Source: Pseudovibrio sp. Alg231-02 (lineage in GTDB: Bacteria; Pseudomonadota; Alphaproteobacteria; Rhizobiales; Stappiaceae). Taken from it: a DNA stretch of 64,000 nt. The position numbers were made by a program, and so were the translations under genes. The DNA is taken from contig NZ_FREX01000004.1 in the NCBI RefSeq assembly GCF_900143565.1, positions 62,001-126,000 on the forward strand, written 5' to 3'. The notes below the pieces were generated by a model, which had not been told where the DNA came from, made no database searches, and saw nothing but the letters and a program-made list of their open reading frames with translations. This document shows positions 1 to 64,000 of this stretch, piece after piece; position 1 is the stretch's first letter; every line of letters starts with the position of its first letter.

Positions 1-228
1 TAAGTGCATAATACACATTTTGGAATTAATCTTGGAAAAACTCAAAACTAAGGCGGTACTAGTACCTATATCTTTCACTCAGGGCATCTCATCAACGGCA
101 GGTTGCCGCCACAACTCCGCTGCATGTCTTGAACTGAGGGAGTAACTGCATGATCTTGTGCGATCCTGCAGAGGGGGCCAATTTTCTACAAAAAATCGCT
201 GAGCCTGTTTGCGTTGCTATGTAAGCCC

Positions 229-266
229 TAAAACCAAAACGGGGTGAAACCCGCAGATCTCACCCC
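229..266 (-). terminator. Rho-independent terminator of the indolepyruvate oxidoreductase gene
   Basis: On the minus strand a 7-bp perfect stem (GGGGTGA/TCACCCC, arms 260-266 and 241-247) with a 12-nt loop is followed by a T-rich run. It starts about 30 nt after the stop codon of the minus-strand gene ending at 297. The rest of positions 1-228 shows no convincing gene. Confidence 0.7.
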
Positions 267-296
267 AATTCCATCAAACATATCATTATGTTACGC

Positions 297-3200
297 TTAT
301 GCAGGCACCTTCTCCAGCTTTGCGTTGTTTTGTGCGTTGCTAAGCGCTGTTTTGCGTCGCTCGCGAAGCTTCAGCGCTTTTTCCGCATTGCCCGCTCGTA
401 CGTGGCCGTACCCGCGCACTTTCACTGGCCAACTCAGCAGATCATGCGCAGCTTTCTCACCAGCCTCCACCAGATGAGTGCAGACCAGATCCATGTCTGC
501 CTCATATGATGAGCGCAGTTCATTTGCCAGAACGCGCTCCTCATTGTTGCGGAACGGATCAAGGAACGAGCCGCGTAGGCCTTTGAGGCTGGAGAGGACC
601 GAGAATAACTTCATCATCCATGGCCCAAACTCAGTCTTCACTGGCAGGCCGGTCACACGGTCCTTTTTCGCAAAGGGACCGCCGCCGATATGGAAGCGCA
701 CTTCCAGATCGCCCTCGAAAGTTTCCGCAAGGCTCTGCTTGAACTGTGGCTGTGAGAACAAGCGCGCGACTTCAAACTCGTCCTTATGCGCCAGCAGACG
801 GAAATATTGCGTCGCGGCGGTGCGAAGTATCTGTTCGCCCGCTCCGGCCTTTTTCAGCGCAACCAGCTTTTGACGGTAAAACCTGCCAAGGCTGCTGCCT
901 TGATACTCCTTGAGGCGGTTCACCCGGTCCTCAATCAGCTCTTCCAGCGGCAGCGGACGATCCAGCTTCACCACTTGCCCAACCGGCGCCCGTGCTTTGG
1001 CAACCCGCTCCGGGTCCAGCACCATCAGGCGGCCCCAGTTGAAGGCCTCGAAGTTTTTGTCGCGGGCCACACCGTTCAGCTCAATGGCCTGACGGATGGA
1101 ACCGAGTGTCACCGGAATGAGACCGCGCTGCCAGGCGGCACCAAACAGCATCATGTTTGCCATCACCGCATCACCGCACAGGTCTTTCGCCGCTTGCGTG
1201 GTGTCGAAGTAATCCAGCCGGTCACCAACAGCCTCGCTCAGCCGTGCCTGCAGGTTGGGCGTGTTGATGTCCCAATCCGGGTTCTTGGAAAAGTCGATGG
1301 TCGGCACTTCTTCCGTGTTCACCACCACCTGAGCGGAACCCTGGCGCAGGGTTGTCAGCGTCTCGTCACCTGCTGTCACCACCAGATCACAGCCGATCAC
1401 CACATCCGCTTCGCCAACCGCCAATCGTGCGCTTTGCAGCCCATCCACGGATTTGGCGATGCGCATATGCGTCATCACCGCCCCGTACTTTTGCGCAAGG
1501 CCCGTCAGGTCTAACGTGGAAACACGGCTGCCATCCAAATGCGCAGCCATGGAGAGGATCGCGCCAATGGTGACAACGCCTGTGCCGCCAATACCAGTGA
1601 CCAGCAGCCCAGTCGCGCCGTTGATGACGGGCAGTTCCGGCTCTGCCAACAACTCATCGCCCACGCTTTCCACCTGACGCTCCGCAGGCGTGGTGGCCTT
1701 CTTCGGCTCCGCGCCGTGAATGGTCACGAAGCTTGGGCAGAAGCCCTCAACACAGGAGAAATCCTTGTTGCAGCTGGATTGGTTGATCTGGCGTTTGCGG
1801 CCCAGTGGCGTTTCCAGCGGCTCAATGGAAAGGCAGCCCGACTTCTCACCACAATCGCCACATCCCTCGCAGATATCCGGGTGAATGTAGGTGCGGACCT
1901 TCGGGTCCTCCCACTTGCCGCGCTTGCGCAAGCGGCGGCGCTCGGTAGCGCAAGCCTGATCGTAAATCAGCACCGTCACGCCTGGTATCTCACGCAGGTC
2001 TCGCTGCACCGCCTCCAGCTCTCGGCGGTGGTGTACCTCAACGCCAGCCGGAATGGATTGAGCCTGCACCCGCTCCACATCCTCGGTCACCACAACCACC
2101 TTCTTCACGCCCTCATTGAGCGCGGCGGTGATGAGCTGAGGTACGGATTGCTCGCCGTCAACGGGCTGTCCGCCCGTCATGGAAACAAACCCGTTGACCA
2201 GCAGTTTGTAGGTCATGGTCGCATCAGCAGCCACAGCTTGACGCATGGCCAGAAAGCCCGAGTGGAAGTAGGTGCCATCGCCCATATTGGCGAACACGTG
2301 CGGCTCATCGGTAAACGGTGCCTGCCCCACCCAGTGCATACCCTCGCCGCCCATTTGGGAGGGGGCCTTGGTCTTCACCGGGTCATTGAAATACGCAATG
2401 GTGTGGCAGCCAATGCCTGCCAGCGCACGGCTTCCATCCGGTACTTTGGTGGAAGTGTTGTGCGGGCAACCGGAGCAGAACGAGGGACGACGCACCGGCC
2501 CCGGCTTCAGCTTGATCGGCACCGGCACTTTGGCCTTAAGCTCCTCATCCTCCAAAAACTCCGCAATGGCAGAGGCCACCTGATTGGCAGCAAGCACGCC
2601 AGAATTCGGCAACAGACCCTTGCCCTGCACCTTCAGCGAAATGCCCGCATCAAACAGGATGGTTTTCAGCTGGTCCTCAACAACAGGACGCTTTTCTTCC
2701 ACCACGAGGATCTTCTTGAGGCCTTTGGAGAACGCCTCGATGATCTTCGGGTCCAGCGGCCACACCATGCCAATTTTCAAAATGCGGATTCGGCGCTTTT
2801 CTGTTTCCAGAGACGTAAGGCCCAGCTCATTCATGGCCTGACGCAGATCAGAATAAGATTTGCCTGAGGCGATGATGCCGACCTCCGGCTCATGGGCATC
2901 GTGGGTGATCTGGTTGATGTTGTTAGCCTGCGCAAAGGCCAGCGCGCGTGGAATCTTCTCTTCCAGCAACCGCTTTTCCTGCTGCACGGGCAGGTCAATC
3001 TCACGAATCCAGACACCACCCTGCGGGTCCTTCAGGTCTGGCTTCACCACCTCAATGCGGTCCAGATCCACCTCCACGGTGGAGGCGCTTTCCACCACAT
3101 CCGTCACCAGTTTCACGCCCACCCAGCATCCGCTGTAGCGGCTCATCTCCACGGCCAGGATGCCATAGTCCAGAATGTCCTGCGGGTTGGCGGGGTAAAG

Positions 3201-3749
3201 CACCGGCATGCCAGAAGCAATCAACGCATGGTCCGATTGGCCTGCCACGGTGGAGGACTTGGCCGCGTGGTCATCCCCACACAGCGCCACAACACCGCCC
3301 TTGGGGTGGGTGCCTGCAAAGTTGGCATGACGGAAGGCATCGCCAGAGCGGTCCACCCCCGGCGTTTTGCCGTACCAGAAGCCAACCACACCATCCTTGT
3401 TGCGCATCTTCATGTTGCCCACGTGCTGTGAGCCCCAGATCGCCGTTGCCGCCAGATCCTCATTCACGCCCGGCTGGAATACAATGCTGTGCTTATCCAG
3501 ATGCAACTGCGCCCGCCACAGCTCCATATCGTAACGCCCAAGCGGAGAGCCGCGGTAACCGGAGATAAAAGCACCTGTATTCAGCCCCGCCAGCTCATCA
3601 CGCATACGCTGCTGCAACGGAAGGCGCACCAGTGCCTGATTGCCTGTGAGAAAGACAACACCGCTGGTCTGGGTGTACTTGTCATCCAGCGACGGGGCGT
3701 TGTGGCTCTTGGACGGGGTCGGCACACTGCTTTTTTCTTCAGAAACCAT
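297..3749 (-). CDS. Indolepyruvate ferredoxin oxidoreductase, fused alpha/beta-type single chain
   Basis: Predicted cytoplasmic enzyme that oxidatively decarboxylates aryl 2-oxo acids such as indolepyruvate to acyl-CoA, reducing an iron-sulfur partner; it belongs to aromatic amino acid breakdown. The 1150-residue chain matches the long fused form common in proteobacteria. The N-terminal part is pyruvate-ferredoxin-oxidoreductase-like; a thiamine-diphosphate-type GDG motif lies near residue 486; a Cys-rich iron-sulfur region (CEGCGDCGEKSGC and following cysteines) lies near 625-685; a glycine-rich gamma-type domain (GIGGTGVV) starts near 718. It stands alone with its own terminator. The start is an ATG in the right place for a full-length protein. 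The aryl specificity is family inference; a broader 2-oxoacid substrate range is possible. Confidence 0.93.
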   Translation of the reverse strand: MVSEEKSSVPTPSKSHNAPSLDDKYTQTSGVVFLTGNQALVRLPLQQRMRDELAGLNTGAFISGYRGSPLGRYDMELWRAQLHLDKHSIVFQPGVNEDLAATAIWGSQHVGNMKMRNKDGVVGFWYGKTPGVDRSGDAFRHANFAGTHPKGGVVALCGDDHAAKSSTVAGQSDHALIASGMPVLYPANPQDILDYGILAVEMSRYSGCWVGVKLVTDVVESASTVEVDLDRIEVVKPDLKDPQGGVWIREIDLPVQQEKRLLEEKIPRALAFAQANNINQITHDAHEPEVGIIASGKSYSDLRQAMNELGLTSLETEKRRIRILKIGMVWPLDPKIIEAFSKGLKKILVVEEKRPVVEDQLKTILFDAGISLKVQGKGLLPNSGVLAANQVASAIAEFLEDEELKAKVPVPIKLKPGPVRRPSFCSGCPHNTSTKVPDGSRALAGIGCHTIAYFNDPVKTKAPSQMGGEGMHWVGQAPFTDEPHVFANMGDGTYFHSGFLAMRQAVAADATMTYKLLVNGFVSMTGGQPVDGEQSVPQLITAALNEGVKKVVVVTEDVERVQAQSIPAGVEVHHRRELEAVQRDLREIPGVTVLIYDQACATERRRLRKRGKWEDPKVRTYIHPDICEGCGDCGEKSGCLSIEPLETPLGRKRQINQSSCNKDFSCVEGFCPSFVTIHGAEPKKATTPAERQVESVGDELLAEPELPVINGATGLLVTGIGGTGVVTIGAILSMAAHLDGSRVSTLDLTGLAQKYGAVMTHMRIAKSVDGLQSARLAVGEADVVIGCDLVVTAGDETLTTLRQGSAQVVVNTEEVPTIDFSKNPDWDINTPNLQARLSEAVGDRLDYFDTTQAAKDLCGDAVMANMMLFGAAWQRGLIPVTLGSIRQAIELNGVARDKNFEAFNWGRLMVLDPERVAKARAPVGQVVKLDRPLPLEELIEDRVNRLKEYQGSSLGRFYRQKLVALKKAGAGEQILRTAATQYFRLLAHKDEFEVARLFSQPQFKQSLAETFEGDLEVRFHIGGGPFAKKDRVTGLPVKTEFGPWMMKLFSVLSSLKGLRGSFLDPFRNNEERVLANELRSSYEADMDLVCTHLVEAGEKAAHDLLSWPVKVRGYGHVRAGNAEKALKLRERRKTALSNAQNNAKLEKVPA

Positions 3750-4087
3750 CAGGTAACTCTCACAAATGTCTGGCGTTGCCGGGGTGCGGCAGGAAATTAT
3801 CTGCGATGAAAAGACCCAAGATTTTTTGGAGATTTGATTATGAGGTGCGGCCTACTCGCAATATTACGTAGACCCATACTGCATGAAATATCAGCGGATG
3901 TACAATAATCCCTTTGAATACAACAGATACCCAAACTGAACGCCCTGAAGCCTCTGATTTCCTTGAGACTTCAGCAATCCGCTACGGCAGTTTCGACGAG
4001 GTTCAGCACACCGGCCAACACACAAAAATGGAGCCCGAAAGGCCCCATTTCTGATCGAAAATTCAAGCATTTACAGCATAGTCCGCC
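3750..4087. other. Intergenic stretch, no gene seen
   Basis: This 338-nt gap lies between two minus-strand genes. It holds the terminator of the upstream cupin gene (about 4024-4050) and must contain the promoter of the oxidoreductase gene near 3750-3900, but I see no clear -35/-10 pair. No open frame here looks coding. Confidence 0.6.
4024..4050 (-). terminator. Terminator of the cupin gene
   Basis: On the minus strand a stem AAATGGGGCC / GGGCTCCATTT with a short TTTC-type loop is followed by TTTTTG. It lies about 40 nt beyond the cupin stop codon at 4088. Confidence 0.65.
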
Positions 4088-4513
4088 TTACTGCGGCAGC
4101 AGGACGTCGCCTTTGCCGTTTTGGACGACCAGCAGGATGCAGTCTTTTGGGCCGACGCAGGCGTCATCGTGGAACTCCTGCCCCGGCTGCATCACGTGTG
4201 AGCCCACCGGCAGCACTTCTTTTTTGCCAGCGCGGGTGTGTTCCCACTGTCCCTGCACGGTGATGGCGTTGTAGTCGTTGGAGTGGCCATGTTCCCCTAC
4301 GTGGAAGCCGCCTGGCATCTTCAGGTACATGCCGTAAGGGCCGGTATCACGGTCGCCCCACAACACAGAAATGTGGATCGGCGTGTTGCCAAACTGGGTC
4401 CACTCAATGTCTTTCAGCTGGGTCATGTGGTCATCATCTCCACCAGCAAACGCGGCGGTGGACATGGCAATCAAGGCTGCGGTGCTAATGGCTTTCAGGG
4501 CTGTCTTAAACAT
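4088..4513 (-). CDS. Exported cupin-domain protein
   Basis: A 141-residue protein with a clear Sec signal peptide (residues 1-23, ending AFA) and a single cupin fold. The conserved pieces are visible: a GGFHVGEHGHSND segment with His/Glu metal ligands and a later GSHVMQPGQEFHDDA segment with a further His. It probably binds a metal in the periplasm; the substrate cannot be told. It is divergent from the LysR gene at 4636, so that regulator may control it. A cysteine near the C-terminus (DDACVGPKDCILL) forms a pair that could be a disulfide. Cupins range from isomerases to dioxygenases, so no reaction is assigned. Confidence 0.85.
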   Translation of the reverse strand: MFKTALKAISTAALIAMSTAAFAGGDDDHMTQLKDIEWTQFGNTPIHISVLWGDRDTGPYGMYLKMPGGFHVGEHGHSNDYNAITVQGQWEHTRAGKKEVLPVGSHVMQPGQEFHDDACVGPKDCILLVVQNGKGDVLLPQ

Positions 4514-4635
4514 GGCTAATCCTTGTAACTCTCTGTTTTCATGAGCGCAAAGAGATGTGCTCTCGGTGTGAGGCTGAGACTAGCGATTGCCCTGATCCTG
4601 TGAAATATGCATAGTTGCAGCGAACAAGGGCGGAC

Positions 4636-5499
4636 ATGCATATGAAACTGAGCGCAGACGATCTTCTGGTGATTATGCACCTGACCCGCGAGCGAACGCT
4701 GGAGAACGCCGCCCTCGCGCTTGGCAAGGACAGCTCCTCTGTTTTTCGCGGGATCAAGCGCATAGAAGCCAAGGTGGGCGAGCCGCTGTTCACCCGCTCC
4801 CGCGCCGGTTTCAAACCCCTGCCTATGGGTTTGGCACTATGTGAGCAGGCCGAGCAGATCCATGCAGGACTTTCCGCCGCTGATGCCCTGCTGGGTGGTG
4901 AAGATGTCGGGCTAACTGGTCCACTGCGGGTAACAACCACCGACCTGCTGCTGCAAAGCGTGATCCACCCCCGTCTTGCGGCGTTTCGCGAGGCCCACCC
5001 GAACCTGCAGCTGGAATTCAACGTCACCAACAGCTTCGAGAACCTGAGCGAGCGGCGCTATGATGTGGCCCTGCGCCCCACCAGTCAGCCGCCGGATGAT
5101 ATGATCGGTCTCAGGCTGGGCACCATCGATTATAAGCTTGTTGGTGCACCGGAATATCTGGATGGGTTGGGTGAGCTTGATTTTCAGGAGTTCACATGGC
5201 TGATCCCCGGTGACAGCCTGCAAGCACACCCGGCGAATGACTGGTTTCGCGACAAAGTCCCCTCACCAGCCAGCCTCATCCGCTATGACAGCATGAGTCT
5301 GCTGGCGGATGGTATCCGCAGTGGTCTGGGCGTTGGCATCTTGCCCGACATACCCACGCTTCTTGATGGCCTGCGCGATGTCGGAGAGCAACCCGCCATC
5401 TACCAGACCGACTTGTGGCTGCTCTACCACCCCTCAAATCGCGGCAATCTCAAGATCACCGCGTTTGATGGATTTGTGAGAGGGGCATTGGGGGCTTAG
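4636..5499 (+). CDS. LysR-family transcriptional regulator
   Basis: About 287 residues: an N-terminal winged helix-turn-helix (about 5-65, containing TLENAALALGKDSSSVFRG) and a C-terminal periplasmic-binding-like effector domain. The helix segment departs from the commonest LysR spelling but the overall layout and length fit. Two ATGs, 4636 and 4642, follow an AAGGG ribosome site; a TTG at 4615 is in frame but lies too far upstream of that site. It is divergent from the exported cupin gene, with about 120 nt between them, the usual arrangement for a LysR regulator and its target. The effector is unknown. Confidence 0.88.
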   Translation: MHMKLSADDLLVIMHLTRERTLENAALALGKDSSSVFRGIKRIEAKVGEPLFTRSRAGFKPLPMGLALCEQAEQIHAGLSAADALLGGEDVGLTGPLRVTTTDLLLQSVIHPRLAAFREAHPNLQLEFNVTNSFENLSERRYDVALRPTSQPPDDMIGLRLGTIDYKLVGAPEYLDGLGELDFQEFTWLIPGDSLQAHPANDWFRDKVPSPASLIRYDSMSLLADGIRSGLGVGILPDIPTLLDGLRDVGEQPAIYQTDLWLLYHPSNRGNLKITAFDGFVRGALGA

Positions 5500-5500
5500 G

Positions 5501-6868
5501 TCAAAGGACGTCTGCCATCAGATTTCTCCGCACACCCCATTTGCGAGTCTCCAAAGCTTTGCGGCTGTTTTCAGAAAGATCGCCCGCCAGCACAAACCGC
5601 ACGTTTCTGGTCTTAACATCCTTGGCCGCAAGGCTTCTGGTCACGTTCCAGACGGTCTTTGCGTTGTAGGAGGTCCAGCTCAGATAGTCGTAGGGCAGAA
5701 CGATGTTCGCCGTGCTGTCAGCCTGGTAAGCCACCACCACATCGTGATGCACTTCCACCTTCTCAATCTTGCTGTCATCATGTAAACGCCCCAGCATCTC
5801 CACCAGCATCAGCGCGGAGAACGCTTGCGGGCGGGACTGCGCACCGGAGGCATGCTTCATGAGAACTTCAATGCCCTCAAGGTCTTTCGCCTCAATCACA
5901 AGGCCCGTGAAAATGGTCTTTTCTGTTGGCGTAAAGTGTGCGTTCAGCAGAACGCCCTCAGTGCTTTCCTTGGAGATGCCAGCTTCCGCCAGACGCTCGC
6001 GGTTGATATCGGCCATCTCGTCGGGTGTCTTCAGCAGCGTTTTTCTGGTCAGACTGTCCGCCGTCTTAAGGCTGCTGATAATGATGCTGCCCACGCCGGG
6101 CACAAAGCTCAGGCCCTGATCCACGCCAAACTGTCCCGCGGCATGATAGTTCGCCAGCTCCGTCAACTCATCACGCAACGGGGTGAAGTGAGTGTACGGA
6201 TCCACCTTCATCTCAAAGGCCAGCTTGCGGATCGCCTCCGGACGACCAAAGAAGCCGCTGATGAACCCGTCTTCTTCACGCTCCGCTGTTTCCGGTGGCA
6301 TGTTCCCGCGCGTTTTCACAAAGGTCGCCGCTTTGCCCACGCCCTTGCGCACGGATTTCACCATGCCCTTGGCATTGCCATAAACGTTCTTGGCTGCGGT
6401 GACTGGGGCGGTCACCGTTGTGTAGACCGACTTGATTGGCGTAATGACGGCTGTTCCCGCGCTTCTGGCAAAGGCGACTGCCTTGTTTTTTTCGCGCAGT
6501 GCTGCCAGTGCGTTCAGCTCATGGACATGGTCTTCCATAAACTGCTTGCCCTGCACAGTGTAGGCACCATCTTCCGTTTTGATTGCAAAGGTCAGATACC
6601 GCCCATTGCTCGGCGCCGCCTCGCTGATTGTGTAGTTTTCGCTCCGTAGCGGCACAGACAAAACATCTGCCGCAGCAAAGTACTTCGGCGGCTCTTCGAG
6701 CTTTTTCAACGCAGCCGGACGCTTCGCTGATTGCTCCGGCATCACATCGCTGGCAGCAACTTCATTGTGCGAAGGACTATCAAACAACCCATGCTTATCC
6801 TGATGACTGGCACAGGCCGAAACAGACAAAAAAATAACAAGCGTAAATGGCTTTTTGGCAGATAACAT
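5501..6868 (-). CDS. Large predicted lipoprotein, function unknown
   Basis: A 455-residue protein with a lipoprotein signal peptide: a basic start, a hydrophobic stretch, and a lipobox VSAC with the lipidated cysteine near residue 19, followed by a charged linker. I do not recognise the mature domain. A middle stretch (about 130-190) is rich in Ala, Val, Thr and Lys and could be a flexible or amphipathic segment, and a Gly-rich hydrophobic segment (FVPGVGSIIISSL) lies near 250. The C-terminal third looks like a compact alpha/beta domain. It converges with the LysR gene at a distance of one base. Probably anchored in the inner or outer membrane facing the periplasm. Confidence 0.8.
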   Translation of the reverse strand: MLSAKKPFTLVIFLSVSACASHQDKHGLFDSPSHNEVAASDVMPEQSAKRPAALKKLEEPPKYFAAADVLSVPLRSENYTISEAAPSNGRYLTFAIKTEDGAYTVQGKQFMEDHVHELNALAALREKNKAVAFARSAGTAVITPIKSVYTTVTAPVTAAKNVYGNAKGMVKSVRKGVGKAATFVKTRGNMPPETAEREEDGFISGFFGRPEAIRKLAFEMKVDPYTHFTPLRDELTELANYHAAGQFGVDQGLSFVPGVGSIIISSLKTADSLTRKTLLKTPDEMADINRERLAEAGISKESTEGVLLNAHFTPTEKTIFTGLVIEAKDLEGIEVLMKHASGAQSRPQAFSALMLVEMLGRLHDDSKIEKVEVHHDVVVAYQADSTANIVLPYDYLSWTSYNAKTVWNVTRSLAAKDVKTRNVRFVLAGDLSENSRKALETRKWGVRRNLMADVL

Positions 6869-7130
6869 AAGATCTCGTTGGCCCGGAGAGGAAGGTATAT
6901 TAGCGGTAAAATCTCATAAGCTAGGTAACGGCACAGTTATGCGGTAACGTGTTGTGATATTTATGTTTTTTATAATTCACAGTATAGCTCTTGAAAAGAG
7001 ACTCGGCAGCACTTCAAAAACCATACCCTCAGTTTCCAAAGCTTTCATGACAACGCCCCGCAAACTAAACTTTATCTGTTAAAGCTCAGAATTTCGAAAC
7101 AACGACACCCGGCATTTGTAAAGACACTTT

Positions 7131-7934
7131 ATGGAAATCGAACTGAACAGGTCAGAGCAGAAACTTCAGGGTGCTTCCAGTTCGTACGAAGCATTGTCAG
7201 GTCATGACAGAGCAATTTTGTATTCCATGATAATGGAACCAACAGTGAGCCAAATTGTCCCCAGAGGCTTCCCAAAAGACCGTTTTCTGGATGAAATCTC
7301 ACAGCGAGGTTGGGCGAGACCTGTTGAAGTTGAACCCGAAATGACCGCCAATGGCGCCTTTAGGTGCTGGCAAATCACAGACAAGGGCTCAAAGCGTCTG
7401 CCAACTTATTTGCTTGCGATTTCGACGGCTAAAACAACAAAGGAAATGGCTGCAAACAGCACAGCAGTTCTGATCAAATTCCTGCTGAAATTCTCTATTT
7501 GTTACTTAGCTTTACTAGTGCTTTTCGCTGCGCTTGGCTTCACAGCAACCAAACTCCAGATAAATCTTACAGGAACTGGCGGTTACCTCTCCCTCGCAGT
7601 AGCTACGGTATCACTTTTCGGGGCTCTCTATTTTTCTTCACGGCTTTGGGTCTTCAAGAAATCAGAGGACAAGCGCCTCCAAAACATTGCCTACGGTCAG
7701 TTCATCAGAGAAAAAACCAAGATTGTTTCGATCCTGTTGGCAGTCTCGTTTCTCGTTATTCATGGCAGTGTTGACCTTCTCACAGTGGCAATCGGTCTGA
7801 AAGCCGAGCTCGGCGCCCCACTCCGCCTGCTCATTCAATCAGCGCTTCTTAGTGTGCTCGCGATGATCTTCTTGCCCGGTATTCTTGATAAACGCCTGAA
7901 ACAGCAAGTAAAGAAACGCGCAGCAGCACTCTAG
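7131..7934 (+). CDS. Membrane protein with winged-helix-like N-terminus, unknown function
   Basis: A 267-residue protein. Residues about 20-100 look like a winged helix: a helical part (GHDRAILYSMI), a GW turn and a final wing of the form CWQITDKGSKRL, typical of MarR/PadR-like folds. Residues about 115-260 hold four hydrophobic segments (near 115-137, 148-168, 192-214 and 228-250) with a basic C-terminal tail (KRLKQQVKKR). The start ATG is preceded by no strong ribosome site. It sits alone between the lipoprotein (divergent) and TetR (convergent). A membrane-bound sensor or regulator is possible but unproven; the N-terminal region could also be a protein-binding domain. Confidence 0.7.
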   Translation: MEIELNRSEQKLQGASSSYEALSGHDRAILYSMIMEPTVSQIVPRGFPKDRFLDEISQRGWARPVEVEPEMTANGAFRCWQITDKGSKRLPTYLLAISTAKTTKEMAANSTAVLIKFLLKFSICYLALLVLFAALGFTATKLQINLTGTGGYLSLAVATVSLFGALYFSSRLWVFKKSEDKRLQNIAYGQFIREKTKIVSILLAVSFLVIHGSVDLLTVAIGLKAELGAPLRLLIQSALLSVLAMIFLPGILDKRLKQQVKKRAAAL

Positions 7935-7953
7935 CCGCTGCGCTCAGTCTTCT

Positions 7954-8544
7954 TCACACCGCCAATATCATCTTTGCGCGGAAGGCGAGGCCGGCTTCTG
8001 TGGTGTCCTGGTCGAGTTCGGCGCGGGCGCGGAGGACCTGGCCCTGGCGCAGGTCGAACATAAGGCGGGCACGTTCTAATGAGGGAAAGTCAGCGGGCAG
8101 GTTGCCCAGCTCTTTTTCCTTGTCAAAGCGGGAGGCGAGACGCTCATCTGCTCCGGTGATCGCCCCTTGAAGTCGCTCGGTGGTGCCTTCCACCTGCCCC
8201 ACTGTTGTTGAAACGCAGTTACCCAGAAAACAGCCCTTGCTGCCGCTTTCGTGGTTGCTGGCGTAATCAATGGTTGAGCGCATGAAGGCGACCACTGCCT
8301 TTTTAATATCCGGCTCGGTTTCAAACGCGACCAGCGGTGCGCATCCGTCATCGTTAGAGTAACGGTCGATCGCTTCCAGATAGAGCTGATGCTTGTCTCC
8401 AAACACCGAATACAGGCTTGGACTGTTGATGCCCATGGCTGTCGTCAGGTCCTTCATGGAGGCTCCGTCGTAGCCTTTTCTCCAGAACACATTGATGGCA
8501 GCTTGCAGGGCTTCGTCTCGGTTAAAGTTTCTTGGGCGTCCCAT
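7954..8544 (-). CDS. TetR/AcrR-family transcriptional regulator
   Basis: A 196-residue protein with a standard TetR N-terminal helix-turn-helix (residues about 8-52: ...ALQAAINVFWRKGYDGASMKDLTTAMG...SLYSVFGDK) and a variable ligand domain. It begins 87 nt from, and divergent to, the peroxiredoxin-like gene. Two copies of a 13-bp repeat in that gap lie beside the promoter elements of the divergent gene, so it probably represses that gene and itself. A run of catabolic and redox genes lies downstream. The ligand is unknown; a pair of cysteines (GCFLGNC) in the ligand domain could respond to electrophiles or oxidants. Confidence 0.92.
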   Translation of the reverse strand: MGRPRNFNRDEALQAAINVFWRKGYDGASMKDLTTAMGINSPSLYSVFGDKHQLYLEAIDRYSNDDGCAPLVAFETEPDIKKAVVAFMRSTIDYASNHESGSKGCFLGNCVSTTVGQVEGTTERLQGAITGADERLASRFDKEKELGNLPADFPSLERARLMFDLRQGQVLRARAELDQDTTEAGLAFRAKMILAV

Positions 8545-8557
8545 TTATTTTGTACCA

Positions 8558-8617
8558 TTCATTACAAAACGATTGACTCTTGTTTGAATTCGAGTTTAAT
8601 AACGTTCATTACAAAAC
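8558..8617. promoter_or_regulatory. Divergent control region with two operator-like direct repeats
   Basis: The 13-mer TTCATTACAAAAC occurs at 8558-8570 and 8605-8617. Between them sits a plus-strand promoter, TTGACT (8573-8578), 16-nt spacer, TTTAAT (8595-8600). One repeat abuts the -35 and the other lies just after the -10, as expected for repressor sites of the adjacent TetR protein. Confidence 0.65.
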
Positions 8618-8631
8618 TCAAGGAGGCTTTT

Positions 8632-9165
8632 GTGAACCATACAGCATTAGCAGCGGGACAGCCGTTTCCGCAGCTTACAGTGAAGGCTGTTGGTGGCGGC
8701 GAACTCTCGCTTGGCACACCTGATGCTGGCTTCGACTGGCAGCTGATTGTGGTGTATCGCGGGGCTCATTGCCCACTTTGCACCCGTTACCTGAAGCAGC
8801 TCAACGAAAAGCTGAGTGACTTGCATCGCCTTGGCATTGAGGCGCTGGCGGTTTCGGCAGACAGCCTTGAAATAGCACAACACCAACTGGCAGATGTGCA
8901 GCCGGAGTTTCCGGTCGGGTATGGTCTGAGCCTTGAGCAGATGCAGGAACTGGGCGTTTACATCTCCAAGCCTCGCTCACCTTTGGAAGCTGAAGCCCCC
9001 TTTGCGGAGCCTGCCCTTTTTGTGGTGAACGACAAGCAGGCGTTGCAGTTGGTAGACATCTCCAACGCCCCGTTTACACGGCCAGATCTTGGATCGTTGC
9101 TTGGTGGATTGGGGTTTATCCGCAACCCGGATAACAACTATCCAGTGCGTGGCACGTTTAAGTAA
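8632..9165 (+). CDS. Peroxiredoxin-like (AhpC/TSA thioredoxin-fold) protein
   Basis: A 177-residue protein with a redoxin fold. The active-site region reads YRGAHCPLCTRYL, a CxxC at the position of the peroxidatic cysteine, so it could be a peroxiredoxin or a thiol reductase. The start is GTG at 8632, chosen for the strong AGGAGG site seven bases upstream; the open frame extends further but without a ribosome site. It is first in a plus-strand run and is divergent from the TetR gene. Likely cytoplasmic: no signal peptide. Peroxide or another oxidant as substrate is family inference. Confidence 0.85.
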   Translation: MNHTALAAGQPFPQLTVKAVGGGELSLGTPDAGFDWQLIVVYRGAHCPLCTRYLKQLNEKLSDLHRLGIEALAVSADSLEIAQHQLADVQPEFPVGYGLSLEQMQELGVYISKPRSPLEAEAPFAEPALFVVNDKQALQLVDISNAPFTRPDLGSLLGGLGFIRNPDNNYPVRGTFK

Positions 9166-9319
9166 ATCCGAGGTTTTTTGAGCAGTTTTCTGTAACTGCG
9201 CACCTCGTAAAACCCAAATAACACATCGCCCCATAGGACGACCAAACTCAGCCACGACATGAGCTGAGACCGCTCGACAACACCCTAATACTCGCGAAAA
9301 GACGAAGAAAGACAATAGA

Positions 9320-9721
9320 ATGACAAAGGCAACGCACACTGCAGAAGGCATCCGCGCAGCAATGGATCACCTGATCGACCGCGCCACCAACTATGACATT
9401 GACGCCTTGCAAACCATCTATCACGATGACTTCCACACCACGCTTGTTGCGCCAGACAGCAGCGTGACCACCTTCAACAAGCAAGAGTTTATCGAGCACT
9501 TCCGCAAACAGGCTGAAGCAGGCAAGCACCAGCTGAACACTTGGGCGGAATGGCACGATTTCCATATTCTCGGTGACACCGGTGTTTCTGTGCTGACCCG
9601 CAAACACAGCGGCATGAACGACGAAGAAATGAAGCTGCTCTGCAACATTGAATGGCGCTTTGAAGATGGCCGCTGGCAAGTGCTGCGCGAAGCAATCTTC
9701 ATGCAGCCGCTGGACAGCTGA
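9320..9721 (+). CDS. SnoaL/NTF2-like small protein
   Basis: A 133-residue cytoplasmic protein with the cone-fold pattern of the SnoaL-like/NTF2 superfamily: an opening helix (AMDHLIDRATNYDIDALQTIYHDDF), then curved-sheet strands ending in WRFEDGRWQVLRE. Such proteins are isomerases, cyclases, dehydratases or plain binding proteins, so no reaction can be given. It lies about 150 nt after the peroxiredoxin-like gene and 156 nt before the SDR gene, with two hairpins in the second gap, so it may be transcribed separately from what follows. Confidence 0.78.
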   Translation: MTKATHTAEGIRAAMDHLIDRATNYDIDALQTIYHDDFHTTLVAPDSSVTTFNKQEFIEHFRKQAEAGKHQLNTWAEWHDFHILGDTGVSVLTRKHSGMNDEEMKLLCNIEWRFEDGRWQVLREAIFMQPLDS

Positions 9722-9746
9722 TAGTAAGACTTCCCTTCCAATGAGC

Positions 9747-9799
9747 GACTTAGGGGACCCCCCTAAGTCAACACCGTGGCGGAGCTGAGGTTCCTCCGC
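9747..9799 (+). other. Two tandem stem-loops between the SnoaL-like and SDR genes
   Basis: The first is a 10-bp perfect stem, GACTTAGGGG / CCCCTAAGTC (9747-9756, 9760-9769), with a 3-nt loop. The second is GCGGAG / CTCCGC (9779-9784, 9794-9799). Neither has a T-run, so they look like mRNA processing or stabilising structures rather than a simple terminator. Confidence 0.5.
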
Positions 9800-9877
9800 T
9801 CTCTGGTCGCGCCGGAGCCTGAAAGCATGCACTCATGGCGGTTTCGCCTTCTTTTTGAACCTCACTGGAGAATTCTT

Positions 9878-10648
9878 ATGAGCAATCGTCTGGCAAACAA
9901 AGTTGCCTTCATCACCGGAGGCAACAGCGGAATAGGGCTTGCCACCGCGAAGGCCTTTGTGGCTGAAGGTGCAAACGTCGTCATTTTGGCCCGCTCACAG
10001 GCAAAAGTGGATCAGGCAGTCGCCAAAATTGGTAAAAACGCAATGGGTGTTGTTGGTGATGTAGCCGATTTACCTTCTTTGCGCAGAGCCTTTGAGCAAG
10101 TCAAAGAAGTCTATGGCAGAATTGATGTTGTCTTTGCCAATGCGGGTGTTGCACCGGCCACCCCGCTGATTGAAACCGGCGCGGAACAGCTGGACCGTGT
10201 GTTTGACGTCAACTTCAAAGGCGCTTTCTTCACCGTGCAATACGCACTGCCGCTTTTGGCACCTGAGGCCTCCGTGGTGCTCGTGGGCTCCTGCATCAGC
10301 GAAATGGGCACAGCGGGTTACTCAGCCTATGCCGCCTCCAAAGCTGCGGTGCGTTCCCTCGCCCGCACGCTGACGCCAGACCTTTTTGAAATCGGCGCAC
10401 GCATCAACGTTCTCAGCCCCGGCCCCATTGATACGCCTGCTCTTTCCAACGGCGGGCTTACTGACGAGCAGGTGAAGGCCACAAACGAAGCCTTTGGCAA
10501 TCTTCTGGCCGCAGGCCGCGTTGGACAGCCAGAGGAGATGGCAGCCGTCGCCGTATTCCTCGCCTCCTCAGAGTCTTCCTTCATGCGCGGCGCAGATGTG
10601 CAGGCAGATGGAGGCATGAACCAGATCAGGCTGCCTCGCGCATCCTGA
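9878..10648 (+). CDS. Short-chain dehydrogenase/reductase (SDR)
   Basis: A 256-residue classical SDR. The Rossmann motif is TGGNSGIG near residues 14-21, the NAG motif follows (FANAGVAP), and the catalytic set is a Ser in VGSCIS, then YSAYAASKAA giving Tyr and Lys. Length and C-terminal ADVQADGG ending are typical. The ATG at 9878 follows a CTGGAG site and starts the standard N-terminus; an in-frame extension upstream has no support. It is followed by a gene for an unknown protein, then an MBL-fold hydrolase. Substrate unknown; NAD(P)-dependent alcohol or ketone conversion in the cytoplasm. Confidence 0.92.
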   Translation: MSNRLANKVAFITGGNSGIGLATAKAFVAEGANVVILARSQAKVDQAVAKIGKNAMGVVGDVADLPSLRRAFEQVKEVYGRIDVVFANAGVAPATPLIETGAEQLDRVFDVNFKGAFFTVQYALPLLAPEASVVLVGSCISEMGTAGYSAYAASKAAVRSLARTLTPDLFEIGARINVLSPGPIDTPALSNGGLTDEQVKATNEAFGNLLAAGRVGQPEEMAAVAVFLASSESSFMRGADVQADGGMNQIRLPRAS

Positions 10649-10667
10649 TCGCGGCTTAGACATGCTC

Positions 10668-10700
10668 GCCCATCCCGCAAGCGGGGTGGGCTTCTCATTC
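10668..10700 (+). terminator. Hairpin after the SDR gene
   Basis: Arms GCCCATCCCGC (10668-10678) and GCGGGGTGGGC (10681-10691) pair with one G-U; a T-rich stretch follows. It is a terminator or partial attenuator before the next gene at 10723. Confidence 0.6.
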
Positions 10701-10722
10701 AACATTCTCAAGGTTTTACATC

Positions 10723-11298
10723 ATGCCATCAGTCAATCCCGGCACTGTCATACTCAACGGCGAAAATCCTTTCATCTGGCTGAGCGAGACCAAAGACGGC
10801 CCGCGCACATCCGAGGCAAGTCTCTGGACCATCACTTATTCCCCCAAAGGGGCTGGCCACGCTCTGTTCATCAAGAGTGAACTGACCAACAATGAATGGC
10901 GCATCTACACCGACAATGTGGAGATGACCCGCTGGCTGCAATCCACCGTGCAGGGCATGCTGGGGCCAGACACCAAAGACCAGAGCATCCCAACCATCAA
11001 CGCCGAGTTTGACCGAAGCGGAGACACCCAAAAAGCATGGAGCCAGACCATCCGCAGCGCAGAGGATGAGATCGTGATGTCATGGTTCGATATGCACCAG
11101 CCTCTGCTCGTCAGCGACGAGACTGTCAGCGATCTGCCGCTCCGCCCTTATGGCGTGAGCGCGGTGATGATCCCGGCGGAAAAGGCAGTGCTCACGGTCA
11201 ATGGACAACAGGCCCGCGGCCAAATCTGGCCTATGGATCTGGATGGTCACCCCTTCACCACCGGCGCTCTGGCCTTTTCAGAAAGCTGGCGGGCGTAA
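10723..11298 (+). CDS. Conserved-looking protein of unknown function
   Basis: A 191-residue soluble protein without signal peptide or membrane segment. I do not recognise the family. It is rich in Trp, and the sequence reads like a beta-rich domain (FIWLSETKDG, LWTITYSPKG, HALFIKSELTNNEWRIYTD). It starts at ATG 10723, 36 nt before the end of which a hairpin terminates the SDR transcript, and it ends 40 nt before the MBL-fold gene. The position between an SDR and a hydrolase suggests a part in the same small-molecule pathway, but nothing in the sequence shows a reaction. Confidence 0.7.
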   Translation: MPSVNPGTVILNGENPFIWLSETKDGPRTSEASLWTITYSPKGAGHALFIKSELTNNEWRIYTDNVEMTRWLQSTVQGMLGPDTKDQSIPTINAEFDRSGDTQKAWSQTIRSAEDEIVMSWFDMHQPLLVSDETVSDLPLRPYGVSAVMIPAEKAVLTVNGQQARGQIWPMDLDGHPFTTGALAFSESWRA

Positions 11299-11338
11299 CC
11301 GCCACTCATCTCACCCCACAAGACAACAGGAGATCAAA

Positions 11339-12253
11339 ATGACACCGTACACAATGACCCGCCGACGCGTGATGCTGACATTGGCTGCCACGGCTGCCAG
11401 CACCATGCTGCCACCCATCAGTTTTGCAGGTGAGTTGGCCACCATGAAGCTTGGCGAGCTGGAACTTTCCACCTTCTCAGATGGTTACTTCAACCTGCCC
11501 AACAACTGGTTTGGCAATGCGAATGCGGAAATTCTTGCAACAGCGGGTGACCCTGTTGTTGTTGGCGCCAATGTCTGGCTGATCCGTGCGGAAAAACGGC
11601 TGGTGCTGGTTGATACGGGGTCAGGTGTCGTTTTTGCTGAGACAGATCCAAATGTTGGCAAATTGGATGCCTTGCTCGCCGCACAGGGCATCAAGCAGGA
11701 TGAAATCACAGATATCGTCATCACCCACATGCACGCTGATCATATTGGTGGATTGCTGGGTCCAAATGCCGGTGGTTTCAGCAATGCAAAAATCCATATG
11801 GCAGAGGCTGAATGGACCTTCTGGACAGACCCGGCATTGGTAGAGCGCGTTCCAGATGAAATGAAACCCCTCGTCGAAGTCGCCCAAGCGATCGCAGCGC
11901 CTCTCAAAGATCGCGTTATGACCTATCAAGGCGAAACAGACTTAGGGGACGGACTGGTGCTTGTGCCACTTCCCGGCCACACACCAGGACACAGCGGGCT
12001 GCGCATTGCTGGTGGCGGCAAGGAACTCTGGATCATCGGCGACGCCATCATCTCGGAGGTTTTGCAGTTCAGGAACCCTGAGATCACATACGGTCTCGAT
12101 ATCGATCCGCAGCAAGCCATCAAAACACGCAGGGACCTGCTCACTCGCCTCGCGGAAAGCGGCACCCCACTGGCAGCCACACACCTGAGCTATCCCGGCA
12201 TGGGCCATGTCACGCAGGACGGCGATGGCTTCATCTTCAAGCCCCTGAGCTAA
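11339..12253 (+). CDS. Exported metallo-beta-lactamase-fold hydrolase
   Basis: A 304-residue protein with an N-terminal TRRRV twin-arginine-like start and hydrophobic stretch to about residue 30, so probably exported (Tat or Sec). The core is an MBL fold: the zinc motif ITHMHADHIGG (HxHxDH), a later GHTPGHSGL with His, and GDAI with Asp. The closing His lies in ATHLSYPGMGH. Such proteins hydrolyse lactones, thioesters or glutathione adducts; related proteins include AHL lactonase-like enzymes. ATG 11339 follows an ACAGGAGA site. It ends the main run, with a likely terminator at 12291-12332. Confidence 0.9.
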   Translation: MTPYTMTRRRVMLTLAATAASTMLPPISFAGELATMKLGELELSTFSDGYFNLPNNWFGNANAEILATAGDPVVVGANVWLIRAEKRLVLVDTGSGVVFAETDPNVGKLDALLAAQGIKQDEITDIVITHMHADHIGGLLGPNAGGFSNAKIHMAEAEWTFWTDPALVERVPDEMKPLVEVAQAIAAPLKDRVMTYQGETDLGDGLVLVPLPGHTPGHSGLRIAGGGKELWIIGDAIISEVLQFRNPEITYGLDIDPQQAIKTRRDLLTRLAESGTPLAATHLSYPGMGHVTQDGDGFIFKPLS

Positions 12254-12290
12254 TCGCTTGGATCGCGCCTCACTTTGGCAGCAGTTCAGC

Positions 12291-12332
12291 CGGTTGCACG
12301 CACCTCTTCAAGCGGTGTGCAATCGGTTTTCT
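12291..12332 (+). terminator. Likely terminator after the MBL-fold gene
   Basis: Arms CGGTTGCAC (12291-12299) and GTGCAATCG (about 12317-12325) pair with one G-U and are followed by GTTTTCTT. It lies about 40 nt after the stop codon. Confidence 0.55.
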
Positions 12333-12422
12333 TGCTCAGGATCATCAGCTGGCTTAGCATGACCGCCTGTATTTTCAGGCGCATCATGCGCCGGCAAGTT
12401 GTTTGAGCAAGGTGATTTTGAG

Positions 12423-12809
12423 ATGAAACCCACCAGCATTTCTGAGCTGACAGCAGAGTTTGGCGTGATCCTGTTTACGGAAAACTTTGAGGCCTGTGTG
12501 CAGTTCTATGAGCACACTCTGGGCCTGCAAGTTATTGAACGCACGCCGGATCTGATCAGTTTTCGCTTTGGCGGCAGCTATCTTGTGGTTGAGCGCGGCG
12601 GGCACAGCAGCCCCACGCAAAAACCGCGGAGGCAGAACCCCTGCGTCCTGCGGTTCAACACAGACGACATGGACACAGCCATTGAGCTCCTGAACGCTAA
12701 CGGACTGGATGTTCAGCCTCAAACATTCGACTGGGGCACAATCGCAGCCTTTACCGATCCGGATGGAAACCTGTGTGAGCTGAAATCCCCGGCCCTCGTG
12801 GGAGCGTAA
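12423..12809 (+). CDS. VOC-family (glyoxalase/bleomycin-resistance-like) protein
   Basis: A 128-residue single-module vicinal-oxygen-chelate protein: repeated beta-alpha-beta units with VILFTENFEACVQFYEHTLGLQV at the start and FTDPDGNLCEL at the end, where a metal-binding Glu is usually found. An in-frame TTG at 12399 would add eight residues; ATG 12423 gives the normal family start. It may be a lyase, dioxygenase or drug-binding protein. It is separated from the upstream genes by a probable terminator, so probably has its own promoter. Confidence 0.85.
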   Translation: MKPTSISELTAEFGVILFTENFEACVQFYEHTLGLQVIERTPDLISFRFGGSYLVVERGGHSSPTQKPRRQNPCVLRFNTDDMDTAIELLNANGLDVQPQTFDWGTIAAFTDPDGNLCELKSPALVGA

Positions 12810-12872
12810 CAGAGCATCTCCCCGAAAACCGCAGGGTCATCGGGGATGTGTTTCAGCGCAGGAAAGCTGAGC

Positions 12873-13109
12873 TTATTTCCAGTAGTTGTTGGCCGCAGCG
12901 ACAGTGCTGAAGTGCTCAGCAATGGTTTGTGAAGCCGCGATCAGAGACTCTGAATCATATTCATACATCAAGCGCATGGCAGAGCGGACTTCGGCATCCG
13001 GCTGCATGAATTTGATAGCCATACGGGACAGTTTGACTGCAAGCTCATAGCCCTCTTGCGGGTTGGCTGTTTGCAGCGTTGGGAGCCAGTTCTCATCCAT
13101 AATTCGCAT
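12873..13109 (-). CDS. Small helical protein, unknown
   Basis: A 78-residue, apparently all-helical soluble protein; a second ATG three codons in (13100) is an alternative start. It has a hydrophobic helix pattern (EGYELAVKLSRMAIKFM) and an acidic middle. No recognised family. It converges with the VOC gene and lies behind the DUF411 gene on the same strand, from which a terminator-like hairpin at 13211-13233 separates it. Confidence 0.55.
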   Translation of the reverse strand: MRIMDENWLPTLQTANPQEGYELAVKLSRMAIKFMQPDAEVRSAMRLMYEYDSESLIAASQTIAEHFSTVAAANNYWK

Positions 13110-13204
13110 CCTTTTGATTTGGCGATTTTGGAAGAGTCAAACAGGCAAGAGACAAGCGCAATCTCCCCAATTTCCATTGGGATTTGTAGGAGGGTACCCT
13201 CAAA

Positions 13205-13233
13205 GAAACAGGCAGAAGCACGCCGCTTCTGCC
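13205..13233 (-). terminator. Terminator of the DUF411 gene
   Basis: A 9-bp perfect stem GGCAGAAGC (13211-13219) / GCTTCTGCC (13225-13233) with a 5-nt loop; read on the minus strand it is followed by TGTTTCTTTG. It starts 16 nt beyond the stop codon. Confidence 0.7.
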
Positions 13234-13248
13234 CGAGAAATCCAGCGA

Positions 13249-13722
13249 TTACTTGCCAGAGACCTGTTGATACACAGTTGGTTCACCACCCGCAGCTTTT
13301 GGCAGAGTGTAAACGGTGTAGTTTGTGTCCGCATCCGGTTCACCCATACCCAGAGAGCCCATTGGCATACCCGGTACGCTCAGGCCCTTGATATCAGGAC
13401 GCTCAGCCAGCACACGCTTTACCGCTTCCAGCGGCACATGACCTTCCATCACATAACCATCAACCATAGCGGTGTGGCAGCTCTGCATATTTGCCGGAAC
13501 GCCTACCTGACGTTTCACGGCATCCAAATCTTCGGTGTTGCGAACCGTCACGTTAAAGCCCGCATCCTCAAGTGCATCAGACCACTGGGTGCAGCAGCCG
13601 CAGTAAGGCGATTTGTAAATGGTCAAGTCTTTGTCGTCCTCAGCATGAGCCGCGAAGGAGAATGCACCAGTGGTGAGAACAGCTGCGAAAGCGCCAGCCA
13701 GCAAAGTCTTTTTGGAGATCAT
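13249..13722 (-). CDS. Exported DUF411 metal-binding protein
   Basis: A 157-residue protein with a signal peptide (1-27, ending AHA) and a DUF411 domain: YKSPYCGCCTQW gives a CGCC metal-binding or redox motif, followed by CHTAMVDGYVMEGHVP. DUF411 proteins are associated with copper and other heavy-metal handling in the periplasm. It lies 52 nt after the gene for the CCCC-motif secreted protein on the same strand, so the two probably form a transcription unit. A copper role is inference from family and neighbour; no metal regulator is adjacent. Confidence 0.9.
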   Translation of the reverse strand: MISKKTLLAGAFAAVLTTGAFSFAAHAEDDKDLTIYKSPYCGCCTQWSDALEDAGFNVTVRNTEDLDAVKRQVGVPANMQSCHTAMVDGYVMEGHVPLEAVKRVLAERPDIKGLSVPGMPMGSLGMGEPDADTNYTVYTLPKAAGGEPTVYQQVSGK

Positions 13723-13774
13723 CGTCTATCCAATCCAGTTTATTATTTATTTCAATTAGTTAGAGTTTTGAGGT

Positions 13775-14128
13775 CTAAGCAACTGAATGGATTGGAGGCC
13801 TGTCTATACCGCTGGTTTGAGCAGAGTACACCGGTAACAAAACCGGCACAGACATGCTGGAGCTGCGGTATAAAGGAGAGATTGCATTGGTCTGATCCAG
13901 CAGGCCAAGTGTCGCCATACAGGCAGTCATACCTGTTGCCATGGCTGTCTCTGTTTCACAGCAGCAACAAGACGATTTGTCAGAGATCATATGCTCCATG
14001 GCTGCTGCATTCTGCTCAGCCAGAGCGAGTTTTTGTGCTGCACTGTTAGACGCCATTTCGCCCTGCATGCTCATGGCATAGGGCGTGGTGACGAACAGCG
14101 TCAATAATATGATCAGCACACGAAACAT
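13775..14128 (-). CDS. Small secreted Cys-rich protein, possible metal binder
   Basis: A 117-residue protein with a signal peptide (1-18) and a striking motif SSCCCCETETAMATGMTACM: four adjacent cysteines, then Met, Thr and another Cys. Many His, Met and Cys residues (MEHM, CCCC, TACM) suggest binding of Cu(I) or a similar soft metal. Small secreted proteins of this type are often found beside copper-resistance genes. It is the first gene of the pair with the DUF411 protein. I do not recognise a named family, and the C-terminal 40 residues look unstructured. Confidence 0.65.
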   Translation of the reverse strand: MFRVLIILLTLFVTTPYAMSMQGEMASNSAAQKLALAEQNAAAMEHMISDKSSCCCCETETAMATGMTACMATLGLLDQTNAISPLYRSSSMSVPVLLPVYSAQTSGIDRPPIHSVA

Positions 14129-14241
14129 GGCTGCAACCTAAGGGCACATTACGGCAGTTTCAAGTTAAACTGTTGTAATCTCCTGCGTAGGACAGCGTGA
14201 CATTTATGCGCACCAGATTTTTCAATTCTCCCGAAAAGCGC

Positions 14242-14272
14242 TTGACCTCAACTTAACTTGAGGAAGTACTTG
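14242..14272 (+). promoter_or_regulatory. SoxR-type operator within a promoter
   Basis: The 18-mer CCTCAACTTAACTTGAGG (14246-14263) differs from the classical SoxR site CCTCAAGTTAACTTGAGG at one base. A -35 TTGACC (14242-14247) overlaps it and a weak -10 TACTTG (14267-14272) follows 19 nt later, the long spacer typical of MerR-family activators. It faces the DUF1330 gene at 14365. No soxR gene is in the window. Confidence 0.75.
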
Positions 14273-14364
14273 AGTGTCATCTCATCACAAGCGGGCTGAG
14301 GCTGTTCCCCCCAATTGGCGCAATTTTGCGCTTTTGCCTCACCTGACTAAACTGGAGTACTGAC

Positions 14365-14685
14365 ATGAGTGAACCAAAAGCCGCCTACCTTGTTGCCAGC
14401 AGCTTTATGCCAAAAGATCATGGCTCAATAGACGCATATGGCGAAAAAGCCGTCCCACTATTTGAAGCGGCAGGCGGGGAATGCATCATCTTTGGCGGAC
14501 CCGATCAGCCTTTTGAACATCTGGAAGGCGTATGGAACACAAACGCGCAACTGACGCTTTTCCGGTTCCCAAGCATGGACGCGCTCATGACGCTCTGGAA
14601 CTCCCCTGAATACCAGGCAATCAAACACCTTCGCACAGACGTAATCCCGCCAAACTTCACGATTGCTGTGGAATCCAGCATCTAA
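14365..14685 (+). CDS. DUF1330-family small protein, putative SoxR target
   Basis: A 106-residue ferredoxin-like (dimeric alpha-beta barrel) protein of the DUF1330 type: AAYLVASSFMPKDHGS at the start, a central YGEKAVPLFEAAGG, and the family ending SPEYQAIKHLRTD. No signal peptide, so cytoplasmic. Enzymatic activity in this family is unknown. A near-perfect SoxR box and promoter lie about 100 nt upstream, so it is likely induced by redox-cycling compounds or superoxide. A strong hairpin follows the stop codon. Confidence 0.88.
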   Translation: MSEPKAAYLVASSFMPKDHGSIDAYGEKAVPLFEAAGGECIIFGGPDQPFEHLEGVWNTNAQLTLFRFPSMDALMTLWNSPEYQAIKHLRTDVIPPNFTIAVESSI

Positions 14686-14708
14686 ATCACATCCCCAAAA
14701 GGCATTAG

Positions 14709-14744
14709 GGCGCTCTGTCCTCCCCAAGAATACGACAGAGCGCC
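14709..14744. terminator. Shared terminator of convergent genes
   Basis: An 11-bp perfect stem, GGCGCTCTGTC (14709-14719) / GACAGAGCGCC (14734-14744), with a 14-nt loop and T-containing flanks. It can serve both the DUF1330 gene (ends 14685) and the sulfotransferase gene (ends 14751 from the other side). Confidence 0.75.
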
Positions 14745-14750
14745 ACTTTA

Positions 14751-15401
14751 TCACTTCCCTACTTTTTCTTTGTTTTCAAAATTGTAACCAAGAAAATCAA
14801 TATCCTTGCTGTAGAGTTTTCTCACGACAAGCCGGTTTTCTCTGGAATAGTATTCACTATAGTGGCGTTTTGTTTTCTTATTGATGTGCGCTAGAGATGG
14901 AAGCTCAATTTGATACCGGCTAAGGACCATAGAACGAAGTAAGTCAACATCCTGCTTAAGGCGTTCTTGTCGAAGAATTAAGTCCGGTAAGAGCATCTCA
15001 CCACTGTGGAACATCTCTTTTTGAGATGCGACATGCAGATCATTAATTTTGTTGAACTTGTCGCTTAAAACTTTGAGATACTCCTCGAACTTCATTCCTT
15101 GATAGAACCCGTATTGGCGCAATCTTTCGTGGAGAGTTTTGTTCACCTTGTCTTCATAGTGAGAAACCGTTCGAGCCCAAGGATTCCTACCTATCGCCAA
15201 GACAAATCTATCTAGCTTAACTTCAGCAATCCGTTCTTTTGAGATCTTCATAGGACCCCACATGTGGTGAGGATTACTCTTATGCGGAAGCTCACTTGGC
15301 AACAATGGTCGTAAAAGATCCAAAATCGAGCTATTCGCGCATTTTGGTGTCGCGATGACAGAAATTTTATAAGCAGGGATGTCGTAATAAAGGGGTTGCA
15401 T
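14751..15401 (-). CDS. Sulfotransferase-family protein (PAPS-dependent)
   Basis: A 216-residue protein with the carbohydrate-sulfotransferase pattern: a 5'-phosphosulfate loop TPKCANSSI near residues 18-26 and a 3'-phosphate motif GRNPWARTVSHY near 71-82, where Arg72 and Ser80 would contact PAPS. It would transfer sulfate to a glycan or other hydroxyl group in the cytoplasm. The same strand upstream carries cysD-cysNC for PAPS, a glycosyltransferase-like giant and an acyltransferase, which supports a sulfated-glycan role. The loop has Cys-Ala-Asn-Ser-Ser where many relatives have KxGSTT, so it is a Sulfotransfer_2-like member. The acceptor is unknown. Confidence 0.82.
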   Translation of the reverse strand: MQPLYYDIPAYKISVIATPKCANSSILDLLRPLLPSELPHKSNPHHMWGPMKISKERIAEVKLDRFVLAIGRNPWARTVSHYEDKVNKTLHERLRQYGFYQGMKFEEYLKVLSDKFNKINDLHVASQKEMFHSGEMLLPDLILRQERLKQDVDLLRSMVLSRYQIELPSLAHINKKTKRHYSEYYSRENRLVVRKLYSKDIDFLGYNFENKEKVGK

Positions 15402-15619
15402 TCATGGTTCCTTATGTACGCATAAGTTCAGCTTGATCAATCGCTGATAAGCTCAGCAGCATGCATCCTTTATGCAAAGTTTTTGTCATTTAGTTGCAGG
15501 AAAGCCGTGTTGACATAGTCATCCGGAAGACCATCAAAACTCGTGCTCTCTTTATACGGTTGTGCCTTCAACTAAGAAATTGGAGCACACGCAAGAAATA
15601 ACTACGGAATCATCTATTT

Positions 15620-16354
15620 TTACACCGAATTAAGATGATAACCATTAGCGCTCCGCAAAATTTCATAACGCATTACAGATAGAATTGGCCAATTGTTTCC
15701 ATCTCGGTGATCTCTATCAAATGTATCAATGAAGCTTCTGATGTTGTTATATGAATTCTTGATATTTTCTGGCGGAACCAAGTTCCACCATCCAATCCTC
15801 AGCAATTCAGAAATCAAAGAGTCACTAAAGCGTTTTCGAACAACTTTTGCTGGTTGACCTACTGCGATGCAATAAGGGCCGATATCCTCGTTAACGAAAC
15901 TATTAGCACCAATCACAGCACCATCGCCAATTGTAACACCTTCTCGAATAACAACGTTGCGGCCTATCCAAACATCATTGCCAATGGTTGTTCTCAGGCA
16001 TCTTCCGTCCCACTCAAGGTTGCTCCCTGCATAGGCTGGCCAATTAGGATGCTTATCAAACCAAGGTATTCCGTTGTATTGGAATGGATGTGTGGAGACC
16101 CAATCCAATGGATGTTCCGAAGGAGCGATGGCGACATTACGCGCAATAGAGCAGAAACGACCGATATCAGTATTTCTGAACTCCCCATCGGGGCAGAAGT
16201 AAGTGAACGCACCGACACTGCAAGAGCCCTGAATACCTGCGTTTGTCAGACGGACCGGCGCCTCTGTAGTCAATCTATCTTCAATGCGCGATAGCTTTTG
16301 AAGTTCGATACCTTCTTCAACCAGACGCGTTGTATCTGTGATTTTTTCTTCCAA
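15620..16354 (-). CDS. Hexapeptide-repeat acetyltransferase (xenobiotic/saccharide acyltransferase type)
   Basis: A 244-residue left-handed beta-helix acyltransferase. Hexapeptide-type repeats are seen around residues 40-150 (IGRFCSIARNVAI, TIGNDVWIGRNVVIREGVTIGDGAVIGANSFV), with the EHPLDWVSTHPF loop containing the catalytic-type His typical of CatB/Vat-like enzymes. The likely start is TTG at 16354: the previous gene stops 13 nt upstream, an AGGGTGA site sits between, and no ATG fits. It lies in a sulfation gene block, so acetylation of a sugar is more likely here than drug resistance. Confidence 0.85.
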   Translation of the reverse strand: MEEKITDTTRLVEEGIELQKLSRIEDRLTTEAPVRLTNAGIQGSCSVGAFTYFCPDGEFRNTDIGRFCSIARNVAIAPSEHPLDWVSTHPFQYNGIPWFDKHPNWPAYAGSNLEWDGRCLRTTIGNDVWIGRNVVIREGVTIGDGAVIGANSFVNEDIGPYCIAVGQPAKVVRKRFSDSLISELLRIGWWNLVPPENIKNSYNNIRSFIDTFDRDHRDGNNWPILSVMRYEILRSANGYHLNSV

Positions 16355-16366
16355 AACGTCTTCACC

Positions 16367-19300
16367 CTACGATATAATTCCAGCCAACTTGCCAATATTT
16401 ATATTTACTGGATGACGGGCATTTTCAAAGAACGCGTCAGGATCTTCTCTTAATTCGCTCGCTTGCTTCGGCGCGAGATATCGAGAAAGTACTGGCGTGG
16501 CAACTGCAAGTACAAGTTTAGTCCGTAGCGGTTTTACTTTTTGAATCTTCGCAATTTTCTTTTTAGGACGCGGGTTCGCTAGTGTCGCACTGCCTGCTCG
16601 CCAATAACCCGGGCTGGAAATACTATTTTTAACCAACGGGATGCCTTCGGATCCGGAAAACAAATCTTCCACGCTATGTCCTTCAAAAAGGGTAGCATCG
16701 CCTCTTGCCGGATCAGAAAGAAATAAATTCAAGATACTTTGCGAAACTTCCTTGTCGTTGCACAATTCAAATGCTTCAGTTCCAAAGATTTCTAAATAGT
16801 CCAACGCATACTCCAAAATCCCCTTATGGAGTTGGGATACATAGCTATTACGTGATGCTGCTTCAGTGGAATCTACGAATACAGGGTCAAACATCCCTTC
16901 GTCATTTTTTGTAACATTTTTAACTGAAGGCGTTGTGTCACACAGCATGTATTCAAAAAGAAGCCTATTTGACAAAATAGGGCTATCCTTTGTGATATTC
17001 GCAAAATTCCGAAGAAAGGCATTGACCTTCAGGCCAGCGAAGCTCCAGAGCTGCGCTTTATCTAGGGTCGCAAAATATAGCCCATTAACAACTCCACCAG
17101 AGATTTTCGAAAGCGCACCCTGCATATTTGCATTCCAACCTACATCTACTACTGTAGGATCGCCGTGATGCCCAAAACCGACAGATTTCAAATAGGCCTG
17201 ATAGTTTTCACGTTCTATCTCAGCGTTTGAAAGTATATCGTCCTGCAACAACTTAAGAAGAGCCATGACATTTGACATGTTTCTTTCGGAAATGCGACTA
17301 TCTGTACTAGCTAAACCACAAGTGCGTGCCTTTTTAACAGTCTCTGCATCAACAAATAAGCCGAAACGATTTTCCAACAAGCTCCGAACTGTGGCGCTTC
17401 GATCAACAACGGCTTTCGCTACATCATGGATGTCTTCGAATCCAAATAATTGCGGTATGCGTGTCGCTCTCCTCGACGCGTAGAGGTAGGTATGCTTAAT
17501 TCCTGTATTTTGATAATCTTCCATAATTTCGAACAAGTCCGAAATTATTTTCCCTTCCCTTGAAAGGAAGTAGACGTCATTTTGATCGTTTTTAATGCAC
17601 TCTTCTCTAATCCAATGCGTGAAGGAGAACATCAGCGGTCCGAGTGCGCAATATCCTATGTTGAATGGATCCGAGTTAAAGAGGGTGTCTTTTGAAACAT
17701 TTTTAGGATCTGCGAATGCTCGTTTTGCAACCATTGAGCACATCGTGCTTCTCGCTAGAGATTCAATCGGTTTCCGACCTCTAAATAACTTTTTATATTG
17801 GGTATTTTCCCAAAGGTACGTTTCAGATCTAGGAAGGTGAAATGCTGTTATACCCTTGTCCTGGGCTGGCTTAACATCAGTTTTAGGATTATCTCCAACA
17901 TGAATAACATCAGAACCGCTAAGATTGTATTCTGCTAGGAGATGAGTAAACAAAGTCCCAGACTTCTTAGTTTTCATAAGAGAAGATGACAACAAAAGCT
18001 GATCAAAACGAGTGTATCTATGTTTCTCGATAAGCTTCAAGATCGCATGTTCAGGCAAATACATGTCACTTGTAATTACAATCGTCGATCCGGATGCGAC
18101 AGCGGCATCCCACAATTGCCTACCGATTTTACGAGGCATCGAAATTTCAATTTCGATCTCAATCTCAACTTCTTTAATTAAGTTCAATTGCTGGTAGGAC
18201 AATCCCGTTATTGGGCGAAGCTCATCGTAGATATCATCAAGCGTAATCTCATCCCTGGATGATTTTTTCCGAGCTTCAACTTCTGCTAGTAACCGTTTTT
18301 CAGCAAAATTAAATTGCTGAAGTTCAGTTCCAGAAATGCGTTTCTCAAGATATCGATAGACATCAGCTGGTTGCTCAAAAGGCCTCGATATCAACGTATC
18401 AAAAAGATCAAAGGAAATTAATTTAGGCTTACGTTGTTCAATATGATCAGAAAACTGATCCGCTTTAGTTTGCTTCGATGTAAATCCTTTACGCAAAAAG
18501 ATACCCTTTGCTTCTTTATGCTTAAAGCTGCCCAATAATTCTGAGTTATAATCTTGCTCAATGTCTGAAAATCTGGGTAGTTCAAGATCTTGAATTTTTG
18601 AACGCCTCGAAACAAGCTCTTCCAACATAGATGTGATGAAAGTACCATCTAGAGTAACCTTTGATGCTAGAGGCTGATTTCGCTCGAGAGCAAATGACAA
18701 CACTTTATCTTTGCACCTTCTAGTAAGCTCATTTCGGTAATCTAATTTTTGATAATTTGTGTTTCCAAAGGAGCAAATATCCAAATCCCAAATCAAACCT
18801 TGAAGCGCTAAACCACTAGTCGCAACAGTTAGCATATCTACGCTTTGAAGAAGGTGCTGGGATACAGCAGACAGTTCTCGTGAAGTTCTCTCAAATGCTA
18901 TATTTTCTTTATAACGCTTTAAAAACGATATATATTCATCATCAAACAACAATTCAGATGCATGCTTAGAGCTGTATTCAGTAAAGTATATACCAATATC
19001 TTCAGGTGTATTTTCCAAAACTTTGAAGATGTATTCACGTTGACTGTTTAACTTTGTGTCAGCTTTAAAGGCGTAATGATCTGATATTTGCAATGGCAAC
19101 AAGCAAACTTTATCTGACCTCGTTGCAACTCTCAGATCATCCTTTGACCTATACGTCATCTCTTTGAATGATTGAATTGTTTTTCTTCTAAAATCTGAAA
19201 CTAGCTCTTGGTTATATTCTTCACGTGACACCAACTGATCAGTAAAGGCACTAAGACTTGATTTTCGATATAGACCATTTGGATCAAAGACAACCGTGTG

Positions 19301-19732
19301 AGGGTACGGAGAACGTGCAAATGCACCAGGCATCTGTTCAACAACTAGCGCATCTGGGTACAATGACCTCAGAAAGGGAACCGGCGTTTCCCAAGTAAGA
19401 ACAACATCTAAGCTCTCAGGTAAAATACTCTCAACCCAATTTTGCAGCTTCTGTGAGAGTTCATCATTACCTTCATACAAACTTTGAGAAGGGTCGAACC
19501 ACCCTCCTACTTTACGAATGCCATCCTGTACAGAAACGTCAATCATTTTCACTTTAGAATTAATAACTGTACGAAGGGGCTTGTACGCATCTGGTACGAG
19601 CAAATAGACATCGTGCCCAAATTGGGCAAGTGTATTTGCTTGTTTCAATAAATGATTTTCGTAAGAATTTTTGGCAAAAAAAACAGTACCGCCCTGCAAA
19701 ATCCAAGGAGAGGTCCAAATCAAAATTCTCAT
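16367..19732 (-). CDS. Giant glycosyltransferase-like/HAD fusion protein
   Basis: A 1121-residue cytoplasmic protein. The N-terminus (RILIWTSPWILQGGTVFFAKNSYENHLLKQANTLAQFGHDVYLLVP) and first 400 residues resemble the layout of a GT-B-like glycosyltransferase, without a clear acceptor motif. Near residue 437 a HAD hydrolase begins: SFDLFDTLISRP gives the DxD-type first motif, and HVGDNPKTDVKPA near 609 gives the last. The remaining 450 residues match the C-terminal region of HAD-type proteins in polysaccharide clusters (GPLMFSFTHW, DVYFLSREGK). It is followed closely by the acyltransferase. Role in glycan assembly is inference. Visibly AT-richer than the genes around 4-13 kb. Confidence 0.75.
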   Translation of the reverse strand: MRILIWTSPWILQGGTVFFAKNSYENHLLKQANTLAQFGHDVYLLVPDAYKPLRTVINSKVKMIDVSVQDGIRKVGGWFDPSQSLYEGNDELSQKLQNWVESILPESLDVVLTWETPVPFLRSLYPDALVVEQMPGAFARSPYPHTVVFDPNGLYRKSSLSAFTDQLVSREEYNQELVSDFRRKTIQSFKEMTYRSKDDLRVATRSDKVCLLPLQISDHYAFKADTKLNSQREYIFKVLENTPEDIGIYFTEYSSKHASELLFDDEYISFLKRYKENIAFERTSRELSAVSQHLLQSVDMLTVATSGLALQGLIWDLDICSFGNTNYQKLDYRNELTRRCKDKVLSFALERNQPLASKVTLDGTFITSMLEELVSRRSKIQDLELPRFSDIEQDYNSELLGSFKHKEAKGIFLRKGFTSKQTKADQFSDHIEQRKPKLISFDLFDTLISRPFEQPADVYRYLEKRISGTELQQFNFAEKRLLAEVEARKKSSRDEITLDDIYDELRPITGLSYQQLNLIKEVEIEIEIEISMPRKIGRQLWDAAVASGSTIVITSDMYLPEHAILKLIEKHRYTRFDQLLLSSSLMKTKKSGTLFTHLLAEYNLSGSDVIHVGDNPKTDVKPAQDKGITAFHLPRSETYLWENTQYKKLFRGRKPIESLARSTMCSMVAKRAFADPKNVSKDTLFNSDPFNIGYCALGPLMFSFTHWIREECIKNDQNDVYFLSREGKIISDLFEIMEDYQNTGIKHTYLYASRRATRIPQLFGFEDIHDVAKAVVDRSATVRSLLENRFGLFVDAETVKKARTCGLASTDSRISERNMSNVMALLKLLQDDILSNAEIERENYQAYLKSVGFGHHGDPTVVDVGWNANMQGALSKISGGVVNGLYFATLDKAQLWSFAGLKVNAFLRNFANITKDSPILSNRLLFEYMLCDTTPSVKNVTKNDEGMFDPVFVDSTEAASRNSYVSQLHKGILEYALDYLEIFGTEAFELCNDKEVSQSILNLFLSDPARGDATLFEGHSVEDLFSGSEGIPLVKNSISSPGYWRAGSATLANPRPKKKIAKIQKVKPLRTKLVLAVATPVLSRYLAPKQASELREDPDAFFENARHPVNINIGKLAGIIS

Positions 19733-19939
19733 TTCACACCTTCGTAAGCTATTTTATTCTTATGGCTTGAGAGCATCTACCCACTTCGCTCATTGGATGG
19801 CTTAAAAGAAAAAGGCATCACAAAAAGCCGAATTGAGAGTAATTTTATTAGCGGATAGCTGGAAGGGACATCAGTTCTAAGTTCATCTAGTTCTTACAAC
19901 TATACGAACATTAACTCATCCTCTTAACCAACATCCAAA

Positions 19940-21838
19940 CTACAAGTAACCCTTTTGCTCTAGATAATTGAAAACTTGGTCTGCTAGCGCTTCTGGTCTT
20001 CCTTCATCGCCATATAGTACGACTTCAGCACTCTCCGGACGTTCATACATAGCATCAACGCCAGTGAAATTTTTCAACTCGCCTCGGTCAGCTTTTGCGT
20101 AAAGACCCTTCGGATCACGCTTACGGCATTCCTCGATTGAAGTATTGACGAAAATTTCTACAAACTCGCCAGCTTCAAGTATCTCTCGAGCCATTTTCCG
20201 CTCTGACTTAAAAGGAGAGATGAAAGACACAAGTGTTATTAAGCCTGCTTCAACAAACAACTTAGAGACTTCTGCAACTCGCCGGATGTTTTCCACACGA
20301 TCACTGTCAGTAAATCCGAGATCACGATTTAAACCGTGCCGCACGTTGTCGCCATCAAGCAACATCGTGTGTTTATCCATTTCGCACAGCCGTTTTTCAA
20401 CCAGATTGGCGACTGTAGACTTTCCTGAACCACTCAGGCCTGTAAACCAAAGGACTACAGGTTTTTGTTGCTTTTGCATTGAGCGAGCTTGCTTGTCTAC
20501 ATCTAGCGCTTGCCAATGAATATTGGACGAGCGCCGCAGTGCAAACCAAATCATCCCCGCTCCCACAGTCTGATTAGTGAAGCGGTCAATCAAAATAAAA
20601 GAACCAGTCTGCTTGTTGGCTTCATACGGATCAAACGCTACTGGTTCCGATAGAGAAAACGAGCAAAAAGCTATTTCATTTAACTCCAAATTCTTAGCAG
20701 CCAGATTTTGGAAGGTGTTGACATCAACTTTATGTTTAATCTCAGTAACGGTTGCAGTAACTGTTTTACGGCCAATCTTCAACAAATATGACCTGCCAGG
20801 ATGCATGGCCTGTTCTTCCATCCAGATAAGATGCGCTGCAAATTGATCAGCGACCTCCGGACGATGCTGAGGAGAAGCAAACATATCGCCTCGACTGGCA
20901 TCAATTTCATCTACTAATGTGAGTGTGACGGCGTCACCGGCGACCGCAACCGGTAAATCGCCATCCATCGAAACAATTGAAGCTATTCGTGAGGTTTTTC
21001 CAGACTTAGCGACAACGATTTCATCTCCTGGCCGCACTGTTCCACCAGCAACGGTACCTGCAAACCCACGGAAATCTAAGTTGGGACGATTCACCCATTG
21101 CACAGGCATCCGGAATGGTCCTGCATTACGATTCATATCAACTGACACGTGCTCCAGATGGTCTAGTAATGTGGGACCAGAATACCAATGCATGTTCTCA
21201 GAAGGCAAAGTCACATTGTCTCCGCACTTAGCGGAAATTGGAATCGCTTGAAACGTGGAGAAGTCGAATCCAGAACTAAATGTCTTGTAATCCTCGAGGA
21301 TTTCTGCGAACCGTCGCTCAGAAAAATCAACAAGATCAATTTTGTTTATTGCAAGCACTACGTGTTGAACGCCGAGAAGGGATGCAATAAATGAATGTCG
21401 TCTAGTTTGTTGCAAAATACCCTTGCGAGCGTCAACCAAAATAACGGCAAGGTCAGCTGATGACGCTCCGGTTGCCATGTTTCGAGTGTATTGCTCGTGC
21501 CCTGGCGTATCTGCAACGATAAATTTCCGCTTGTCCGTTGTAAAAAAACGGTAAGCAACATCAATCGTAATGCCCTGCTCTCTCTCGGCTTCCAATCCAT
21601 CTACGAGTAGTGAAAAATCAATATCTTCACCACCTGAGCTTCGTCTTTTCGACTCACGCTCCAGCGTAGCAAGTTGATCATCAAACAACAGCTTTGAATC
21701 ATAAAGTAATCGCCCGATAAGTGTTGATTTACCATCATCTACACTACCGCATGTTATGAATCTAAGTAACGATTTATTACTCTGCTGTTGCAAGTATTCT
21801 GATACAGTTTTTTGGGGGGTAATTAATACCTGTTCCAT
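19940..21838 (-). CDS. cysNC: Bifunctional sulfate adenylyltransferase subunit 1 / APS kinase
   Basis: A 632-residue fusion. CysN part: an EF-Tu-like GTPase with GSVDDGKST at residues 31-39, DTPGHEQY near 110 and NKIDL later; it couples GTP hydrolysis to APS formation. CysC part: a second P-loop GLSGSGKST near 466-474 phosphorylates APS to PAPS. The start is ATG at 21838, one base into the cysD stop codon (TGATG), so the pair is translationally coupled. The same fusion is called NodQ in rhizobia. Since assimilation needs only APS in many alphaproteobacteria, the kinase domain and the sulfotransferase downstream point to glycan sulfation. Missing or changed residues were not seen. Confidence 0.95.
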   Translation of the reverse strand: MEQVLITPQKTVSEYLQQQSNKSLLRFITCGSVDDGKSTLIGRLLYDSKLLFDDQLATLERESKRRSSGGEDIDFSLLVDGLEAEREQGITIDVAYRFFTTDKRKFIVADTPGHEQYTRNMATGASSADLAVILVDARKGILQQTRRHSFIASLLGVQHVVLAINKIDLVDFSERRFAEILEDYKTFSSGFDFSTFQAIPISAKCGDNVTLPSENMHWYSGPTLLDHLEHVSVDMNRNAGPFRMPVQWVNRPNLDFRGFAGTVAGGTVRPGDEIVVAKSGKTSRIASIVSMDGDLPVAVAGDAVTLTLVDEIDASRGDMFASPQHRPEVADQFAAHLIWMEEQAMHPGRSYLLKIGRKTVTATVTEIKHKVDVNTFQNLAAKNLELNEIAFCSFSLSEPVAFDPYEANKQTGSFILIDRFTNQTVGAGMIWFALRRSSNIHWQALDVDKQARSMQKQQKPVVLWFTGLSGSGKSTVANLVEKRLCEMDKHTMLLDGDNVRHGLNRDLGFTDSDRVENIRRVAEVSKLFVEAGLITLVSFISPFKSERKMAREILEAGEFVEIFVNTSIEECRKRDPKGLYAKADRGELKNFTGVDAMYERPESAEVVLYGDEGRPEALADQVFNYLEQKGYL

Positions 21839-22743
21839 CAAAAATACCCCTCTTTTTTCTTCTTTTCCATAGAAGCAGCTTCATCGTGATCGATCAAACG
21901 TCCCGCACGTTCGCTAGTCCGCGCGATCAACATTTCTTCAACAATATCCTCGAGTGTTGCTGCGGATGATTCAAATGCACTAGTAAGCGGGTAACAACCC
22001 AACGTACGGAAACGTACCATGCGCTTTTCAGGAATCTCCCCATCGTTCAGTGGCAATCTCTCATCATCTACCAAGATTAACTGCCCATCACGTGTTACGA
22101 CTGGACGCTCTTTCGCAAAATATAGAGGTACCATCGAAATACTTTCTGAAAGAATGTATTGCCAGATATCAAGTTCTGTCCAATTGGAAAGCGGAAACAC
22201 ACGTATAGATTCACCAGACTTAACTCGCGTATTGAATATTGACCAAAGCTCAGGCCGTTGATTTTTTGGGTCCCATCCATGCGTTTTTGTCCGAAATGAA
22301 AATATACGTTCTTTTGCGCGAGATTTTTCTTCATCTCGTCGTGCACCACCAAATGCCGCATCGAAACCATGCATATCCAATGCTTGCTTGAGTGCTTCAG
22401 TTTTCATCACATGCGTATACAAGCTGGAACCATGATCAAATGGATTTACATTATCCTTCAATCCATTTGGGTTAGTGTGCGTTATAAGCTCCATCCCAGC
22501 TTCTTTGGCCATACGGTCTCGAAACTCGATCATTTCACGAAATTTCCAAGTCGTATCTACATGTAAAAGAGGAAATGGTGGGGGAGCTGGGTAAAAGGCT
22601 TTACGTGCAAGATGAAGCATTACGGAGGAGTCTTTACCGATGGAATACAACATCACCGGATTATTGAATTCAGCTGCCACTTCCCGAAGGATATCAATAG
22701 ATTCTGCCTCGAGTCGATACAAGTGGTCTGTTCTAAAATTCAT
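21838..22743 (-). CDS. cysD: Sulfate adenylyltransferase subunit 2
   Basis: A 301-residue PP-loop ATP-alpha-hydrolase-type protein. The adenylate-binding loop is [10 protein letters not shown] near residues 34-43. Further marks are a [13 protein letters not shown] region and the family ending KKKKEGYF. With CysN it forms APS from ATP and sulfate in the cytoplasm. It overlaps cysNC by one base and is the first gene of the sulfation block. The 308-nt gap upstream separates it from a divergent MFS gene. Relatives are called NodP in rhizobia. Confidence 0.96.
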
Positions 22744-23051
22744 TTCAGTAACCTACAGTTGTTCTTTCAGGGAAAATATTATTTTCATTCACAAATTTGA
22801 AGAGGAACTACGCTTCATACATGTTTTTTCTCTTCTACGAAAACACCATTCTCCAAGTTTAAAACAAATACTCTGCGGGCCTACCGTGAAGCTTAACGAT
22901 TCTTTGCTCAGGGTCATTTTTTTGATACTGATATTGAGTGACTCAATTTGAAATATCACCTCTCGAGGAATACTCAGCGTAGCGTGGAAAATTCCTAACA
23001 GAGCCATGATCTGCGATAGTCTTCAAAGATTGCTTCCTTGAGATTTCATTG
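22744..23051. other. Divergent intergenic region
   Basis: This 308-nt stretch separates cysD (minus) and the MFS gene (plus). It must carry promoters for both. It is AT-rich and contains a 72-codon minus-strand open frame (22789-23007) that lacks family likeness or ribosome-site support and is not called as a gene. Confidence 0.5.
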
Positions 23052-23990
23052 ATGTCTGTTGCACGCCCCATCCTGTTTTATCAACTCAGCCTCACCAGCT
23101 TTCACTTTCCCCGTGCCATGCTGGGTGTGCTGTTTCCCTATCTTGTAACTGTCTACCTGGCTGAGAGCCCGAAACGGGTGAGCTATGCAATGACGGCTTC
23201 TATGCTGCCCAACCTGTTTGTGCTGTTGTTTGCCGGGGCCCTTGCTGATCGCCTGAACAAGCGTAAGCTGCTCGGCATCTCCAGCACGCTCTTTCTGGTT
23301 GGCATTACAACAAGCCTGCGTTTGCCAGACACGCCAGCACTTACGGCAAAAGACAGACCCAGCATCCTCAGCGAAATTCCTGAGGGGCTGGCTTTGGTGC
23401 TGTCTTCCAAAACTCTGAGATTACCTGTGTTTTTGATGAGTTCAGCCGGCCTCATACTGGGCGGCCCCTATGCCGTTCTGGTGCCGCTTATGTTACGGGA
23501 CACCTATCACGCCACAGGTTTTGACTTTGCGTTTGCCTTCGCTGTTTTCATGGTTGGCGGCGCATGTTCCAGCGGCATGCTCCTCAAACTGGGAGCAATC
23601 AGAAATCCAGTCCCACTGCTTGTTGTGGGTTACAGTATGGGCAGCTTTGCACTGCTGTTTTGGGCGATGTCTCCACCTTACTGGGCTTTTCTTGGCAGCA
23701 TCTTCTTTTGGGGCGTTGGCGGCGGTATCTGCCTCAACATGAGCCGCACCATCTTGCAGGAACAAGCGCCCTCAACCCACAAATCCCGCGTGCTCAGCGT
23801 CATGTATCTGGGTGATGAAGGCGGTGCTCCTGTTGGCAGTCTTATAACCGGCGTGTTGATCACCACCTTCAGCCTCTCCAGTGCCTCCATCATTCCCGGC
23901 GTTGTGGTGCTCCTCATCTCCCTCCTCCTGTTGCTTGTGCTAAGCGCACAGAGGAGTGAGGCAAAAGCAACACAGGATGTGGGGCAATGA
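23052..23990 (+). CDS. MFS transporter lacking about three transmembrane helices
   Basis: A 312-residue membrane protein of the MFS_3 type. Helices 1-3 and the loop 2-3 motif GALADRLNKRKLLG are present, but right after helix 3 the chain reaches RLPDTPALTAKDRPSILSEI, the central cytoplasmic loop that normally follows helix 6. Helices 7-12 appear complete. Usual family length is about 400 residues, so roughly 90-100 residues (helices 4-6) seem absent without a frameshift. Only nine helices are counted. It may be a broken efflux pump or a functional short form. The start ATG at 23052 overlaps an in-frame TTG just before it. Confidence 0.75.
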   Translation: MSVARPILFYQLSLTSFHFPRAMLGVLFPYLVTVYLAESPKRVSYAMTASMLPNLFVLLFAGALADRLNKRKLLGISSTLFLVGITTSLRLPDTPALTAKDRPSILSEIPEGLALVLSSKTLRLPVFLMSSAGLILGGPYAVLVPLMLRDTYHATGFDFAFAFAVFMVGGACSSGMLLKLGAIRNPVPLLVVGYSMGSFALLFWAMSPPYWAFLGSIFFWGVGGGICLNMSRTILQEQAPSTHKSRVLSVMYLGDEGGAPVGSLITGVLITTFSLSSASIIPGVVVLLISLLLLLVLSAQRSEAKATQDVGQ

Positions 23991-24009
23991 CGGGCAAGCT
24001 GTATGTGCC

Positions 24010-24037
24010 TTGACTTCCCGTGCAAACCGCATAATCT
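24010..24037 (+). promoter_or_regulatory. Promoter of the ABC-F transcription unit
   Basis: TTGACT (24010-24015), 16-nt spacer and TAATCT (24032-24037) lie 30 nt upstream of the leader ORF start at 24070. A perfect-sense ribosome site AGGAGA (24057-24062) follows. Confidence 0.5.
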
Positions 24038-24069
24038 CTGCCCCGATCAAAACGCGAGGAGATAAACCG

Positions 24070-24174
24070 ATGAACAAGAACAGGACAACACATTCAACCT
24101 GCCCTGTTTCTGTAAGAGTTCATCACCATGCCTTTATCTATCTCACTCAATCATCTGTCTTGCGCACGTCCTGA
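24070..24174 (+). CDS. Possible 34-codon leader ORF overlapping the ABC-F start
   Basis: ATG at 24070 has an excellent ribosome site (AGGAGA, seven bases before), while the ABC-F start at 24128 has only a weak one. The encoded peptide begins MNKNRTTHSTCPV and runs out of frame past the ABC-F start codon, stopping at 24174. Such leaders control several ABC-F and antibiotic-resistance genes by ribosome stalling or coupling. The peptide itself matches nothing I know. Confidence 0.4.
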   Translation: MNKNRTTHSTCPVSVRVHHHAFIYLTQSSVLRTS

Positions 24175-25723
24175 CGGTACTGCACTTTTTTCTGATCTCA
24201 ATCTTCAGTTTGCTCAACACCGCACCGGCCTGATTGGCCGCAACGGCACTGGCAAAACAACACTGCTGAACCTCATCAGCGGTGCGCTGACACCTGCTTC
24301 CGGCTCAGTTTCCGTGCAAGGGTCCATCGGCTTGCTAAAGCAGCAGCTGCAAAGCGGGCCACAAGAAACACTCGCAGACCTGTTTGGCATCACCGAAGCT
24401 CTGGGTGTCCTGCAAAAGGCAGAGGCAGGAACTGCCAGTATGGACGAGTTGGCTCACGCAGACTGGACGCTGGAAAGTCGCATGGAAGCGGCCCTTGCCC
24501 AGATGGGGCTGGAAATCTCCACTGATCACCCACTCTCCGCTCTCTCCGGTGGGCAAATCACCCGTTGCAGGTTGGCGGCACTTCAGTTTCATGATGCAGA
24601 TTTTCTGCTGCTGGATGAGCCCACCAACAATTTGGATGCAGATGGGCGGGAGGCTCTAGGCACCTTCCTCGCCAAGTGGCGCAAGGGTGCGATCATCGTC
24701 AGTCATGACCGTGCCTTGCTGGAGCAGATGGACTGCATTGTTGAACTGAACACACTGGGAGCCTCCGTGTTTGGCGGCAACTACAGCTTCTACAAAGCGC
24801 AAAAAGCTCAGGAACTGGCTGCCGCTGAGCAAGATCTGGCATCTGCTGAAAAGCGTATTGGCGACCTGAACCGCAAGATCCAGAGTGTTGCCGAGCGCAA
24901 AGCCCGCAAGGATGGAGCTGGCCAACGCGCCCGCGCCAAGCGCGACCAGACCAAGATCCTTCTCAACGCCATGCGCAACAAGGCTGAAAACAGCCTTGGG
25001 GAGAACGCCAATCAAGCATCCCGACTGAGCGAGGAGGCGGAACAGCACTCCAAAGCCGCCCGCGAAAAGATCGAGGTTCTGGAACAGCTCAGCATCAGCA
25101 TCGCCTCCTCTGGTATTGCCAGCGGCCAGCGGGTGCTGACAGCTGAGGGCCTGAGCGTGGGTTATGAGAAAGATCAGCCTTTGCTTCACGATTTTTCGCT
25201 CGTGATAACGGGGCCAGAACGCATTGCCATCAAAGGCGCGAATGGAACTGGCAAGACCACGCTGCTGAAGACGTTGACGGGTAAGCTCCCGCCCCTGTCC
25301 GGCACGTGCCAGCTGCACCCGTCTGCCCGTGTGCTGGACCAGACCGTTAGTCTGCTGAACCCGGACCTTTCGGTGCTGGAAAACTTCCGCGTGTTGAACC
25401 CGGAGCAGGATGAAAACACCTGCCGCGCCATCCTTGCCCGCTTCCTCTTCCGCGGCGACGCTTCCACTCAGCAGGTCAAAACCCTCAGCGGTGGCATGAT
25501 GCTCCGCGCCGGCCTCGCCTGCGTGCTCGGTGCAGCCCAGCCCCCCAAACTGCTCATCCTGGACGAACCCACCAACCACCTCGACCTCACCGCCATTGAG
25601 GCCATCGAATCCGCCCTCACCACCTACAACGGCGCCCTCCTTCTAGTAAGCCACGATGCCACGTTTCTGGAGAGTATTGGGGTGACGAGAGAGGTGGTGT
25701 TGGGGGAAACGGTGGGTGTGTGA
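24128..25723 (+). CDS. ABC-F family ATPase (ribosome-associated type)
   Basis: A 531-residue soluble protein with two ABC cassettes and no membrane segments. Cassette 1: GRNGTGKTT, LSGGQ, LLLDEPTNNLD. Cassette 2: GANGTGKTT, LSGGM (the usual Gln or Glu replaced), LLILDEPTNHLD. A charged, Lys/Arg-rich linker of about 80 residues with long helices joins them, as in translation factors of the ABC-F class. Its length is shorter than EttA or Uup. It acts on ribosomes, by family, either as a translation factor or in drug resistance. Its own ribosome site is weak and it overlaps a strongly initiated leader ORF. Confidence 0.9.
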   Translation: MPLSISLNHLSCARPDGTALFSDLNLQFAQHRTGLIGRNGTGKTTLLNLISGALTPASGSVSVQGSIGLLKQQLQSGPQETLADLFGITEALGVLQKAEAGTASMDELAHADWTLESRMEAALAQMGLEISTDHPLSALSGGQITRCRLAALQFHDADFLLLDEPTNNLDADGREALGTFLAKWRKGAIIVSHDRALLEQMDCIVELNTLGASVFGGNYSFYKAQKAQELAAAEQDLASAEKRIGDLNRKIQSVAERKARKDGAGQRARAKRDQTKILLNAMRNKAENSLGENANQASRLSEEAEQHSKAAREKIEVLEQLSISIASSGIASGQRVLTAEGLSVGYEKDQPLLHDFSLVITGPERIAIKGANGTGKTTLLKTLTGKLPPLSGTCQLHPSARVLDQTVSLLNPDLSVLENFRVLNPEQDENTCRAILARFLFRGDASTQQVKTLSGGMMLRAGLACVLGAAQPPKLLILDEPTNHLDLTAIEAIESALTTYNGALLLVSHDATFLESIGVTREVVLGETVGV

Positions 25724-25781
25724 GGGTGGTGAAACTCAAGAACCAAAAGCGTACAAAAATAGAATGCGTTCTAAATGTCAT

Positions 25782-25810
25782 TTTAACTTGAGTTTTATAC
25801 TCAAGTTAAA
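25782..25810. promoter_or_regulatory. Perfect inverted repeat before the TonB receptor gene
   Basis: TTTAACTTGAG (25782-25792) and CTCAAGTTAAA (25800-25810) are perfect 11-bp arms with a 7-nt spacer. A TATACT hexamer lies inside. It could be an operator for a metal regulator, or a terminator of the ABC-F gene; no T-run follows the right arm, which favours an operator. Confidence 0.5.
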
Positions 25811-25861
25811 TATGTAGCACACAGCCAAAAGCCATATCCCACTATTAAGAATGAGATAATC

Positions 25862-28063
25862 ATGTTGCGTGTTACACGACGGAACAGGGATAAGGCTTTG
25901 TGTGCCTTGTTCCTGCCATTGCTATTTGCTTCATTTTCTTCAGCGACAAATGCAAAAGAAACGGCAAAAACCAAGGAAGAAGAAAACCATTTCGATCCCA
26001 TCGTTGTAATTGGTAGCAGCGAAACAGTAGAGACTATAGCGAACTCAGAAGTAGACGAGGAACTGCTACAACGACTTCAAGCAACAACTGTTCCTGAAAT
26101 TTTACATGGAATACCGGGCACTGATCTAGCTGGCACAGCGCGCGCGCAAGGCCAATCGGTAAATATTTGGGGCTTTGCTGACCAGGAAGACGTCAAATTC
26201 TTACTTGACGGAGCTCAGAAGGAATTTGAGAAATACCGCCAAGGTACTGTTTTTATTGAACCTGAATTGCTCAAAACAATTAGCGTTGAGAAAGGGTCTT
26301 ATTCAGCTGAAATATTTGGTTCATTCGGCGGCACAGTCAATATGACGACCAAATCTGCTAGCGACATGCTTAAACCCGGACAAAGCATTGGGCTATTTTC
26401 CAAACTAGGCTTTGCTTCGAATGGAAATGAGTTTGCAAAGACGATTGCTGCTTACGGACGTTCAGAGAAGTACGGTGCAGAATTAATTGTTTCTGCTACG
26501 CATCGAAAGAACGAAAATTATGACCTTAGTGATGGTCATGAACTGATACTGTCAGCGATCTCGCAACCGACCGGTTTTTTCAAAGGAAGTCTTGAGCGAG
26601 GTGACCATTTCTTCGAGCTTTCTGGTGCTGCTTATTATAGCAATGACCTCCAGCCTTGGGCCGCAAAAGGTACATACAAAGTACTCGGTAAAACTTATCC
26701 AGACCGGCAGAGCTATGAAGATGCCATTGCACGAATTTCAACAAAAAGGGAACTAAAAGATCGCTCACTTGCATTTAAATATGAGTTTGATCCTGACAGC
26801 GAACTCGTAAATACAACGTTTGAGGCGAATTATTCAAACACAAATCAACATGATTATAGACCGTATAAAGATAGAGAGTACTCACTCTTACTTGGTGGCA
26901 AAGAGAGTTGGCTTGACTATACTAACTATAAAGCATCTCTGAAGAATTCAGCTCTGTTTGACTTTTTGGGAATAGATGCAAAGTTGACAACTGGTCTGCA
27001 GTTTTCTCATCACCTGAGAGATGTCATGGTGTATGCTCCAAAATACAAAGATAAAGATGATTACAATTATGGAAACCTACAGTCGCCTACACAACCTGGA
27101 GGAAAGCAGACTGTTTATTCCACTTGGTCAGATCTAACGTTAAACTTTGAGAATGGACTAGAATTCAGGCCAGGTTTACGCTTCGACTACATCGTGTCTG
27201 AAGGTGATCCCAACTTAGGCTCGAGATACAACAATCCATCCGTGGGGCATGATTATGGGAGAGTTGAGCACTCTGGCTTTTCTCCAAGCGTTAACGCAAT
27301 GTTCCCGCTTACGGACAATCTACGCATCTTTGGTGATTGGGCATATAAACTCAGAGCCCCTCTGATCGACGAACTGTATGATGTGGGCACCAGCCGTGCA
27401 ACATCAGATCAACTCAATATCGAGCGCGTCCACTCCAAACGTATTGGAATCACGACATCTCATTCAGATGTTTTACAGAGCAACGACACAATCAAAACAC
27501 GTATTTCTGTTTATCGAAACGACATCAGCGACAACATTCATCGGCTCTACAGCAGAAATAAACATCTCGTACCATCTGATGATTATCCAACTTATGCAAA
27601 CCTAAAAGGTTACTACACGCAAGGCATTGAAGCAGAGCTCTATTACGACAGTGACAACTTCATCGGTAGTTTGGCATTCTCAGCTGGAGAAGGGGAGTTC
27701 AATGGGACTTTGTATAACGTAAATGCAGATACTGACCAGTATGTCTCAGAAATCGCTCCTACTAAATTGATAGCATCACTTGGCTATAAAATACCCGAAC
27801 ATGGAATTACGTTTGGATGGAAAGGTAGCTTCTATTCTGAACAAGATCGTATAACCCGCTTTCAGGATAACAAATATTACGCCTCCAAGGGCTACAGCCT
27901 GCATGATGTTTTCTTAAGTTGGATACCACCAGAGGGCCGTTTTGAAGGTCTTGAAGCTCGGGCCTCGATCGAAAATATTTTGGATCGAAAGTACATAAAT
28001 CACTTCAGTGATACTTATGGAAAATCTCGTAACTACAAGGCGTCTCTCAGCTACAAATTCTAA
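25862..28063 (+). CDS. TonB-dependent outer-membrane receptor, heme/hemoglobin-type likely
   Basis: A 733-residue receptor. Signal peptide residues 1-31; plug domain about 45-180 (PEILHGIPGTDL, GQSVNIWGF, YSAEIFGSFGGTVNMTTKSA); beta-barrel to the C-terminus, ending in SLSYKF with the terminal aromatic needed for outer-membrane assembly. The plug wording resembles heme/hemoglobin or lactoferrin-type receptors, so iron uptake is likely, but ferric siderophores cannot be excluded. No TonB/ExbBD or periplasmic partner is adjacent. A perfect inverted repeat upstream may be its iron or metal operator. The gene is AT-richer than its neighbours. Confidence 0.9.
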   Translation: MLRVTRRNRDKALCALFLPLLFASFSSATNAKETAKTKEEENHFDPIVVIGSSETVETIANSEVDEELLQRLQATTVPEILHGIPGTDLAGTARAQGQSVNIWGFADQEDVKFLLDGAQKEFEKYRQGTVFIEPELLKTISVEKGSYSAEIFGSFGGTVNMTTKSASDMLKPGQSIGLFSKLGFASNGNEFAKTIAAYGRSEKYGAELIVSATHRKNENYDLSDGHELILSAISQPTGFFKGSLERGDHFFELSGAAYYSNDLQPWAAKGTYKVLGKTYPDRQSYEDAIARISTKRELKDRSLAFKYEFDPDSELVNTTFEANYSNTNQHDYRPYKDREYSLLLGGKESWLDYTNYKASLKNSALFDFLGIDAKLTTGLQFSHHLRDVMVYAPKYKDKDDYNYGNLQSPTQPGGKQTVYSTWSDLTLNFENGLEFRPGLRFDYIVSEGDPNLGSRYNNPSVGHDYGRVEHSGFSPSVNAMFPLTDNLRIFGDWAYKLRAPLIDELYDVGTSRATSDQLNIERVHSKRIGITTSHSDVLQSNDTIKTRISVYRNDISDNIHRLYSRNKHLVPSDDYPTYANLKGYYTQGIEAELYYDSDNFIGSLAFSAGEGEFNGTLYNVNADTDQYVSEIAPTKLIASLGYKIPEHGITFGWKGSFYSEQDRITRFQDNKYYASKGYSLHDVFLSWIPPEGRFEGLEARASIENILDRKYINHFSDTYGKSRNYKASLSYKF

Positions 28064-28104
28064 CAGGAACAGAGCAGTCTCAGTTTTGTGGCTGCTCTTT
28101 TTTC

Positions 28105-28551
28105 TTACAAATGCGTCACCTTCAGTGCTCCGCCCCAGCGGCTGTTGAGGTAGTTGGCGACGAGGGAGCGGTGGCATTGGTGGGGGAGGTGTTCGGAGCA
28201 GAGGAGGCAGGCGCCTTCGAACATATCTGCCTTGAACTTGCTCTCCACCTTGCGCTGGGAGAGCAGGCCCATGAAACGTTCTTTGAAGATGGTCCAGTCG
28301 CCCTTCTCTTTCTTGAAGGCTTTGAACATATCCTGATCCGGTGCCAGCAATGGCTCGTGCTCATAGCCGATGCCGCCAATGGCCTCCAGAAAGAAGGCCA
28401 GATCATTGGACTTGGCAAAACCAGCCAGCTGAGAAGTGTTATTGAGGCGCACATCAATCACCTTCTTGACGCCCGCACTTTGCAAGCGGCCAAAGAAGTT
28501 CTCTGCTGTTGTTTTGGTGAAACCGATTGTTGTCAGGGTCATATCAATCAC
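28105..28551 (-). CDS. DUF488-family protein
   Basis: A 148-residue cytoplasmic protein of the DUF488 family. Motifs seen: TIGFTKTTAENFF at the start, VIDVRLNNTSQLAGFAKSNDLAFFL, and the closing CLLCSEHLPHQCHRSLVANYL with conserved Cys and His. The family is proposed to bind nucleic acid or a metal; no reaction is known. It converges with the TonB receptor and stands between it and a LysR gene on the same strand. Confidence 0.88.
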   Translation of the reverse strand: MIDMTLTTIGFTKTTAENFFGRLQSAGVKKVIDVRLNNTSQLAGFAKSNDLAFFLEAIGGIGYEHEPLLAPDQDMFKAFKKEKGDWTIFKERFMGLLSQRKVESKFKADMFEGACLLCSEHLPHQCHRSLVANYLNSRWGGALKVTHL

Positions 28552-28703
28552 TTTATCTCTCAGCCAAGCAAGTCTGTTTTAGTGCATCCGCAACACGCGC
28601 GCCATGCTGGTGATCAAAAGCAGGGCCATGCCCTCCTTCTCCAGCTTCCCCTCAAACGCCTCGCGATTGGTTCGGGCGCGTTTCAGCAGAACGGTGGGAG
28701 AAT

Positions 28704-29615
28704 TCAACCTCCAAACAGCGCATGTGCCTGAGACAGGATGAGGTCTCGGAACCATTTGTGGGCGGGGGAGGTGCGGTTGCGGATGTGCCAGATGGCGCTG
28801 ATGCCAACGTCGACGACAGGGGCTGGGCATTTGCAGGAGGCGAGGCCGGATTTTATGCCACCACATATCAGCTTGCGAGGCATGGTGGCAATCAGGTCTG
28901 TGCCTGGCAATGTCGCAGCAAGGGCGTTGAAGCTGGGGGCGGAATAAACCGTTTGGCGTTTGTGTCCCAACTCAGCCAATGCGCGGTCAATGAATGTCAC
29001 TTCATCGGCGGTCACCAGCATGTTGGCATGCGGTGCCGCGACATACTTTTCCAGCGTGTCCGGAGCATCTCGCGTTTTAGGATCGTAGAACACCACAAAC
29101 TCATCATCAAACAGCGTTTGCGCAACAAACTCATGGGAGTCTGGTGGTGGCAGCGGGGTGAACAGCAAATCGGCATCGCCATCCACCAGAGAGGCGACCT
29201 CGTGACGATGAGACAGGCGACAACGGAGAGTTACGCCAGGAGCCTCCTGCCGTAAGCGCTTGATTACTGAGGGGATCAGCAGGTTATGGTCTTCATCACG
29301 GCAGTCAATCACAAAGCGGTTGGTTGCGGTGGACGGATCAAACCTTGACGGTTCACCGATCAACGCCAGCGTTTGCAGCAGCTCTTCCACCATGGGCATC
29401 AGAGCATCCATACGCTTTGTCGGCACCACATTGCGGCCTGCTTTGACGAACAGCGGGTCTCCTAAAAGACCGCGCACCCGCTCTAATCCATGGCTGACGG
29501 TGGACTGGTTTACGCCCATCATCTGCGCAGCCTGCGTCACTGATCCGCTTTCATGGATCAGCTTCAACATCATCAGGGCGCGGCCATCAAGACCTAAATA
29601 ATTCATTTTCTGCAT
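28704..29615 (-). CDS. LysR-family transcriptional regulator
   Basis: About 303 residues. The winged helix (LDGRALMMLKLIHESGSVTQAAQMMGVNQSTVSHGLERVRGLLGDPLFV region, residues about 5-60) is a clear LysR HTH, with a PBP-like effector domain after it. Two ATGs (29615 and 29606) sit near the usual family start; an upstream ATG at 29663 would add 16 residues unlike the family and lies closer to the divergent gene. It is divergent from the flavodoxin-like gene at 29706, its likely target. Effector unknown. Confidence 0.9.
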   Translation of the reverse strand: MQKMNYLGLDGRALMMLKLIHESGSVTQAAQMMGVNQSTVSHGLERVRGLLGDPLFVKAGRNVVPTKRMDALMPMVEELLQTLALIGEPSRFDPSTATNRFVIDCRDEDHNLLIPSVIKRLRQEAPGVTLRCRLSHRHEVASLVDGDADLLFTPLPPPDSHEFVAQTLFDDEFVVFYDPKTRDAPDTLEKYVAAPHANMLVTADEVTFIDRALAELGHKRQTVYSAPSFNALAATLPGTDLIATMPRKLICGGIKSGLASCKCPAPVVDVGISAIWHIRNRTSPAHKWFRDLILSQAHALFGG

Positions 29616-29705
29616 AGTTCTTATTGAATTAATGCATTTGTATTCATTAAGCCAGCCCCTCATGTATCGGCAGAACGCACACTCTCAATTTCAAAGGAAC
29701 AAAAT

Positions 29706-30323
29706 ATGCAGGATAAGAGAGTTTCTGTCGCTGTTGCCTACCACTCTGGTTTTGGTCACACCGAAACGCTGGCGAAATCTGTCGTAAACGGCATCAACTC
29801 GGTTGAAGCCGCAGATGGTGTTTTGGTTGACGTGAATGCCTTAAATGACGATTTCACAGTTCTAAACAACGCCGATGCCATCATCTTCGGCTCGCCAACC
29901 TATCTGGGCTCTGTCAGCGGACCTTTTAAGATGTTCATGGATGCGACCGGTCAGATCTGGATGCACCGCGGCTGGCAGAACAAGCTGGCAGCGGGTTTTA
30001 CTGTCTCAGCCTCCCCAGCGGGTGATAAGCAGAGCACAATCATCCAGATGTCTGTTTTTGCAGCTCAGCACGGTATGATCTGGGTGGGTGCGAATGATGC
30101 ACCGGGCAACAACTCCAGCACCAGCACAGCGGATTCCATCAACCGCCTCGGCGCTTATCAGGGCATGATGGCGCAGGCCAACGTGGACGAAGGGCCGGAG
30201 GTCGCACCACCAAACGCGGACCATCGCACCGCAGAAGCTTTTGGCAAGCGCATTGCAGAAGCTTCCCTGCGCTGGGGTAAGGCACCTGCCACCCAACCGC
30301 AAGAGTTGGAAGCAACAGCCTAA
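29706..30323 (+). CDS. WrbA/flavodoxin-like NAD(P)H-dependent FMN reductase
   Basis: A 205-residue flavodoxin-fold protein: HSGFGHTETLAKSV is the FMN phosphate loop, FGSPTYLGSVSGPFKMFMD and the GFTVSASPAGDKQSTI stretch are typical of quinone reductases of the WrbA/NadA-like group. It would reduce quinones or flavin with NAD(P)H in the cytoplasm, protecting against redox cycling. It is divergent from a LysR gene (start near 29615) and ends with a strong terminator at 30410-30436. Strict WrbA has a somewhat different glycine motif, so a general name is used. Confidence 0.87.
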   Translation: MQDKRVSVAVAYHSGFGHTETLAKSVVNGINSVEAADGVLVDVNALNDDFTVLNNADAIIFGSPTYLGSVSGPFKMFMDATGQIWMHRGWQNKLAAGFTVSASPAGDKQSTIIQMSVFAAQHGMIWVGANDAPGNNSSTSTADSINRLGAYQGMMAQANVDEGPEVAPPNADHRTAEAFGKRIAEASLRWGKAPATQPQELEATA

Positions 30324-30409
30324 AAACATTCGCAAAACGTAAAAGTCGGCCCTACAGCAACATTAAACGATGAGAGAAACTCATTGCGGCAAACGACTTT
30401 TGCAAAACT

Positions 30410-30436
30410 GGCCCCTCTTTGCCGAGGGGCCTTTTT
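30410..30436 (+). terminator. Terminator of the flavodoxin-like gene
   Basis: Arms GGCCCCTC (30410-30417) and GAGGGGCC (30424-30431) with a 6-nt loop and TTTTT directly after. It is also close to the end of the minus-strand kinase gene (30439). Confidence 0.85.
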
Positions 30437-30438
30437 CG

Positions 30439-30939
30439 TCAGGCGGCCTGAAAGTCGTGCAGGATGACATTGAAACCTTCATCAACGGTTGGCGCCTGAA
30501 AGTATTTGGTGAACTGCTCAAACTGAGCTTCACTGACCGTAAACTGATGCTCGCCTGCCTCATTGCGCACCCAAAGGCGTTCCTTACACACCTCATCGGG
30601 CACGGAGAGATAATGCAGCTCGTGGGCGACATTAGCAGCTTCGAACAAGCTCTTCATCCACTTGCGATCCCGCACCGTGTTGGCCTGAAAGTCCAACGCG
30701 ACAGAAACACCGTGCTGCAGCAGACCCACAATGTGCGGGCCAAGCGCTTTTTTCACGCGGGCAGAATACTTCACGTAGTCTTCCAACGTATTCAACTCAT
30801 CGGGAAAGAGCGTCGCGTTCCAATGATCTTCGCTGATCAACACCGCATGATGATCATTCACCAGATGCGTGAGAAGAGTGGATTTGCCGGATGCAATCTT
30901 TCCGCATACCAGAAGCAGTTTTGTTTCCTGAGCAGTCAT
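30439..30939 (-). CDS. P-loop kinase-like protein (zeta-toxin/AAA_33 type)
   Basis: A 166-residue protein with a Walker A motif GKIASGKST near residues 13-21 and a nucleotide-kinase-like layout (LISEDHWNATLF, GVSVALDFQANTVRDRKW, HYLSVPDEVCKERL). Such small kinases (AAA_33, zeta-toxin like) phosphorylate sugars, nucleotides or antibiotics; none is clear here. No antitoxin partner lies beside it, so a toxin-antitoxin role is not supported. Convergent with the flavodoxin-like gene. Confidence 0.8.
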   Translation of the reverse strand: MTAQETKLLLVCGKIASGKSTLLTHLVNDHHAVLISEDHWNATLFPDELNTLEDYVKYSARVKKALGPHIVGLLQHGVSVALDFQANTVRDRKWMKSLFEAANVAHELHYLSVPDEVCKERLWVRNEAGEHQFTVSEAQFEQFTKYFQAPTVDEGFNVILHDFQAA

Positions 30940-31144
30940 AATTACCTCCGTAAAAATCTATTCCAAAATTATAGATCTATCATACTCATATTCACCTCAG
31001 GTTGCACAATGTGACATAGCACCCCGAATCCATAAAAATCTTAAGCATTTCTGCCATTTATACGGAGCCTTTACATGCATCACATCTTGTAAAATAAGTA
31101 TTTACACCTATTTATGAGTGAGTAAATTTCCGTCAAAATGCCCG

Positions 31145-31287
31145 CCGCTGGCAAGTGAAGCATAAGGTGATAGCCCCCAATGCCAGCGGATACGGCTATC
31201 TTCCTTTGTCGAGGTACAAAAAACAATGGACGACGCTTCTGGTTGTCGACCGATCACCGGTGAGGTTCTGATCAGGGAGCCTTACCA
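31145..31287 (+). promoter_or_regulatory. Structured leader of terC, possible yybP-ykoY (Mn2+) riboswitch
   Basis: The terC leader contains TAAGG (31163-31167) pairing with CCTTA (31280-31284) next to the start codon, a wobbly match to the yybP-ykoY core (AAGGTGATAGCC against consensus AAGGGGAGTAGC), and the 3' wording GGGAGCCTTACC close to the family's closing strand. Two crossing stems are possible: CCGCTGGCA/TGCCAGCGG (31145-31153, 31181-31189) and GATAGCC/GGCTATC (31169-31175, 31194-31200). The AGGGAG ribosome site lies in the closing region, as in translational switches. TerC genes are known members of this regulon. Confidence 0.55.
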
Positions 31288-32106
31288 ATGATAGAGCTTC
31301 TCCTTGAGCCACAGGTTTGGCTAATCTTTCTGACCCTGTTTGGACTAGAGCTGATTTTGGGCGTTGATAACGTCGTGTTCATTTCGGTCCTATGTGAGCG
31401 CCTTCCCGCACACCAACGCGCGATTGCCCGAAACCTTGGTATCGGACTGGCCGTGCTTGCTCGTGTGGGTCTTGTCTTCTCCATCAGCTGGGTGATGTCC
31501 CTCACCTACTCGCTGTTTCAGATCAGCACCGTTGATATCAGCGGTCGTGACCTGATCCTTATTGGCGGCGGCGCATTCCTGCTGGCCAAGAGCGTGGCGG
31601 AGTTGAAACACCTGTTGGTGGCGAGCGATACTGAACACGCACCTCACCTGGCAAACGGCATGACGGTCGTGCTGCTGCAAATCGTGGCGATGGACGCCGT
31701 GTTCTCCATGGACTCGGTGATCACCGCTGTTGGTTTGACGGATGATTTGCCAATCATGGTCGCCGCAATTCTGGCATCTGCTGTTGTCATGGTGCTGACA
31801 GCTGGTGCAATCAACCAGCTCGTCACAAAGCACCCGGGCCTGAAAGCGCTGGCCCTGCTGTTCCTTATTTTGCTCGGTGGTCTTCTCATGGCTGAGGGCT
31901 TCGAGATCCACATCAACAAGGGCTATGTCTACTTTGCGATGGCCTTTGGTTTGCTGTTGGAGATCGTTCACATTCAGTTGAGCAAGAAGATAAAGGCTGT
32001 TCAGGTACGCCGGAAGTCCAACATCCGGTACCTGACCAAGCCTTCAAGGCCGGGCCGCGTGGAAAACAGGCAAGCAACCCGCTTCGGCAGTTTAGCGAAC
32101 CTATAG
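31288..32106 (+). CDS. TerC-family membrane protein (Alx/manganese exporter type)
   Basis: A 272-residue protein with about seven membrane helices. The TerC family residues are present: FGLELILGVDNVVFIS (ExxxGxDN) in helix 1 and MDAVFSMDSVITA (DxxFSxDS) in helix 5. A basic, disordered tail of about 45 residues follows the last helix. Relatives (Alx, YkoY, YceF) export Mn2+ or aid metal loading of secreted proteins. A long structured leader ends right at the start codon, consistent with metal control. It is followed by a gene for a small DMT-type protein. Confidence 0.9.
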   Translation: MIELLLEPQVWLIFLTLFGLELILGVDNVVFISVLCERLPAHQRAIARNLGIGLAVLARVGLVFSISWVMSLTYSLFQISTVDISGRDLILIGGGAFLLAKSVAELKHLLVASDTEHAPHLANGMTVVLLQIVAMDAVFSMDSVITAVGLTDDLPIMVAAILASAVVMVLTAGAINQLVTKHPGLKALALLFLILLGGLLMAEGFEIHINKGYVYFAMAFGLLLEIVHIQLSKKIKAVQVRRKSNIRYLTKPSRPGRVENRQATRFGSLANL

Positions 32107-32200
32107 GGTTTGATCAGCATTTCTGCATAGGCAGAGCAGGTGGAGACCGATACAGAGGGGATTAGCTGCTCTAATCTCTATAAGAATCGGATCTCTGTCT

Positions 32201-32638
32201 GTGCTGGAATTACTCGCGATTTGCTTTATCGGTCTGCTCGGCGGTGTCGCCGTTGGCCTGCAAGCGCCTATGGGCGGTATTATGGGCCAACGCGTTGGCG
32301 GAGCTGCCGCCAGTGTCATCATTCATGCAGGCGGATTGATCGCTTCGCTTGCCCTGCTGTTTGCGCGCAAGGGTGAGCAGATCAGCGAGTGGCGCACCAT
32401 TCCGTGGTACATGCTGGCCAGCGGTGTCTTTGGCCTCATCCTCTACCTCACCATCACGCAAACCCTGCCAAAGCTGGGCGCAACCTCTGCTGTGCTGCTC
32501 ATCATCGTCGGGCAGTTAATGGCTGGCATGGTGATCGACCACTTCGGCCTCTTCAATCTGCCCATTCGCTCCATAGACCTCAGCCGCGCCCTCGCCGCCA
32601 TGCTGCTAATCTCCGGCGCTTATTTGATGGTGCGGTAA
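32201..32638 (+). CDS. YdcZ/DUF606-type small DMT transporter
   Basis: A 145-residue protein with five hydrophobic segments, each about 20 residues, typical of the DUF606 (YdcZ) branch of drug/metabolite transporters. Marks are GGVAVGLQAPMGGIMGQRVG near the start and IIVGQLMAGMVIDHFGLF near residue 100. It probably pairs with itself or another half in the inner membrane; the substrate is unknown. The start is GTG at 32201. It lies 18 nt before the epimerase gene. Confidence 0.82.
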   Translation: MLELLAICFIGLLGGVAVGLQAPMGGIMGQRVGGAAASVIIHAGGLIASLALLFARKGEQISEWRTIPWYMLASGVFGLILYLTITQTLPKLGATSAVLLIIVGQLMAGMVIDHFGLFNLPIRSIDLSRALAAMLLISGAYLMVR

Positions 32639-32656
32639 GTCTCAGGAGCCTCAGAA

Positions 32657-33505
32657 ATGCAGAAGGTCATTGTCACAGGAAGTTCTGGTCGCATTGGCAG
32701 CGAGATCGTCTTAGCTCTCAAGCCAACTTACGATGTTATCGGCATAGATCGCGTCGTTGCATCAACAACAACACACATTGCTGACATTTCTGATGCAGAC
32801 ACTCTGCAGCGCCTCTGTCAGGGTGCGTTCGCGGTGATCCACTCAGCCGCTCTCCATGCACCGCATGTAGGCGTGTTCTCGGAGGATGAATTTCACCAGA
32901 TCAATGTAAAGAGTACAGTCGCGCTGGCTCGCATGGCGCGTGCGGAAGGTGTTCAGCGTTTCATTTTCACCAGCACCACAGCTCTTTACGGTCAGGCCAA
33001 CACGCTTGCAGACAAAGCAGCCTGGATCACAGAGCAGGTGGAACCACAGCCACGCACGATCTATCACCGCACCAAACTAGAAGCAGAAAACCACTTGGCA
33101 CCACTGGCAAGCGATAGGTTCAAGGTGAGAGCCCTGCGCATGTCACGATGCTTTCCAGAGGACCCCGCCCTGATGGCAGCCTATCGGCTTCACAGAGGTA
33201 TCGATAAACGCGACGTTGCCGCAGCGCACGTGGCTGCACTCACTGATGACGGAAAAGATTTTGACCGCTTCATCATCTCCGGTCAAACGCCCTTCCTGCC
33301 TCAAGATGCGGAGGAGTTGAAGGTGAACGCGCCTGCCGTTATCGAACGAAGGTGTCCCGCAATTGTAAAGCTGTTTCAATCACAAGGCTGGAAATTGCCC
33401 AAATCAATCGACCGTGTTTACGACCCCAGCTATGCAAAGCAAGCGCTGAACTGGGAGAGCAAGCACGACAGCTTCGATTTCGCTGCCATGCATAACGCTC
33501 TCTGA
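32657..33505 (+). CDS. NAD-dependent epimerase/dehydratase-family protein
   Basis: A 282-residue extended SDR. The Rossmann glycine motif is TGSSGRIG near residues 6-13; DI(S)D follows; the catalytic YxxxK is YHRTK near residue 140, with Thr/Ser just before (FTSTTALYG). It binds NAD(P) and acts on a nucleotide sugar or other small molecule. The gene is close behind the DMT gene and ends 12 nt from a convergent phosphatase. The substrate cannot be inferred. Confidence 0.88.
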   Translation: MQKVIVTGSSGRIGSEIVLALKPTYDVIGIDRVVASTTTHIADISDADTLQRLCQGAFAVIHSAALHAPHVGVFSEDEFHQINVKSTVALARMARAEGVQRFIFTSTTALYGQANTLADKAAWITEQVEPQPRTIYHRTKLEAENHLAPLASDRFKVRALRMSRCFPEDPALMAAYRLHRGIDKRDVAAAHVAALTDDGKDFDRFIISGQTPFLPQDAEELKVNAPAVIERRCPAIVKLFQSQGWKLPKSIDRVYDPSYAKQALNWESKHDSFDFAAMHNAL

Positions 33506-33516
33506 TAAGCAGGGTC

Positions 33517-34092
33517 TTATTCCAACACCTGCTCTGACCCGTTGGAAAGGTGATAGATGCAGCCTTGTTTGCGGGGGAGTTGCAGGAGTTCCAGTGTGTT
33601 GAGTCCCATATAGAGCCCGCGCAGGATGATGGAGGTGATGCCGTGTGTGACAACAACGGCAGGCTCGTTCAGCTCTTCCAGAAAGTGCTGAACGCGGCCT
33701 GAGATCGCCTCAAAGGTTTCACCTTGCGGGCTCTGAAAATGCCAGAGGCCGCTTTCGTAGTCATCTCCGACCAGATTTTTTACTTCTTGCTTGGTCAGCC
33801 CTTCCCAAGCGCCGAAGTTGATTTCTTTCAGTCGATCATCCAGCTTCTGCTCAACCTGAGGCCCCAGAGCAAGCTGTGCTGTATGCACCGTACGGGGCTG
33901 CGGACTGACGAACGCAGTGCCTGGCAGGACTTCGACACATGAGAGCAGCTTGTTTTGCAGCAGAGCTTGCTCCTTGCCCTTCTCCGTGAGTGGAGAATTC
34001 TGGTGCCCCTGAAATCTGCCCGCTACGTTCCATTCTGTTTGACCATGCCGAAGCACGAAAATTTCCGGGTATCTCGCCAAAGGACCATCCAA
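33517..34092 (-). CDS. Histidine-phosphatase-family protein
   Basis: A 191-residue phosphoglycerate-mutase-like protein: LRHGQTEWN near residue 14 holds the phosphoacceptor His, followed by FQGHQNSPLTEKGKEQA, and VVTHGITS near 150 gives the second His. Cytoplasmic, probably a small-molecule phosphatase. No ATG is in frame before the motif; TTG at 34092 is the only suitable start, one codon after a GAG and two after a TTT, with an upstream stop at 34101, so the start is uncertain. Convergent with the epimerase gene. Confidence 0.85.
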   Translation of the reverse strand: MDGPLARYPEIFVLRHGQTEWNVAGRFQGHQNSPLTEKGKEQALLQNKLLSCVEVLPGTAFVSPQPRTVHTAQLALGPQVEQKLDDRLKEINFGAWEGLTKQEVKNLVGDDYESGLWHFQSPQGETFEAISGRVQHFLEELNEPAVVVTHGITSIILRGLYMGLNTLELLQLPRKQGCIYHLSNGSEQVLE

Positions 34093-34316
34093 CTCAAATC
34101 ATATAAATCGAAGCTCCAGATATTGACGGGAACCTGAAGGCGTGTCCAGCGCGTTTTGAGAGGGCTCAAGCCTTACGCAAGGCTAACTGTTAGGCTGAGC
34201 ATATTCAGCTCTAGCTCACTGAAACTTCGTTTGATTTTGATTAAAAGCTGATATAGCACCTGTAAGTGTGCGTCCTACCCGCATCACGAGTGATACGAAC
34301 AAGCGTGTAAGCAAAA

Positions 34317-34706
34317 ATGACAAGTGACAGTGCAGCTCATATCGGCTCAATAGAAGCAGTCGCCACCACCGTAGCAATCATCGGCGGCAAGTGGAAACCG
34401 ATCCTGCTCTACCATCTCGTAACCGGTTCCAAGCGTTTTTCCGAGTTGAAAAAACTGATGCCCGGCGCCTCCGACAGGATGCTGACCCGTTCTCTTCGAG
34501 AACTGGAAGAGCACTTCATCGTTCGCCGTGAGGTGTTTGCTGAAGTGCCCGTGCGCGTGGAATATTCGCTGACCAAGGACGGATTGTCGCTTATTCCGGT
34601 TCTCAATGCCCTGAGCGATTGGGGGCAGGCCCGCAATGGCGTGGATGATGAGAGTGCCGAACCATCCTCCATCTTTGACGCATTGCTTCCAACATTTTCA
34701 GGGTAA
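34317..34706 (+). CDS. HxlR-family transcriptional regulator
   Basis: A 129-residue protein with the HxlR winged helix: VATTVAIIGGKWKPILLYHLVTGSKRFSELKKLMPGASDRMLTRSLRELEEHFIVRR occupies residues 14-70, and the wing VPVRVEYSLTKDGLSLIPVLNAL follows. HxlR regulators respond to aldehydes or redox stress. It overlaps nothing and stops 4 nt before the hydroxyacid dehydrogenase gene, so the two are transcribed together and the regulator probably controls that gene. Confidence 0.9.
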   Translation: MTSDSAAHIGSIEAVATTVAIIGGKWKPILLYHLVTGSKRFSELKKLMPGASDRMLTRSLRELEEHFIVRREVFAEVPVRVEYSLTKDGLSLIPVLNALSDWGQARNGVDDESAEPSSIFDALLPTFSG

Positions 34707-34710
34707 CCTT

Positions 34711-35676
34711 ATGAAGATTGCTTTTCTGGACCGCAGCACTATTGGACCAAGCGTCCACATCTCCAAACCCTCCTTCCCGCATGACTGGGTGGAGTATGAC
34801 AACACCTCCCCTGAGGAGGTGCTGGAGAAGCTGCGCGGGGTTCAGATCTGCATCACCAACAAGGTGCCTCTTTCAGCCGACGTGCTTAAGCAATTGCCGG
34901 ATCTGAAGCTGATCTGCATTGCGGCAACCGGTTATGACAAGGTGGACATCGCAACTTGCGACGAGCAGGGCATCGTAGTGTCCAACGTACGCGGCTATGC
35001 GGTGAACACAGTGCCGGAACACGCCTTCGCTCTCATCTTCGCTTTGCGGCGCTCGCTGGTGGGATACCGCGAGGACGTGATCAACGGCGAATGGCAGAAG
35101 TCCGGTAAGTTCTGCTTCTTCAATCACCCTATCAAGGATCTCGCAGGCTCTCGCCTGGGCATCATCGGCTCGGGGACATTGGGCAAGGGCACCGCACGCA
35201 TTGGCGAGGCTCTGGGCATGGACGTTGTGTTTGCCGAACGCAAGGGCGTGACGGAGGTTCGCTCTGGTTACACCGCCTGGCAGGAAGTGATCACCACCAG
35301 TGATGTCATCTCCCTGCACACGCCGCTAACTCCAGAAACACGCGGTATTATCTCCACGCCTGAGTTTGAGGCGATGCATCAAAAGCCAATCCTCATCAAC
35401 ACGTCTCGTGGTGGGCTGGTGGACGAGGCTGCACTCGTGGAGGCACTCAACAACGGCCAGATCGCAGCAGCGGGATTTGACGTGCTCACCACAGAACCAC
35501 CGCAGGAGGATAATCCCCTTCTCAGCATTCTGGAGCGCCCAAACGTGATCGTAACCCCGCATGTGGCCTGGGCATCAGAAGAAGCCATGCAGACCCTTTG
35601 GGATCAGCTGATCTCTCACATGGAAAGCTTCCAGAAGGGTACACCAACCAACGCTGTTGGTCGTACAGGCAGTTAA
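34711..35676 (+). CDS. D-2-hydroxyacid dehydrogenase, NAD(P)-dependent
   Basis: A 321-residue enzyme. N-terminal substrate domain, then the NAD-binding motif GIIGSGTLGKG near residue 150, with conserved SLHTPLTPETRGI and NTSRGGLVDEAAL; the Arg/Glu/His catalytic set is visible in NTSRGG, FDVLTTEPP and TPHVAW. It reduces 2-keto acids or oxidises D-hydroxy acids such as glycerate or lactate. It lies 4 nt after the HxlR gene. ATG 34711 gives the family start; the longer frame overlaps HxlR. Confidence 0.92.
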   Translation: MKIAFLDRSTIGPSVHISKPSFPHDWVEYDNTSPEEVLEKLRGVQICITNKVPLSADVLKQLPDLKLICIAATGYDKVDIATCDEQGIVVSNVRGYAVNTVPEHAFALIFALRRSLVGYREDVINGEWQKSGKFCFFNHPIKDLAGSRLGIIGSGTLGKGTARIGEALGMDVVFAERKGVTEVRSGYTAWQEVITTSDVISLHTPLTPETRGIISTPEFEAMHQKPILINTSRGGLVDEAALVEALNNGQIAAAGFDVLTTEPPQEDNPLLSILERPNVIVTPHVAWASEEAMQTLWDQLISHMESFQKGTPTNAVGRTGS

Positions 35677-35682
35677 AGCCTC

Positions 35683-36591
35683 TTAGCTGGCAGCCATGAC
35701 GATGCCTACCCCACCAAGGGCAACAAGCACGCACCCTGCCAGCTCAATCGGCGTAATCTTCTCGCGGAAGAACATCCATGATGCAGCCAGCGTAAACACC
35801 AGCTCAATCTGAGCCAGTGCACGCACATACGCCACTTGCTGCAATGTCATTGCCGTAAACCAGCCGATGGACCCGGCAATACCCGCAAGCCCAACCAGAC
35901 CGGACAAACGCCAGTTCCGGATTGCTGCGCGTAACTCTGCGGGGCAAGTCACTGTCATCCAGCTGCCCATGACAACGGTCTGAAAGGCCGTCACACACAC
36001 CAGCGTAAACGCCGCCTGCAGCAAGAAAGAGTCGGCCTCAACGGAAAGCGAAGCTGTGCGGTAGAACGCGGCGGATGCCCCAAAGAACGCTGCCGATGCC
36101 AAGCCAATCAACGCTGGCTTCCCAACCAGAGTGGACAGCACCATAGCCCCTGTTGGACGTTGCTTCCCAAAGCTGATGAACAACACCCCGATGATCCCCA
36201 GCGCAATCGCGCCCATGCCAAGCGGTGTCAGTTGCTCTCCCAGCAGGATAAAGCCAAAGAGTGCCGCCTGAACCGGCTCAGTTTTGGAATAAGCCGTACC
36301 GACAGCAAAATTGCGGTAAGAGAACAAGTGTACGAGCAGGAAGGTGGCAATTATCTGCGCCAAACCGCCAAACGCAGCAGCCCAGTAGAATGTTGTTCCC
36401 ACATCGGGAACGGATTCTCCTGTCAGCTTGAGGATCACAGCAAGGTAAAACACCGCAATAGGGAAGCCAAAGCCGAAACGAATAAACGTGGCTCCTGTAG
36501 TTCCAATTTTGCCTTTAAGGTGCTTTTGCAGTGCCGACCGCAGGTTCTGGCTAAACGCCGCTGCAATGGTGATTGGAATCCAGAGTTCCAT
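35683..36591 (-). CDS. EamA/DMT-family transporter
   Basis: A 302-residue inner-membrane protein with ten predicted helices forming two EamA repeats (first around 5-140, second 155-300). Such proteins export amino acids, metabolites or drugs. It converges with the hydroxyacid dehydrogenase at 6 nt and is divergent from the MFS gene at 36806, with the promoter region between. No substrate mark is visible. Confidence 0.88.
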   Translation of the reverse strand: MELWIPITIAAAFSQNLRSALQKHLKGKIGTTGATFIRFGFGFPIAVFYLAVILKLTGESVPDVGTTFYWAAAFGGLAQIIATFLLVHLFSYRNFAVGTAYSKTEPVQAALFGFILLGEQLTPLGMGAIALGIIGVLFISFGKQRPTGAMVLSTLVGKPALIGLASAAFFGASAAFYRTASLSVEADSFLLQAAFTLVCVTAFQTVVMGSWMTVTCPAELRAAIRNWRLSGLVGLAGIAGSIGWFTAMTLQQVAYVRALAQIELVFTLAASWMFFREKITPIELAGCVLVALGGVGIVMAAS

Positions 36592-36805
36592 TTTGATTTA
36601 TCCTCAATCCAACACATCCAGCATACGGACAAAGCCCTATATGCTCCATAGGTTTCTTGAGGCTGAACAGTCTGCGAACTCACCAACTCTTGAGAAATAT
36701 AGAACAGTTATTCGGGTGATATTAGCGGCGTGATACCTGCCCAATTAAATAAAGATAGTTTTTTCTTTCTAAATGTGCTCCATTGAACTGCAAGGGGGAA
36801 ACGGG

Positions 36806-38002
36806 ATGAAACTGTCTGTTTTAGTGTTCGCAAATTTTATTGCATCCATTGCCATGGGGATCGCGCTGACCATCGTCCCCTGGGAACTGTCAAGGTCTCT
36901 TGGCGGTGAGAAAGTCCTCGCCTTTACAGCAACCTATGCCACTGCTTTGCTGATCTTTCTTGCACCAGTCTCCGGCAGAGTGGTGGACAGGTTCTCACGT
37001 CGCTCAACCCTGATGATTTGCATCGCGATAATGGCAGGTGTCTTACAGATTGCATCCGTCGCCTATAGCAACTCATTTCTTAAAATCGCCAGTTTAAGCG
37101 CGTTCTACTTCGCCTCTCAGGTCTTCTTTCTGTTCTTCTACAACGCCCTGACAGCGTTCATTCAGGAAGTGTTTACGGAAGGTGAGCGCGGAAAAGTTAA
37201 TGGCTGGATGCAGGTGGAAATGCAGGCCTCCACCTTTGTGGTGGGTCTGTTGATGATCTACGCTGTGAACAGCGATGACTTCCAGTTCCTCTTGCAGTTG
37301 AACAGCGGCCTGATGCTGCTTTCCGCCCTACTGTTTTGCTTCATTCCTTACACACAGCAAGCAAGACCGGCCCGTGCACGCGTTTCCCGCACCGTCTTCC
37401 GCAGTATCTTCAAACGGAAGGATTTGGTACTGCTGGGAGTTTGCGCCAACATTACATTCGTGGCTGTTATGATGCTCAACCTAGTGCATCCCATCTATTT
37501 GAGCGGTGTACTCAAACTGGATGTATCCGCCCTTGCAAAACTCTCTATTTCATATGGCTTAGGAGCAGCCCTCTCCGGCTTTCTCATCAGCCGGCTCGTT
37601 TCAACAGGGTCCGCCATAAGGATCATGCGCATTTGCCTAACGGTCTTCAGTCTTGCGCTGCTCACAATCAGCCTGTTCCCAACTCTTCCAACCATTGTGA
37701 TCGGTGCAGGAATCCTTGGCGCAATGGGATCAGCTGAGCGTGTTGCCTTCAACACCTACATTATGAGCAAGGTTGAAAAGGATATTTTTGGCAGCTACCT
37801 CTCCGTCATCAGCTCCCTGACCTACGTCCAGCGAACCCTCTTCGGTTTCCTGCTCTCCCTGCTCATCGTGGGGTTTCCTGCCTCAAACTACTATTGGTTC
37901 GTCTTCGCCATCAGTTGCTTCGGGCTTCTCTTGCTGCAAATACATGCTGTACTTGCTTCTACGCAAAAGCTGGAGCTCAGCGAAACTATTGAAGTCAATT
38001 GA
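36806..38002 (+). CDS. MFS transporter
   Basis: A 398-residue protein with about 12 helices in two six-helix halves. Loop 2-3 contains GRVVDRFSRRSTLM, the MFS signature. Strong ribosome site AAGGGGG before ATG 36806; an upstream ATG at 36773 has no such site. Substrate unknown; small-molecule efflux is a general guess. It shares a terminator with the convergent choline sulfatase gene. Confidence 0.9.
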   Translation: MKLSVLVFANFIASIAMGIALTIVPWELSRSLGGEKVLAFTATYATALLIFLAPVSGRVVDRFSRRSTLMICIAIMAGVLQIASVAYSNSFLKIASLSAFYFASQVFFLFFYNALTAFIQEVFTEGERGKVNGWMQVEMQASTFVVGLLMIYAVNSDDFQFLLQLNSGLMLLSALLFCFIPYTQQARPARARVSRTVFRSIFKRKDLVLLGVCANITFVAVMMLNLVHPIYLSGVLKLDVSALAKLSISYGLGAALSGFLISRLVSTGSAIRIMRICLTVFSLALLTISLFPTLPTIVIGAGILGAMGSAERVAFNTYIMSKVEKDIFGSYLSVISSLTYVQRTLFGFLLSLLIVGFPASNYYWFVFAISCFGLLLLQIHAVLASTQKLELSETIEVN

Positions 38003-38025
38003 GGTCGTTTCTGTGGGACCTCAAT
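37998..38025. terminator. Shared terminator between MFS and choline sulfatase genes
   Basis: ATTGAGGTC (37998-38006) pairs perfectly with GACCTCAAT (38017-38025), loop 10 nt. It begins at the MFS stop codon and lies 19 nt from the sulfatase stop codon. Confidence 0.65.
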
Positions 38026-38043
38026 CAACCCCTCCAACCAAAA

Positions 38044-39552
38044 CTATTCGCCTCTAGGGAAGCGCTGGCTTTCTTCTAAAATATTCAAATCCATGTGGTT
38101 GCGCATGTAGCGTTCGGAGGCTTTTTGCAGGGGCTGGTAATCCCAAGGGTAATGTCCGCCCTGACGAAGCGCTTCATAAACGACCCATCGACGCGCCTGA
38201 CTGGCACGAACATCTGCATCAAAACGGTCCAGATCCCAGCGTGCAGCGGCTTTTGTGCGAAACTCGTCTGCAACATTCTGATGTTCAGGGTCTTGAGCCA
38301 GATTATGAAGCTCATGTGGGTCTGCTTCCAGATCAAACAACTGATCTTCATCCAACAGGCATTTGTTGAACTTCCAACGACCCTCGCGCAGTGACACCAT
38401 GGGTGCATAAGACGCTTCCGCCGCATATTCCATCGCAACAGGTGAGGTGCGTGTTTCACCCTGCCCCAAGCCAACCAGCGTTTCTCCGGTGGTCCACGGC
38501 ATCACCTCTGCCATGCTGATGCCCGCCAAGTCACACAGCGTCGGGCACACATCAATGTTGCTTACGGGTGTCGTCACCAAACCGGGTTCCATCTGTGGAG
38601 CAGAAACCATCAAGGGCACGCGTGCGGAGCCTTCAAAGAACGACATTTTGAACCACAAACCGCGCTCACCCAGCATATCGCCATGGTCTGAAACAAACAG
38701 GATGATCGCTTCTTGCCGTGTGCTCTCCAGCGCAGTCATCACCTCACCGATTTTATCGTCGATATACGAGATATTCGCAAAATAAGCGCGGCGGGACCGG
38801 CGGATGTCTTCCTCTTTGATATCAAAGGAACGCCAGTCATTGGCATCAAAGATACGCTTTGAATGCGCATCGTGCTCCTCGTAAGGCATTGCAGGAACCT
38901 CTGGCAGAAGATGCTCACAATCCTCATAGAGATCCCAATATTTCTTCCGCGCCACATAAGGGTCATGCGGATGAGTGAATGATACCGTCAGGCACCATGG
39001 CCGCTCATCATTGCCCCGCGCCAGATCGTAGACCTTACGCGTGGCGTTGTAGGCGACCTCATCATCATATTCCAGCTGATTGGTGATCTCGGCGGTGCCA
39101 GATCCAGTCACAGACCCCATGTTGTGATACCACCAGTCAATCCGCTCACCTGGCTTGCGGTAGTCCGGCGTCCAACCAAAGTCAGGCGGATAAACATCTG
39201 TGGTCAACCGCTCTTCAAATCCATGAAGCTGATCGGGGCCAACAAAGTGCATCTTGCCCGACAAACAGGTCTGATACCCTGCCCGGCGCAGGTGATGCGC
39301 ATACGTCGGCAAGGAGGATGCAAACTCTGCCGCATTATCATAAACACCAGTCGCACTTGGCAACTGACCTGACATAAACGAGGCCCGTCCCGGCGCACAC
39401 AGCGGAGACGCCGTATAGGCATTCTTGAAGCGTGTCGAACGTTCCGCCAGCTTCTTAAGGTTCGGCGCATGCAGCCAATCAGCCGGACCATCAGGAAACA
39501 GAGTTCCGTTCAACTGATCGACCATAAATATCAGAATGTTTGGTTTGCTCAT
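38044..39552 (-). CDS. betC: Choline sulfatase
   Basis: A 502-residue cytoplasmic sulfatase. The sulfatase signature CAPGRAS places the formylglycine cysteine at residue 52 (C-x-P-x-R), and metal ligands lie in MVDQLNG and later HGDMLGE. The opening SKPNILIFMVDQLNGTLFPDG and TGVYDNAAEF match rhizobial BetC, which converts choline-O-sulfate to choline for osmoprotection or carbon use. ATG 39552 gives the family start; the longer frame upstream is not supported. No betIBA genes are adjacent. Convergent with MFS. Confidence 0.93.
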   Translation of the reverse strand: MSKPNILIFMVDQLNGTLFPDGPADWLHAPNLKKLAERSTRFKNAYTASPLCAPGRASFMSGQLPSATGVYDNAAEFASSLPTYAHHLRRAGYQTCLSGKMHFVGPDQLHGFEERLTTDVYPPDFGWTPDYRKPGERIDWWYHNMGSVTGSGTAEITNQLEYDDEVAYNATRKVYDLARGNDERPWCLTVSFTHPHDPYVARKKYWDLYEDCEHLLPEVPAMPYEEHDAHSKRIFDANDWRSFDIKEEDIRRSRRAYFANISYIDDKIGEVMTALESTRQEAIILFVSDHGDMLGERGLWFKMSFFEGSARVPLMVSAPQMEPGLVTTPVSNIDVCPTLCDLAGISMAEVMPWTTGETLVGLGQGETRTSPVAMEYAAEASYAPMVSLREGRWKFNKCLLDEDQLFDLEADPHELHNLAQDPEHQNVADEFRTKAAARWDLDRFDADVRASQARRWVVYEALRQGGHYPWDYQPLQKASERYMRNHMDLNILEESQRFPRGE

Positions 39553-39838
39553 TGGGTACCGGCTGAAATCTGGTGAGAAGGAGTGACCTGCACGCTCAAT
39601 CACCTGCGCTCTGGCATCATCGCAAAGCGCAAGAACTGAAACACGAGTCAGTAATACCCCCTATGCATACAACGTCAGTCAGGCGATGAATACGGGAAAC
39701 GTTGGTAAGCTGCAGCGACAACAGGGGTTTTCCAAGGCACTCAACTTTCCTGTCTTTTTCTCTGCCAAGGTCCATGGTATTGCCATAGTCCTCTGACTAT
39801 TCAGCGCATTCCATGTTTGAGAGTTGACCGACAGCTGC

Positions 39839-40225
39839 ATGCCGTTTCGTGTTGTGACATTGCTGAGATCTGCCCTGCTCACGTGCATCACTCTGATGCT
39901 CGTGTTTTCTGTCATGGGCCGGCCAACGCCTTCGCATGATCTGGGTGCTCTGGCGCAAACCACCTATCAGCAGCATGTGGTTGCGGACACGCATGATCAG
40001 GAAGCAGGCCACAGCCACGACGTGCTTGAAGATGACCTGCAAATCTCCGGACATCTGCACGGACATAATTCTGCTGATCATTCTCATGAAGCACCAGCTG
40101 AAGCACATTTCACGCGTCCTGTGATTTCCGCTGAGGTCGGCAAGCACGTGGCGCAGCCTGTCAAAAGCTTGCGATATGACCTTGCTTCAAGGCTGGAGCG
40201 CCCTCCCCGACCATTCCTTCTGTAG
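39839..40225 (+). CDS. Small His-rich exported protein before HupE
   Basis: A 128-residue protein with a signal-anchor-like stretch (residues 1-26) and a His-rich middle (HVVADTHDQEAGHSHDVLEDD, HLHGHNSADHSH). His clusters of this kind buffer or deliver Ni, Co or Zn in the periplasm. It lies 32 nt before the HupE/UreJ gene. A TTG 15 nt upstream is in frame but has no better support. Not a known named family. Confidence 0.6.
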   Translation: MPFRVVTLLRSALLTCITLMLVFSVMGRPTPSHDLGALAQTTYQQHVVADTHDQEAGHSHDVLEDDLQISGHLHGHNSADHSHEAPAEAHFTRPVISAEVGKHVAQPVKSLRYDLASRLERPPRPFLL

Positions 40226-40257
40226 CACCAATCCTATAAACTACAGATGGATTTTCC

Positions 40258-40983
40258 ATGACATTTCCTCTTCAGCGCTCAGGCGCTGAGCGGTGGACGC
40301 CCGCGCGTTTGCTGCTGCTTTCCTGCATCCTGCTGCTGGCACTCACGTTGCCTGCGGCAGCCCATGGCATCGCGACCGGTGACAAGGGCTATATTCAAGA
40401 GATCTCCGGGATCAACATCATCCCCTTCATGTATCTGGGGGCCAAGCACATGGTCACGGGGTACGACCACATCCTGTTCCTGCTTGGGATCGTGTTCTTC
40501 CTCTACAAGACCAAAGACATCGGCGTTTATGTGAGCCTGTTCGCGATCGGCCATTCCACCACGATGCTGCTTGGGGTCTACTTCAACATTGGCATCAACG
40601 CCTACATCATTGACGCCATCATTGGCTTCTCGGTGGTCTATAAAGCGCTTGATAATATGGGCGCCTTCCGGGTCTGGTTTAAGTATCAGCCCAACACCCG
40701 CCTCACCACACTGGTCTTCGGGTTCTTTCATGGCTTTGGCCTGTCCACCAAGATCCTCGAATACGAGATCTCACCGGATGGGCTGGTGCCAAACCTTCTC
40801 GCCTTTAACGTGGGTGTCGAACTTGGCCAACTGCTGGCCTTGAGCGGCATTCTCATTGTTATGGGCTACTGGCGGCGCACGCAGACCTTCTGGCGCTACG
40901 CCTATTCCATGAACACCACCATGATGACAGCAGGCTTTGCGCTGGTAGGATACCAGCTCACGGGCCTCATCCTATCTTTGTAA
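40258..40983 (+). CDS. HupE/UreJ-family membrane protein
   Basis: A 241-residue membrane protein. After an N-terminal signal-anchor-like stretch, the HupE/UreJ marks are seen: GAKHMVTGYDHILFLLGIVFFLY with conserved His and Asp, and FGFFHGFGLS. HupE proteins are nickel or other metal permeases. Here the genes around are a His-rich exported protein and an anchored protein, which fits metal uptake; no hydrogenase or urease is in the window. It overlaps the next gene by one base (TAATG). Confidence 0.88.
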   Translation: MTFPLQRSGAERWTPARLLLLSCILLLALTLPAAAHGIATGDKGYIQEISGINIIPFMYLGAKHMVTGYDHILFLLGIVFFLYKTKDIGVYVSLFAIGHSTTMLLGVYFNIGINAYIIDAIIGFSVVYKALDNMGAFRVWFKYQPNTRLTTLVFGFFHGFGLSTKILEYEISPDGLVPNLLAFNVGVELGQLLALSGILIVMGYWRRTQTFWRYAYSMNTTMMTAGFALVGYQLTGLILSL

Positions 40984-41762
40984 TGCGAGGCCCCATGCAC
41001 AATACAACTCCACCAAAACGCTCTGAGCTGCCGTCTTCCGCACAACTGAAACGCTCCACCATCATTGCAGCTTTGTCTGCTCTGGCCCTCCTCATCGTGG
41101 TTATCCTGCCCTCTGAATATGGGGTAGATGCCACCGGCATGGGCCGCGTTCTGGGCCTGACAGAGATGGGTGAGATTAAAACCCAGCTGGCAGAGGAAAG
41201 TGCAACCGATGCAGCGGCTACTGCGGCTTCTGCACCGACAGCCTTCACTCAGCCAGCAGCAACCGCTTCACCGGAACTGACCAACCGCGTTGACGAGATT
41301 GAACGCAAGCTGGCTGAGGTGATGCTGAAACAGCAGTTGCGCGAGCGTGTGACTGCCACCTCCCGCCGAGTTGACACAAAGACTGTTGCACCAGCGAAAA
41401 CTGTTGCTGCAGTACCCGCGGCTCAACCTGTTGCCCCGACACCTGCCATCAAAAGCGATCAGACCACCATTCAACTTGATCCCGGTCAGGGTGTTGAGGT
41501 GAAGCTGGTGATGAAGGCCGGCAAGAGTGCAGCGTTTCGCTGGACGGCAAACGGAGGCACATTGAACTTCGACACACATGGAGATGGGGGTGGTCGCTCC
41601 ATCTCCTATGTGAAAGGACGCGGCGTGCCGCAGGATGAAGGACAGATTACAGCGGCATTTGATGGCAACCATGGTTGGTTCTGGCGTAACAGAACTAACA
41701 GCCCTGTTACTTTATCACTGCAAACACGCGGAGAATACGAGTCGTTTAAACGAGTAAAGTAA
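40983..41762 (+). CDS. Membrane-anchored protein of the HupE unit
   Basis: A 259-residue protein with one transmembrane segment (about residues 25-46) and a long Ala/Thr/Pro-rich region, then a compact C-terminal domain with a beta-sandwich look (GQGVEVKLVMKAGKSAAFRWTANGGTLNFDTHGDGGGRS). The opening wording PPKRSELPSSAQLKRST is characteristic of proteins found next to HupE/UreJ genes and called transmembrane anchor proteins. Translationally coupled to HupE by a one-base overlap. Probably a periplasmic partner; the function is unknown. An inner ATG at 40995 is a possible alternative start. Confidence 0.78.
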   Translation: MRGPMHNTTPPKRSELPSSAQLKRSTIIAALSALALLIVVILPSEYGVDATGMGRVLGLTEMGEIKTQLAEESATDAAATAASAPTAFTQPAATASPELTNRVDEIERKLAEVMLKQQLRERVTATSRRVDTKTVAPAKTVAAVPAAQPVAPTPAIKSDQTTIQLDPGQGVEVKLVMKAGKSAAFRWTANGGTLNFDTHGDGGGRSISYVKGRGVPQDEGQITAAFDGNHGWFWRNRTNSPVTLSLQTRGEYESFKRVK

Positions 41763-42348
41763 GCGACTCATCAAGTTAACCTAATCGTCAATTCGGGTGG
41801 TTTTTCTGTAGTGTCCCGGCAAAATGCCTGCAAAACCGAAAAATCACCCGGGTTTTCCCCTTAAGCGCACAATATTCGGCGACAATCTGTCATGGGGTTC
41901 AATACCTATTACTCGAGGTAATACTGATATATGTCTCGCCAAAGCGCTTTGGTACAAATAATATTGCAACTAACCCGCACGTTCCCCTCAGTTAGTTTGT
42001 GATTTGTCATTTGAGGGAATTTTAAATCGTTATAACGTGGTCAAACCACGCTTTCGTGCGATTGCATCAACTACGTATTCCTACTTATTTCATTCCAACG
42101 CGTTTCGATGCACTTTCCCTTCAAATCTTTTTGCACCCGGTGAAAAGTTTTTCACCTGCAAGGTTTGCCGCCACCCTCGGCAAGCCTAATTCGGGGCCTT
42201 ACTGCCAGCTATCCCCCCTTTTAGCTGGTGCGTAACAACCGAACCACATGAGTAAAAGCGAAGTCCGTTCCCTGCTGTTATAGACAGCATTCCCTCCTCC
42301 CGGGCTTCGCTTTTTACTCACTCAACATGCGATCGGGAGACCTTTAAG
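41763..42348. other. 585-nt gene-less region upstream of fba
   Basis: No coding frame is convincing. It holds an IR CGGGTGGTTTTT / AAAAATCACCCG (41794-41850) after the anchor gene, an IR TATTAC/GTAATA (41907-41923), a TTCCCCTCAGTTAG motif (41982-41995), and a dense set of stem-loops from 42131 on (see the ncRNA entry). Confidence 0.6.
42131..42320 (+). ncRNA. Structured leader or small RNA candidate upstream of fba
   Basis: Four hairpins follow one another: 42131-42161 (GGTGAAAA/TTTTCACC with TTGCA/TGCAA outer pairs); 42162-42186 (GGTTTGCCG/CGGCAAGCC); 42205-42228 (CCAGCTA/TAGCTGG with a C-rich loop); and 42250-42319 (GAGTAAAAGCGAAG/CTTCGCTTTTTACTC enclosing TGCTGT/ACAGCA). Between them, CCTCCTCCC occurs near 42293-42301, a motif known from alphaproteobacterial sRNAs of the cuckoo family. 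The final arm ends in TTTTT, so a terminated sRNA or an attenuator before fba both fit. Confidence 0.4.
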
Positions 42349-43419
42349 GTGACGAAGCTGCGTCCAGGCGTCATTTTTGGCGAAGAATACAAAACCCTCA
42401 TTCAGGCAGCACGCGAAGGGCAGTACGCTCTTCCAGCAGTAAACGTAGTTGGCTCCAACTCAATCAACGCAGTGCTCGAAGCTGCAGCAGCCAACAAGTC
42501 CGACGTAATCGTACAGCTCTCAAACGGCGGCGCACAGTTCTATGCTGGAGCAGCCATGCCGGATAGCTTCCAGGCCCGTGTTCTTGGCGCGGTTTCCGCA
42601 GCCCAACACGTGCACCTGCTGGCAAAACACTACGGTGTTTGCGTTGTGCTCCACACAGACCACGCAAACCGTAAGCTAGTGCCTTGGCTGGAAGCTCTTA
42701 TCTCGCACGGTGAAGACTACTTCCGTGCAAATGGTCGTCCACTCTTCACGTCTCACATGCTGGACCTTTCTGAGGAAACTCTGGAAGACAACCTGTCTGA
42801 AAGTGAACGCCTGCTGAAGCGCATGGCTCCACTGCAGATGAGCCTTGAGATTGAACTCGGCTGCACCGGTGGTGAAGAAGATGGCGTTGGTTCCGACGAC
42901 GACATCGGATCTGACAATCCAAAGCTGTACACCCAGCCAGAAGACGTGCTGGAAGCGTACAACCGCCTCGACCCACTGGGCCACTTCTCTGTGGCAGCAT
43001 CCTTCGGCAACGTGCACGGCGTGTACAAGCCAGGCAACGTGAAGCTGCGCCCTGAGATTCTTCGTGAAAGCCAGAAACTGGTTCGCGAAACCCACGGTCT
43101 GGGTGAAAACCCACTGCCACTCGTGTTCCACGGTGGTTCCGGCTCTGAAAAAGCAAAAATCGCAGAAAGCCTGGGCTACGGCGTGTTCAAAATGAACATC
43201 GACACCGACACCCAGTTCGCATTCTCCGAACAGGCGGGCGCTTATGTGTTCGAAACGCCAAATGCGTTCAAACACCAGATCGACCCAGAGACCGGTGTCC
43301 CTTATAAGAAGGTCTACGATCCGCGCAAGTTGCTGCGTGAAGGTGAAAAAGGAATCGTTACTCGTTTGACAGAAGCCTTTGAAGACCTTCGCAGCACTGG
43401 TAAATCCCTGGCGCAGTAA
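42349..43419 (+). CDS. fbaA: Class II fructose-bisphosphate aldolase
   Basis: A 356-residue class IIA zinc aldolase of the E. coli FbaA type: HTDH near residues 102-105 gives the catalytic Asp and a zinc His, SLEIELGCTGGEEDGV and FGNVHGVYKPGN follow, then FHGGSGS and KMNIDTDTQ. It splits fructose-1,6-bisphosphate in the cytoplasm. The start is GTG at 42349; the family N-terminus begins there. It uses many favoured codons, as expected for a highly expressed gene. The E. coli-like form is less common than class I or class IIB in alphaproteobacteria, so transfer is possible. A PfkB kinase follows after 57 nt. Confidence 0.96.
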   Translation: MTKLRPGVIFGEEYKTLIQAAREGQYALPAVNVVGSNSINAVLEAAAANKSDVIVQLSNGGAQFYAGAAMPDSFQARVLGAVSAAQHVHLLAKHYGVCVVLHTDHANRKLVPWLEALISHGEDYFRANGRPLFTSHMLDLSEETLEDNLSESERLLKRMAPLQMSLEIELGCTGGEEDGVGSDDDIGSDNPKLYTQPEDVLEAYNRLDPLGHFSVAASFGNVHGVYKPGNVKLRPEILRESQKLVRETHGLGENPLPLVFHGGSGSEKAKIAESLGYGVFKMNIDTDTQFAFSEQAGAYVFETPNAFKHQIDPETGVPYKKVYDPRKLLREGEKGIVTRLTEAFEDLRSTGKSLAQ

Positions 43420-43476
43420 GAATGACCTCACAGGCCACACGTTGGGGGTGTGGCCTGGACTTTAATGGAGTACAGG

Positions 43477-44370
43477 ATGAAAGCGCTATTTATTGGCCAG
43501 TCCTATATTGACGTGACCTTTTTGTCAGAGACCATGCCGGAAGGTGATGAGAAGGCAATTGCGCAGGATTACGCTGTCAGCTTTGGTGGCAACGCTGTCA
43601 CCGCGGCTTTCGTCTGCGCAAAGCTGGGCATCTCACCAGACCTGCTGTGCTCCATGGCAGACGACTGGCTGTCTCGCATGTTCCGCGACATGGCGGCCAA
43701 GTATTCCATTCCGATCCACGGCGCTAAAGTGAAGGAAAGCTCCCTCTCTTTCATCATGCCAAAGGATGGCAAGCGTGCCATCGTGCGTTGCCGTGACAAC
43801 GACTTCCTGCATCCGGTTCCTGAACTCAACCTTGCAGGTTGTCAGGCGCTGCACGTAGATGGTCACATCCCACACGCTGCTCTGCATTACGCAAAGCTGT
43901 GCCGCAAGCACGGTATTCTGACATCACTGGATGGCGGTGCCGTTCGTGAGAACACCGAGGAGCTGCTCGACTACATTGATGTAGCGATCGTTTCTGAGTT
44001 GTTCTGTGAGCAGCTGGAAAAATCCCCGGAAGACACACTGGAATACCTGCGTGCCAAGGGCGTGAAGGTTGGCGGTGTCACTCAGGGCGAAAAAGGCCTG
44101 CTGTGGTACGAAGACAAGTGCCCGATCAAGCGTTTGCCAGCTCTGAAAGTGCCAAAAGAACGCGTCATCGACACCAACGGTGCGGGTGATACCTTCCACG
44201 GCGCTTATGTTTACGGCTACCTGGCAGACCCTCAGGGAACCTGGGAAGACCATTTCAAACTGGCTCGTGCGGCTTCCGCACACGCCATTCAGTTCCTCGG
44301 CAACGAGGCCTCTCTGCCAACCGTCCTGGACTTGGACAACGTGCAGAAAAACTTTCCTGCGAGCGACTAA
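43477..44370 (+). CDS. PfkB-family sugar kinase
   Basis: A 297-residue ribokinase-fold kinase. The N-terminus holds a FGGNAVTAAFVCAKLG signature, and the C-terminal PfkB signature DTNGAGDTFHGAY near residue 231 holds the catalytic Asp. It would phosphorylate a sugar such as fructose or a deoxy-ketose. ATG 43477 was chosen since it gives the family start. It lies 57 nt behind fbaA and ends before a strong terminator at 44487-44524, so the pair is one operon and the kinase may feed the aldolase. The exact sugar is unknown. Confidence 0.88.
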   Translation: MKALFIGQSYIDVTFLSETMPEGDEKAIAQDYAVSFGGNAVTAAFVCAKLGISPDLLCSMADDWLSRMFRDMAAKYSIPIHGAKVKESSLSFIMPKDGKRAIVRCRDNDFLHPVPELNLAGCQALHVDGHIPHAALHYAKLCRKHGILTSLDGGAVRENTEELLDYIDVAIVSELFCEQLEKSPEDTLEYLRAKGVKVGGVTQGEKGLLWYEDKCPIKRLPALKVPKERVIDTNGAGDTFHGAYVYGYLADPQGTWEDHFKLARAASAHAIQFLGNEASLPTVLDLDNVQKNFPASD

Positions 44371-44929
44371 TCTAAGCGGCTTTGCCATGGGTGAAGCCAT
44401 TTAGAGCCAAATAAAAACAATAAGAACGAACAATAACAATAATAGGCCCCACACGGGCACATGTTCATGTGGCGCTCGCACACTCAAAAAGCCCCGTCTC
44501 TTAATGAGGCGGGGTTTTTATTTTGTCTTTTTCATATGTAGCGCCAAAGATCCGGACCAGCTTCCCTTAGTTATTGTCAGCTATACCCCCTTGATTCAGG
44601 CGGATTAGAAAAGGCGGAAAGCCCCAGTCTGCAGATATTTTCTGCAGGATCACACTAGTGAAAACCAAGATATCTCTGGCTTCTCATTCCCGATTTTTAA
44701 TAACTTTGAATATTACGGGCTCAGTTTCACTAATATTCTTCACGAGTTCTAGAGAATATAAGTAAGCACATGATGAAGCCAACTGATCGCAGGCTTCTTT
44801 CACACAAACACAAATTGCATACAAACAACTGCTCGCCTGACGCGACAGAACAATTTCTGCATGCCAATTACACAGTTTCCGGCAGCAGTATTTAGCTCAG
44901 TTTCTATTGTTTAAAACAGGGTTTATACT
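44371..44929. other. 559-nt region between the kinase gene and adhesin cassette 1
   Basis: It contains the terminator at 44487-44524, then an AT-rich promoter zone for the adhesin gene. A composite motif, CTTCCCTTAG (44561-44570) and ATACCCCCTTG (44583-44593), resembles elements upstream of the second adhesin gene. No gene is seen. Confidence 0.55.
44487..44524 (+). terminator. Terminator of the fbaA-kinase operon
   Basis: Stem CCCCGTCTC (44492-44500) / GAGGCGGGG (44506-44514) with one G-U pair, loop TTAAT, followed by TTTTTATTTT. A classic Rho-independent shape. Confidence 0.9.
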
Positions 44930-46135
44930 ATGACTCATCTCAAATATTCATGTGCTCTGGTCGCCTTGCTGGCGAGTGCAGGCATGGCACACGCAGGCAC
45001 CATCACCATCTCCACAGATGGCAGCGATGTGGTGACTCATTACACAGGCTCCTCAGACAACGCTACAACAGCCTTTGATGAAAGCACTGCGGCAGGCCTC
45101 ACACAACACCAAAAAGTCGACCGCATTTTTGCAAGTGAGATCAATGGCAACGCCGCAGATATTGCTAGTAACAGCCAAACTATTTCCGACTTTGAGACCC
45201 TGTTTGGAACAGTGCAGACAACAGCACCAGCGGCAATCTCTGATGGTGTTAAAGATCCGCTGAAGAACAACACAGGCACGCCTCTGGAGGAAGTCCGCGA
45301 TATTGAAGCTGCGCTCAAAGATGGCACAACAGCCAAAACCGAGTGGAAAGCTTACCTGGACCACGTAGAGGCAAAAGCTGCTGCTGGCGAAGAGATTACT
45401 ATGGATGCTCCGACAGATCCAGTGGCGGGCGACTTCACGAGCGGCGCTCTGCCTGCGAACATGGCGGCAGATCTGGGTACGCTTGATACTGCGGTAGACA
45501 ACTACGCGGCGGAGCAGTTGCCACACGAGAACTACAGCACTTTCACCACGGCCAATGGCGCCAATGCATCTGGCCGTGCAACAGCTCAGGCACTGGAAAG
45601 CGGCGAAGGTCTGGCGAATGGCATTCTGGCATCCTTCAACGCGGTAGATGCTAAGATTGGCGACATCAGCACACTGCCAAGCGATCTGCAGGCACCAACT
45701 CCAGCAGACACCACCGTTGTTTCGGCTGTGACCAAGCTCAACGAGAAGGTCGGCTCTCTGGCTGATCTGAACTCCACCTTTACCGGCACTGCCCGCAACA
45801 GTGTTGTGGCAGCAGTCAACAGCAATGCTGAGCGCATTACCGCCAACAGCGCAGCCATTTCCGACAACAGCTCCCGCATCGTTTCATTGGAAGAGGACGT
45901 TGATGAGCTGCAGTCCGGTGTTGCCATGGCAATCGCGATTGCCAACGCGCCGATCATTCAGGGCGGTTACAACGGCCTCTCCCTCTCTGGTGGTTTCGGG
46001 CACTTCAAAGGCAAGTCTGCTGGTTCTATGAAAGCCGCCTTCATGCCAATGGACAACATGGCGATCACCGCCTCCGTCGCGACCGACTTTGACGACAACG
46101 TCGCCGCTGGCGCGGGTCTCGGTTTCTCATTCTAA
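44930..46135 (+). CDS. YadA-anchored adhesin-like protein, cassette copy 1
   Basis: A 401-residue exported protein. Signal peptide residues 1-22 (ends AHA); a long passenger rich in Ala, Thr, Asp and Asn; then a short coiled-coil stalk (AERITANSAAISDNSSRIVSLEEDVDELQSG) and a C-terminal YadA-like anchor of about 70 residues (VAMAIAIANAPIIQGG ... GAGLGFSF) ending in Phe. This is the layout of a trimeric autotransporter adhesin, small by family standards. It is followed 18 nt later by an IalB-like secreted protein; the same pair recurs at 57849-59344. No head domain of known binding function was recognised. Confidence 0.85.
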   Translation: MTHLKYSCALVALLASAGMAHAGTITISTDGSDVVTHYTGSSDNATTAFDESTAAGLTQHQKVDRIFASEINGNAADIASNSQTISDFETLFGTVQTTAPAAISDGVKDPLKNNTGTPLEEVRDIEAALKDGTTAKTEWKAYLDHVEAKAAAGEEITMDAPTDPVAGDFTSGALPANMAADLGTLDTAVDNYAAEQLPHENYSTFTTANGANASGRATAQALESGEGLANGILASFNAVDAKIGDISTLPSDLQAPTPADTTVVSAVTKLNEKVGSLADLNSTFTGTARNSVVAAVNSNAERITANSAAISDNSSRIVSLEEDVDELQSGVAMAIAIANAPIIQGGYNGLSLSGGFGHFKGKSAGSMKAAFMPMDNMAITASVATDFDDNVAAGAGLGFSF

Positions 46136-46153
46136 GTTTTCAAGGAGAGGCAC

Positions 46154-46651
46154 ATGAGCCGACTTCTTTCATTTTTCTTCGTAGCCTTCGCCATGGTTTT
46201 CCATGGCGGGGGTGTTCTCGCACCTACTTCTGCTCAGGCAAAAGAGGAATGGTCCGTTCAATGCAGCCGGCAACAATGCCAGATGTACGCCGAGATCCGG
46301 CTACAAAACGGCACCTTGTTTAACAACATCGCATTTCGCAAACTCAATGCCACCACATACGCGGGCATCCTTAATCTGCCCCTCGGTATTCACATCCCAA
46401 GCGGCATCAACATCGGCATTGATGAAGCGGCAATCATTCAGGCCAAGTTGATCACCTGCAATCCTGATGGGTGCGAAGCTGCCTTTACAGCAAATCAAAC
46501 GGTGGTGGATTTTCTGAAGCGGGGAGACAAAATGTCGATCCTCGTCCGCAAAGCAGGCGATAGAAAACAGCTGGCCCTCAACTATTCTCTGATTGGCTTC
46601 ACCCGCAACTGGAACGCCTTCCATAAGCGTATGGAAATGCTGACACCGTAG
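46154..46651 (+). CDS. IalB-family-like secreted protein, cassette copy 1
   Basis: A 165-residue protein with a signal peptide to about residue 32 and a mature beta-rich domain matching the invasion-associated locus B family (EEWSVQC, CQMYAEIRL, LPLGIHIPSGINIGID, CNPDGCEAAF, LNYSLIGFTRNWNAF). Four conserved cysteines suggest two disulfides in the periplasm. Ribosome site AAGGAGAGG. It follows the adhesin gene by 18 nt and shares its transcript. Over half of the residues agree with the copy-2 protein at 58832. A role as assembly or secretion partner of the adhesin is inference. Confidence 0.85.
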   Translation: MSRLLSFFFVAFAMVFHGGGVLAPTSAQAKEEWSVQCSRQQCQMYAEIRLQNGTLFNNIAFRKLNATTYAGILNLPLGIHIPSGINIGIDEAAIIQAKLITCNPDGCEAAFTANQTVVDFLKRGDKMSILVRKAGDRKQLALNYSLIGFTRNWNAFHKRMEMLTP

Positions 46652-46719
46652 CCAGAAGGCCAAATAGATTTCTTGGGAGGAGTAAGTTACTGATATGCCT
46701 TGCACCTGTAGGGAGGAAC

Positions 46720-47175
46720 ATGGCCGCTGTGACGTACTCATCCAATACCGACAACTCCATATCCATTCGTGATGAGACCGAATTTCAGCGGTTTATTGGG
46801 TATGAGCTGGAGCTTTTCCCTAAGGATGGCACGGCGACATGTGCGTTGGATATTGATGCCAGGTTTGCCAATCGCAGCGGGGTTGTGCATGGGGCGATTG
46901 TGACCATGTTGCTGGACAATGCCTGCGGTGGATCTTGCAGCGCAACGGTGGATCCCACCGGGAAGCAACCGTTTGTGACGCTGTCACTGACAGTCAACTT
47001 CATCGCACCTGCCATCTGCAAGCGGTTGGTTGCGAAGGGCAAAGTTGTTGGGGGCGGCAAATCAACACTCTTTGCAGAGGCACAGTTGTTTGACGAAAAC
47101 GATCAACTAATCGCAACGGCCACCGGCCCTTTCAAACGCGCACCACAACGCGAGATGCGGCTTGATCACTCCTGA
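46720..47175 (+). CDS. PaaI-type thioesterase (hot-dog fold)
   Basis: A 151-residue single hot-dog protein: NRSGVVHGAIVTMLLDNACGGSC carries the conserved HGG-type loop (here HGAIV) and the Asp used by PaaI-like enzymes, and TLSLTVNFIAPA follows. It probably cleaves aryl- or acyl-CoA esters in the cytoplasm. The ribosome site GGGAGGA precedes ATG 46720. It ends 10 nt inside the convergent TetR gene. Confidence 0.87.
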   Translation: MAAVTYSSNTDNSISIRDETEFQRFIGYELELFPKDGTATCALDIDARFANRSGVVHGAIVTMLLDNACGGSCSATVDPTGKQPFVTLSLTVNFIAPAICKRLVAKGKVVGGGKSTLFAEAQLFDENDQLIATATGPFKRAPQREMRLDHS

Positions 47176-47750
47176 GTCTCGCGAGGCTTTGGTCCGACAC
47201 CGTCAAAAAAGGTCGTCATGAGCAATGCCGTGACGTCGCGGATATCCGCCTCTTCTTTCACAATCATATCCCAGGCAGAAAAAAGCAGTGCGTCGTAGGT
47301 GTTCATCACCCACCGCGTCGGCAGTTCCTTGCGAATGTCACCATCTTCTTTCGCCTGCTCAACCGTAATGATTGTCTCTTTTTCCATAAAGGCATAGCGT
47401 GGATCTTTGCTCAAAACGCGTTCCCCATCCAGCCAGAAGGATGAGAGGAAACGCAGCCGGTCAGCGAGCGGGAGCATCAGCTCAACAGCCCGCATCATCG
47501 CTTGCTTCCCGCGAAGGTTTTCTTTCTCCATAGGCGTCAGCGCTTGAATAATATCCTCAAAGCTGACCTTCAGGACCTCCTCAATCAACGCTTCGCGAGA
47601 CGCGAAGTGTCGATACAGCGTGGCGCGCCCAATCCCGGCGATCTCAGCGATCTCCGTTAGTGAAGCCATTGGATTTACTGGCAATTCTGCCAAGCCAGCT
47701 TCAATCAGGGCCCTGCGGGACTTAACAGCCCTTTTATCACGCAATAACAT
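47166..47750 (-). CDS. TetR-family regulator of the RND operon
   Basis: A 194-residue TetR protein with a clear HTH (SLTEIAEIAGIGRATLYRHFASREALIEEVL, residues about 30-60). It is divergent from the efflux operon, and the intergenic region holds two related palindromes around 47766-47816. The gene overlaps the thioesterase gene by 10 bases at its 3' end. It is likely the local repressor of the pump; the inducing ligand is unknown. Confidence 0.92.
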   Translation of the reverse strand: MLLRDKRAVKSRRALIEAGLAELPVNPMASLTEIAEIAGIGRATLYRHFASREALIEEVLKVSFEDIIQALTPMEKENLRGKQAMMRAVELMLPLADRLRFLSSFWLDGERVLSKDPRYAFMEKETIITVEQAKEDGDIRKELPTRWVMNTYDALLFSAWDMIVKEEADIRDVTALLMTTFFDGVGPKPRETQE

Positions 47751-47765
47751 TTCACCCTCATTTTA

Positions 47766-47816
47766 TGAGACGCACTTGTCTCACATATGATTATTATGAT
47801 ACACAATCGTCTCATA
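47766..47816. promoter_or_regulatory. Two palindromic TetR operators
   Basis: Site 1: TGAGAC-N6-GTCTCA (47766-47783), perfect. Site 2: TATGATAC-N6-GTCTCATA (47795-47816), one mismatched pair. Both have the same half-site TGAGAC and 6-nt centre; centres are about 31 nt apart, so dimers may sit on nearly the same face. Confidence 0.75.
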
Positions 47817-47930
47817 AATCAAGATCTGAGATGATCTAGAGGCGTTCACTCAGCGATAATCGGGCATTCCGTAGGCCTAAACCAAACTCTGAAACCTGCC
47901 TCAATAAAACATATTGCTCAGGAGCACTGA

Positions 47931-49061
47931 ATGTCCAAACGGATTGTGTGGTTATCAGCAGCATTGGTGCTACTGGGAACTGTCGGTACCTATGTTCTTT
48001 CGCTTGAAGACACAAGTGATGTCGACATCGGAGAAAAGGACGTTGTTCTGCCTGTGGTCAGCTATGTGACCTCGCAAGCAGCCGATAACGCCGGACATAT
48101 TTCTGTTTTTGCCGAAGTGCGCCCACGTTGGACTGCGGATCTAAAAGCGCAGGTCTCTGGCAAACTACTATCCGTGGCTCCTCAGGCCCTTGAAGGTAAG
48201 AAAGTCTCCAAGAATGAGGTGATGGCGCAGCTGGAAAAGCACACTTACGAAGCCCAGCTGGAAGATGCCAAATACCAGCAGTCGACTGCAGAATTCAATC
48301 TGAAGAAAAAGCAGAACAAGCATGTGCTTGCGCTGAAAAACTGGCGTGCAGTGAACCCGAAGGAAGCCCCACCGGAAATGGCCGTCCATATTCCGGAGCT
48401 GCGCGTTGCAGAAAAAGCGCTGGAAGCTGCTGTCCAGAAGGTAAAAGTCGCGCAGTATGATGTGAACGCGACCACCATCAAGGCCCCCTTCAGCGGGTTT
48501 GTGACAAAACGCCATGTGAGCATCGGCCAAAGCATCTCTGTAGGCGATACCTTGTTCACCCTGTTGGACGCTGAGCAGTTGGACATCACCGTCTCTCTGG
48601 ACCAAGCCCAATGGAACCTGCTGGAAAAGGCGTGGCAGGAATTTCCGGCGAAGATCTATAATGCTGACAAGGAGCTGGTCGGGCTTGCCAGAATCCAGCG
48701 CGGTGGCGGCTTCCTTGACCCTAAATCGCGACGTTATCAGCTCTTCCTCGAGATCGTAAAATCACCGGAAACCACTGTTTTACCGGGCGAGTTCGTGAAA
48801 GTTGAACTGCAGAGTAGAACTGTCAACGACAGCCTGAAATTGCCTGCGACTGTGCTCACTCAAGAAGGGTTCATCTGGTTCTTAAACAACAAGGACGAGC
48901 TGCAGCGCTTTGAAGCTTCTGTCGTGTTCCGCAATGACACAGACATCATCATGAAGATGCCGAATGAGCTGCAAGAGATGGATGAGAAGCGCGTTGTTCA
49001 GCTGCCGATGGCCGCGTTCTTACCGGGTCAGCACGTCGCCCCAACTCCAGCGGGGCACTAA
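47931..49061 (+). CDS. RND efflux periplasmic adaptor (MFP)
   Basis: A 376-residue membrane-fusion protein. N-terminal membrane anchor (residues 4-24), lipoyl-like halves with DLKAQVSGKLL and IKAPFSGFVTKRHVSIGQSISVGDTLF, a central helical hairpin, and a beta-barrel domain. It links the inner-membrane RND pump to an outer-membrane channel. It lies 3 nt before the pump gene. No TolC-like channel gene is adjacent. Controlled by the divergent TetR gene. Confidence 0.92.
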   Translation: MSKRIVWLSAALVLLGTVGTYVLSLEDTSDVDIGEKDVVLPVVSYVTSQAADNAGHISVFAEVRPRWTADLKAQVSGKLLSVAPQALEGKKVSKNEVMAQLEKHTYEAQLEDAKYQQSTAEFNLKKKQNKHVLALKNWRAVNPKEAPPEMAVHIPELRVAEKALEAAVQKVKVAQYDVNATTIKAPFSGFVTKRHVSIGQSISVGDTLFTLLDAEQLDITVSLDQAQWNLLEKAWQEFPAKIYNADKELVGLARIQRGGGFLDPKSRRYQLFLEIVKSPETTVLPGEFVKVELQSRTVNDSLKLPATVLTQEGFIWFLNNKDELQRFEASVVFRNDTDIIMKMPNELQEMDEKRVVQLPMAAFLPGQHVAPTPAGH

Positions 49062-49064
49062 CAC

Positions 49065-52000
49065 ATGGCGTGGCTCACAAACTGGTTTATTCGAAACCCG
49101 GTCGCAGCAAACCTCATCATGGCGTTCATCCTGATTGTTGGGGTGTCCTCTCTCATGAACATCCGCATTGAGGGCTTTCCCAAGCTGCCTGCGGATACCG
49201 TGACAATCACGACCGAACTGCCCAACGGCTACACGGAGCAGGTTGATAAGCAAATCACCCGCAAGGTGGAAAAGGCGCTGGAAGGTCTGAGCGGTGTCAA
49301 AAACATCAGCTCAATTTCACAACCGGGTTCGTCTGTTGTCTCCGTTCAAAAGACAAGCGACACCAAACTCTCCACCTTGCTCGATGACATCCGCTTGAAG
49401 ATCGATGGCATTTACAATCTGCCGAAGAAAGCGGAACGACCTGTCATTGAAAAACAGAGCATGGATATGCCTGCCATGTTTGTGCAGGTCTACGGAGATG
49501 CGGATTTCAAAACCCTACAGCGTATCGCTCGTCAACTGCGCAACAAGCTGCTGGCCAGCCCGGAGGTTTCTCGCCTCAAACAATGGGGTTTGCAGACCGA
49601 ACAGATCAAGATCGGTTTAGAACCATATACGCTGGAACGTCTGAACCTGACCCCTGAGCAGGTCATGAACCGTATCCGCGAGTCTTCTCTTTACTATCAG
49701 GGCGGAACGCTGAAGACCGAAGGCGGCTATATCTCTTTGCGCGCAGATACTCAGGCCTATTATAAAGCCGACTTTGAGCGCATTCCGATCATTGAGTGGG
49801 ACGACGGCACCACAACCACTCTTGGCGATATTGCCAAGGTGGAAGACGCCTTTGCTGACATTGATATGGAAGCACGCTTCAACGGCAAAGAGTCCGTTGG
49901 ACTGGAAGTGCTGATTGGCCGCAAAGACAACCTTATTCATGTCTCAGAGGATGTGCAGGCCATCATAGCTGACTTCCGCACAACTCTGCCGACTGGTGTA
50001 CAGGTGGGGATTTGGGGCAACTCCAGTGATTACATCGAGGATCGCCTGAGCCTGCTCAGCTCCAACGCGTTTCAGGGTCTGGCTCTGGTGGTGTTGATCC
50101 TGTCGCTGTTCCTCAACATCAAGCTGGCCTTCTGGGTCGCCATGGGCATTCCAATTTCATTGGCCGGTGCGTTTGCTGTGGCGACGACTGGCTGGGTCGA
50201 TTATTCACTCAACGACATCACCACGTTCGGTCTCATCATCGCACTCGGTATTCTCGTTGATGATGCCGTGGTGGTCGGTGAAAGCGTCTTTGAGCAGCGC
50301 AAACGCTATGCAGACCCGCGCAAATGTACGGCGGCAGGCGTGCATAAAGTGGCCGTTGCCACGATATTTGGCGTGCTGACAACCACGGCAGCATTCTTCC
50401 CTATGCTTCTGATGAACAGTGAGCTGGGTAAGATCCTCGGCAGCTTCTCAGGCATTGTTATTCTGGCGCTGCTGTTCTCTCTGTTCGAGAGCAAGTTCAT
50501 TCTGCCCGCTCACCTCGCTTACATCTCGTTGGAAGAGAAGAAGCAGAACATCTTCTCACGGAGCTGGGGCAAGGTGCAGGGTGTGGCGCGCGGTGGCTTG
50601 TTCTGGTTCCGCGACACCATCTATTTCCCGGTGCTTAGATGGGCCATCCGACAGCGCTATGCGGTTCTGGTTGGCTTCATTTCTGTGGCAGTGCTCGTGT
50701 TTGGCCTGATGTGGAAGGGTAAAATCCACTCTGTCTTCTTTCCGGAGATTCCCGGTCAGTACATCGTGGTGAACATGGAGATGGATCCACGCGCACCGTT
50801 CGATCTGACACAGAACAACATCTCCACGATTGAAAACATCGCAAATGCTGTTGACCGGCAATATGCCGAGCAGCAGCCGGACGTGGGCGGTGTGTTCCAA
50901 AACATCTTCCGCATCGTATCCGACAGCACAAATGCCACCATTTATGCTGAGCTGCGCCCGTTGGACGAGCGCGGGGATGCAAAGACAAGTGACATTTTGC
51001 GCGACTGGCAGAACCGCACCGGTACTTTGGAAGGTGTTTCCAAACTCACCTTCTCGGGCTTTGAAGAGATCGGTGGTGGGTTCAAGATCCGTTTGTTCGG
51101 TGAAAACTCTGAGCAGTTGCAGCTGGCAAGTGAAGAGCTCATGGCAGAGCTTGGCAAACGAGCGGGCGTCAGCAACCTGCGCGACACGTTCAAAGCCGGC
51201 CAGCCAGAACTTCGCCTGACCCTAAAACCGGAAGCACGTCATCTCGGTTTCACACCAGAGCGACTGGCAAGTCAGGTGGCGCACCAGTTTGGTGGCGGGG
51301 AGGCACAGCGCATCCAACGTGGAGATTCAGAGGTTCGCGTGATTGTTCGCAATACACTGGATGCTCGTGATGCCATTGAGGACCTGTTGCAGTCCCGTCT
51401 GCGCGGGGCCAACGACAACTGGGTCACGCTGCAATCAGTTGCCAACATCGAAGCGCGTTATGTGCCCGGATACGTGCACCGCAGAAACGGCGATCAGGTC
51501 GCCACAATCGAAGCTGACATCAATAAACAGATCGTTGCTCCTGCTGAGCTGGGTCAGGATATCTTCACCTCCGTTGTGCCCCAACTACAACAGAAGTATC
51601 CCGGTGTTAAAATCAAGCAGGGTGGCGAGCTGGAGGAAATGGGTGAAGTTAAGGGCAATATGAACCGCGCCCTTCTCATCACCTGTTTCCTCATCTTTGT
51701 TCTATTGGCGATCCCGCTGAAGTCCTACTTCAAGCCGCTGATCATCATGTCCGTGGTTCCGTTTGGAGTGGTCGGGGCAATCCTAGGCCATGCCATCATG
51801 GGCATCCCGTTCAGCATGATGTCGATCTTCGGCTTGTTGGCTTTGATCGGCGTGATCGTCAATGACTCTCTCGTCATGGTCACGCACTACCTTCACCTGC
51901 GTGAGGACGATGTAGAGCATATTGACGCAACGGAGCGCAGCGGCGTGGATCGCTTCCAGGCGATCTTCCTGACAACGGCAACAACGGTCGCCGGCTTGAT

Positions 52001-52295
52001 GCCGCTCATGAGCGAAACTTCCGAGCAGGCCATGTACCTGATACCAGCAGCCGTCTCTCTGGCATACGGGGAGATTTTCGGGACACTTATTACTTTAATC
52101 CTGATTCCAGTACTGGTCGCAATTGCGGAAGATATTCGCGTCTTTCTCTTCGGTAAACGCGATAAGGCATTGGAATATGCGCAAATGGAGCGAAAAGAGG
52201 CCCTGGAAGCAGAGGAAAAACACGCGATTTCAGAAAAATCCCCAGAGAATGACAAAGATACAAAACCTGAGGGTTTTCCTCTAGAAAAGGCCTAA
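49065..52295 (+). CDS. RND-family efflux pump (AcrB-like)
   Basis: A 1076-residue inner-membrane pump with the double six-helix RND plan. The N-terminal helix FIRNPVAANLIMAFILIVG, loop PNGYTEQVDKQIT, TM4 motif GLIIALGILVDDAVVVGESV with the paired Asp residues used for proton relay, and a second-half TM section near residue 860-1010 (PLKSYFKPLIIMSVVPFGVVG, ALIGVIVNDSLVMV) are seen. The C-terminal tail is long and charged. Drives drug or metabolite export together with the adaptor. Ends before a strong terminator at 52311-52338. The substrate range is unknown. Confidence 0.95.
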   Translation: MAWLTNWFIRNPVAANLIMAFILIVGVSSLMNIRIEGFPKLPADTVTITTELPNGYTEQVDKQITRKVEKALEGLSGVKNISSISQPGSSVVSVQKTSDTKLSTLLDDIRLKIDGIYNLPKKAERPVIEKQSMDMPAMFVQVYGDADFKTLQRIARQLRNKLLASPEVSRLKQWGLQTEQIKIGLEPYTLERLNLTPEQVMNRIRESSLYYQGGTLKTEGGYISLRADTQAYYKADFERIPIIEWDDGTTTTLGDIAKVEDAFADIDMEARFNGKESVGLEVLIGRKDNLIHVSEDVQAIIADFRTTLPTGVQVGIWGNSSDYIEDRLSLLSSNAFQGLALVVLILSLFLNIKLAFWVAMGIPISLAGAFAVATTGWVDYSLNDITTFGLIIALGILVDDAVVVGESVFEQRKRYADPRKCTAAGVHKVAVATIFGVLTTTAAFFPMLLMNSELGKILGSFSGIVILALLFSLFESKFILPAHLAYISLEEKKQNIFSRSWGKVQGVARGGLFWFRDTIYFPVLRWAIRQRYAVLVGFISVAVLVFGLMWKGKIHSVFFPEIPGQYIVVNMEMDPRAPFDLTQNNISTIENIANAVDRQYAEQQPDVGGVFQNIFRIVSDSTNATIYAELRPLDERGDAKTSDILRDWQNRTGTLEGVSKLTFSGFEEIGGGFKIRLFGENSEQLQLASEELMAELGKRAGVSNLRDTFKAGQPELRLTLKPEARHLGFTPERLASQVAHQFGGGEAQRIQRGDSEVRVIVRNTLDARDAIEDLLQSRLRGANDNWVTLQSVANIEARYVPGYVHRRNGDQVATIEADINKQIVAPAELGQDIFTSVVPQLQQKYPGVKIKQGGELEEMGEVKGNMNRALLITCFLIFVLLAIPLKSYFKPLIIMSVVPFGVVGAILGHAIMGIPFSMMSIFGLLALIGVIVNDSLVMVTHYLHLREDDVEHIDATERSGVDRFQAIFLTTATTVAGLMPLMSETSEQAMYLIPAAVSLAYGEIFGTLITLILIPVLVAIAEDIRVFLFGKRDKALEYAQMERKEALEAEEKHAISEKSPENDKDTKPEGFPLEKA

Positions 52296-52310
52296 ACGGA
52301 CCTTACGACA

Positions 52311-52338
52311 CGGTCTCCCCTTGCGGAGGCCGTTTTTT
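52311..52338 (+). terminator. Terminator of the RND efflux operon
   Basis: CGGTCTCC (52311-52318) / GGAGGCCG (52325-52332), with one G-U pair and TTTTTT (52333-52338). Confidence 0.85.
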
Positions 52339-52536
52339 GTTGAGGACTGCCCTAACGAAATCTGCTAGTTAACCCACTGTGAATCCGCAGAATTCCAGCA
52401 CTAAATATATATAAGAAATCACTTAAGTATTGAATTTCGTAATATTTGAATATTCTAATATAGATTATATATTAGAAATACAGCATGCACTTATATATTG
52501 CGGAATATCAAAGAGAAAAAATCTACTAATCCGGAA

Positions 52537-52550
52537 TTGATTGCACTCAA
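52537..52550 (+). promoter_or_regulatory. FNR/FnrL-type box of the nap operon
   Basis: TTGAT-TGCA-CTCAA at 52537-52550 differs from the FNR consensus TTGAT-N4-ATCAA at one base. Its centre lies about 125 nt before napE; a -10-like TACTCT (52568-52573) at the class II spacing fits activation under low oxygen. Confidence 0.7.
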
Positions 52551-52667
52551 TTTGTGCTTTTTACATTTACTCTAGGTTCCTGCGCGTACGAGCGGGCACG
52601 TATAACGTTACGGTGTCTGCTCCAATCAAATAGCTGCAAGAGGCGGCTGTTAGTACGGAGTACGCAC

Positions 52668-52847
52668 ATGGCTGGCTTAAGCCAAAATACCCAGACCACC
52701 ACTCCAGCAGTGAGCAAAGGCCGCGAGAGAGTAGCATTCCTGTTTCTGGCAGTTGTTCTTGCGCCAGTTCTGATGACTGCAGCTGTTGGCGGATACGGCT
52801 TCCTTATCTGGATGTCGCAGATCCTGTTTGGCCCACCGTCCTTCTAA
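52668..52847 (+). CDS. napE: Periplasmic nitrate reductase subunit NapE
   Basis: A 59-residue single-pass membrane protein of the NapE type: a hydrophilic start with RERVAFLFLAVVLAPVLMTAAVGGYGF, one helix and the ending ILFGPPSF. Its function is unclear in the family. ATG 52668 begins the family start; a longer frame upstream lacks support. It lies 9 nt before napF and opens the operon. Confidence 0.88.
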   Translation: MAGLSQNTQTTTPAVSKGRERVAFLFLAVVLAPVLMTAAVGGYGFLIWMSQILFGPPSF

Positions 52848-52856
52848 GAGGTAGTC

Positions 52857-53366
52857 GTGGCCAACTTATCCCGCAGAGCATTCTTTACCCGCTTAAGCGC
52901 TACCCCAGAGGTGGTGTCTCCGGTTCGTCCGCCTTGGACAACGGAACAGCGGATTGAAGACAAATGCACCGGCTGTTTTGAATGCGTCAAAGCCTGCCCG
53001 GAAGCCATTTTGTTCAGCGCGGATAATCGGCCTTACCTCAAAACCGGCGTTGGAGAATGCACGTTCTGCGAAGAGTGCGCAAAAGCGTGCCCAGAGGAAG
53101 ATCTGTTTGATCTGACTGCGGCACCCTGGAGGCTCACAGCAGAAATTCAGCAAGAGGCATGTCTGCTTGGAAAGGGCGTTTCCTGCCAGACCTGCACCGA
53201 CAGCTGTGACCCAAGAGCCCTCCGGTTCGATATGCGTGTCGCACCTACAGGAAAGATTCAACTGGATGCAGACCAATGCAATGGCTGCGGAGCTTGTCTC
53301 ATTTCCTGCCCCGTAGATGCGATCGCCATGAACGACCAGAGCCGAGAAAGTTTAGCAAATGCGTAA
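52857..53366 (+). CDS. napF: Ferredoxin-type protein NapF
   Basis: A 169-residue cytoplasmic iron-sulfur protein with four Cys motifs: CTGCFECVKACPEA, CTFCEECAKACPEE, CQTCTDSCDP and CNGCGACLISCP, each set for a [4Fe-4S] cluster. The RRAFFTR opening is common in NapF. It helps NapA maturation, with electrons or cluster assembly. GTG start at 52857 after AAGAGGTAG. Overlaps napD by 8 nt. Confidence 0.93.
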   Translation: MANLSRRAFFTRLSATPEVVSPVRPPWTTEQRIEDKCTGCFECVKACPEAILFSADNRPYLKTGVGECTFCEECAKACPEEDLFDLTAAPWRLTAEIQQEACLLGKGVSCQTCTDSCDPRALRFDMRVAPTGKIQLDADQCNGCGACLISCPVDAIAMNDQSRESLANA

Positions 53367-53697
53367 TGCAACAACCGTAGAGCGCGAAGAAGAAGCCGGT
53401 GTCTGGCACATTTCAAGTGTGCTGCTCCAGGCCGATCCTGCCAAGCGAGAGCAGATATGCGCTGCGATTGAACAGATACCTTCTGCTGAAATTACAGAAG
53501 TATCTGACTCTACAAAGATAATTGTGACGCTGGAAACACCGAGCGAACGCGACCTCGCGAACGCTTTGAGTGACATGCAGCAGTTAGATGGCGTGGTTAC
53601 CGCTTCGCTCATCTTCCACCAAACCGACACCACCGACCTCAATTCAATTGTGATTTCTGATCAGGGTGACATGCAACCCGAGGGGACTTGCTCATGA
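53359..53697 (+). CDS. napD: NapD chaperone
   Basis: A 112-residue cytoplasmic protein of the NapD family: [30 protein letters not shown] near the start and SLIFHQTD near the end. NapD binds the twin-arginine signal of NapA and guides cofactor insertion before Tat export. It overlaps napF by 8 nt and napA by 4 nt (ATGA), so all three are coupled. The N-terminal residues differ somewhat from better-known NapD proteins. Confidence 0.92.
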
Positions 53698-56192
53698 TTA
53701 AACTAACAAGACGCGCTGTCATTAAGGCGCAGGCTGTTGCAGCGGCAACTGCCGCAGCCGGGGCAAGCCTTCCGGCGCAAGCAGCAAACATTGTAACGGA
53801 TGCAAGCAAAACAGACCTGAAATGGTCCAAAGCTGCTTGCCGCTTCTGCGGTACCGGTTGTTCCATCATGGTTGCGACCAAGAATGACCGCGTTGTTGCA
53901 ACACATGGTGATGCTCAGAGCCCGGTTAACAAAGGCCTGAACTGTGTGAAAGGTTACTTCCTTTCCAAGATCATGTACGGCAAGGACCGTCTTGAGCAGC
54001 CACTGCTGCGTAAAACCGACGGCAAGTACGACAAAGAAGGCGAATTCGAGCCAGTATCCTGGGACGAAGCTTTCGACATCATGGCTGTGAAAGCAAAAGA
54101 AGCCATGAAGAAGAACGGCCCTTACGCGGTTGGCATGTTCGGCTCAGGCCAGTGGACTGTTTGGGAAGGCTACGCGGCTGCCAAGCTCTGGAAAGCTGGC
54201 TTCCGCTCCAACACCATTGACCCGAACGCACGTCACTGCATGGCTTCTGCTGTGGGCGCATTCATGCGTACCTTCGGCATCGATGAGCCAATGGGTTGTT
54301 ATGACGATTTTGAGAACGCAGACGCATTCGTGCTCTGGGGTTCCAACATGGCTGAGATGCACCCGGTTCTGTGGACCCGTCTTGCTGATCGCCGCCTGTC
54401 TAACCCAGATGTAAAAGTTGCTGTTCTTTCTACATACCAGCACCGCAGCTTTGACCTTGCTGACATCCCAATGGTCTTCACTCCACAGACCGATCTCGTG
54501 ATTGCGAACTTCATCGCAAATTACATCATCGAGAACGAAGCCGTGGACATGGACTTCGTTAGCAAGCACACCAACTTCCGTCTTGGCAATCAGGACATCG
54601 GTTATGGCCTGCGCCCTGAGCACCCACTGCAGCAAGCTGCTAAAAACGCTGACAAAGCTGGTGGTTCTAAAGAGATCAGCTTCGAAGAGTACGCAGAGTT
54701 CGTTAAGCCGTACACTCTCGAATACGCTGAGAAGATGTCTGGTGTTCCTGCAAACCGTCTGCTGGAACTGGCAAAGCTTTACGCTGATCCAGACAAAAAG
54801 GTTATGTCCCTGTGGACCATGGGTGCGAACCAGCATACCCGCGGCGTTTGGGTCAACCAGATGTTCTACAACATCCACCTTCTCACCGGCAAAATCTCCA
54901 AGCCAGGCTGTGGTCCGTTCTCACTGACCGGTCAGCCATCCGCTTGTGGTACGGCTCGTGAAGTTGGTACCTTCGCACACCGTCTGCCAGCAGACATGGT
55001 TGTGAAGAACCCAGATCACCGTAAATACGCTGAGAAAATCTGGAAACTGCCAGACGGCACCATCCCGGCAAAGCCTGGTTACCATGCTGTTCTGCAGTCC
55101 CGCATGCTCAAAGACGGCAAGCTGAACTTCTACTGGACCCAGGTCACCAACAACATGCAGGCTGGTCCTAACGTTGTTGAAGAGATCTACCCAGGCTGGA
55201 GAAATCCAGAGAACTTCATCGTTGTTTCCGATCCGTACCCAACAGTATCCGCAATGGCTGCTGACCTTATTCTGCCAACCGCAATGTGGGTAGAAAAAGA
55301 AGGTGCATACGGTAACGCTGAACGTCGTACTCAGTTCTGGCATCAGCTGGTTTCTGCTCCAGGCGACGCAAAGTCTGACCTTTGGCAGACCGTTGAGTTC
55401 TCCAAGCGCTTCAAAGTTGAAGAAGTATGGCCTGAAGAACTGATCGCAAAGCAGCCAGAAGTACGCGGTAAAACTCTGTTTGACATCCTGTTCGCAAACG
55501 GCAACGTCGACAAGTTCCCGCTTTCTGAAACCAGCGATGAGTACAAGAACGACGAGTCCAACGACTTCGGCTTCTACATTCAAAAAGGTCTGTTCGAAGA
55601 ATACGCTGCCTTTGGCCGTGACCATGGTCACGATCTGGCACCGTTCGAGCGTTACCACGAAGAACGTGGCCTGCGTTGGCCTGTTGTGAATGGCAAAGAA
55701 ACCCAGTGGCGCTTCCGCGAAGGGGCTGACCCATACGTTGGCGAAGGCAAGGGCTACGAGTTCTACGGCCATAAAGACGGCAAGGCACGCATCTTCGCGC
55801 TTCCTTACGAGCCGCCAGCAGAAAGCCCGGATGAAGAATACGATTTCTGGCTCTGCACAGGCCGTGTGATTGAACACTGGCACACTGGTTCCATGACCCA
55901 GCGCGTTCCTGAGCTGTACAAAGCTGTTCCAGATGCTCTGTGCTACATGCATCCGGATGATGCAAAAGCGAAGGGTCTGCGTCGTGGTTCTGAAGTGCGC
56001 GTTGTTTCCCGTCGCGGTGAAATCACAACACGCATCGAGACCCGTGGCCGTAACAAGCCGCCAAAAGGCCTCGTGTTCGTACCGTTCTTTGATGCAAGCC
56101 AGCTCATCAACAAGGTGACACTGGATGCAACAGATCCTCTTTCAAAACAGACCGACTATAAGAAGTGCGCGGTCAAGATCGTAGCCGTGTGA
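53694..56192 (+). CDS. napA: Periplasmic nitrate reductase catalytic subunit NapA
   Basis: An 832-residue molybdoenzyme. A Tat signal TRRAVIKA starts at residue 5, though it lacks the usual FLK after the arginines. The [4Fe-4S] cysteines are 49, 52, 56 and 84 (CRFCGTGC and NCVKG). The Mo-binding Cys is near residue 182 in ARHCMASAV. The length and C-terminal molybdopterin domain are normal. It reduces nitrate to nitrite in the periplasm. ATG 53694 overlaps the napD stop; TTG at 53688 is less likely. The gene uses many preferred codons, as in a highly expressed enzyme. Confidence 0.97.
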
Positions 56193-56200
56193 GGTACGCC

Positions 56201-56662
56201 ATGAAACTTCTGAAACTCCTTGTAGCCAGCTTTATCGCTGTGTCTGTCTTTGGTGGAGCAAGCTCATTTGCTGCTGACACCATCTCCGAAATGCGCAACG
56301 CGGACATCCTGACTCAGGATGCCGCACCGCGGATCCCGAAAGTGGTGAACTCTGACGAACGTCAGGTGCGTAACTACCCTGAGCAGCCACCATTGATCCC
56401 TCACAAGATCGACGGCTACCAGATCGACAAGCGCCTGAACAAATGCATGACTTGTCACAGCCGTACGGCAATTGAGAAGTCTCAGGCACCAATGATCTCC
56501 ATCACGCACTTTATGAACCGTGATAATCAGTTCCTGGCGTCTGTTTCCCCTCGCCGTTTCTTCTGCACCCAGTGTCATGTGCCTCAGACTGAAGCCAAGC
56601 CACTGGTTGAGAACACCTTCGTTGACGTTGATGACGTGCTCGAAGGTAAGGCCGGCAAGTAG
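56201..56662 (+). CDS. napB: Diheme cytochrome c subunit NapB
   Basis: A 153-residue periplasmic protein with a signal peptide (1-22). Two heme-binding motifs are seen: CMTCH (residue about 83) and CTQCH (about 122), plus distal His residues in HKID and HFMNRD. It passes electrons from NapC to NapA. ATG 56201 follows a GAGG site 8 nt after napA. Length is typical. Confidence 0.95.
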
Positions 56663-56673
56663 GAGCACACCGT

Positions 56674-57264
56674 ATGTTTTCAGCTATCAAACGGTTCTGG
56701 CAGGTTATCCGCAAACCTAGTGTCCATTACAGCCTCGGCTTTTTGACACTTGGCGGGTTCGTCGCTGGCATCATCTTCTGGGGTGGGTTCAACACCGCCC
56801 TGGAAGTCACCAACACAGAAGAATTCTGTATTGGGTGTCACGAGATGGAAAACACTGTCTATCAGGAACTCAAGACCACCATTCACTATACCAACCGGTC
56901 TGGTGTGCGTGCGACTTGTCCTGATTGTCACGTACCTCACAACTGGACCTCCAAGGTTGCCCGTAAGATTCAGGCATCCAAGGAAGTTTACGGCAAAATC
57001 TTCGGCACAATCAGCACACCGGAGAAATTCGAGGACAAGCGTCTTGAGCTGGCAAGCCACGAATGGGCTCGCTTTAAAGCCAACGACTCTCTTGAATGCC
57101 GTAACTGTCACAGTGAAGAGTCCATGGACTTTACACGCCAGAGCCTGAGAGCTTCTGAGCAGCACGAAAAATTCCTCGTGACTGGTGAGAAGACCTGTAT
57201 CGACTGCCACAAAGGCATCGCACACAAGCTACCTGATCTGAGCCTGCTGAAAGAGGGTCATTAA
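56674..57264 (+). CDS. napC: Tetraheme quinol dehydrogenase NapC
   Basis: A 196-residue NapC/NirT cytochrome with one N-terminal membrane helix (about 20-40) and four CxxCH motifs: CIGCH, CPDCH, CRNCH and CIDCH. It takes electrons from quinol and passes them to NapB. It ends the operon. With no napGH present, NapC is the only visible quinol route. A strong terminator follows at 57393. Confidence 0.96.
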
Positions 57265-57848
57265 GAGTGAAGCTTGCTTGATTGGTTACGGTCAAATCTC
57301 GCAAACTCACTCAAGCAAAGACTTTAGAACTCAATGCGTGTTTGCAAGTGTACGCGGCGAGTTCTAAGACCCATCACATGCTCAGACAAAAGAACCCCGC
57401 GGTTTGAAACCACGGGGTTTTTTCTTGTCCACATTTATTCCATAATTTTATCAATTAAAATTATATGAAATATACTCATGAGGAAAATTTCTGAAAAATG
57501 CCTCAGAGTCACCTCAATTCCCGCAATTTTGCGAGAGTTTACAAATATTAACCATTGCAAGTCTCACCTGAAATTTTTTGCATATTTTCACCCTAGGGGT
57601 ATCCCTAATTTCCTTAGGGAAGGTCTCCAGCCTCGCGCCAGTGCTTTTTGACACTCCAGCAAAAATCGTGGGCCATATGCTCTCTGAAAATCGAGAGTAT
57701 TAGAACACACCTCATCTGCAACCCATTGTTTTTGCGGAACTAATAAACTCGTCCTCAGTTCAGGTGTATGTTTTACGCAGTGCAGCTGAAAAAATTTAGA
57801 CAGGGTGGAACCCGACTTGGGCACACTCCTCTGAAAGGACATAAAAAG
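57265..57848. other. 584-nt region between napC and adhesin cassette 2
   Basis: It contains the nap terminator, then an AT-rich promoter zone. CCCTAGGGGTAT (57591-57602) and CTTAGGGAAG (57613-57622) form, with an inverted repeat TCCCTAA/TTAGGGA (57602-57620), a composite site resembling that before cassette 1 in the opposite orientation. A minus-strand frame at 57588-58004 is only a shadow. Confidence 0.55.
57393..57423 (+). terminator. Terminator of the nap operon
   Basis: AACCCCG (57393-57399) / CGGGGTT (57413-57419), with inner GGTT/AACC and one mismatch, followed by TTTTTT. Begins about 130 nt after napC. Confidence 0.85.
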
Positions 57849-58817
57849 ATGAACGCATTGAAGCTTTCTGCTGCTGCCGTGGCCCTCATCGCAGGCATGA
57901 GCACCGCTCACGCTGCTAATATCTCCGTTTCTGACGGCACAGTGACCACCACTGGCGGCACCGTAAGCGGCGGTCTGGCTGATGGTTCCGCGACCACCGG
58001 ACAAGCAGGTACAGCAACTGGCATCACTGCAACCATAAGTGATATTAATGAGTCAGACCTAAGCAGCGCTCTTCAAGCCAAGATCAATGACTCCATCGAT
58101 GAGTCCGATCTCAGCTCTGCGTTGGCAACGAAGATCAACGGCAAAGCTGATCAGGGTGCACTTGAAGCTGAGCAGCTGCGGATTACCCAAAATGCTGATG
58201 ACATCAGCACAAACGTCGGTGATATCGCAGACAACAAGATTGCTATTAGCGCAAATACAGCTGCACACGAGCTCAATGCGCAGAATATTGCCACCAATGT
58301 AACCGACATCAAAGGCAACAAGGACGCAATTGCGGTCAATTTGGCCTCCATCGACCAGAACACAACCAATATTGCTTCCAACACGGGTCGTATTGGTGTG
58401 AATGAAGGAAATATCGCAACTAACACGACCAACATCTCTTCCAATACTGGCCGCATTGAAGTGAATGAAGGTAACATCGCTTCGAACACAAACCGCATCG
58501 GCGTAAACGAGCAGAACATCGCAACTAACGCTGCGAACATCTCCTCCAACACTGATCGCATCTCGTCGCTGGAAGGTGATGTTGACGAACTGCGCAGCGG
58601 TGTGGCGATGGCGGTGGCGATTGCCAATGCGCCGGTCCTTCAGGGTGGCAAAAACGGTATCTCCGTATCCGGTGGTTTTGGACACTTCAAAGGCAAAGCT
58701 GCATCTGCTCTGAAAGTGGCGTTCCTGCCAACCGAGAACATGGCTGTTACAGCTTCTGTAGCCACAGACTTCAGCAACAACGTCACTGCTGGTGCTGGCC
58801 TGGGCTTCTCCTTCTAA
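57849..58817 (+). CDS. YadA-anchored adhesin-like protein with long N@d coiled coil, cassette copy 2
   Basis: A 322-residue exported protein: signal peptide 1-22, a short Gly/Thr-rich head (23-100), then 18 consecutive heptads at about residues 111-236 with Asn at position 5 and mostly Ile at position 2 (NIATNTT, NISSNTG, RIEVNEG and so on), and a YadA-like anchor (251-322) ending GAGLGFSF. Ile at position a and Asn at d form a left-handed trimer core with anion-binding layers in known adhesins. The anchor is nearly the same as in copy 1, while the stalk is much longer. Followed 15 nt later by an IalB-like gene. ATG 57849 was chosen since the signal peptide starts there. Confidence 0.87.
   Translation: MNALKLSAAAVALIAGMSTAHAANISVSDGTVTTTGGTVSGGLADGSATTGQAGTATGITATISDINESDLSSALQAKINDSIDESDLSSALATKINGKADQGALEAEQLRITQNADDISTNVGDIADNKIAISANTAAHELNAQNIATNVTDIKGNKDAIAVNLASIDQNTTNIASNTGRIGVNEGNIATNTTNISSNTGRIEVNEGNIASNTNRIGVNEQNIATNAANISSNTDRISSLEGDVDELRSGVAMAVAIANAPVLQGGKNGISVSGGFGHFKGKAASALKVAFLPTENMAVTASVATDFSNNVTAGAGLGFSF
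58179..58556 (+). repeat. 18 tandem 21-bp heptad-coding units
   Basis: In-frame units of 21 bp encode the (N/R)I-x-x-N-x-x heptads of the stalk. Units are degenerate at third positions but some near-identical blocks recur (AACATCGCAACTAAC occurs twice, near 58410 and 58516), so unit number may change by slippage or recombination. Confidence 0.8.
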
Positions 58818-58831
58818 CAAGGAAGTAGATC

Positions 58832-59344
58832 ATGAAACCAATCTGGATCCTGCTGACAGCGGCAATGCTCTTTTTCTTTCAGGGTGTGAATGCGTACAGC
58901 ACCACTGAGCCTTCCAATGAAGAGGATTGGTCAGTCAAATGCAGCAGTGACCTGTGTCAGGTCTATGCTGAAATCCGGCTTGAGAACGGTGCGCTGGTAA
59001 ATTCCATCATGTTTCGCAAACTCGAAGCAGATGTGTATGCAGCTATTATCAAGCTGCCGCTCGGGATCCACATCCCCAGCGGTATCCAGATTGGCATTGA
59101 TGATGATGCCTTGTTCGACGCAAAGCTGATCACCTGTCAGCCAGACGGGTGCGAAGCGGCGTTTAACGCCAACAAGACCATCGTCAACTTCCTCAAACGC
59201 GGCAAGGCCATGTCCATTGTGGTCACCAAGACCAATGACCGCAAAAAGCTGGCGCTGAACTACTCTCTGATCGGCTTCACCCGCAACTGGGAAGAGTTCA
59301 CCAAACGCATGGCAGTCTTGCTGCCAGATGAGACAACCGGCTGA
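58832..59344 (+). CDS. IalB-family-like secreted protein, cassette copy 2
   Basis: A 170-residue secreted protein, signal peptide to about residue 22, with the same motifs as copy 1: DWSVKC, CQVYAEIRLENG, LPLGIHIPSGIQIGID, CQPDGCEAAF and LNYSLIGFTRNW. Four cysteines are conserved. It lies 15 nt behind the adhesin gene. Conservation between the two copies is about as strong as that of the adhesin anchors, while the adhesin heads and stalks differ. The IalB name rests on family resemblance, so its biochemical role is open. Confidence 0.85.
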   Translation: MKPIWILLTAAMLFFFQGVNAYSTTEPSNEEDWSVKCSSDLCQVYAEIRLENGALVNSIMFRKLEADVYAAIIKLPLGIHIPSGIQIGIDDDALFDAKLITCQPDGCEAAFNANKTIVNFLKRGKAMSIVVTKTNDRKKLALNYSLIGFTRNWEEFTKRMAVLLPDETTG

Positions 59345-59800
59345 TTTGCCCTGCCAAGACCCATGGTTGAAGCTTTAAGCTTTGGGGTCTATATTGAGGA
59401 AGATAGGAACGGGAGGCTCTCGCCCCCATTCCCGTCGCTAGATGACTTTAATAAGAGCTCGGAAGAAGATGGTCAGTCGATTCCGGGCTCTTGTCATGCG
59501 CAGCTTAAACTTAAGCTTAATCGCAAGGTTCATCCAACATACCACCTCCTTACCAGGCCTTGCTACGATCGGAGTGCCTAACTCTCTCCGATTGCGCGGA
59601 CTGACACGCGCTGCTGCTTTGCAAGGAAGTGGCTGACAGCAGCCTAACAAGCTCGCAAACACTGCGCGTCCCCGGATCATCTCCCGCACAAAACACCTAG
59701 CTTTATCTTTGGGTATCAGGTCTCGCAATCTCATGAGGCTTCCCGATCACTACGCCTGAAAAGCAGCCATCACTTAACGCTTTGTTTTGTCTGTCAGACC
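59345..59800. other. 456-nt region after adhesin cassette 2
   Basis: A weak hairpin near 59408-59436 (ACGGGA/TCCCGT) may end the cassette transcript. A 72-codon frame at 59363-59581 has poor composition and no support. The stretch is otherwise featureless to the eye. Confidence 0.5.
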
Positions 59801-60712
59801 ATGAAGTTTGCCCCTGCTGTACAACGTAAACTAGGATTACACAGAGCTATAACGCGCAGCAGCAGGGTGATGTCGTTGACAGACCACGTGAAGAAATCAG
59901 AGCACCTCTCAAACATCGCGGCCTTTTATTCCGGAAAGCTTGCGGACGTGAAGGGCAGGAACACCTTCCAGCAAGCACTGGCTCCTGATTATGATGCGCA
60001 AGAGATACCCGAGCACTTGCTCGGGTCCAGTTTCGGCTGTGGCAATCCGCTGGCTTTCTCGCAGATCAAAGAGGGGGAGACAGTGCTTGATCTTGGATCC
60101 GGCGCGGGGCTGGACCTTATCCTCGCCGCCGAGAAGACAGGTCCAGCGGGTAAAGTCATTGGCATTGATGTCAGTGAGGATATGATCACGCTGGCCAAAC
60201 GCAATTGCGTGCAGCATGGCCTCCATAACATTGAACTCCATCAAGGTGTTATTGAGCATCTACCATTCCCGGATCAGTCCATGGACTGGGTCATCTCAAA
60301 CTGCGTTATCAATCTGTCTGCCGATAAAGCTGCGGTGTTTTCTGAGATCAACCGCGTGCTCAAGCCGGGCGGCAAACTTGTCATTTCAGACATGCTGGCG
60401 GAGGACTTACCGGACTGGCTGCATATGCATCAGGATCTTCTGTCCGCCTGTATTTCTGGTGCGGTCTCAGAAGCAGCTTATTTAGAATACGCAGGAAACA
60501 GCGGTCTCACTGCGCTGACCGTTCTGGATCGTATGACCTATGAGGATTCCGTTCTGAAACAGCTCATCAAAGACGAGCTGCCCGTTGCATTGGAAGAACT
60601 GGCCAGACAACTTGGGCTTTCAACAGATGCGATGCTGGACAAGGCTGTCACCGAACTCTCAGGTAAGGTAAAGGCCATCAAGCTCTATGGCGAAAAGCCT
60701 GCGTTAGGCTGA
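59801..60712 (+). CDS. arsM: Arsenite methyltransferase-type SAM enzyme
   Basis: A 303-residue methyltransferase with a Rossmann SAM motif VLDLGSGAGLD. Three cysteines expected in ArsM are present: Cys80 in SFGCGNP, Cys168 in SNCVINLS and Cys217 in SACISGA, matching the spacing in known arsenite methyltransferases. It would turn As(III) into methylated forms in the cytoplasm. The N-terminal start is unsure: ATG 59801 gives a basic extension; ATG 59870 or GTG 59867 gives a more usual start. No other ars gene is near. Convergent with a permease gene. Confidence 0.85.
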   Translation: MKFAPAVQRKLGLHRAITRSSRVMSLTDHVKKSEHLSNIAAFYSGKLADVKGRNTFQQALAPDYDAQEIPEHLLGSSFGCGNPLAFSQIKEGETVLDLGSGAGLDLILAAEKTGPAGKVIGIDVSEDMITLAKRNCVQHGLHNIELHQGVIEHLPFPDQSMDWVISNCVINLSADKAAVFSEINRVLKPGGKLVISDMLAEDLPDWLHMHQDLLSACISGAVSEAAYLEYAGNSGLTALTVLDRMTYEDSVLKQLIKDELPVALEELARQLGLSTDAMLDKAVTELSGKVKAIKLYGEKPALG

Positions 60713-60722
60713 GGTGAGAGCC

Positions 60723-62045
60723 TTAAGCCCTTCTTCGACCCAACAAAACATAATAGCCAACACCCAGCCCCATGAGGACCAAAGCAATCAACGCAGCCAC
60801 AAGATCATACGCAAAGCACGAAGTAAGTGCCAAAAGCGAAAGAGCGAGCGTTACATACGCCGTTTTTTGCCCACCCGGCGCACGATAAGGCCGGTGCAAC
60901 TCGGTATAATCTCGCTTCAGCAAAATATAACTCACGCTTTGCAGCGAATAGGAGAGCGTCGCGCCGATCACTGCAATGTTGATCATTAACTCTCCTTTGC
61001 CCGTCAACGAACAGAGGAATCCAATCACACCGGGAATAATCAGCGCCCAGTGTGGCACTTTTCGTGAGCTGATCGCGGACATGAACCGGGGCAAATATCC
61101 TTCCCTCGACATGGCAAAGACCAGGCGGCTGTATCCAAAAATAATAGAGAAGAACGAAGCAATCAGTCCTGTAAGCCCGATCAGATTGACGATGGCGGCC
61201 AGAACGGAGTCTTCGCCGAACACATGATCAAGCGCATCTACCAGTGGCGCGCCGTAATCTCCCACTTCCACAGCGGTCGCAGCACCGGGAATGAACACAA
61301 CAATAAGCAGCCCATTGGCCAGCAGAAACAACATTGCCCCAATGATACCGCGCGGCAGATCAACCGCAGGGTTCTTGGCCTCCTCCGCTGCAAGAGGTAC
61401 GCCTTCCACCGCTAGAAACAGCCACATGGCAAACGGAAGGGCTGCCCAGACTGAAACTTCATCGAATGCCAGCAGGTTTTGCTGATCAGAGCTGAAATGA
61501 ACAGAGGCCGCCAGATTGGCAAAGCTGAAATGCGGCACCAGCGCCACCAATGTCACCACAATCGCCAGCACAGCAAAAGCCGTCACAACCAACATAAAAC
61601 GCAGGGCCTCACCAGCTCCAAGCAGGTGAACACCGATGAAAGCCACGTAAAACACTGCATACACCAAGGGGCCATTGATACCCCAAAGCGCTTCAAGATA
61701 CTGTCCGATGAAGATCACAATCGCGGCTGGCGCAATGGAATACTCCAGCAAAACCGCAAGCGCCGTTGCAAAGCCGCCTGTATCTCCCATCACCTTCCGC
61801 GAGATCCGATAGCCCCCAGCGGCACTCGGCAATGCGGCGGACATCTCTGCAAGGCACAGAACAAGGCAGAAATACATGAGCCCCATCAATGCCACTGCGA
61901 TGACCATGCCGAACCAGTTCGTCACCGCGAAGCCGTAGTTCCACCCGGCAAAGCTGCCTGAGATCACATAGGAAACCCCAAGCGTTGCCAGCAAAAACCA
62001 GCCTGCGGCTCCCTTTTGAAGCTGTGATTTCTCTTCGTGTGCCAT
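60723..62045 (-). CDS. APC-family permease, ethanolamine-permease-like
   Basis: A 440-residue protein with about 12 membrane helices and the APC hallmark GWFLLATLGVSYVISGSFAGWNYGF. The sequence LAEMSAALPSAAGGYRISRKVMG and following line up with ethanolamine permeases of the TIGR00908 type. ATG 62045 begins the family start; a longer upstream frame is not supported. No ethanolamine utilisation genes are adjacent. Ethanolamine or a similar amine is inferred. Confidence 0.87.
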   Translation of the reverse strand: MAHEEKSQLQKGAAGWFLLATLGVSYVISGSFAGWNYGFAVTNWFGMVIAVALMGLMYFCLVLCLAEMSAALPSAAGGYRISRKVMGDTGGFATALAVLLEYSIAPAAIVIFIGQYLEALWGINGPLVYAVFYVAFIGVHLLGAGEALRFMLVVTAFAVLAIVVTLVALVPHFSFANLAASVHFSSDQQNLLAFDEVSVWAALPFAMWLFLAVEGVPLAAEEAKNPAVDLPRGIIGAMLFLLANGLLIVVFIPGAATAVEVGDYGAPLVDALDHVFGEDSVLAAIVNLIGLTGLIASFFSIIFGYSRLVFAMSREGYLPRFMSAISSRKVPHWALIIPGVIGFLCSLTGKGELMINIAVIGATLSYSLQSVSYILLKRDYTELHRPYRAPGGQKTAYVTLALSLLALTSCFAYDLVAALIALVLMGLGVGYYVLLGRRRA

Positions 62046-62299
62046 TGCAATTGATGCCCATGAACGGAGCGAAAGCCTGAAGTAGGCCACCAGCTTACTA
62101 CTCCTGCCCCAACACCCAACACCCGCTATTTCTCTCGGACTGCCCCTAAGCATCAGTTGGCGTAATGTTGACCCTCTCGCCTTTTCTGCATTAATTCCCA
62201 TTCACGGGAATCGATTGAAAAGAACAGCCTGATCATTGGCGAGGATATTCAGGCCCAGCTAAGTTTTTGGGATGACCTTTGCATTGGGAGGAGCGAAGC

Positions 62300-63073
62300 T
62301 CATTTAATCCTAGCGATTGTCAAATGGGTTTTGACTTGAAATGTCAGTTGACCCTCACAATTAGCATGAGGCTGCAAAAGGGCTTTAAGTTCATTGTGAA
62401 AGTCTTGGCGGCGCGCGCCCAGCTTTACCAGCGCGAAAGTATCGCGCGAATGCTGGCACAAGATAAAGTCCTCAACGGTTTGCCGGAAAGGCTGCGAAAC
62501 ATACTCTTTGGTTTCAAGGATATTGATATAGTCCAAATGTTTGGTTTGGGTCGCCCGCCATTTATTAGAATTTACTTCTTCACCTGTGATTTGAAGCACC
62601 CATTTTGCCAAAAATTGTTGCCACTCATCTTGCCACGGCGGCTGAAACGCTGCATCGCCCTGAATGATCGCAAGAATATGATTTTCACTTAAGTGCTTTG
62701 CAAGTTTAGGGAACAGCCTGCTTGGTTCCATCCAGTGGATGCTTGATGCAAAAGTGACTGTGTCAAACTTACCCGTCAAAGGCGCCCTTTCGGCTGTCGC
62801 CTCCATCCACTCAAGGTTGTCTGTCCTACCGTTTTCCAAAGACCGGCCTAATTTGATCATGTTAGCGGATGGGTCGACGGCGCAAACCTGATCAAATACT
62901 TGCGTCATTGGTCTGGCAATTTTGCCCTCGCCACAGCCCAGATCCAATAAGCGGTGTGTTGCGGAAGACCGATCAATGATGCACTCGTAAATTTGGTGAG
63001 CGTAAGGAGGGCGGCGCGGGTAGAAACCGGCAACTTCAGGTGCTTTGAATGTGGTCCCGGCAATGTCGGACAA
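62300..63073 (-). CDS. Class I SAM-dependent methyltransferase
   Basis: A 257-residue cytoplasmic enzyme with a motif I LLDLGCGEGKIARPM near residue 41 and motif II in VDPSANMIKLGR; later TFASSIHWMEP is typical of methyltransferases of the ubiquinone/trans-aconitate-like group. Substrate unknown. It is alone between two minus-strand transporter genes. Note a clustering of aromatic residues near the N-terminus (GFYPRRPPY). Confidence 0.88.
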   Translation of the reverse strand: MSDIAGTTFKAPEVAGFYPRRPPYAHQIYECIIDRSSATHRLLDLGCGEGKIARPMTQVFDQVCAVDPSANMIKLGRSLENGRTDNLEWMEATAERAPLTGKFDTVTFASSIHWMEPSRLFPKLAKHLSENHILAIIQGDAAFQPPWQDEWQQFLAKWVLQITGEEVNSNKWRATQTKHLDYINILETKEYVSQPFRQTVEDFILCQHSRDTFALVKLGARRQDFHNELKALLQPHANCEGQLTFQVKTHLTIARIK

Positions 63074-63311
63074 TGGAATTTCTCCGAAAAAGGCGCACCA
63101 TCCCTAGCCTCGTTACCAAGAGAGAGCTGGTATGCTTTAAGTGTATGATTATACTCAATTGCCCTGCGCCGCTTGAGTGGTTCGACTTGAACGTTAGTGC
63201 ATAGTTGGCTTTTGGTCCACAGGCACGCTGCTCCTGCGAATGCCTGTGAGCTGATGAATGGCGACAAGTAGGAGAGCTGGATCATCTCGTTGCTGACTAC
63301 ACCCCCGAACA

Positions 63312-63341
63312 TAAAAACCCCATGGAGGGGATCCACGGGGT
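63312..63341 (-). terminator. Terminator of the SulP gene
   Basis: On the minus strand ACCCCGTGGA / TCCATGGGGT with one G-U and a 5-nt loop is followed by TTTTT. It starts about 30 nt after the stop codon at 63371. Confidence 0.8.
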
Positions 63342-63370
63342 CTCTTAGGTCTGCCTGATAAGGGGGGGAA

Positions 63371-64000
63371 TCAGGCAGGAGCCTGAGCGGTTTGGCGGGT
63401 GCAGACGGAGGCGAGCTCCTCTTGGGCCTGATATTGAGAGAGGAACACTTTGCCCGTCAGCTCATCAAGGAAGTGCGAGCGTTGCAGGCGGTCCATCACC
63501 GGGCCTTTCACCTCTGAAAGGTGCAGCGTGATGCCTGCGTCTTGTAACCGGTGATTGATAGCTTCCAGAGATTCCAGAGCACTGAAGTCCACCTCATTCA
63601 CGGCAGAACATTGCAGCACCACATGTTTGAGGTGTTCGTCATCCACCGCACGGTCGTAGATGTAATCTTCCAGAAAACGCGCGTTGGCGAAGTAGAGGCT
63701 CTCATCAATGCGGATGGTCAGCAGCTCTGGCGTTGTCAGCACTTCATGCCGGTTGATATTGCGGAAGTGCTCGGTCCCCGGCACCAGCCCAACCTCTGCA
63801 ATGTGAGGCCGGGAGGTCTTGTAGAGGTAAAGCCCAATGGAGAGGATCACGCCTGCAGAAACACCGGTTTCAACACCAAAGCCGAGGGTCAGCAAAATGG
63901 TAGCGGCTACAGCTGAAAAGTCAGACTTGGAGTAGCTCCAGCTGTGCTTGAGAATGCTGAAGTCCACCAGAGACAACACAGCCACAATGATTGTTGCAGC
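63371..64000 (-). CDS. SulP-family anion transporter, C-terminal part (truncated by window edge)
   Basis: The visible 209 residues contain the last membrane helices (LSLVDFSILKHSW, AATILLTLGFGVETGVSAGVILSIGLYLY) and a cytoplasmic STAS domain (ELLTIRIDESLYFANARFLEDYI ... VVLQCSAVNEVDFSALESLEAI). The coding frame continues beyond 64000 without a start, so the N-terminal two thirds are missing here. The family carries sulfate, bicarbonate or other anions. Sulfate would suit the sulfur genes at 14.7-22.7 kb, but these lie far apart. Confidence 0.9.
   Translation of the reverse strand, partial: AATIIVAVLSLVDFSILKHSWSYSKSDFSAVAATILLTLGFGVETGVSAGVILSIGLYLYKTSRPHIAEVGLVPGTEHFRNINRHEVLTTPELLTIRIDESLYFANARFLEDYIYDRAVDDEHLKHVVLQCSAVNEVDFSALESLEAINHRLQDAGITLHLSEVKGPVMDRLQRSHFLDELTGKVFLSQYQAQEELASVCTRQTAQAPA

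What the first reader, a model, noticed from the sequence alone, without database searches (positions are those of the whole stretch)
44930..59344. A duplicated two-gene cassette: trimeric-autotransporter-like adhesin plus IalB-like partner
The pair at 44930-46651 and the pair at 57849-59344 keep the same order, spacing (18 and 15 nt), anchors (nearly identical last ~70 residues) and IalB-like proteins, while heads and stalks differ strongly. Strict linkage of an IalB-like secreted protein with a YadA-type anchor suggests a functional pair, such as a periplasmic chaperone or secretion partner, as TpgA or SadB serve other trimeric adhesins. I know of no description of an IalB-type partner. The cassettes lie 12 kb apart with nap and RND genes between.
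Basis: partly seen in the sequence, partly recalled or inferred. Interest (0 to 1): 0.85.

Follow-up and report, generated by a model that had tools for sequence, protein, structure and literature searches.

The report
Sticky-fibre genes with IalB-type partners
Two genes for trimeric surface adhesins in this marine bacterium each sit directly before a gene for a small secreted IalB-type protein; the pairing held without exception in the genomes of its genus examined and hints at a dedicated helper for building or holding the surface fibre, but it was already noticed in two related genera and what the helper does is unknown.

Summary
The window (Pseudovibrio) holds two YadA-anchor genes (PF03895), each followed 18 or 14 nt later by an IalB-family gene (PF06776). 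In 16 genomes of the genus all 16 YadA-anchor genes, in 8 genomes, carry such a partner 11-19 nt downstream; this partner subfamily (276-312 bits, next best 62) is absent from the 8 anchor-less genomes. Partner divergence follows the anchor (r 0.96) better than the passenger (0.82). Outside the genus an IalB gene directly follows 12 of 61 anchors in the order sample, in 4 genera; the linked IalBs form two well-supported clades. Family-wide, IalB is no TAA marker (61 of 61 genomes have it). Best reading: a periplasmic, disulphide-bonded accessory that helps assemble or hold the adhesin's trimeric barrel, working like SadB or TpgA but a member of neither family. This is inference; no experiment or structure supports it. 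Unexpected: elsewhere in the order the same slot often holds an unrelated small protein ("family B", 17 of 61 anchors; no Pfam match in six members scanned).

The parts
44487..44519 (+). terminator-like hairpin before cassette 1 (14 pairs)
   Evidence: 1 found in the region; shuffles give mean 2.8, so not above chance as a count; long stem plus T run
44930..46135 (+). adhesin 1: 401 aa, signal-peptide-like N terminus (by eye), YadA anchor at residues 351-401, C-terminal F
46154..46651 (+). partner 1: 165 aa IalB-family protein, signal-peptide-like N terminus (by eye), cysteines 37, 42, 102, 107
57393..57419 (.). terminator-like hairpin between the nap-like genes and cassette 2
   Evidence: listed on the - strand; the + strand also has a T run after the stem
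57849..58817 (+). adhesin 2: 322 aa, stalk of I..N heptads (17 motifs in one register), YadA anchor at residues 271-322, C-terminal F
   Evidence: start chosen at MNALKL as in relatives, the longest ORF begins at 57768
58832..59344 (+). partner 2: 170 aa IalB-family protein, same four cysteines

Best explanation
Each pair is a small operon-like unit for one trimeric autotransporter adhesin (type Vc) and its own periplasmic accessory protein. Both are exported by Sec (inferred from N termini). The IalB-type partner, a soluble two-disulphide protein, binds the C-terminal translocator part of the adhesin on the periplasmic side, either while three chains assemble and insert through Bam or afterwards as a clamp under the finished barrel, and so raises the amount or stability of surface adhesin. 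Shown: gene pairing, one-to-one linkage in the genus sample, purifying selection on the partner, divergence tracking the anchor. Inferred: co-transcription, location, disulphides, contact with the anchor, and the effect on display.
For: 16 of 16 YadA-anchor genes in 16 genomes of the genus have the partner 11-19 nt downstream; 8 of 8 genomes with anchors have it, 0 of 8 without. In all seven genomes with two or more anchors each adhesin has its own partner rather than sharing one. Partner distance correlates with anchor distance r 0.96 (Mantel p 1e-4, not corrected for shared ancestry), with passenger r 0.82; partner dN 0.036-0.075 against dS 0.73-1.45 in the four of six comparisons where its dS was estimable, while passengers fall to 51-53% identity within a type. 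An IalB gene directly follows 12 of 61 non-Pseudovibrio anchors, in 4 further genera. Clade I subfamily: 7 of 7 strong hits in 259 genomes lie beside an anchor listed. Precedents: SadB raises SadA display (PMC3953254, passages); TpgA forms a complex with the AtaA transmembrane domain (PMC13082670, passages).
Against: No structure or interaction could be computed (prediction tool off). Linkage alone is equally expected of co-regulation. Anchor and partner distances both carry the species history, so r 0.96 does not prove contact. Bartonella IalB is described as having a role in erythrocyte invasion (quoted in passages), which would fit a surface role. 26 of 61 anchors in the order sample and 26 of 27 further anchors of the class sample have none of the partner families tested within about 1.3 kb downstream (two of the 27 had under 510 nt of sequence there), and 2 of 4 anchors in g99 lack the partner, so TAAs need no such partner in general. 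One clade II IalB follows a secreted-looking repeat protein in which no YadA anchor was found (L199).
Confidence: 0.5

Rival explanations
1. The partner is a co-expressed, co-regulated envelope or surface protein that acts in the same step of host or surface attachment but does not touch the adhesin.
For: Adjacency with presumably shared expression; Rahbar 2020 doubts an operon relation in Brucella and cites regulators of the gene pair (PMC7688925, passages); the ialB gene next to batA appears in a table of the section on MucR as a gene silencer (PMC10746212, passage).
Against: Each duplicate adhesin keeps its own partner and divergence follows the anchor more than the passenger; no exception in 16 cassettes of the genus.
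Confidence: 0.25
2. The partner is exported and sits on or is carried by the fibre as a second adhesive or invasion factor, as proposed for Bartonella IalB.
For: IalB family name and the erythrocyte-invasion role quoted in PMC7688925 and PMC8859334 (passages).
Against: The partner is conserved (mean 89-92% identity within type) while the passengers vary (64-74%), the reverse of what a surface-exposed co-adhesin would be expected to show. The linked IalBs fall apart from the other IalBs of the same genomes.
Confidence: 0.15
3. Historical accident: an old neighbour pair that was duplicated as a block and is kept by inertia.
For: The 16 cassettes descend from few ancestors; only 5 genera in the samples show direct linkage; a single origin of the linked IalBs is not rejected (AU p 0.336).
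Against: Two separately supported linked clades (100/100 and 100/99); the two window cassettes have different flanking genes (read) and the genus has lost both genes together in 8 genomes or never had them there.
Confidence: 0.1

Closest known systems
Bartonella badA plus downstream ialB homologue (PMC8859334, passages)
   Same: TAA gene directly followed by an IalB-family gene; the published ORF is 573 bp, the length (190 aa plus stop) of the linked gene in L054, from an unnamed 1.6 Mb genome that I take to be Bartonella by that match and by a further IalB about 11 kb on
   Different: Much longer adhesin (recalled); the linked gene of L054 is in IalB clade I, the Pseudovibrio partners in clade II
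Brucella batA (BAB1_0069) and ialB (BAB1_0070) (PMC7688925, passages)
   Same: TAA and IalB genes adjacent on one strand
   Different: 209 nt apart; the authors doubt an operon; not compared here at sequence level
SadA/SadB of enterobacteria (PMC3953254, passages)
   Same: Small periplasmic partner encoded beside one TAA and shown to raise its surface display
   Different: [quoted passage not shown] the IalB partners have no cysteine at the end of the leader and lie downstream
AtaA/TpgA of Acinetobacter Tol 5 (PMC13082670, PMC8151025, passages)
   Same: Periplasmic partner co-encoded with a TAA and in complex with its membrane domain
   Different: TpgA binds peptidoglycan through a domain of its own; no second domain is found in the IalB partners

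Membership tests
Trimeric autotransporter adhesin (type Vc) | C-terminal YadA-type anchor (PF03895) | tested here: met
   28.4 and 37.6 bits, cut-off 22.7
Trimeric autotransporter adhesin (type Vc) | coiled-coil stalk | tested here: inconclusive
   adhesin 2: 17 I..N motifs in one heptad register; adhesin 1: 4 such motifs and weak 7-residue periodicity (0.17); no YadA_stalk or YadA_head Pfam match in either
Trimeric autotransporter adhesin (type Vc) | trimer on the surface, adhesion | not testable with these tools
   needs bench work
IalB family | PF06776 above its cut-off | tested here: met
   64.1 and 65.6 bits, cut-off 22.1; the partner profile also matches solved IalB 3dtd, E 6.7e-7
IalB family | role in cell invasion | not testable with these tools
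   quoted for Bartonella in PMC7688925 and PMC8859334; not claimed here
SadB | lipoprotein signal, gene upstream of the TAA | tested here: not met
   cysteines only at 37, 42, 102, 107, none at the end of the leader; gene lies downstream
TpgA | peptidoglycan-binding domain | tested here: not met
   only PF06776 above cut-off in both partners
TAA-specific accessory (works like SadB or TpgA) | partner raises surface display or stability of the cognate TAA | not testable with these tools
   needs deletion and surface detection

The most novel reading that the evidence does not exclude
TAAs of the order share a conserved accessory slot just downstream of the adhesin that different lineages fill with unrelated small secreted proteins: IalB clade I, IalB clade II, and families B, C and D, which match no Pfam model in the members scanned. 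The IalB pairs would then be one case of a general, repeatedly reinvented need for a barrel-specific periplasmic helper, and family B a new, common TAA export or anchoring factor.
Probability: 0.4. Interest if true: 0.75.

Novelty: new variant of a known kind. Interest (0 to 1): 0.5.

Why it matters
How three chains of a TAA assemble and stay anchored is an open question. The passages I saw of a 2021 review (PMC8151025) name two dedicated partners, SadB and TpgA, and the words IalB, Bartonella and Brucella do not occur in it. Pseudovibrio is, to my knowledge, not a listed pathogen; seven of the 16 genomes carry the pair in two or three copies and eight have none, so it offers a clean system in which to ask whether an IalB-type protein is a TAA helper. 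A positive answer would also give a reason for the ialB-type genes next to badA and batA.

Tried and rejected
Promoter and terminator scans were not above shuffles by more than about one standard deviation.

Rejected or corrected: family-wide linkage of PF06776 with TAAs (61 of 61 genomes have IalB, 11 of 61 TAAs). 'Nearly identical' anchors (74%). A first clustering put overlapping-frame ORFs of L046 and L047 into the IalB group; these were left out of alignment A6. The tree used 50 of the 58 rows collected; I dropped eight unlinked rows (six near-copies, and L108 and L109, which had been cut at a shifted place). Of linked IalBs it holds 5 of the 16 Pseudovibrio ones, 2 of 2 of g40 and 9 of 10 of g68, g30 and g99 (L046 left out). 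In one search one place was counted twice (L069 and the first of L085 are the same), so its 62 rows are 61 places. L053 is not counted as a directly linked pair: an IalB-like stretch lies third in line, after family C, and is cut by the locus end (the Pfam scan of that long frame gave nothing at E 0.01). The binomial values assume independent, uniform placement, which does not hold for related genomes.

[quoted passage not shown] I saw only that sentence and the reference, and the preprint is not held. It may already report some of these families. The same paper says TAA-TpgA-like pairs occur across genera that include Altererythrobacter.
Full report
What is there. Two + strand cassettes were confirmed. 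Cassette 1: adhesin 44930-46135 (401 aa), 18 nt, partner 46154-46651 (165 aa). Cassette 2: adhesin 57849-58817 (322 aa), 14 nt, partner 58832-59344 (170 aa). The adhesins end in a YadA anchor (PF03895) and the partners are IalB family (PF06776), all above the Pfam cut-offs. They are the only two anchor genes found in the genome, which has six IalB places. Anchors are 74% identical over 70 residues and partners 63%; passengers are very different (26% on average between the two types). A terminator-like hairpin precedes each cassette (44487-44519; 57393-57419), though the number of such sites is not above shuffles.

The genus. Among 61 genomes (the own one and 60 relatives), 11 have an anchor; in the genus itself 8 of 16 genomes hold 16 anchor genes. 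All 16 are followed by a partner, 11 to 19 nt downstream when the homologous start codon is used. A profile of six partners (A1) finds exactly these 16 at 276-312 bits in the 16 genomes, and next a 62-bit match; the eight genomes without anchor have none at that level. One of the 16 pairs is a third copy in G004 whose adhesin frame is 863 residues long. Six genomes carry the two types A and B together, a seventh (G002) has type A and a more distant one.

Evolution of the pair. On the 16 cassettes, partner distances follow anchor distances (r 0.96, Spearman 0.89, Mantel p 1e-4) more closely than passenger distances (r 0.82, Spearman 0.55). Within type A (28 comparisons) mean identity is 74% for passengers, 95% for anchors and 89% for partners; within type B (15 comparisons) 64, 95 and 92%. 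In the four of six comparisons where partner dS was estimable, partner dN is 0.036-0.075 and dS 0.73-1.45. So partner and anchor are held while the exposed part changes, which points to a job at the anchor or in export rather than on the surface. Shared descent alone can produce part of this correlation.

Beyond the genus. In 397 genomes of the order, 52 have PF03895 at E 0.001, at 65 places, two of them under Pfam's cut-off. I examined the DNA downstream of all 61 places outside Pseudovibrio. An IalB gene is the next gene in 12: eight in genera g68 and g30 (8 of 8 anchors there), two in g99 (2 of 4 anchors), two in g40 (2 of 2). Ten of the 12 were confirmed with Pfam, two (L048, L049) by a profile that includes them. 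In a thirteenth (L053) an IalB-like stretch lies third in line. Of 27 further anchors in a class sample of 385 genomes, none has IalB. Under uniform gene placement 12 of 61 is far from chance, but the 12 come from four genera.

Two linked clades. A tree of 50 IalBs places the TAA-linked ones in two groups: clade I (g68, g30, g99; 9 rows, support 100/100) and clade II (Pseudovibrio and g40; 7 rows, 100/99), amid 34 unlinked rows, which include other IalBs of the same genomes. A single linked group is not rejected (AU p 0.336), and long branches make the deep order unsure. A clade I profile finds 7 strong hits (292-329 bits) in 259 genomes, all beside an anchor listed, and then drops to 64 bits. 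A clade II profile finds in 397 genomes six strong hits, all at anchors (221-267 bits), then G142 (139 bits) and G073 (107 bits), then a continuum from 71 bits down. In G073 a protein with YadA head repeats lies about 0.6 kb upstream of the IalB gene, and a family B gene follows. In G142 the gene before it is a 468-residue secreted-looking repeat protein with no Pfam match, so clade II is not absolutely tied to YadA anchors.

The same slot with other proteins. Seventeen of the 61 anchors, and one of the 27 in the class, are followed by a small protein with the motif ANxTGNYxVxR; six members scanned match no Pfam model (family B). A family B profile finds 86 places in 58 of 397 genomes. I fetched 20 regions around family B genes, 19 of them from genomes where PF03895 had found no anchor. 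A profile made from 89 anchors finds an anchor-like stretch upstream on the same strand in 14 of the 20; five have none and one (L191) has one only on the other strand. Two of the 14 upstream proteins were checked by Pfam and carry YadA head repeats (L184, L186). The other family B places without a listed anchor, several of them weak matches, were not examined, so how strictly family B is tied to TAAs is open. Four anchors are followed by another family (D), and family C follows the linked IalB in seven f24 loci and the adhesin directly in two others. This suggests a general accessory position; it is sequence evidence only.

What is already in print. [quoted passage not shown] The Pseudovibrio comparison of 2016 (PMC4811931, passages) selected type V systems by four Pfam families that do not include PF03895, and the words YadA and IalB do not occur in it. 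In a 2021 review (PMC8151025, passages) SadB and TpgA are named and IalB does not occur. A 2026 preprint on TAA auxiliary proteins could not be read.

Mechanism. The most likely role is a periplasmic helper acting on the translocator end of the adhesin. The partner has a leader without a cysteine at its end and four cysteines conserved in all seven clade II sequences aligned, as expected of a soluble protein with two disulphides. It shows no peptidoglycan-binding domain. It therefore works like SadB or TpgA, if the reading holds, but fails the membership tests of both. I put this at 0.5, against co-regulation without contact (0.25), a surface co-factor (0.15) and inertia (0.1).

Verdict. A real, well-conserved pair; a new variant of a known kind, since the general idea of a TAA partner and the TAA-IalB adjacency are known. 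What is added: one-to-one linkage in an environmental genus with paralogous cassettes, the second linked IalB clade, the anchor-tracking divergence, and unannotated families in the same slot.

Noticed in passing
L057:876-1490, L061:1671-2402, L081:1350-1949 and others (alignment A4): Family B: small secreted-looking protein with motif ANxTGNYxVxR directly after TAA genes; no Pfam match in six members scanned; 86 places in 58 of 397 genomes of the order.
   Followed up: partly
L175-L194: PF03895 at E 0.001 seems to miss TAAs of this order: in 14 of 20 regions around family B genes (19 of the 20 from genomes without a PF03895 match) an anchor-like stretch lies upstream on the same strand by a home-made anchor profile; two of the upstream proteins carry YadA head repeats.
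   Followed up: partly
L199:1-1968: A clade II IalB directly follows a 468-residue repeat protein (ITQRAS-like motifs) without YadA anchor or Pfam match.
   Followed up: no
G104:C23, G333:C40, G276:C73, G416:C51: A second IalB gene lies about 1.3-1.5 kb beyond the TAA-linked one, with family C between; seen in 4 of the 5 g68/g30 genomes searched.
   Followed up: no
L059, L084, L089, L098: Family D: another small secreted-looking protein after four TAA genes; the two members scanned (L059, L098) match no Pfam model.
   Followed up: no
L080, L085: Tandem very short YadA-anchor genes; the one scanned (L080:2261-2734) also carries a Porin_2 match near its N terminus (49 bits).
   Followed up: no
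G015:C41:83318-83728 and G003:C170:13827-14018: Two weaker Pseudovibrio matches to the partner profile away from TAA genes: an uninterrupted 61.7-bit IalB and a 37.7-bit short piece.
   Followed up: no
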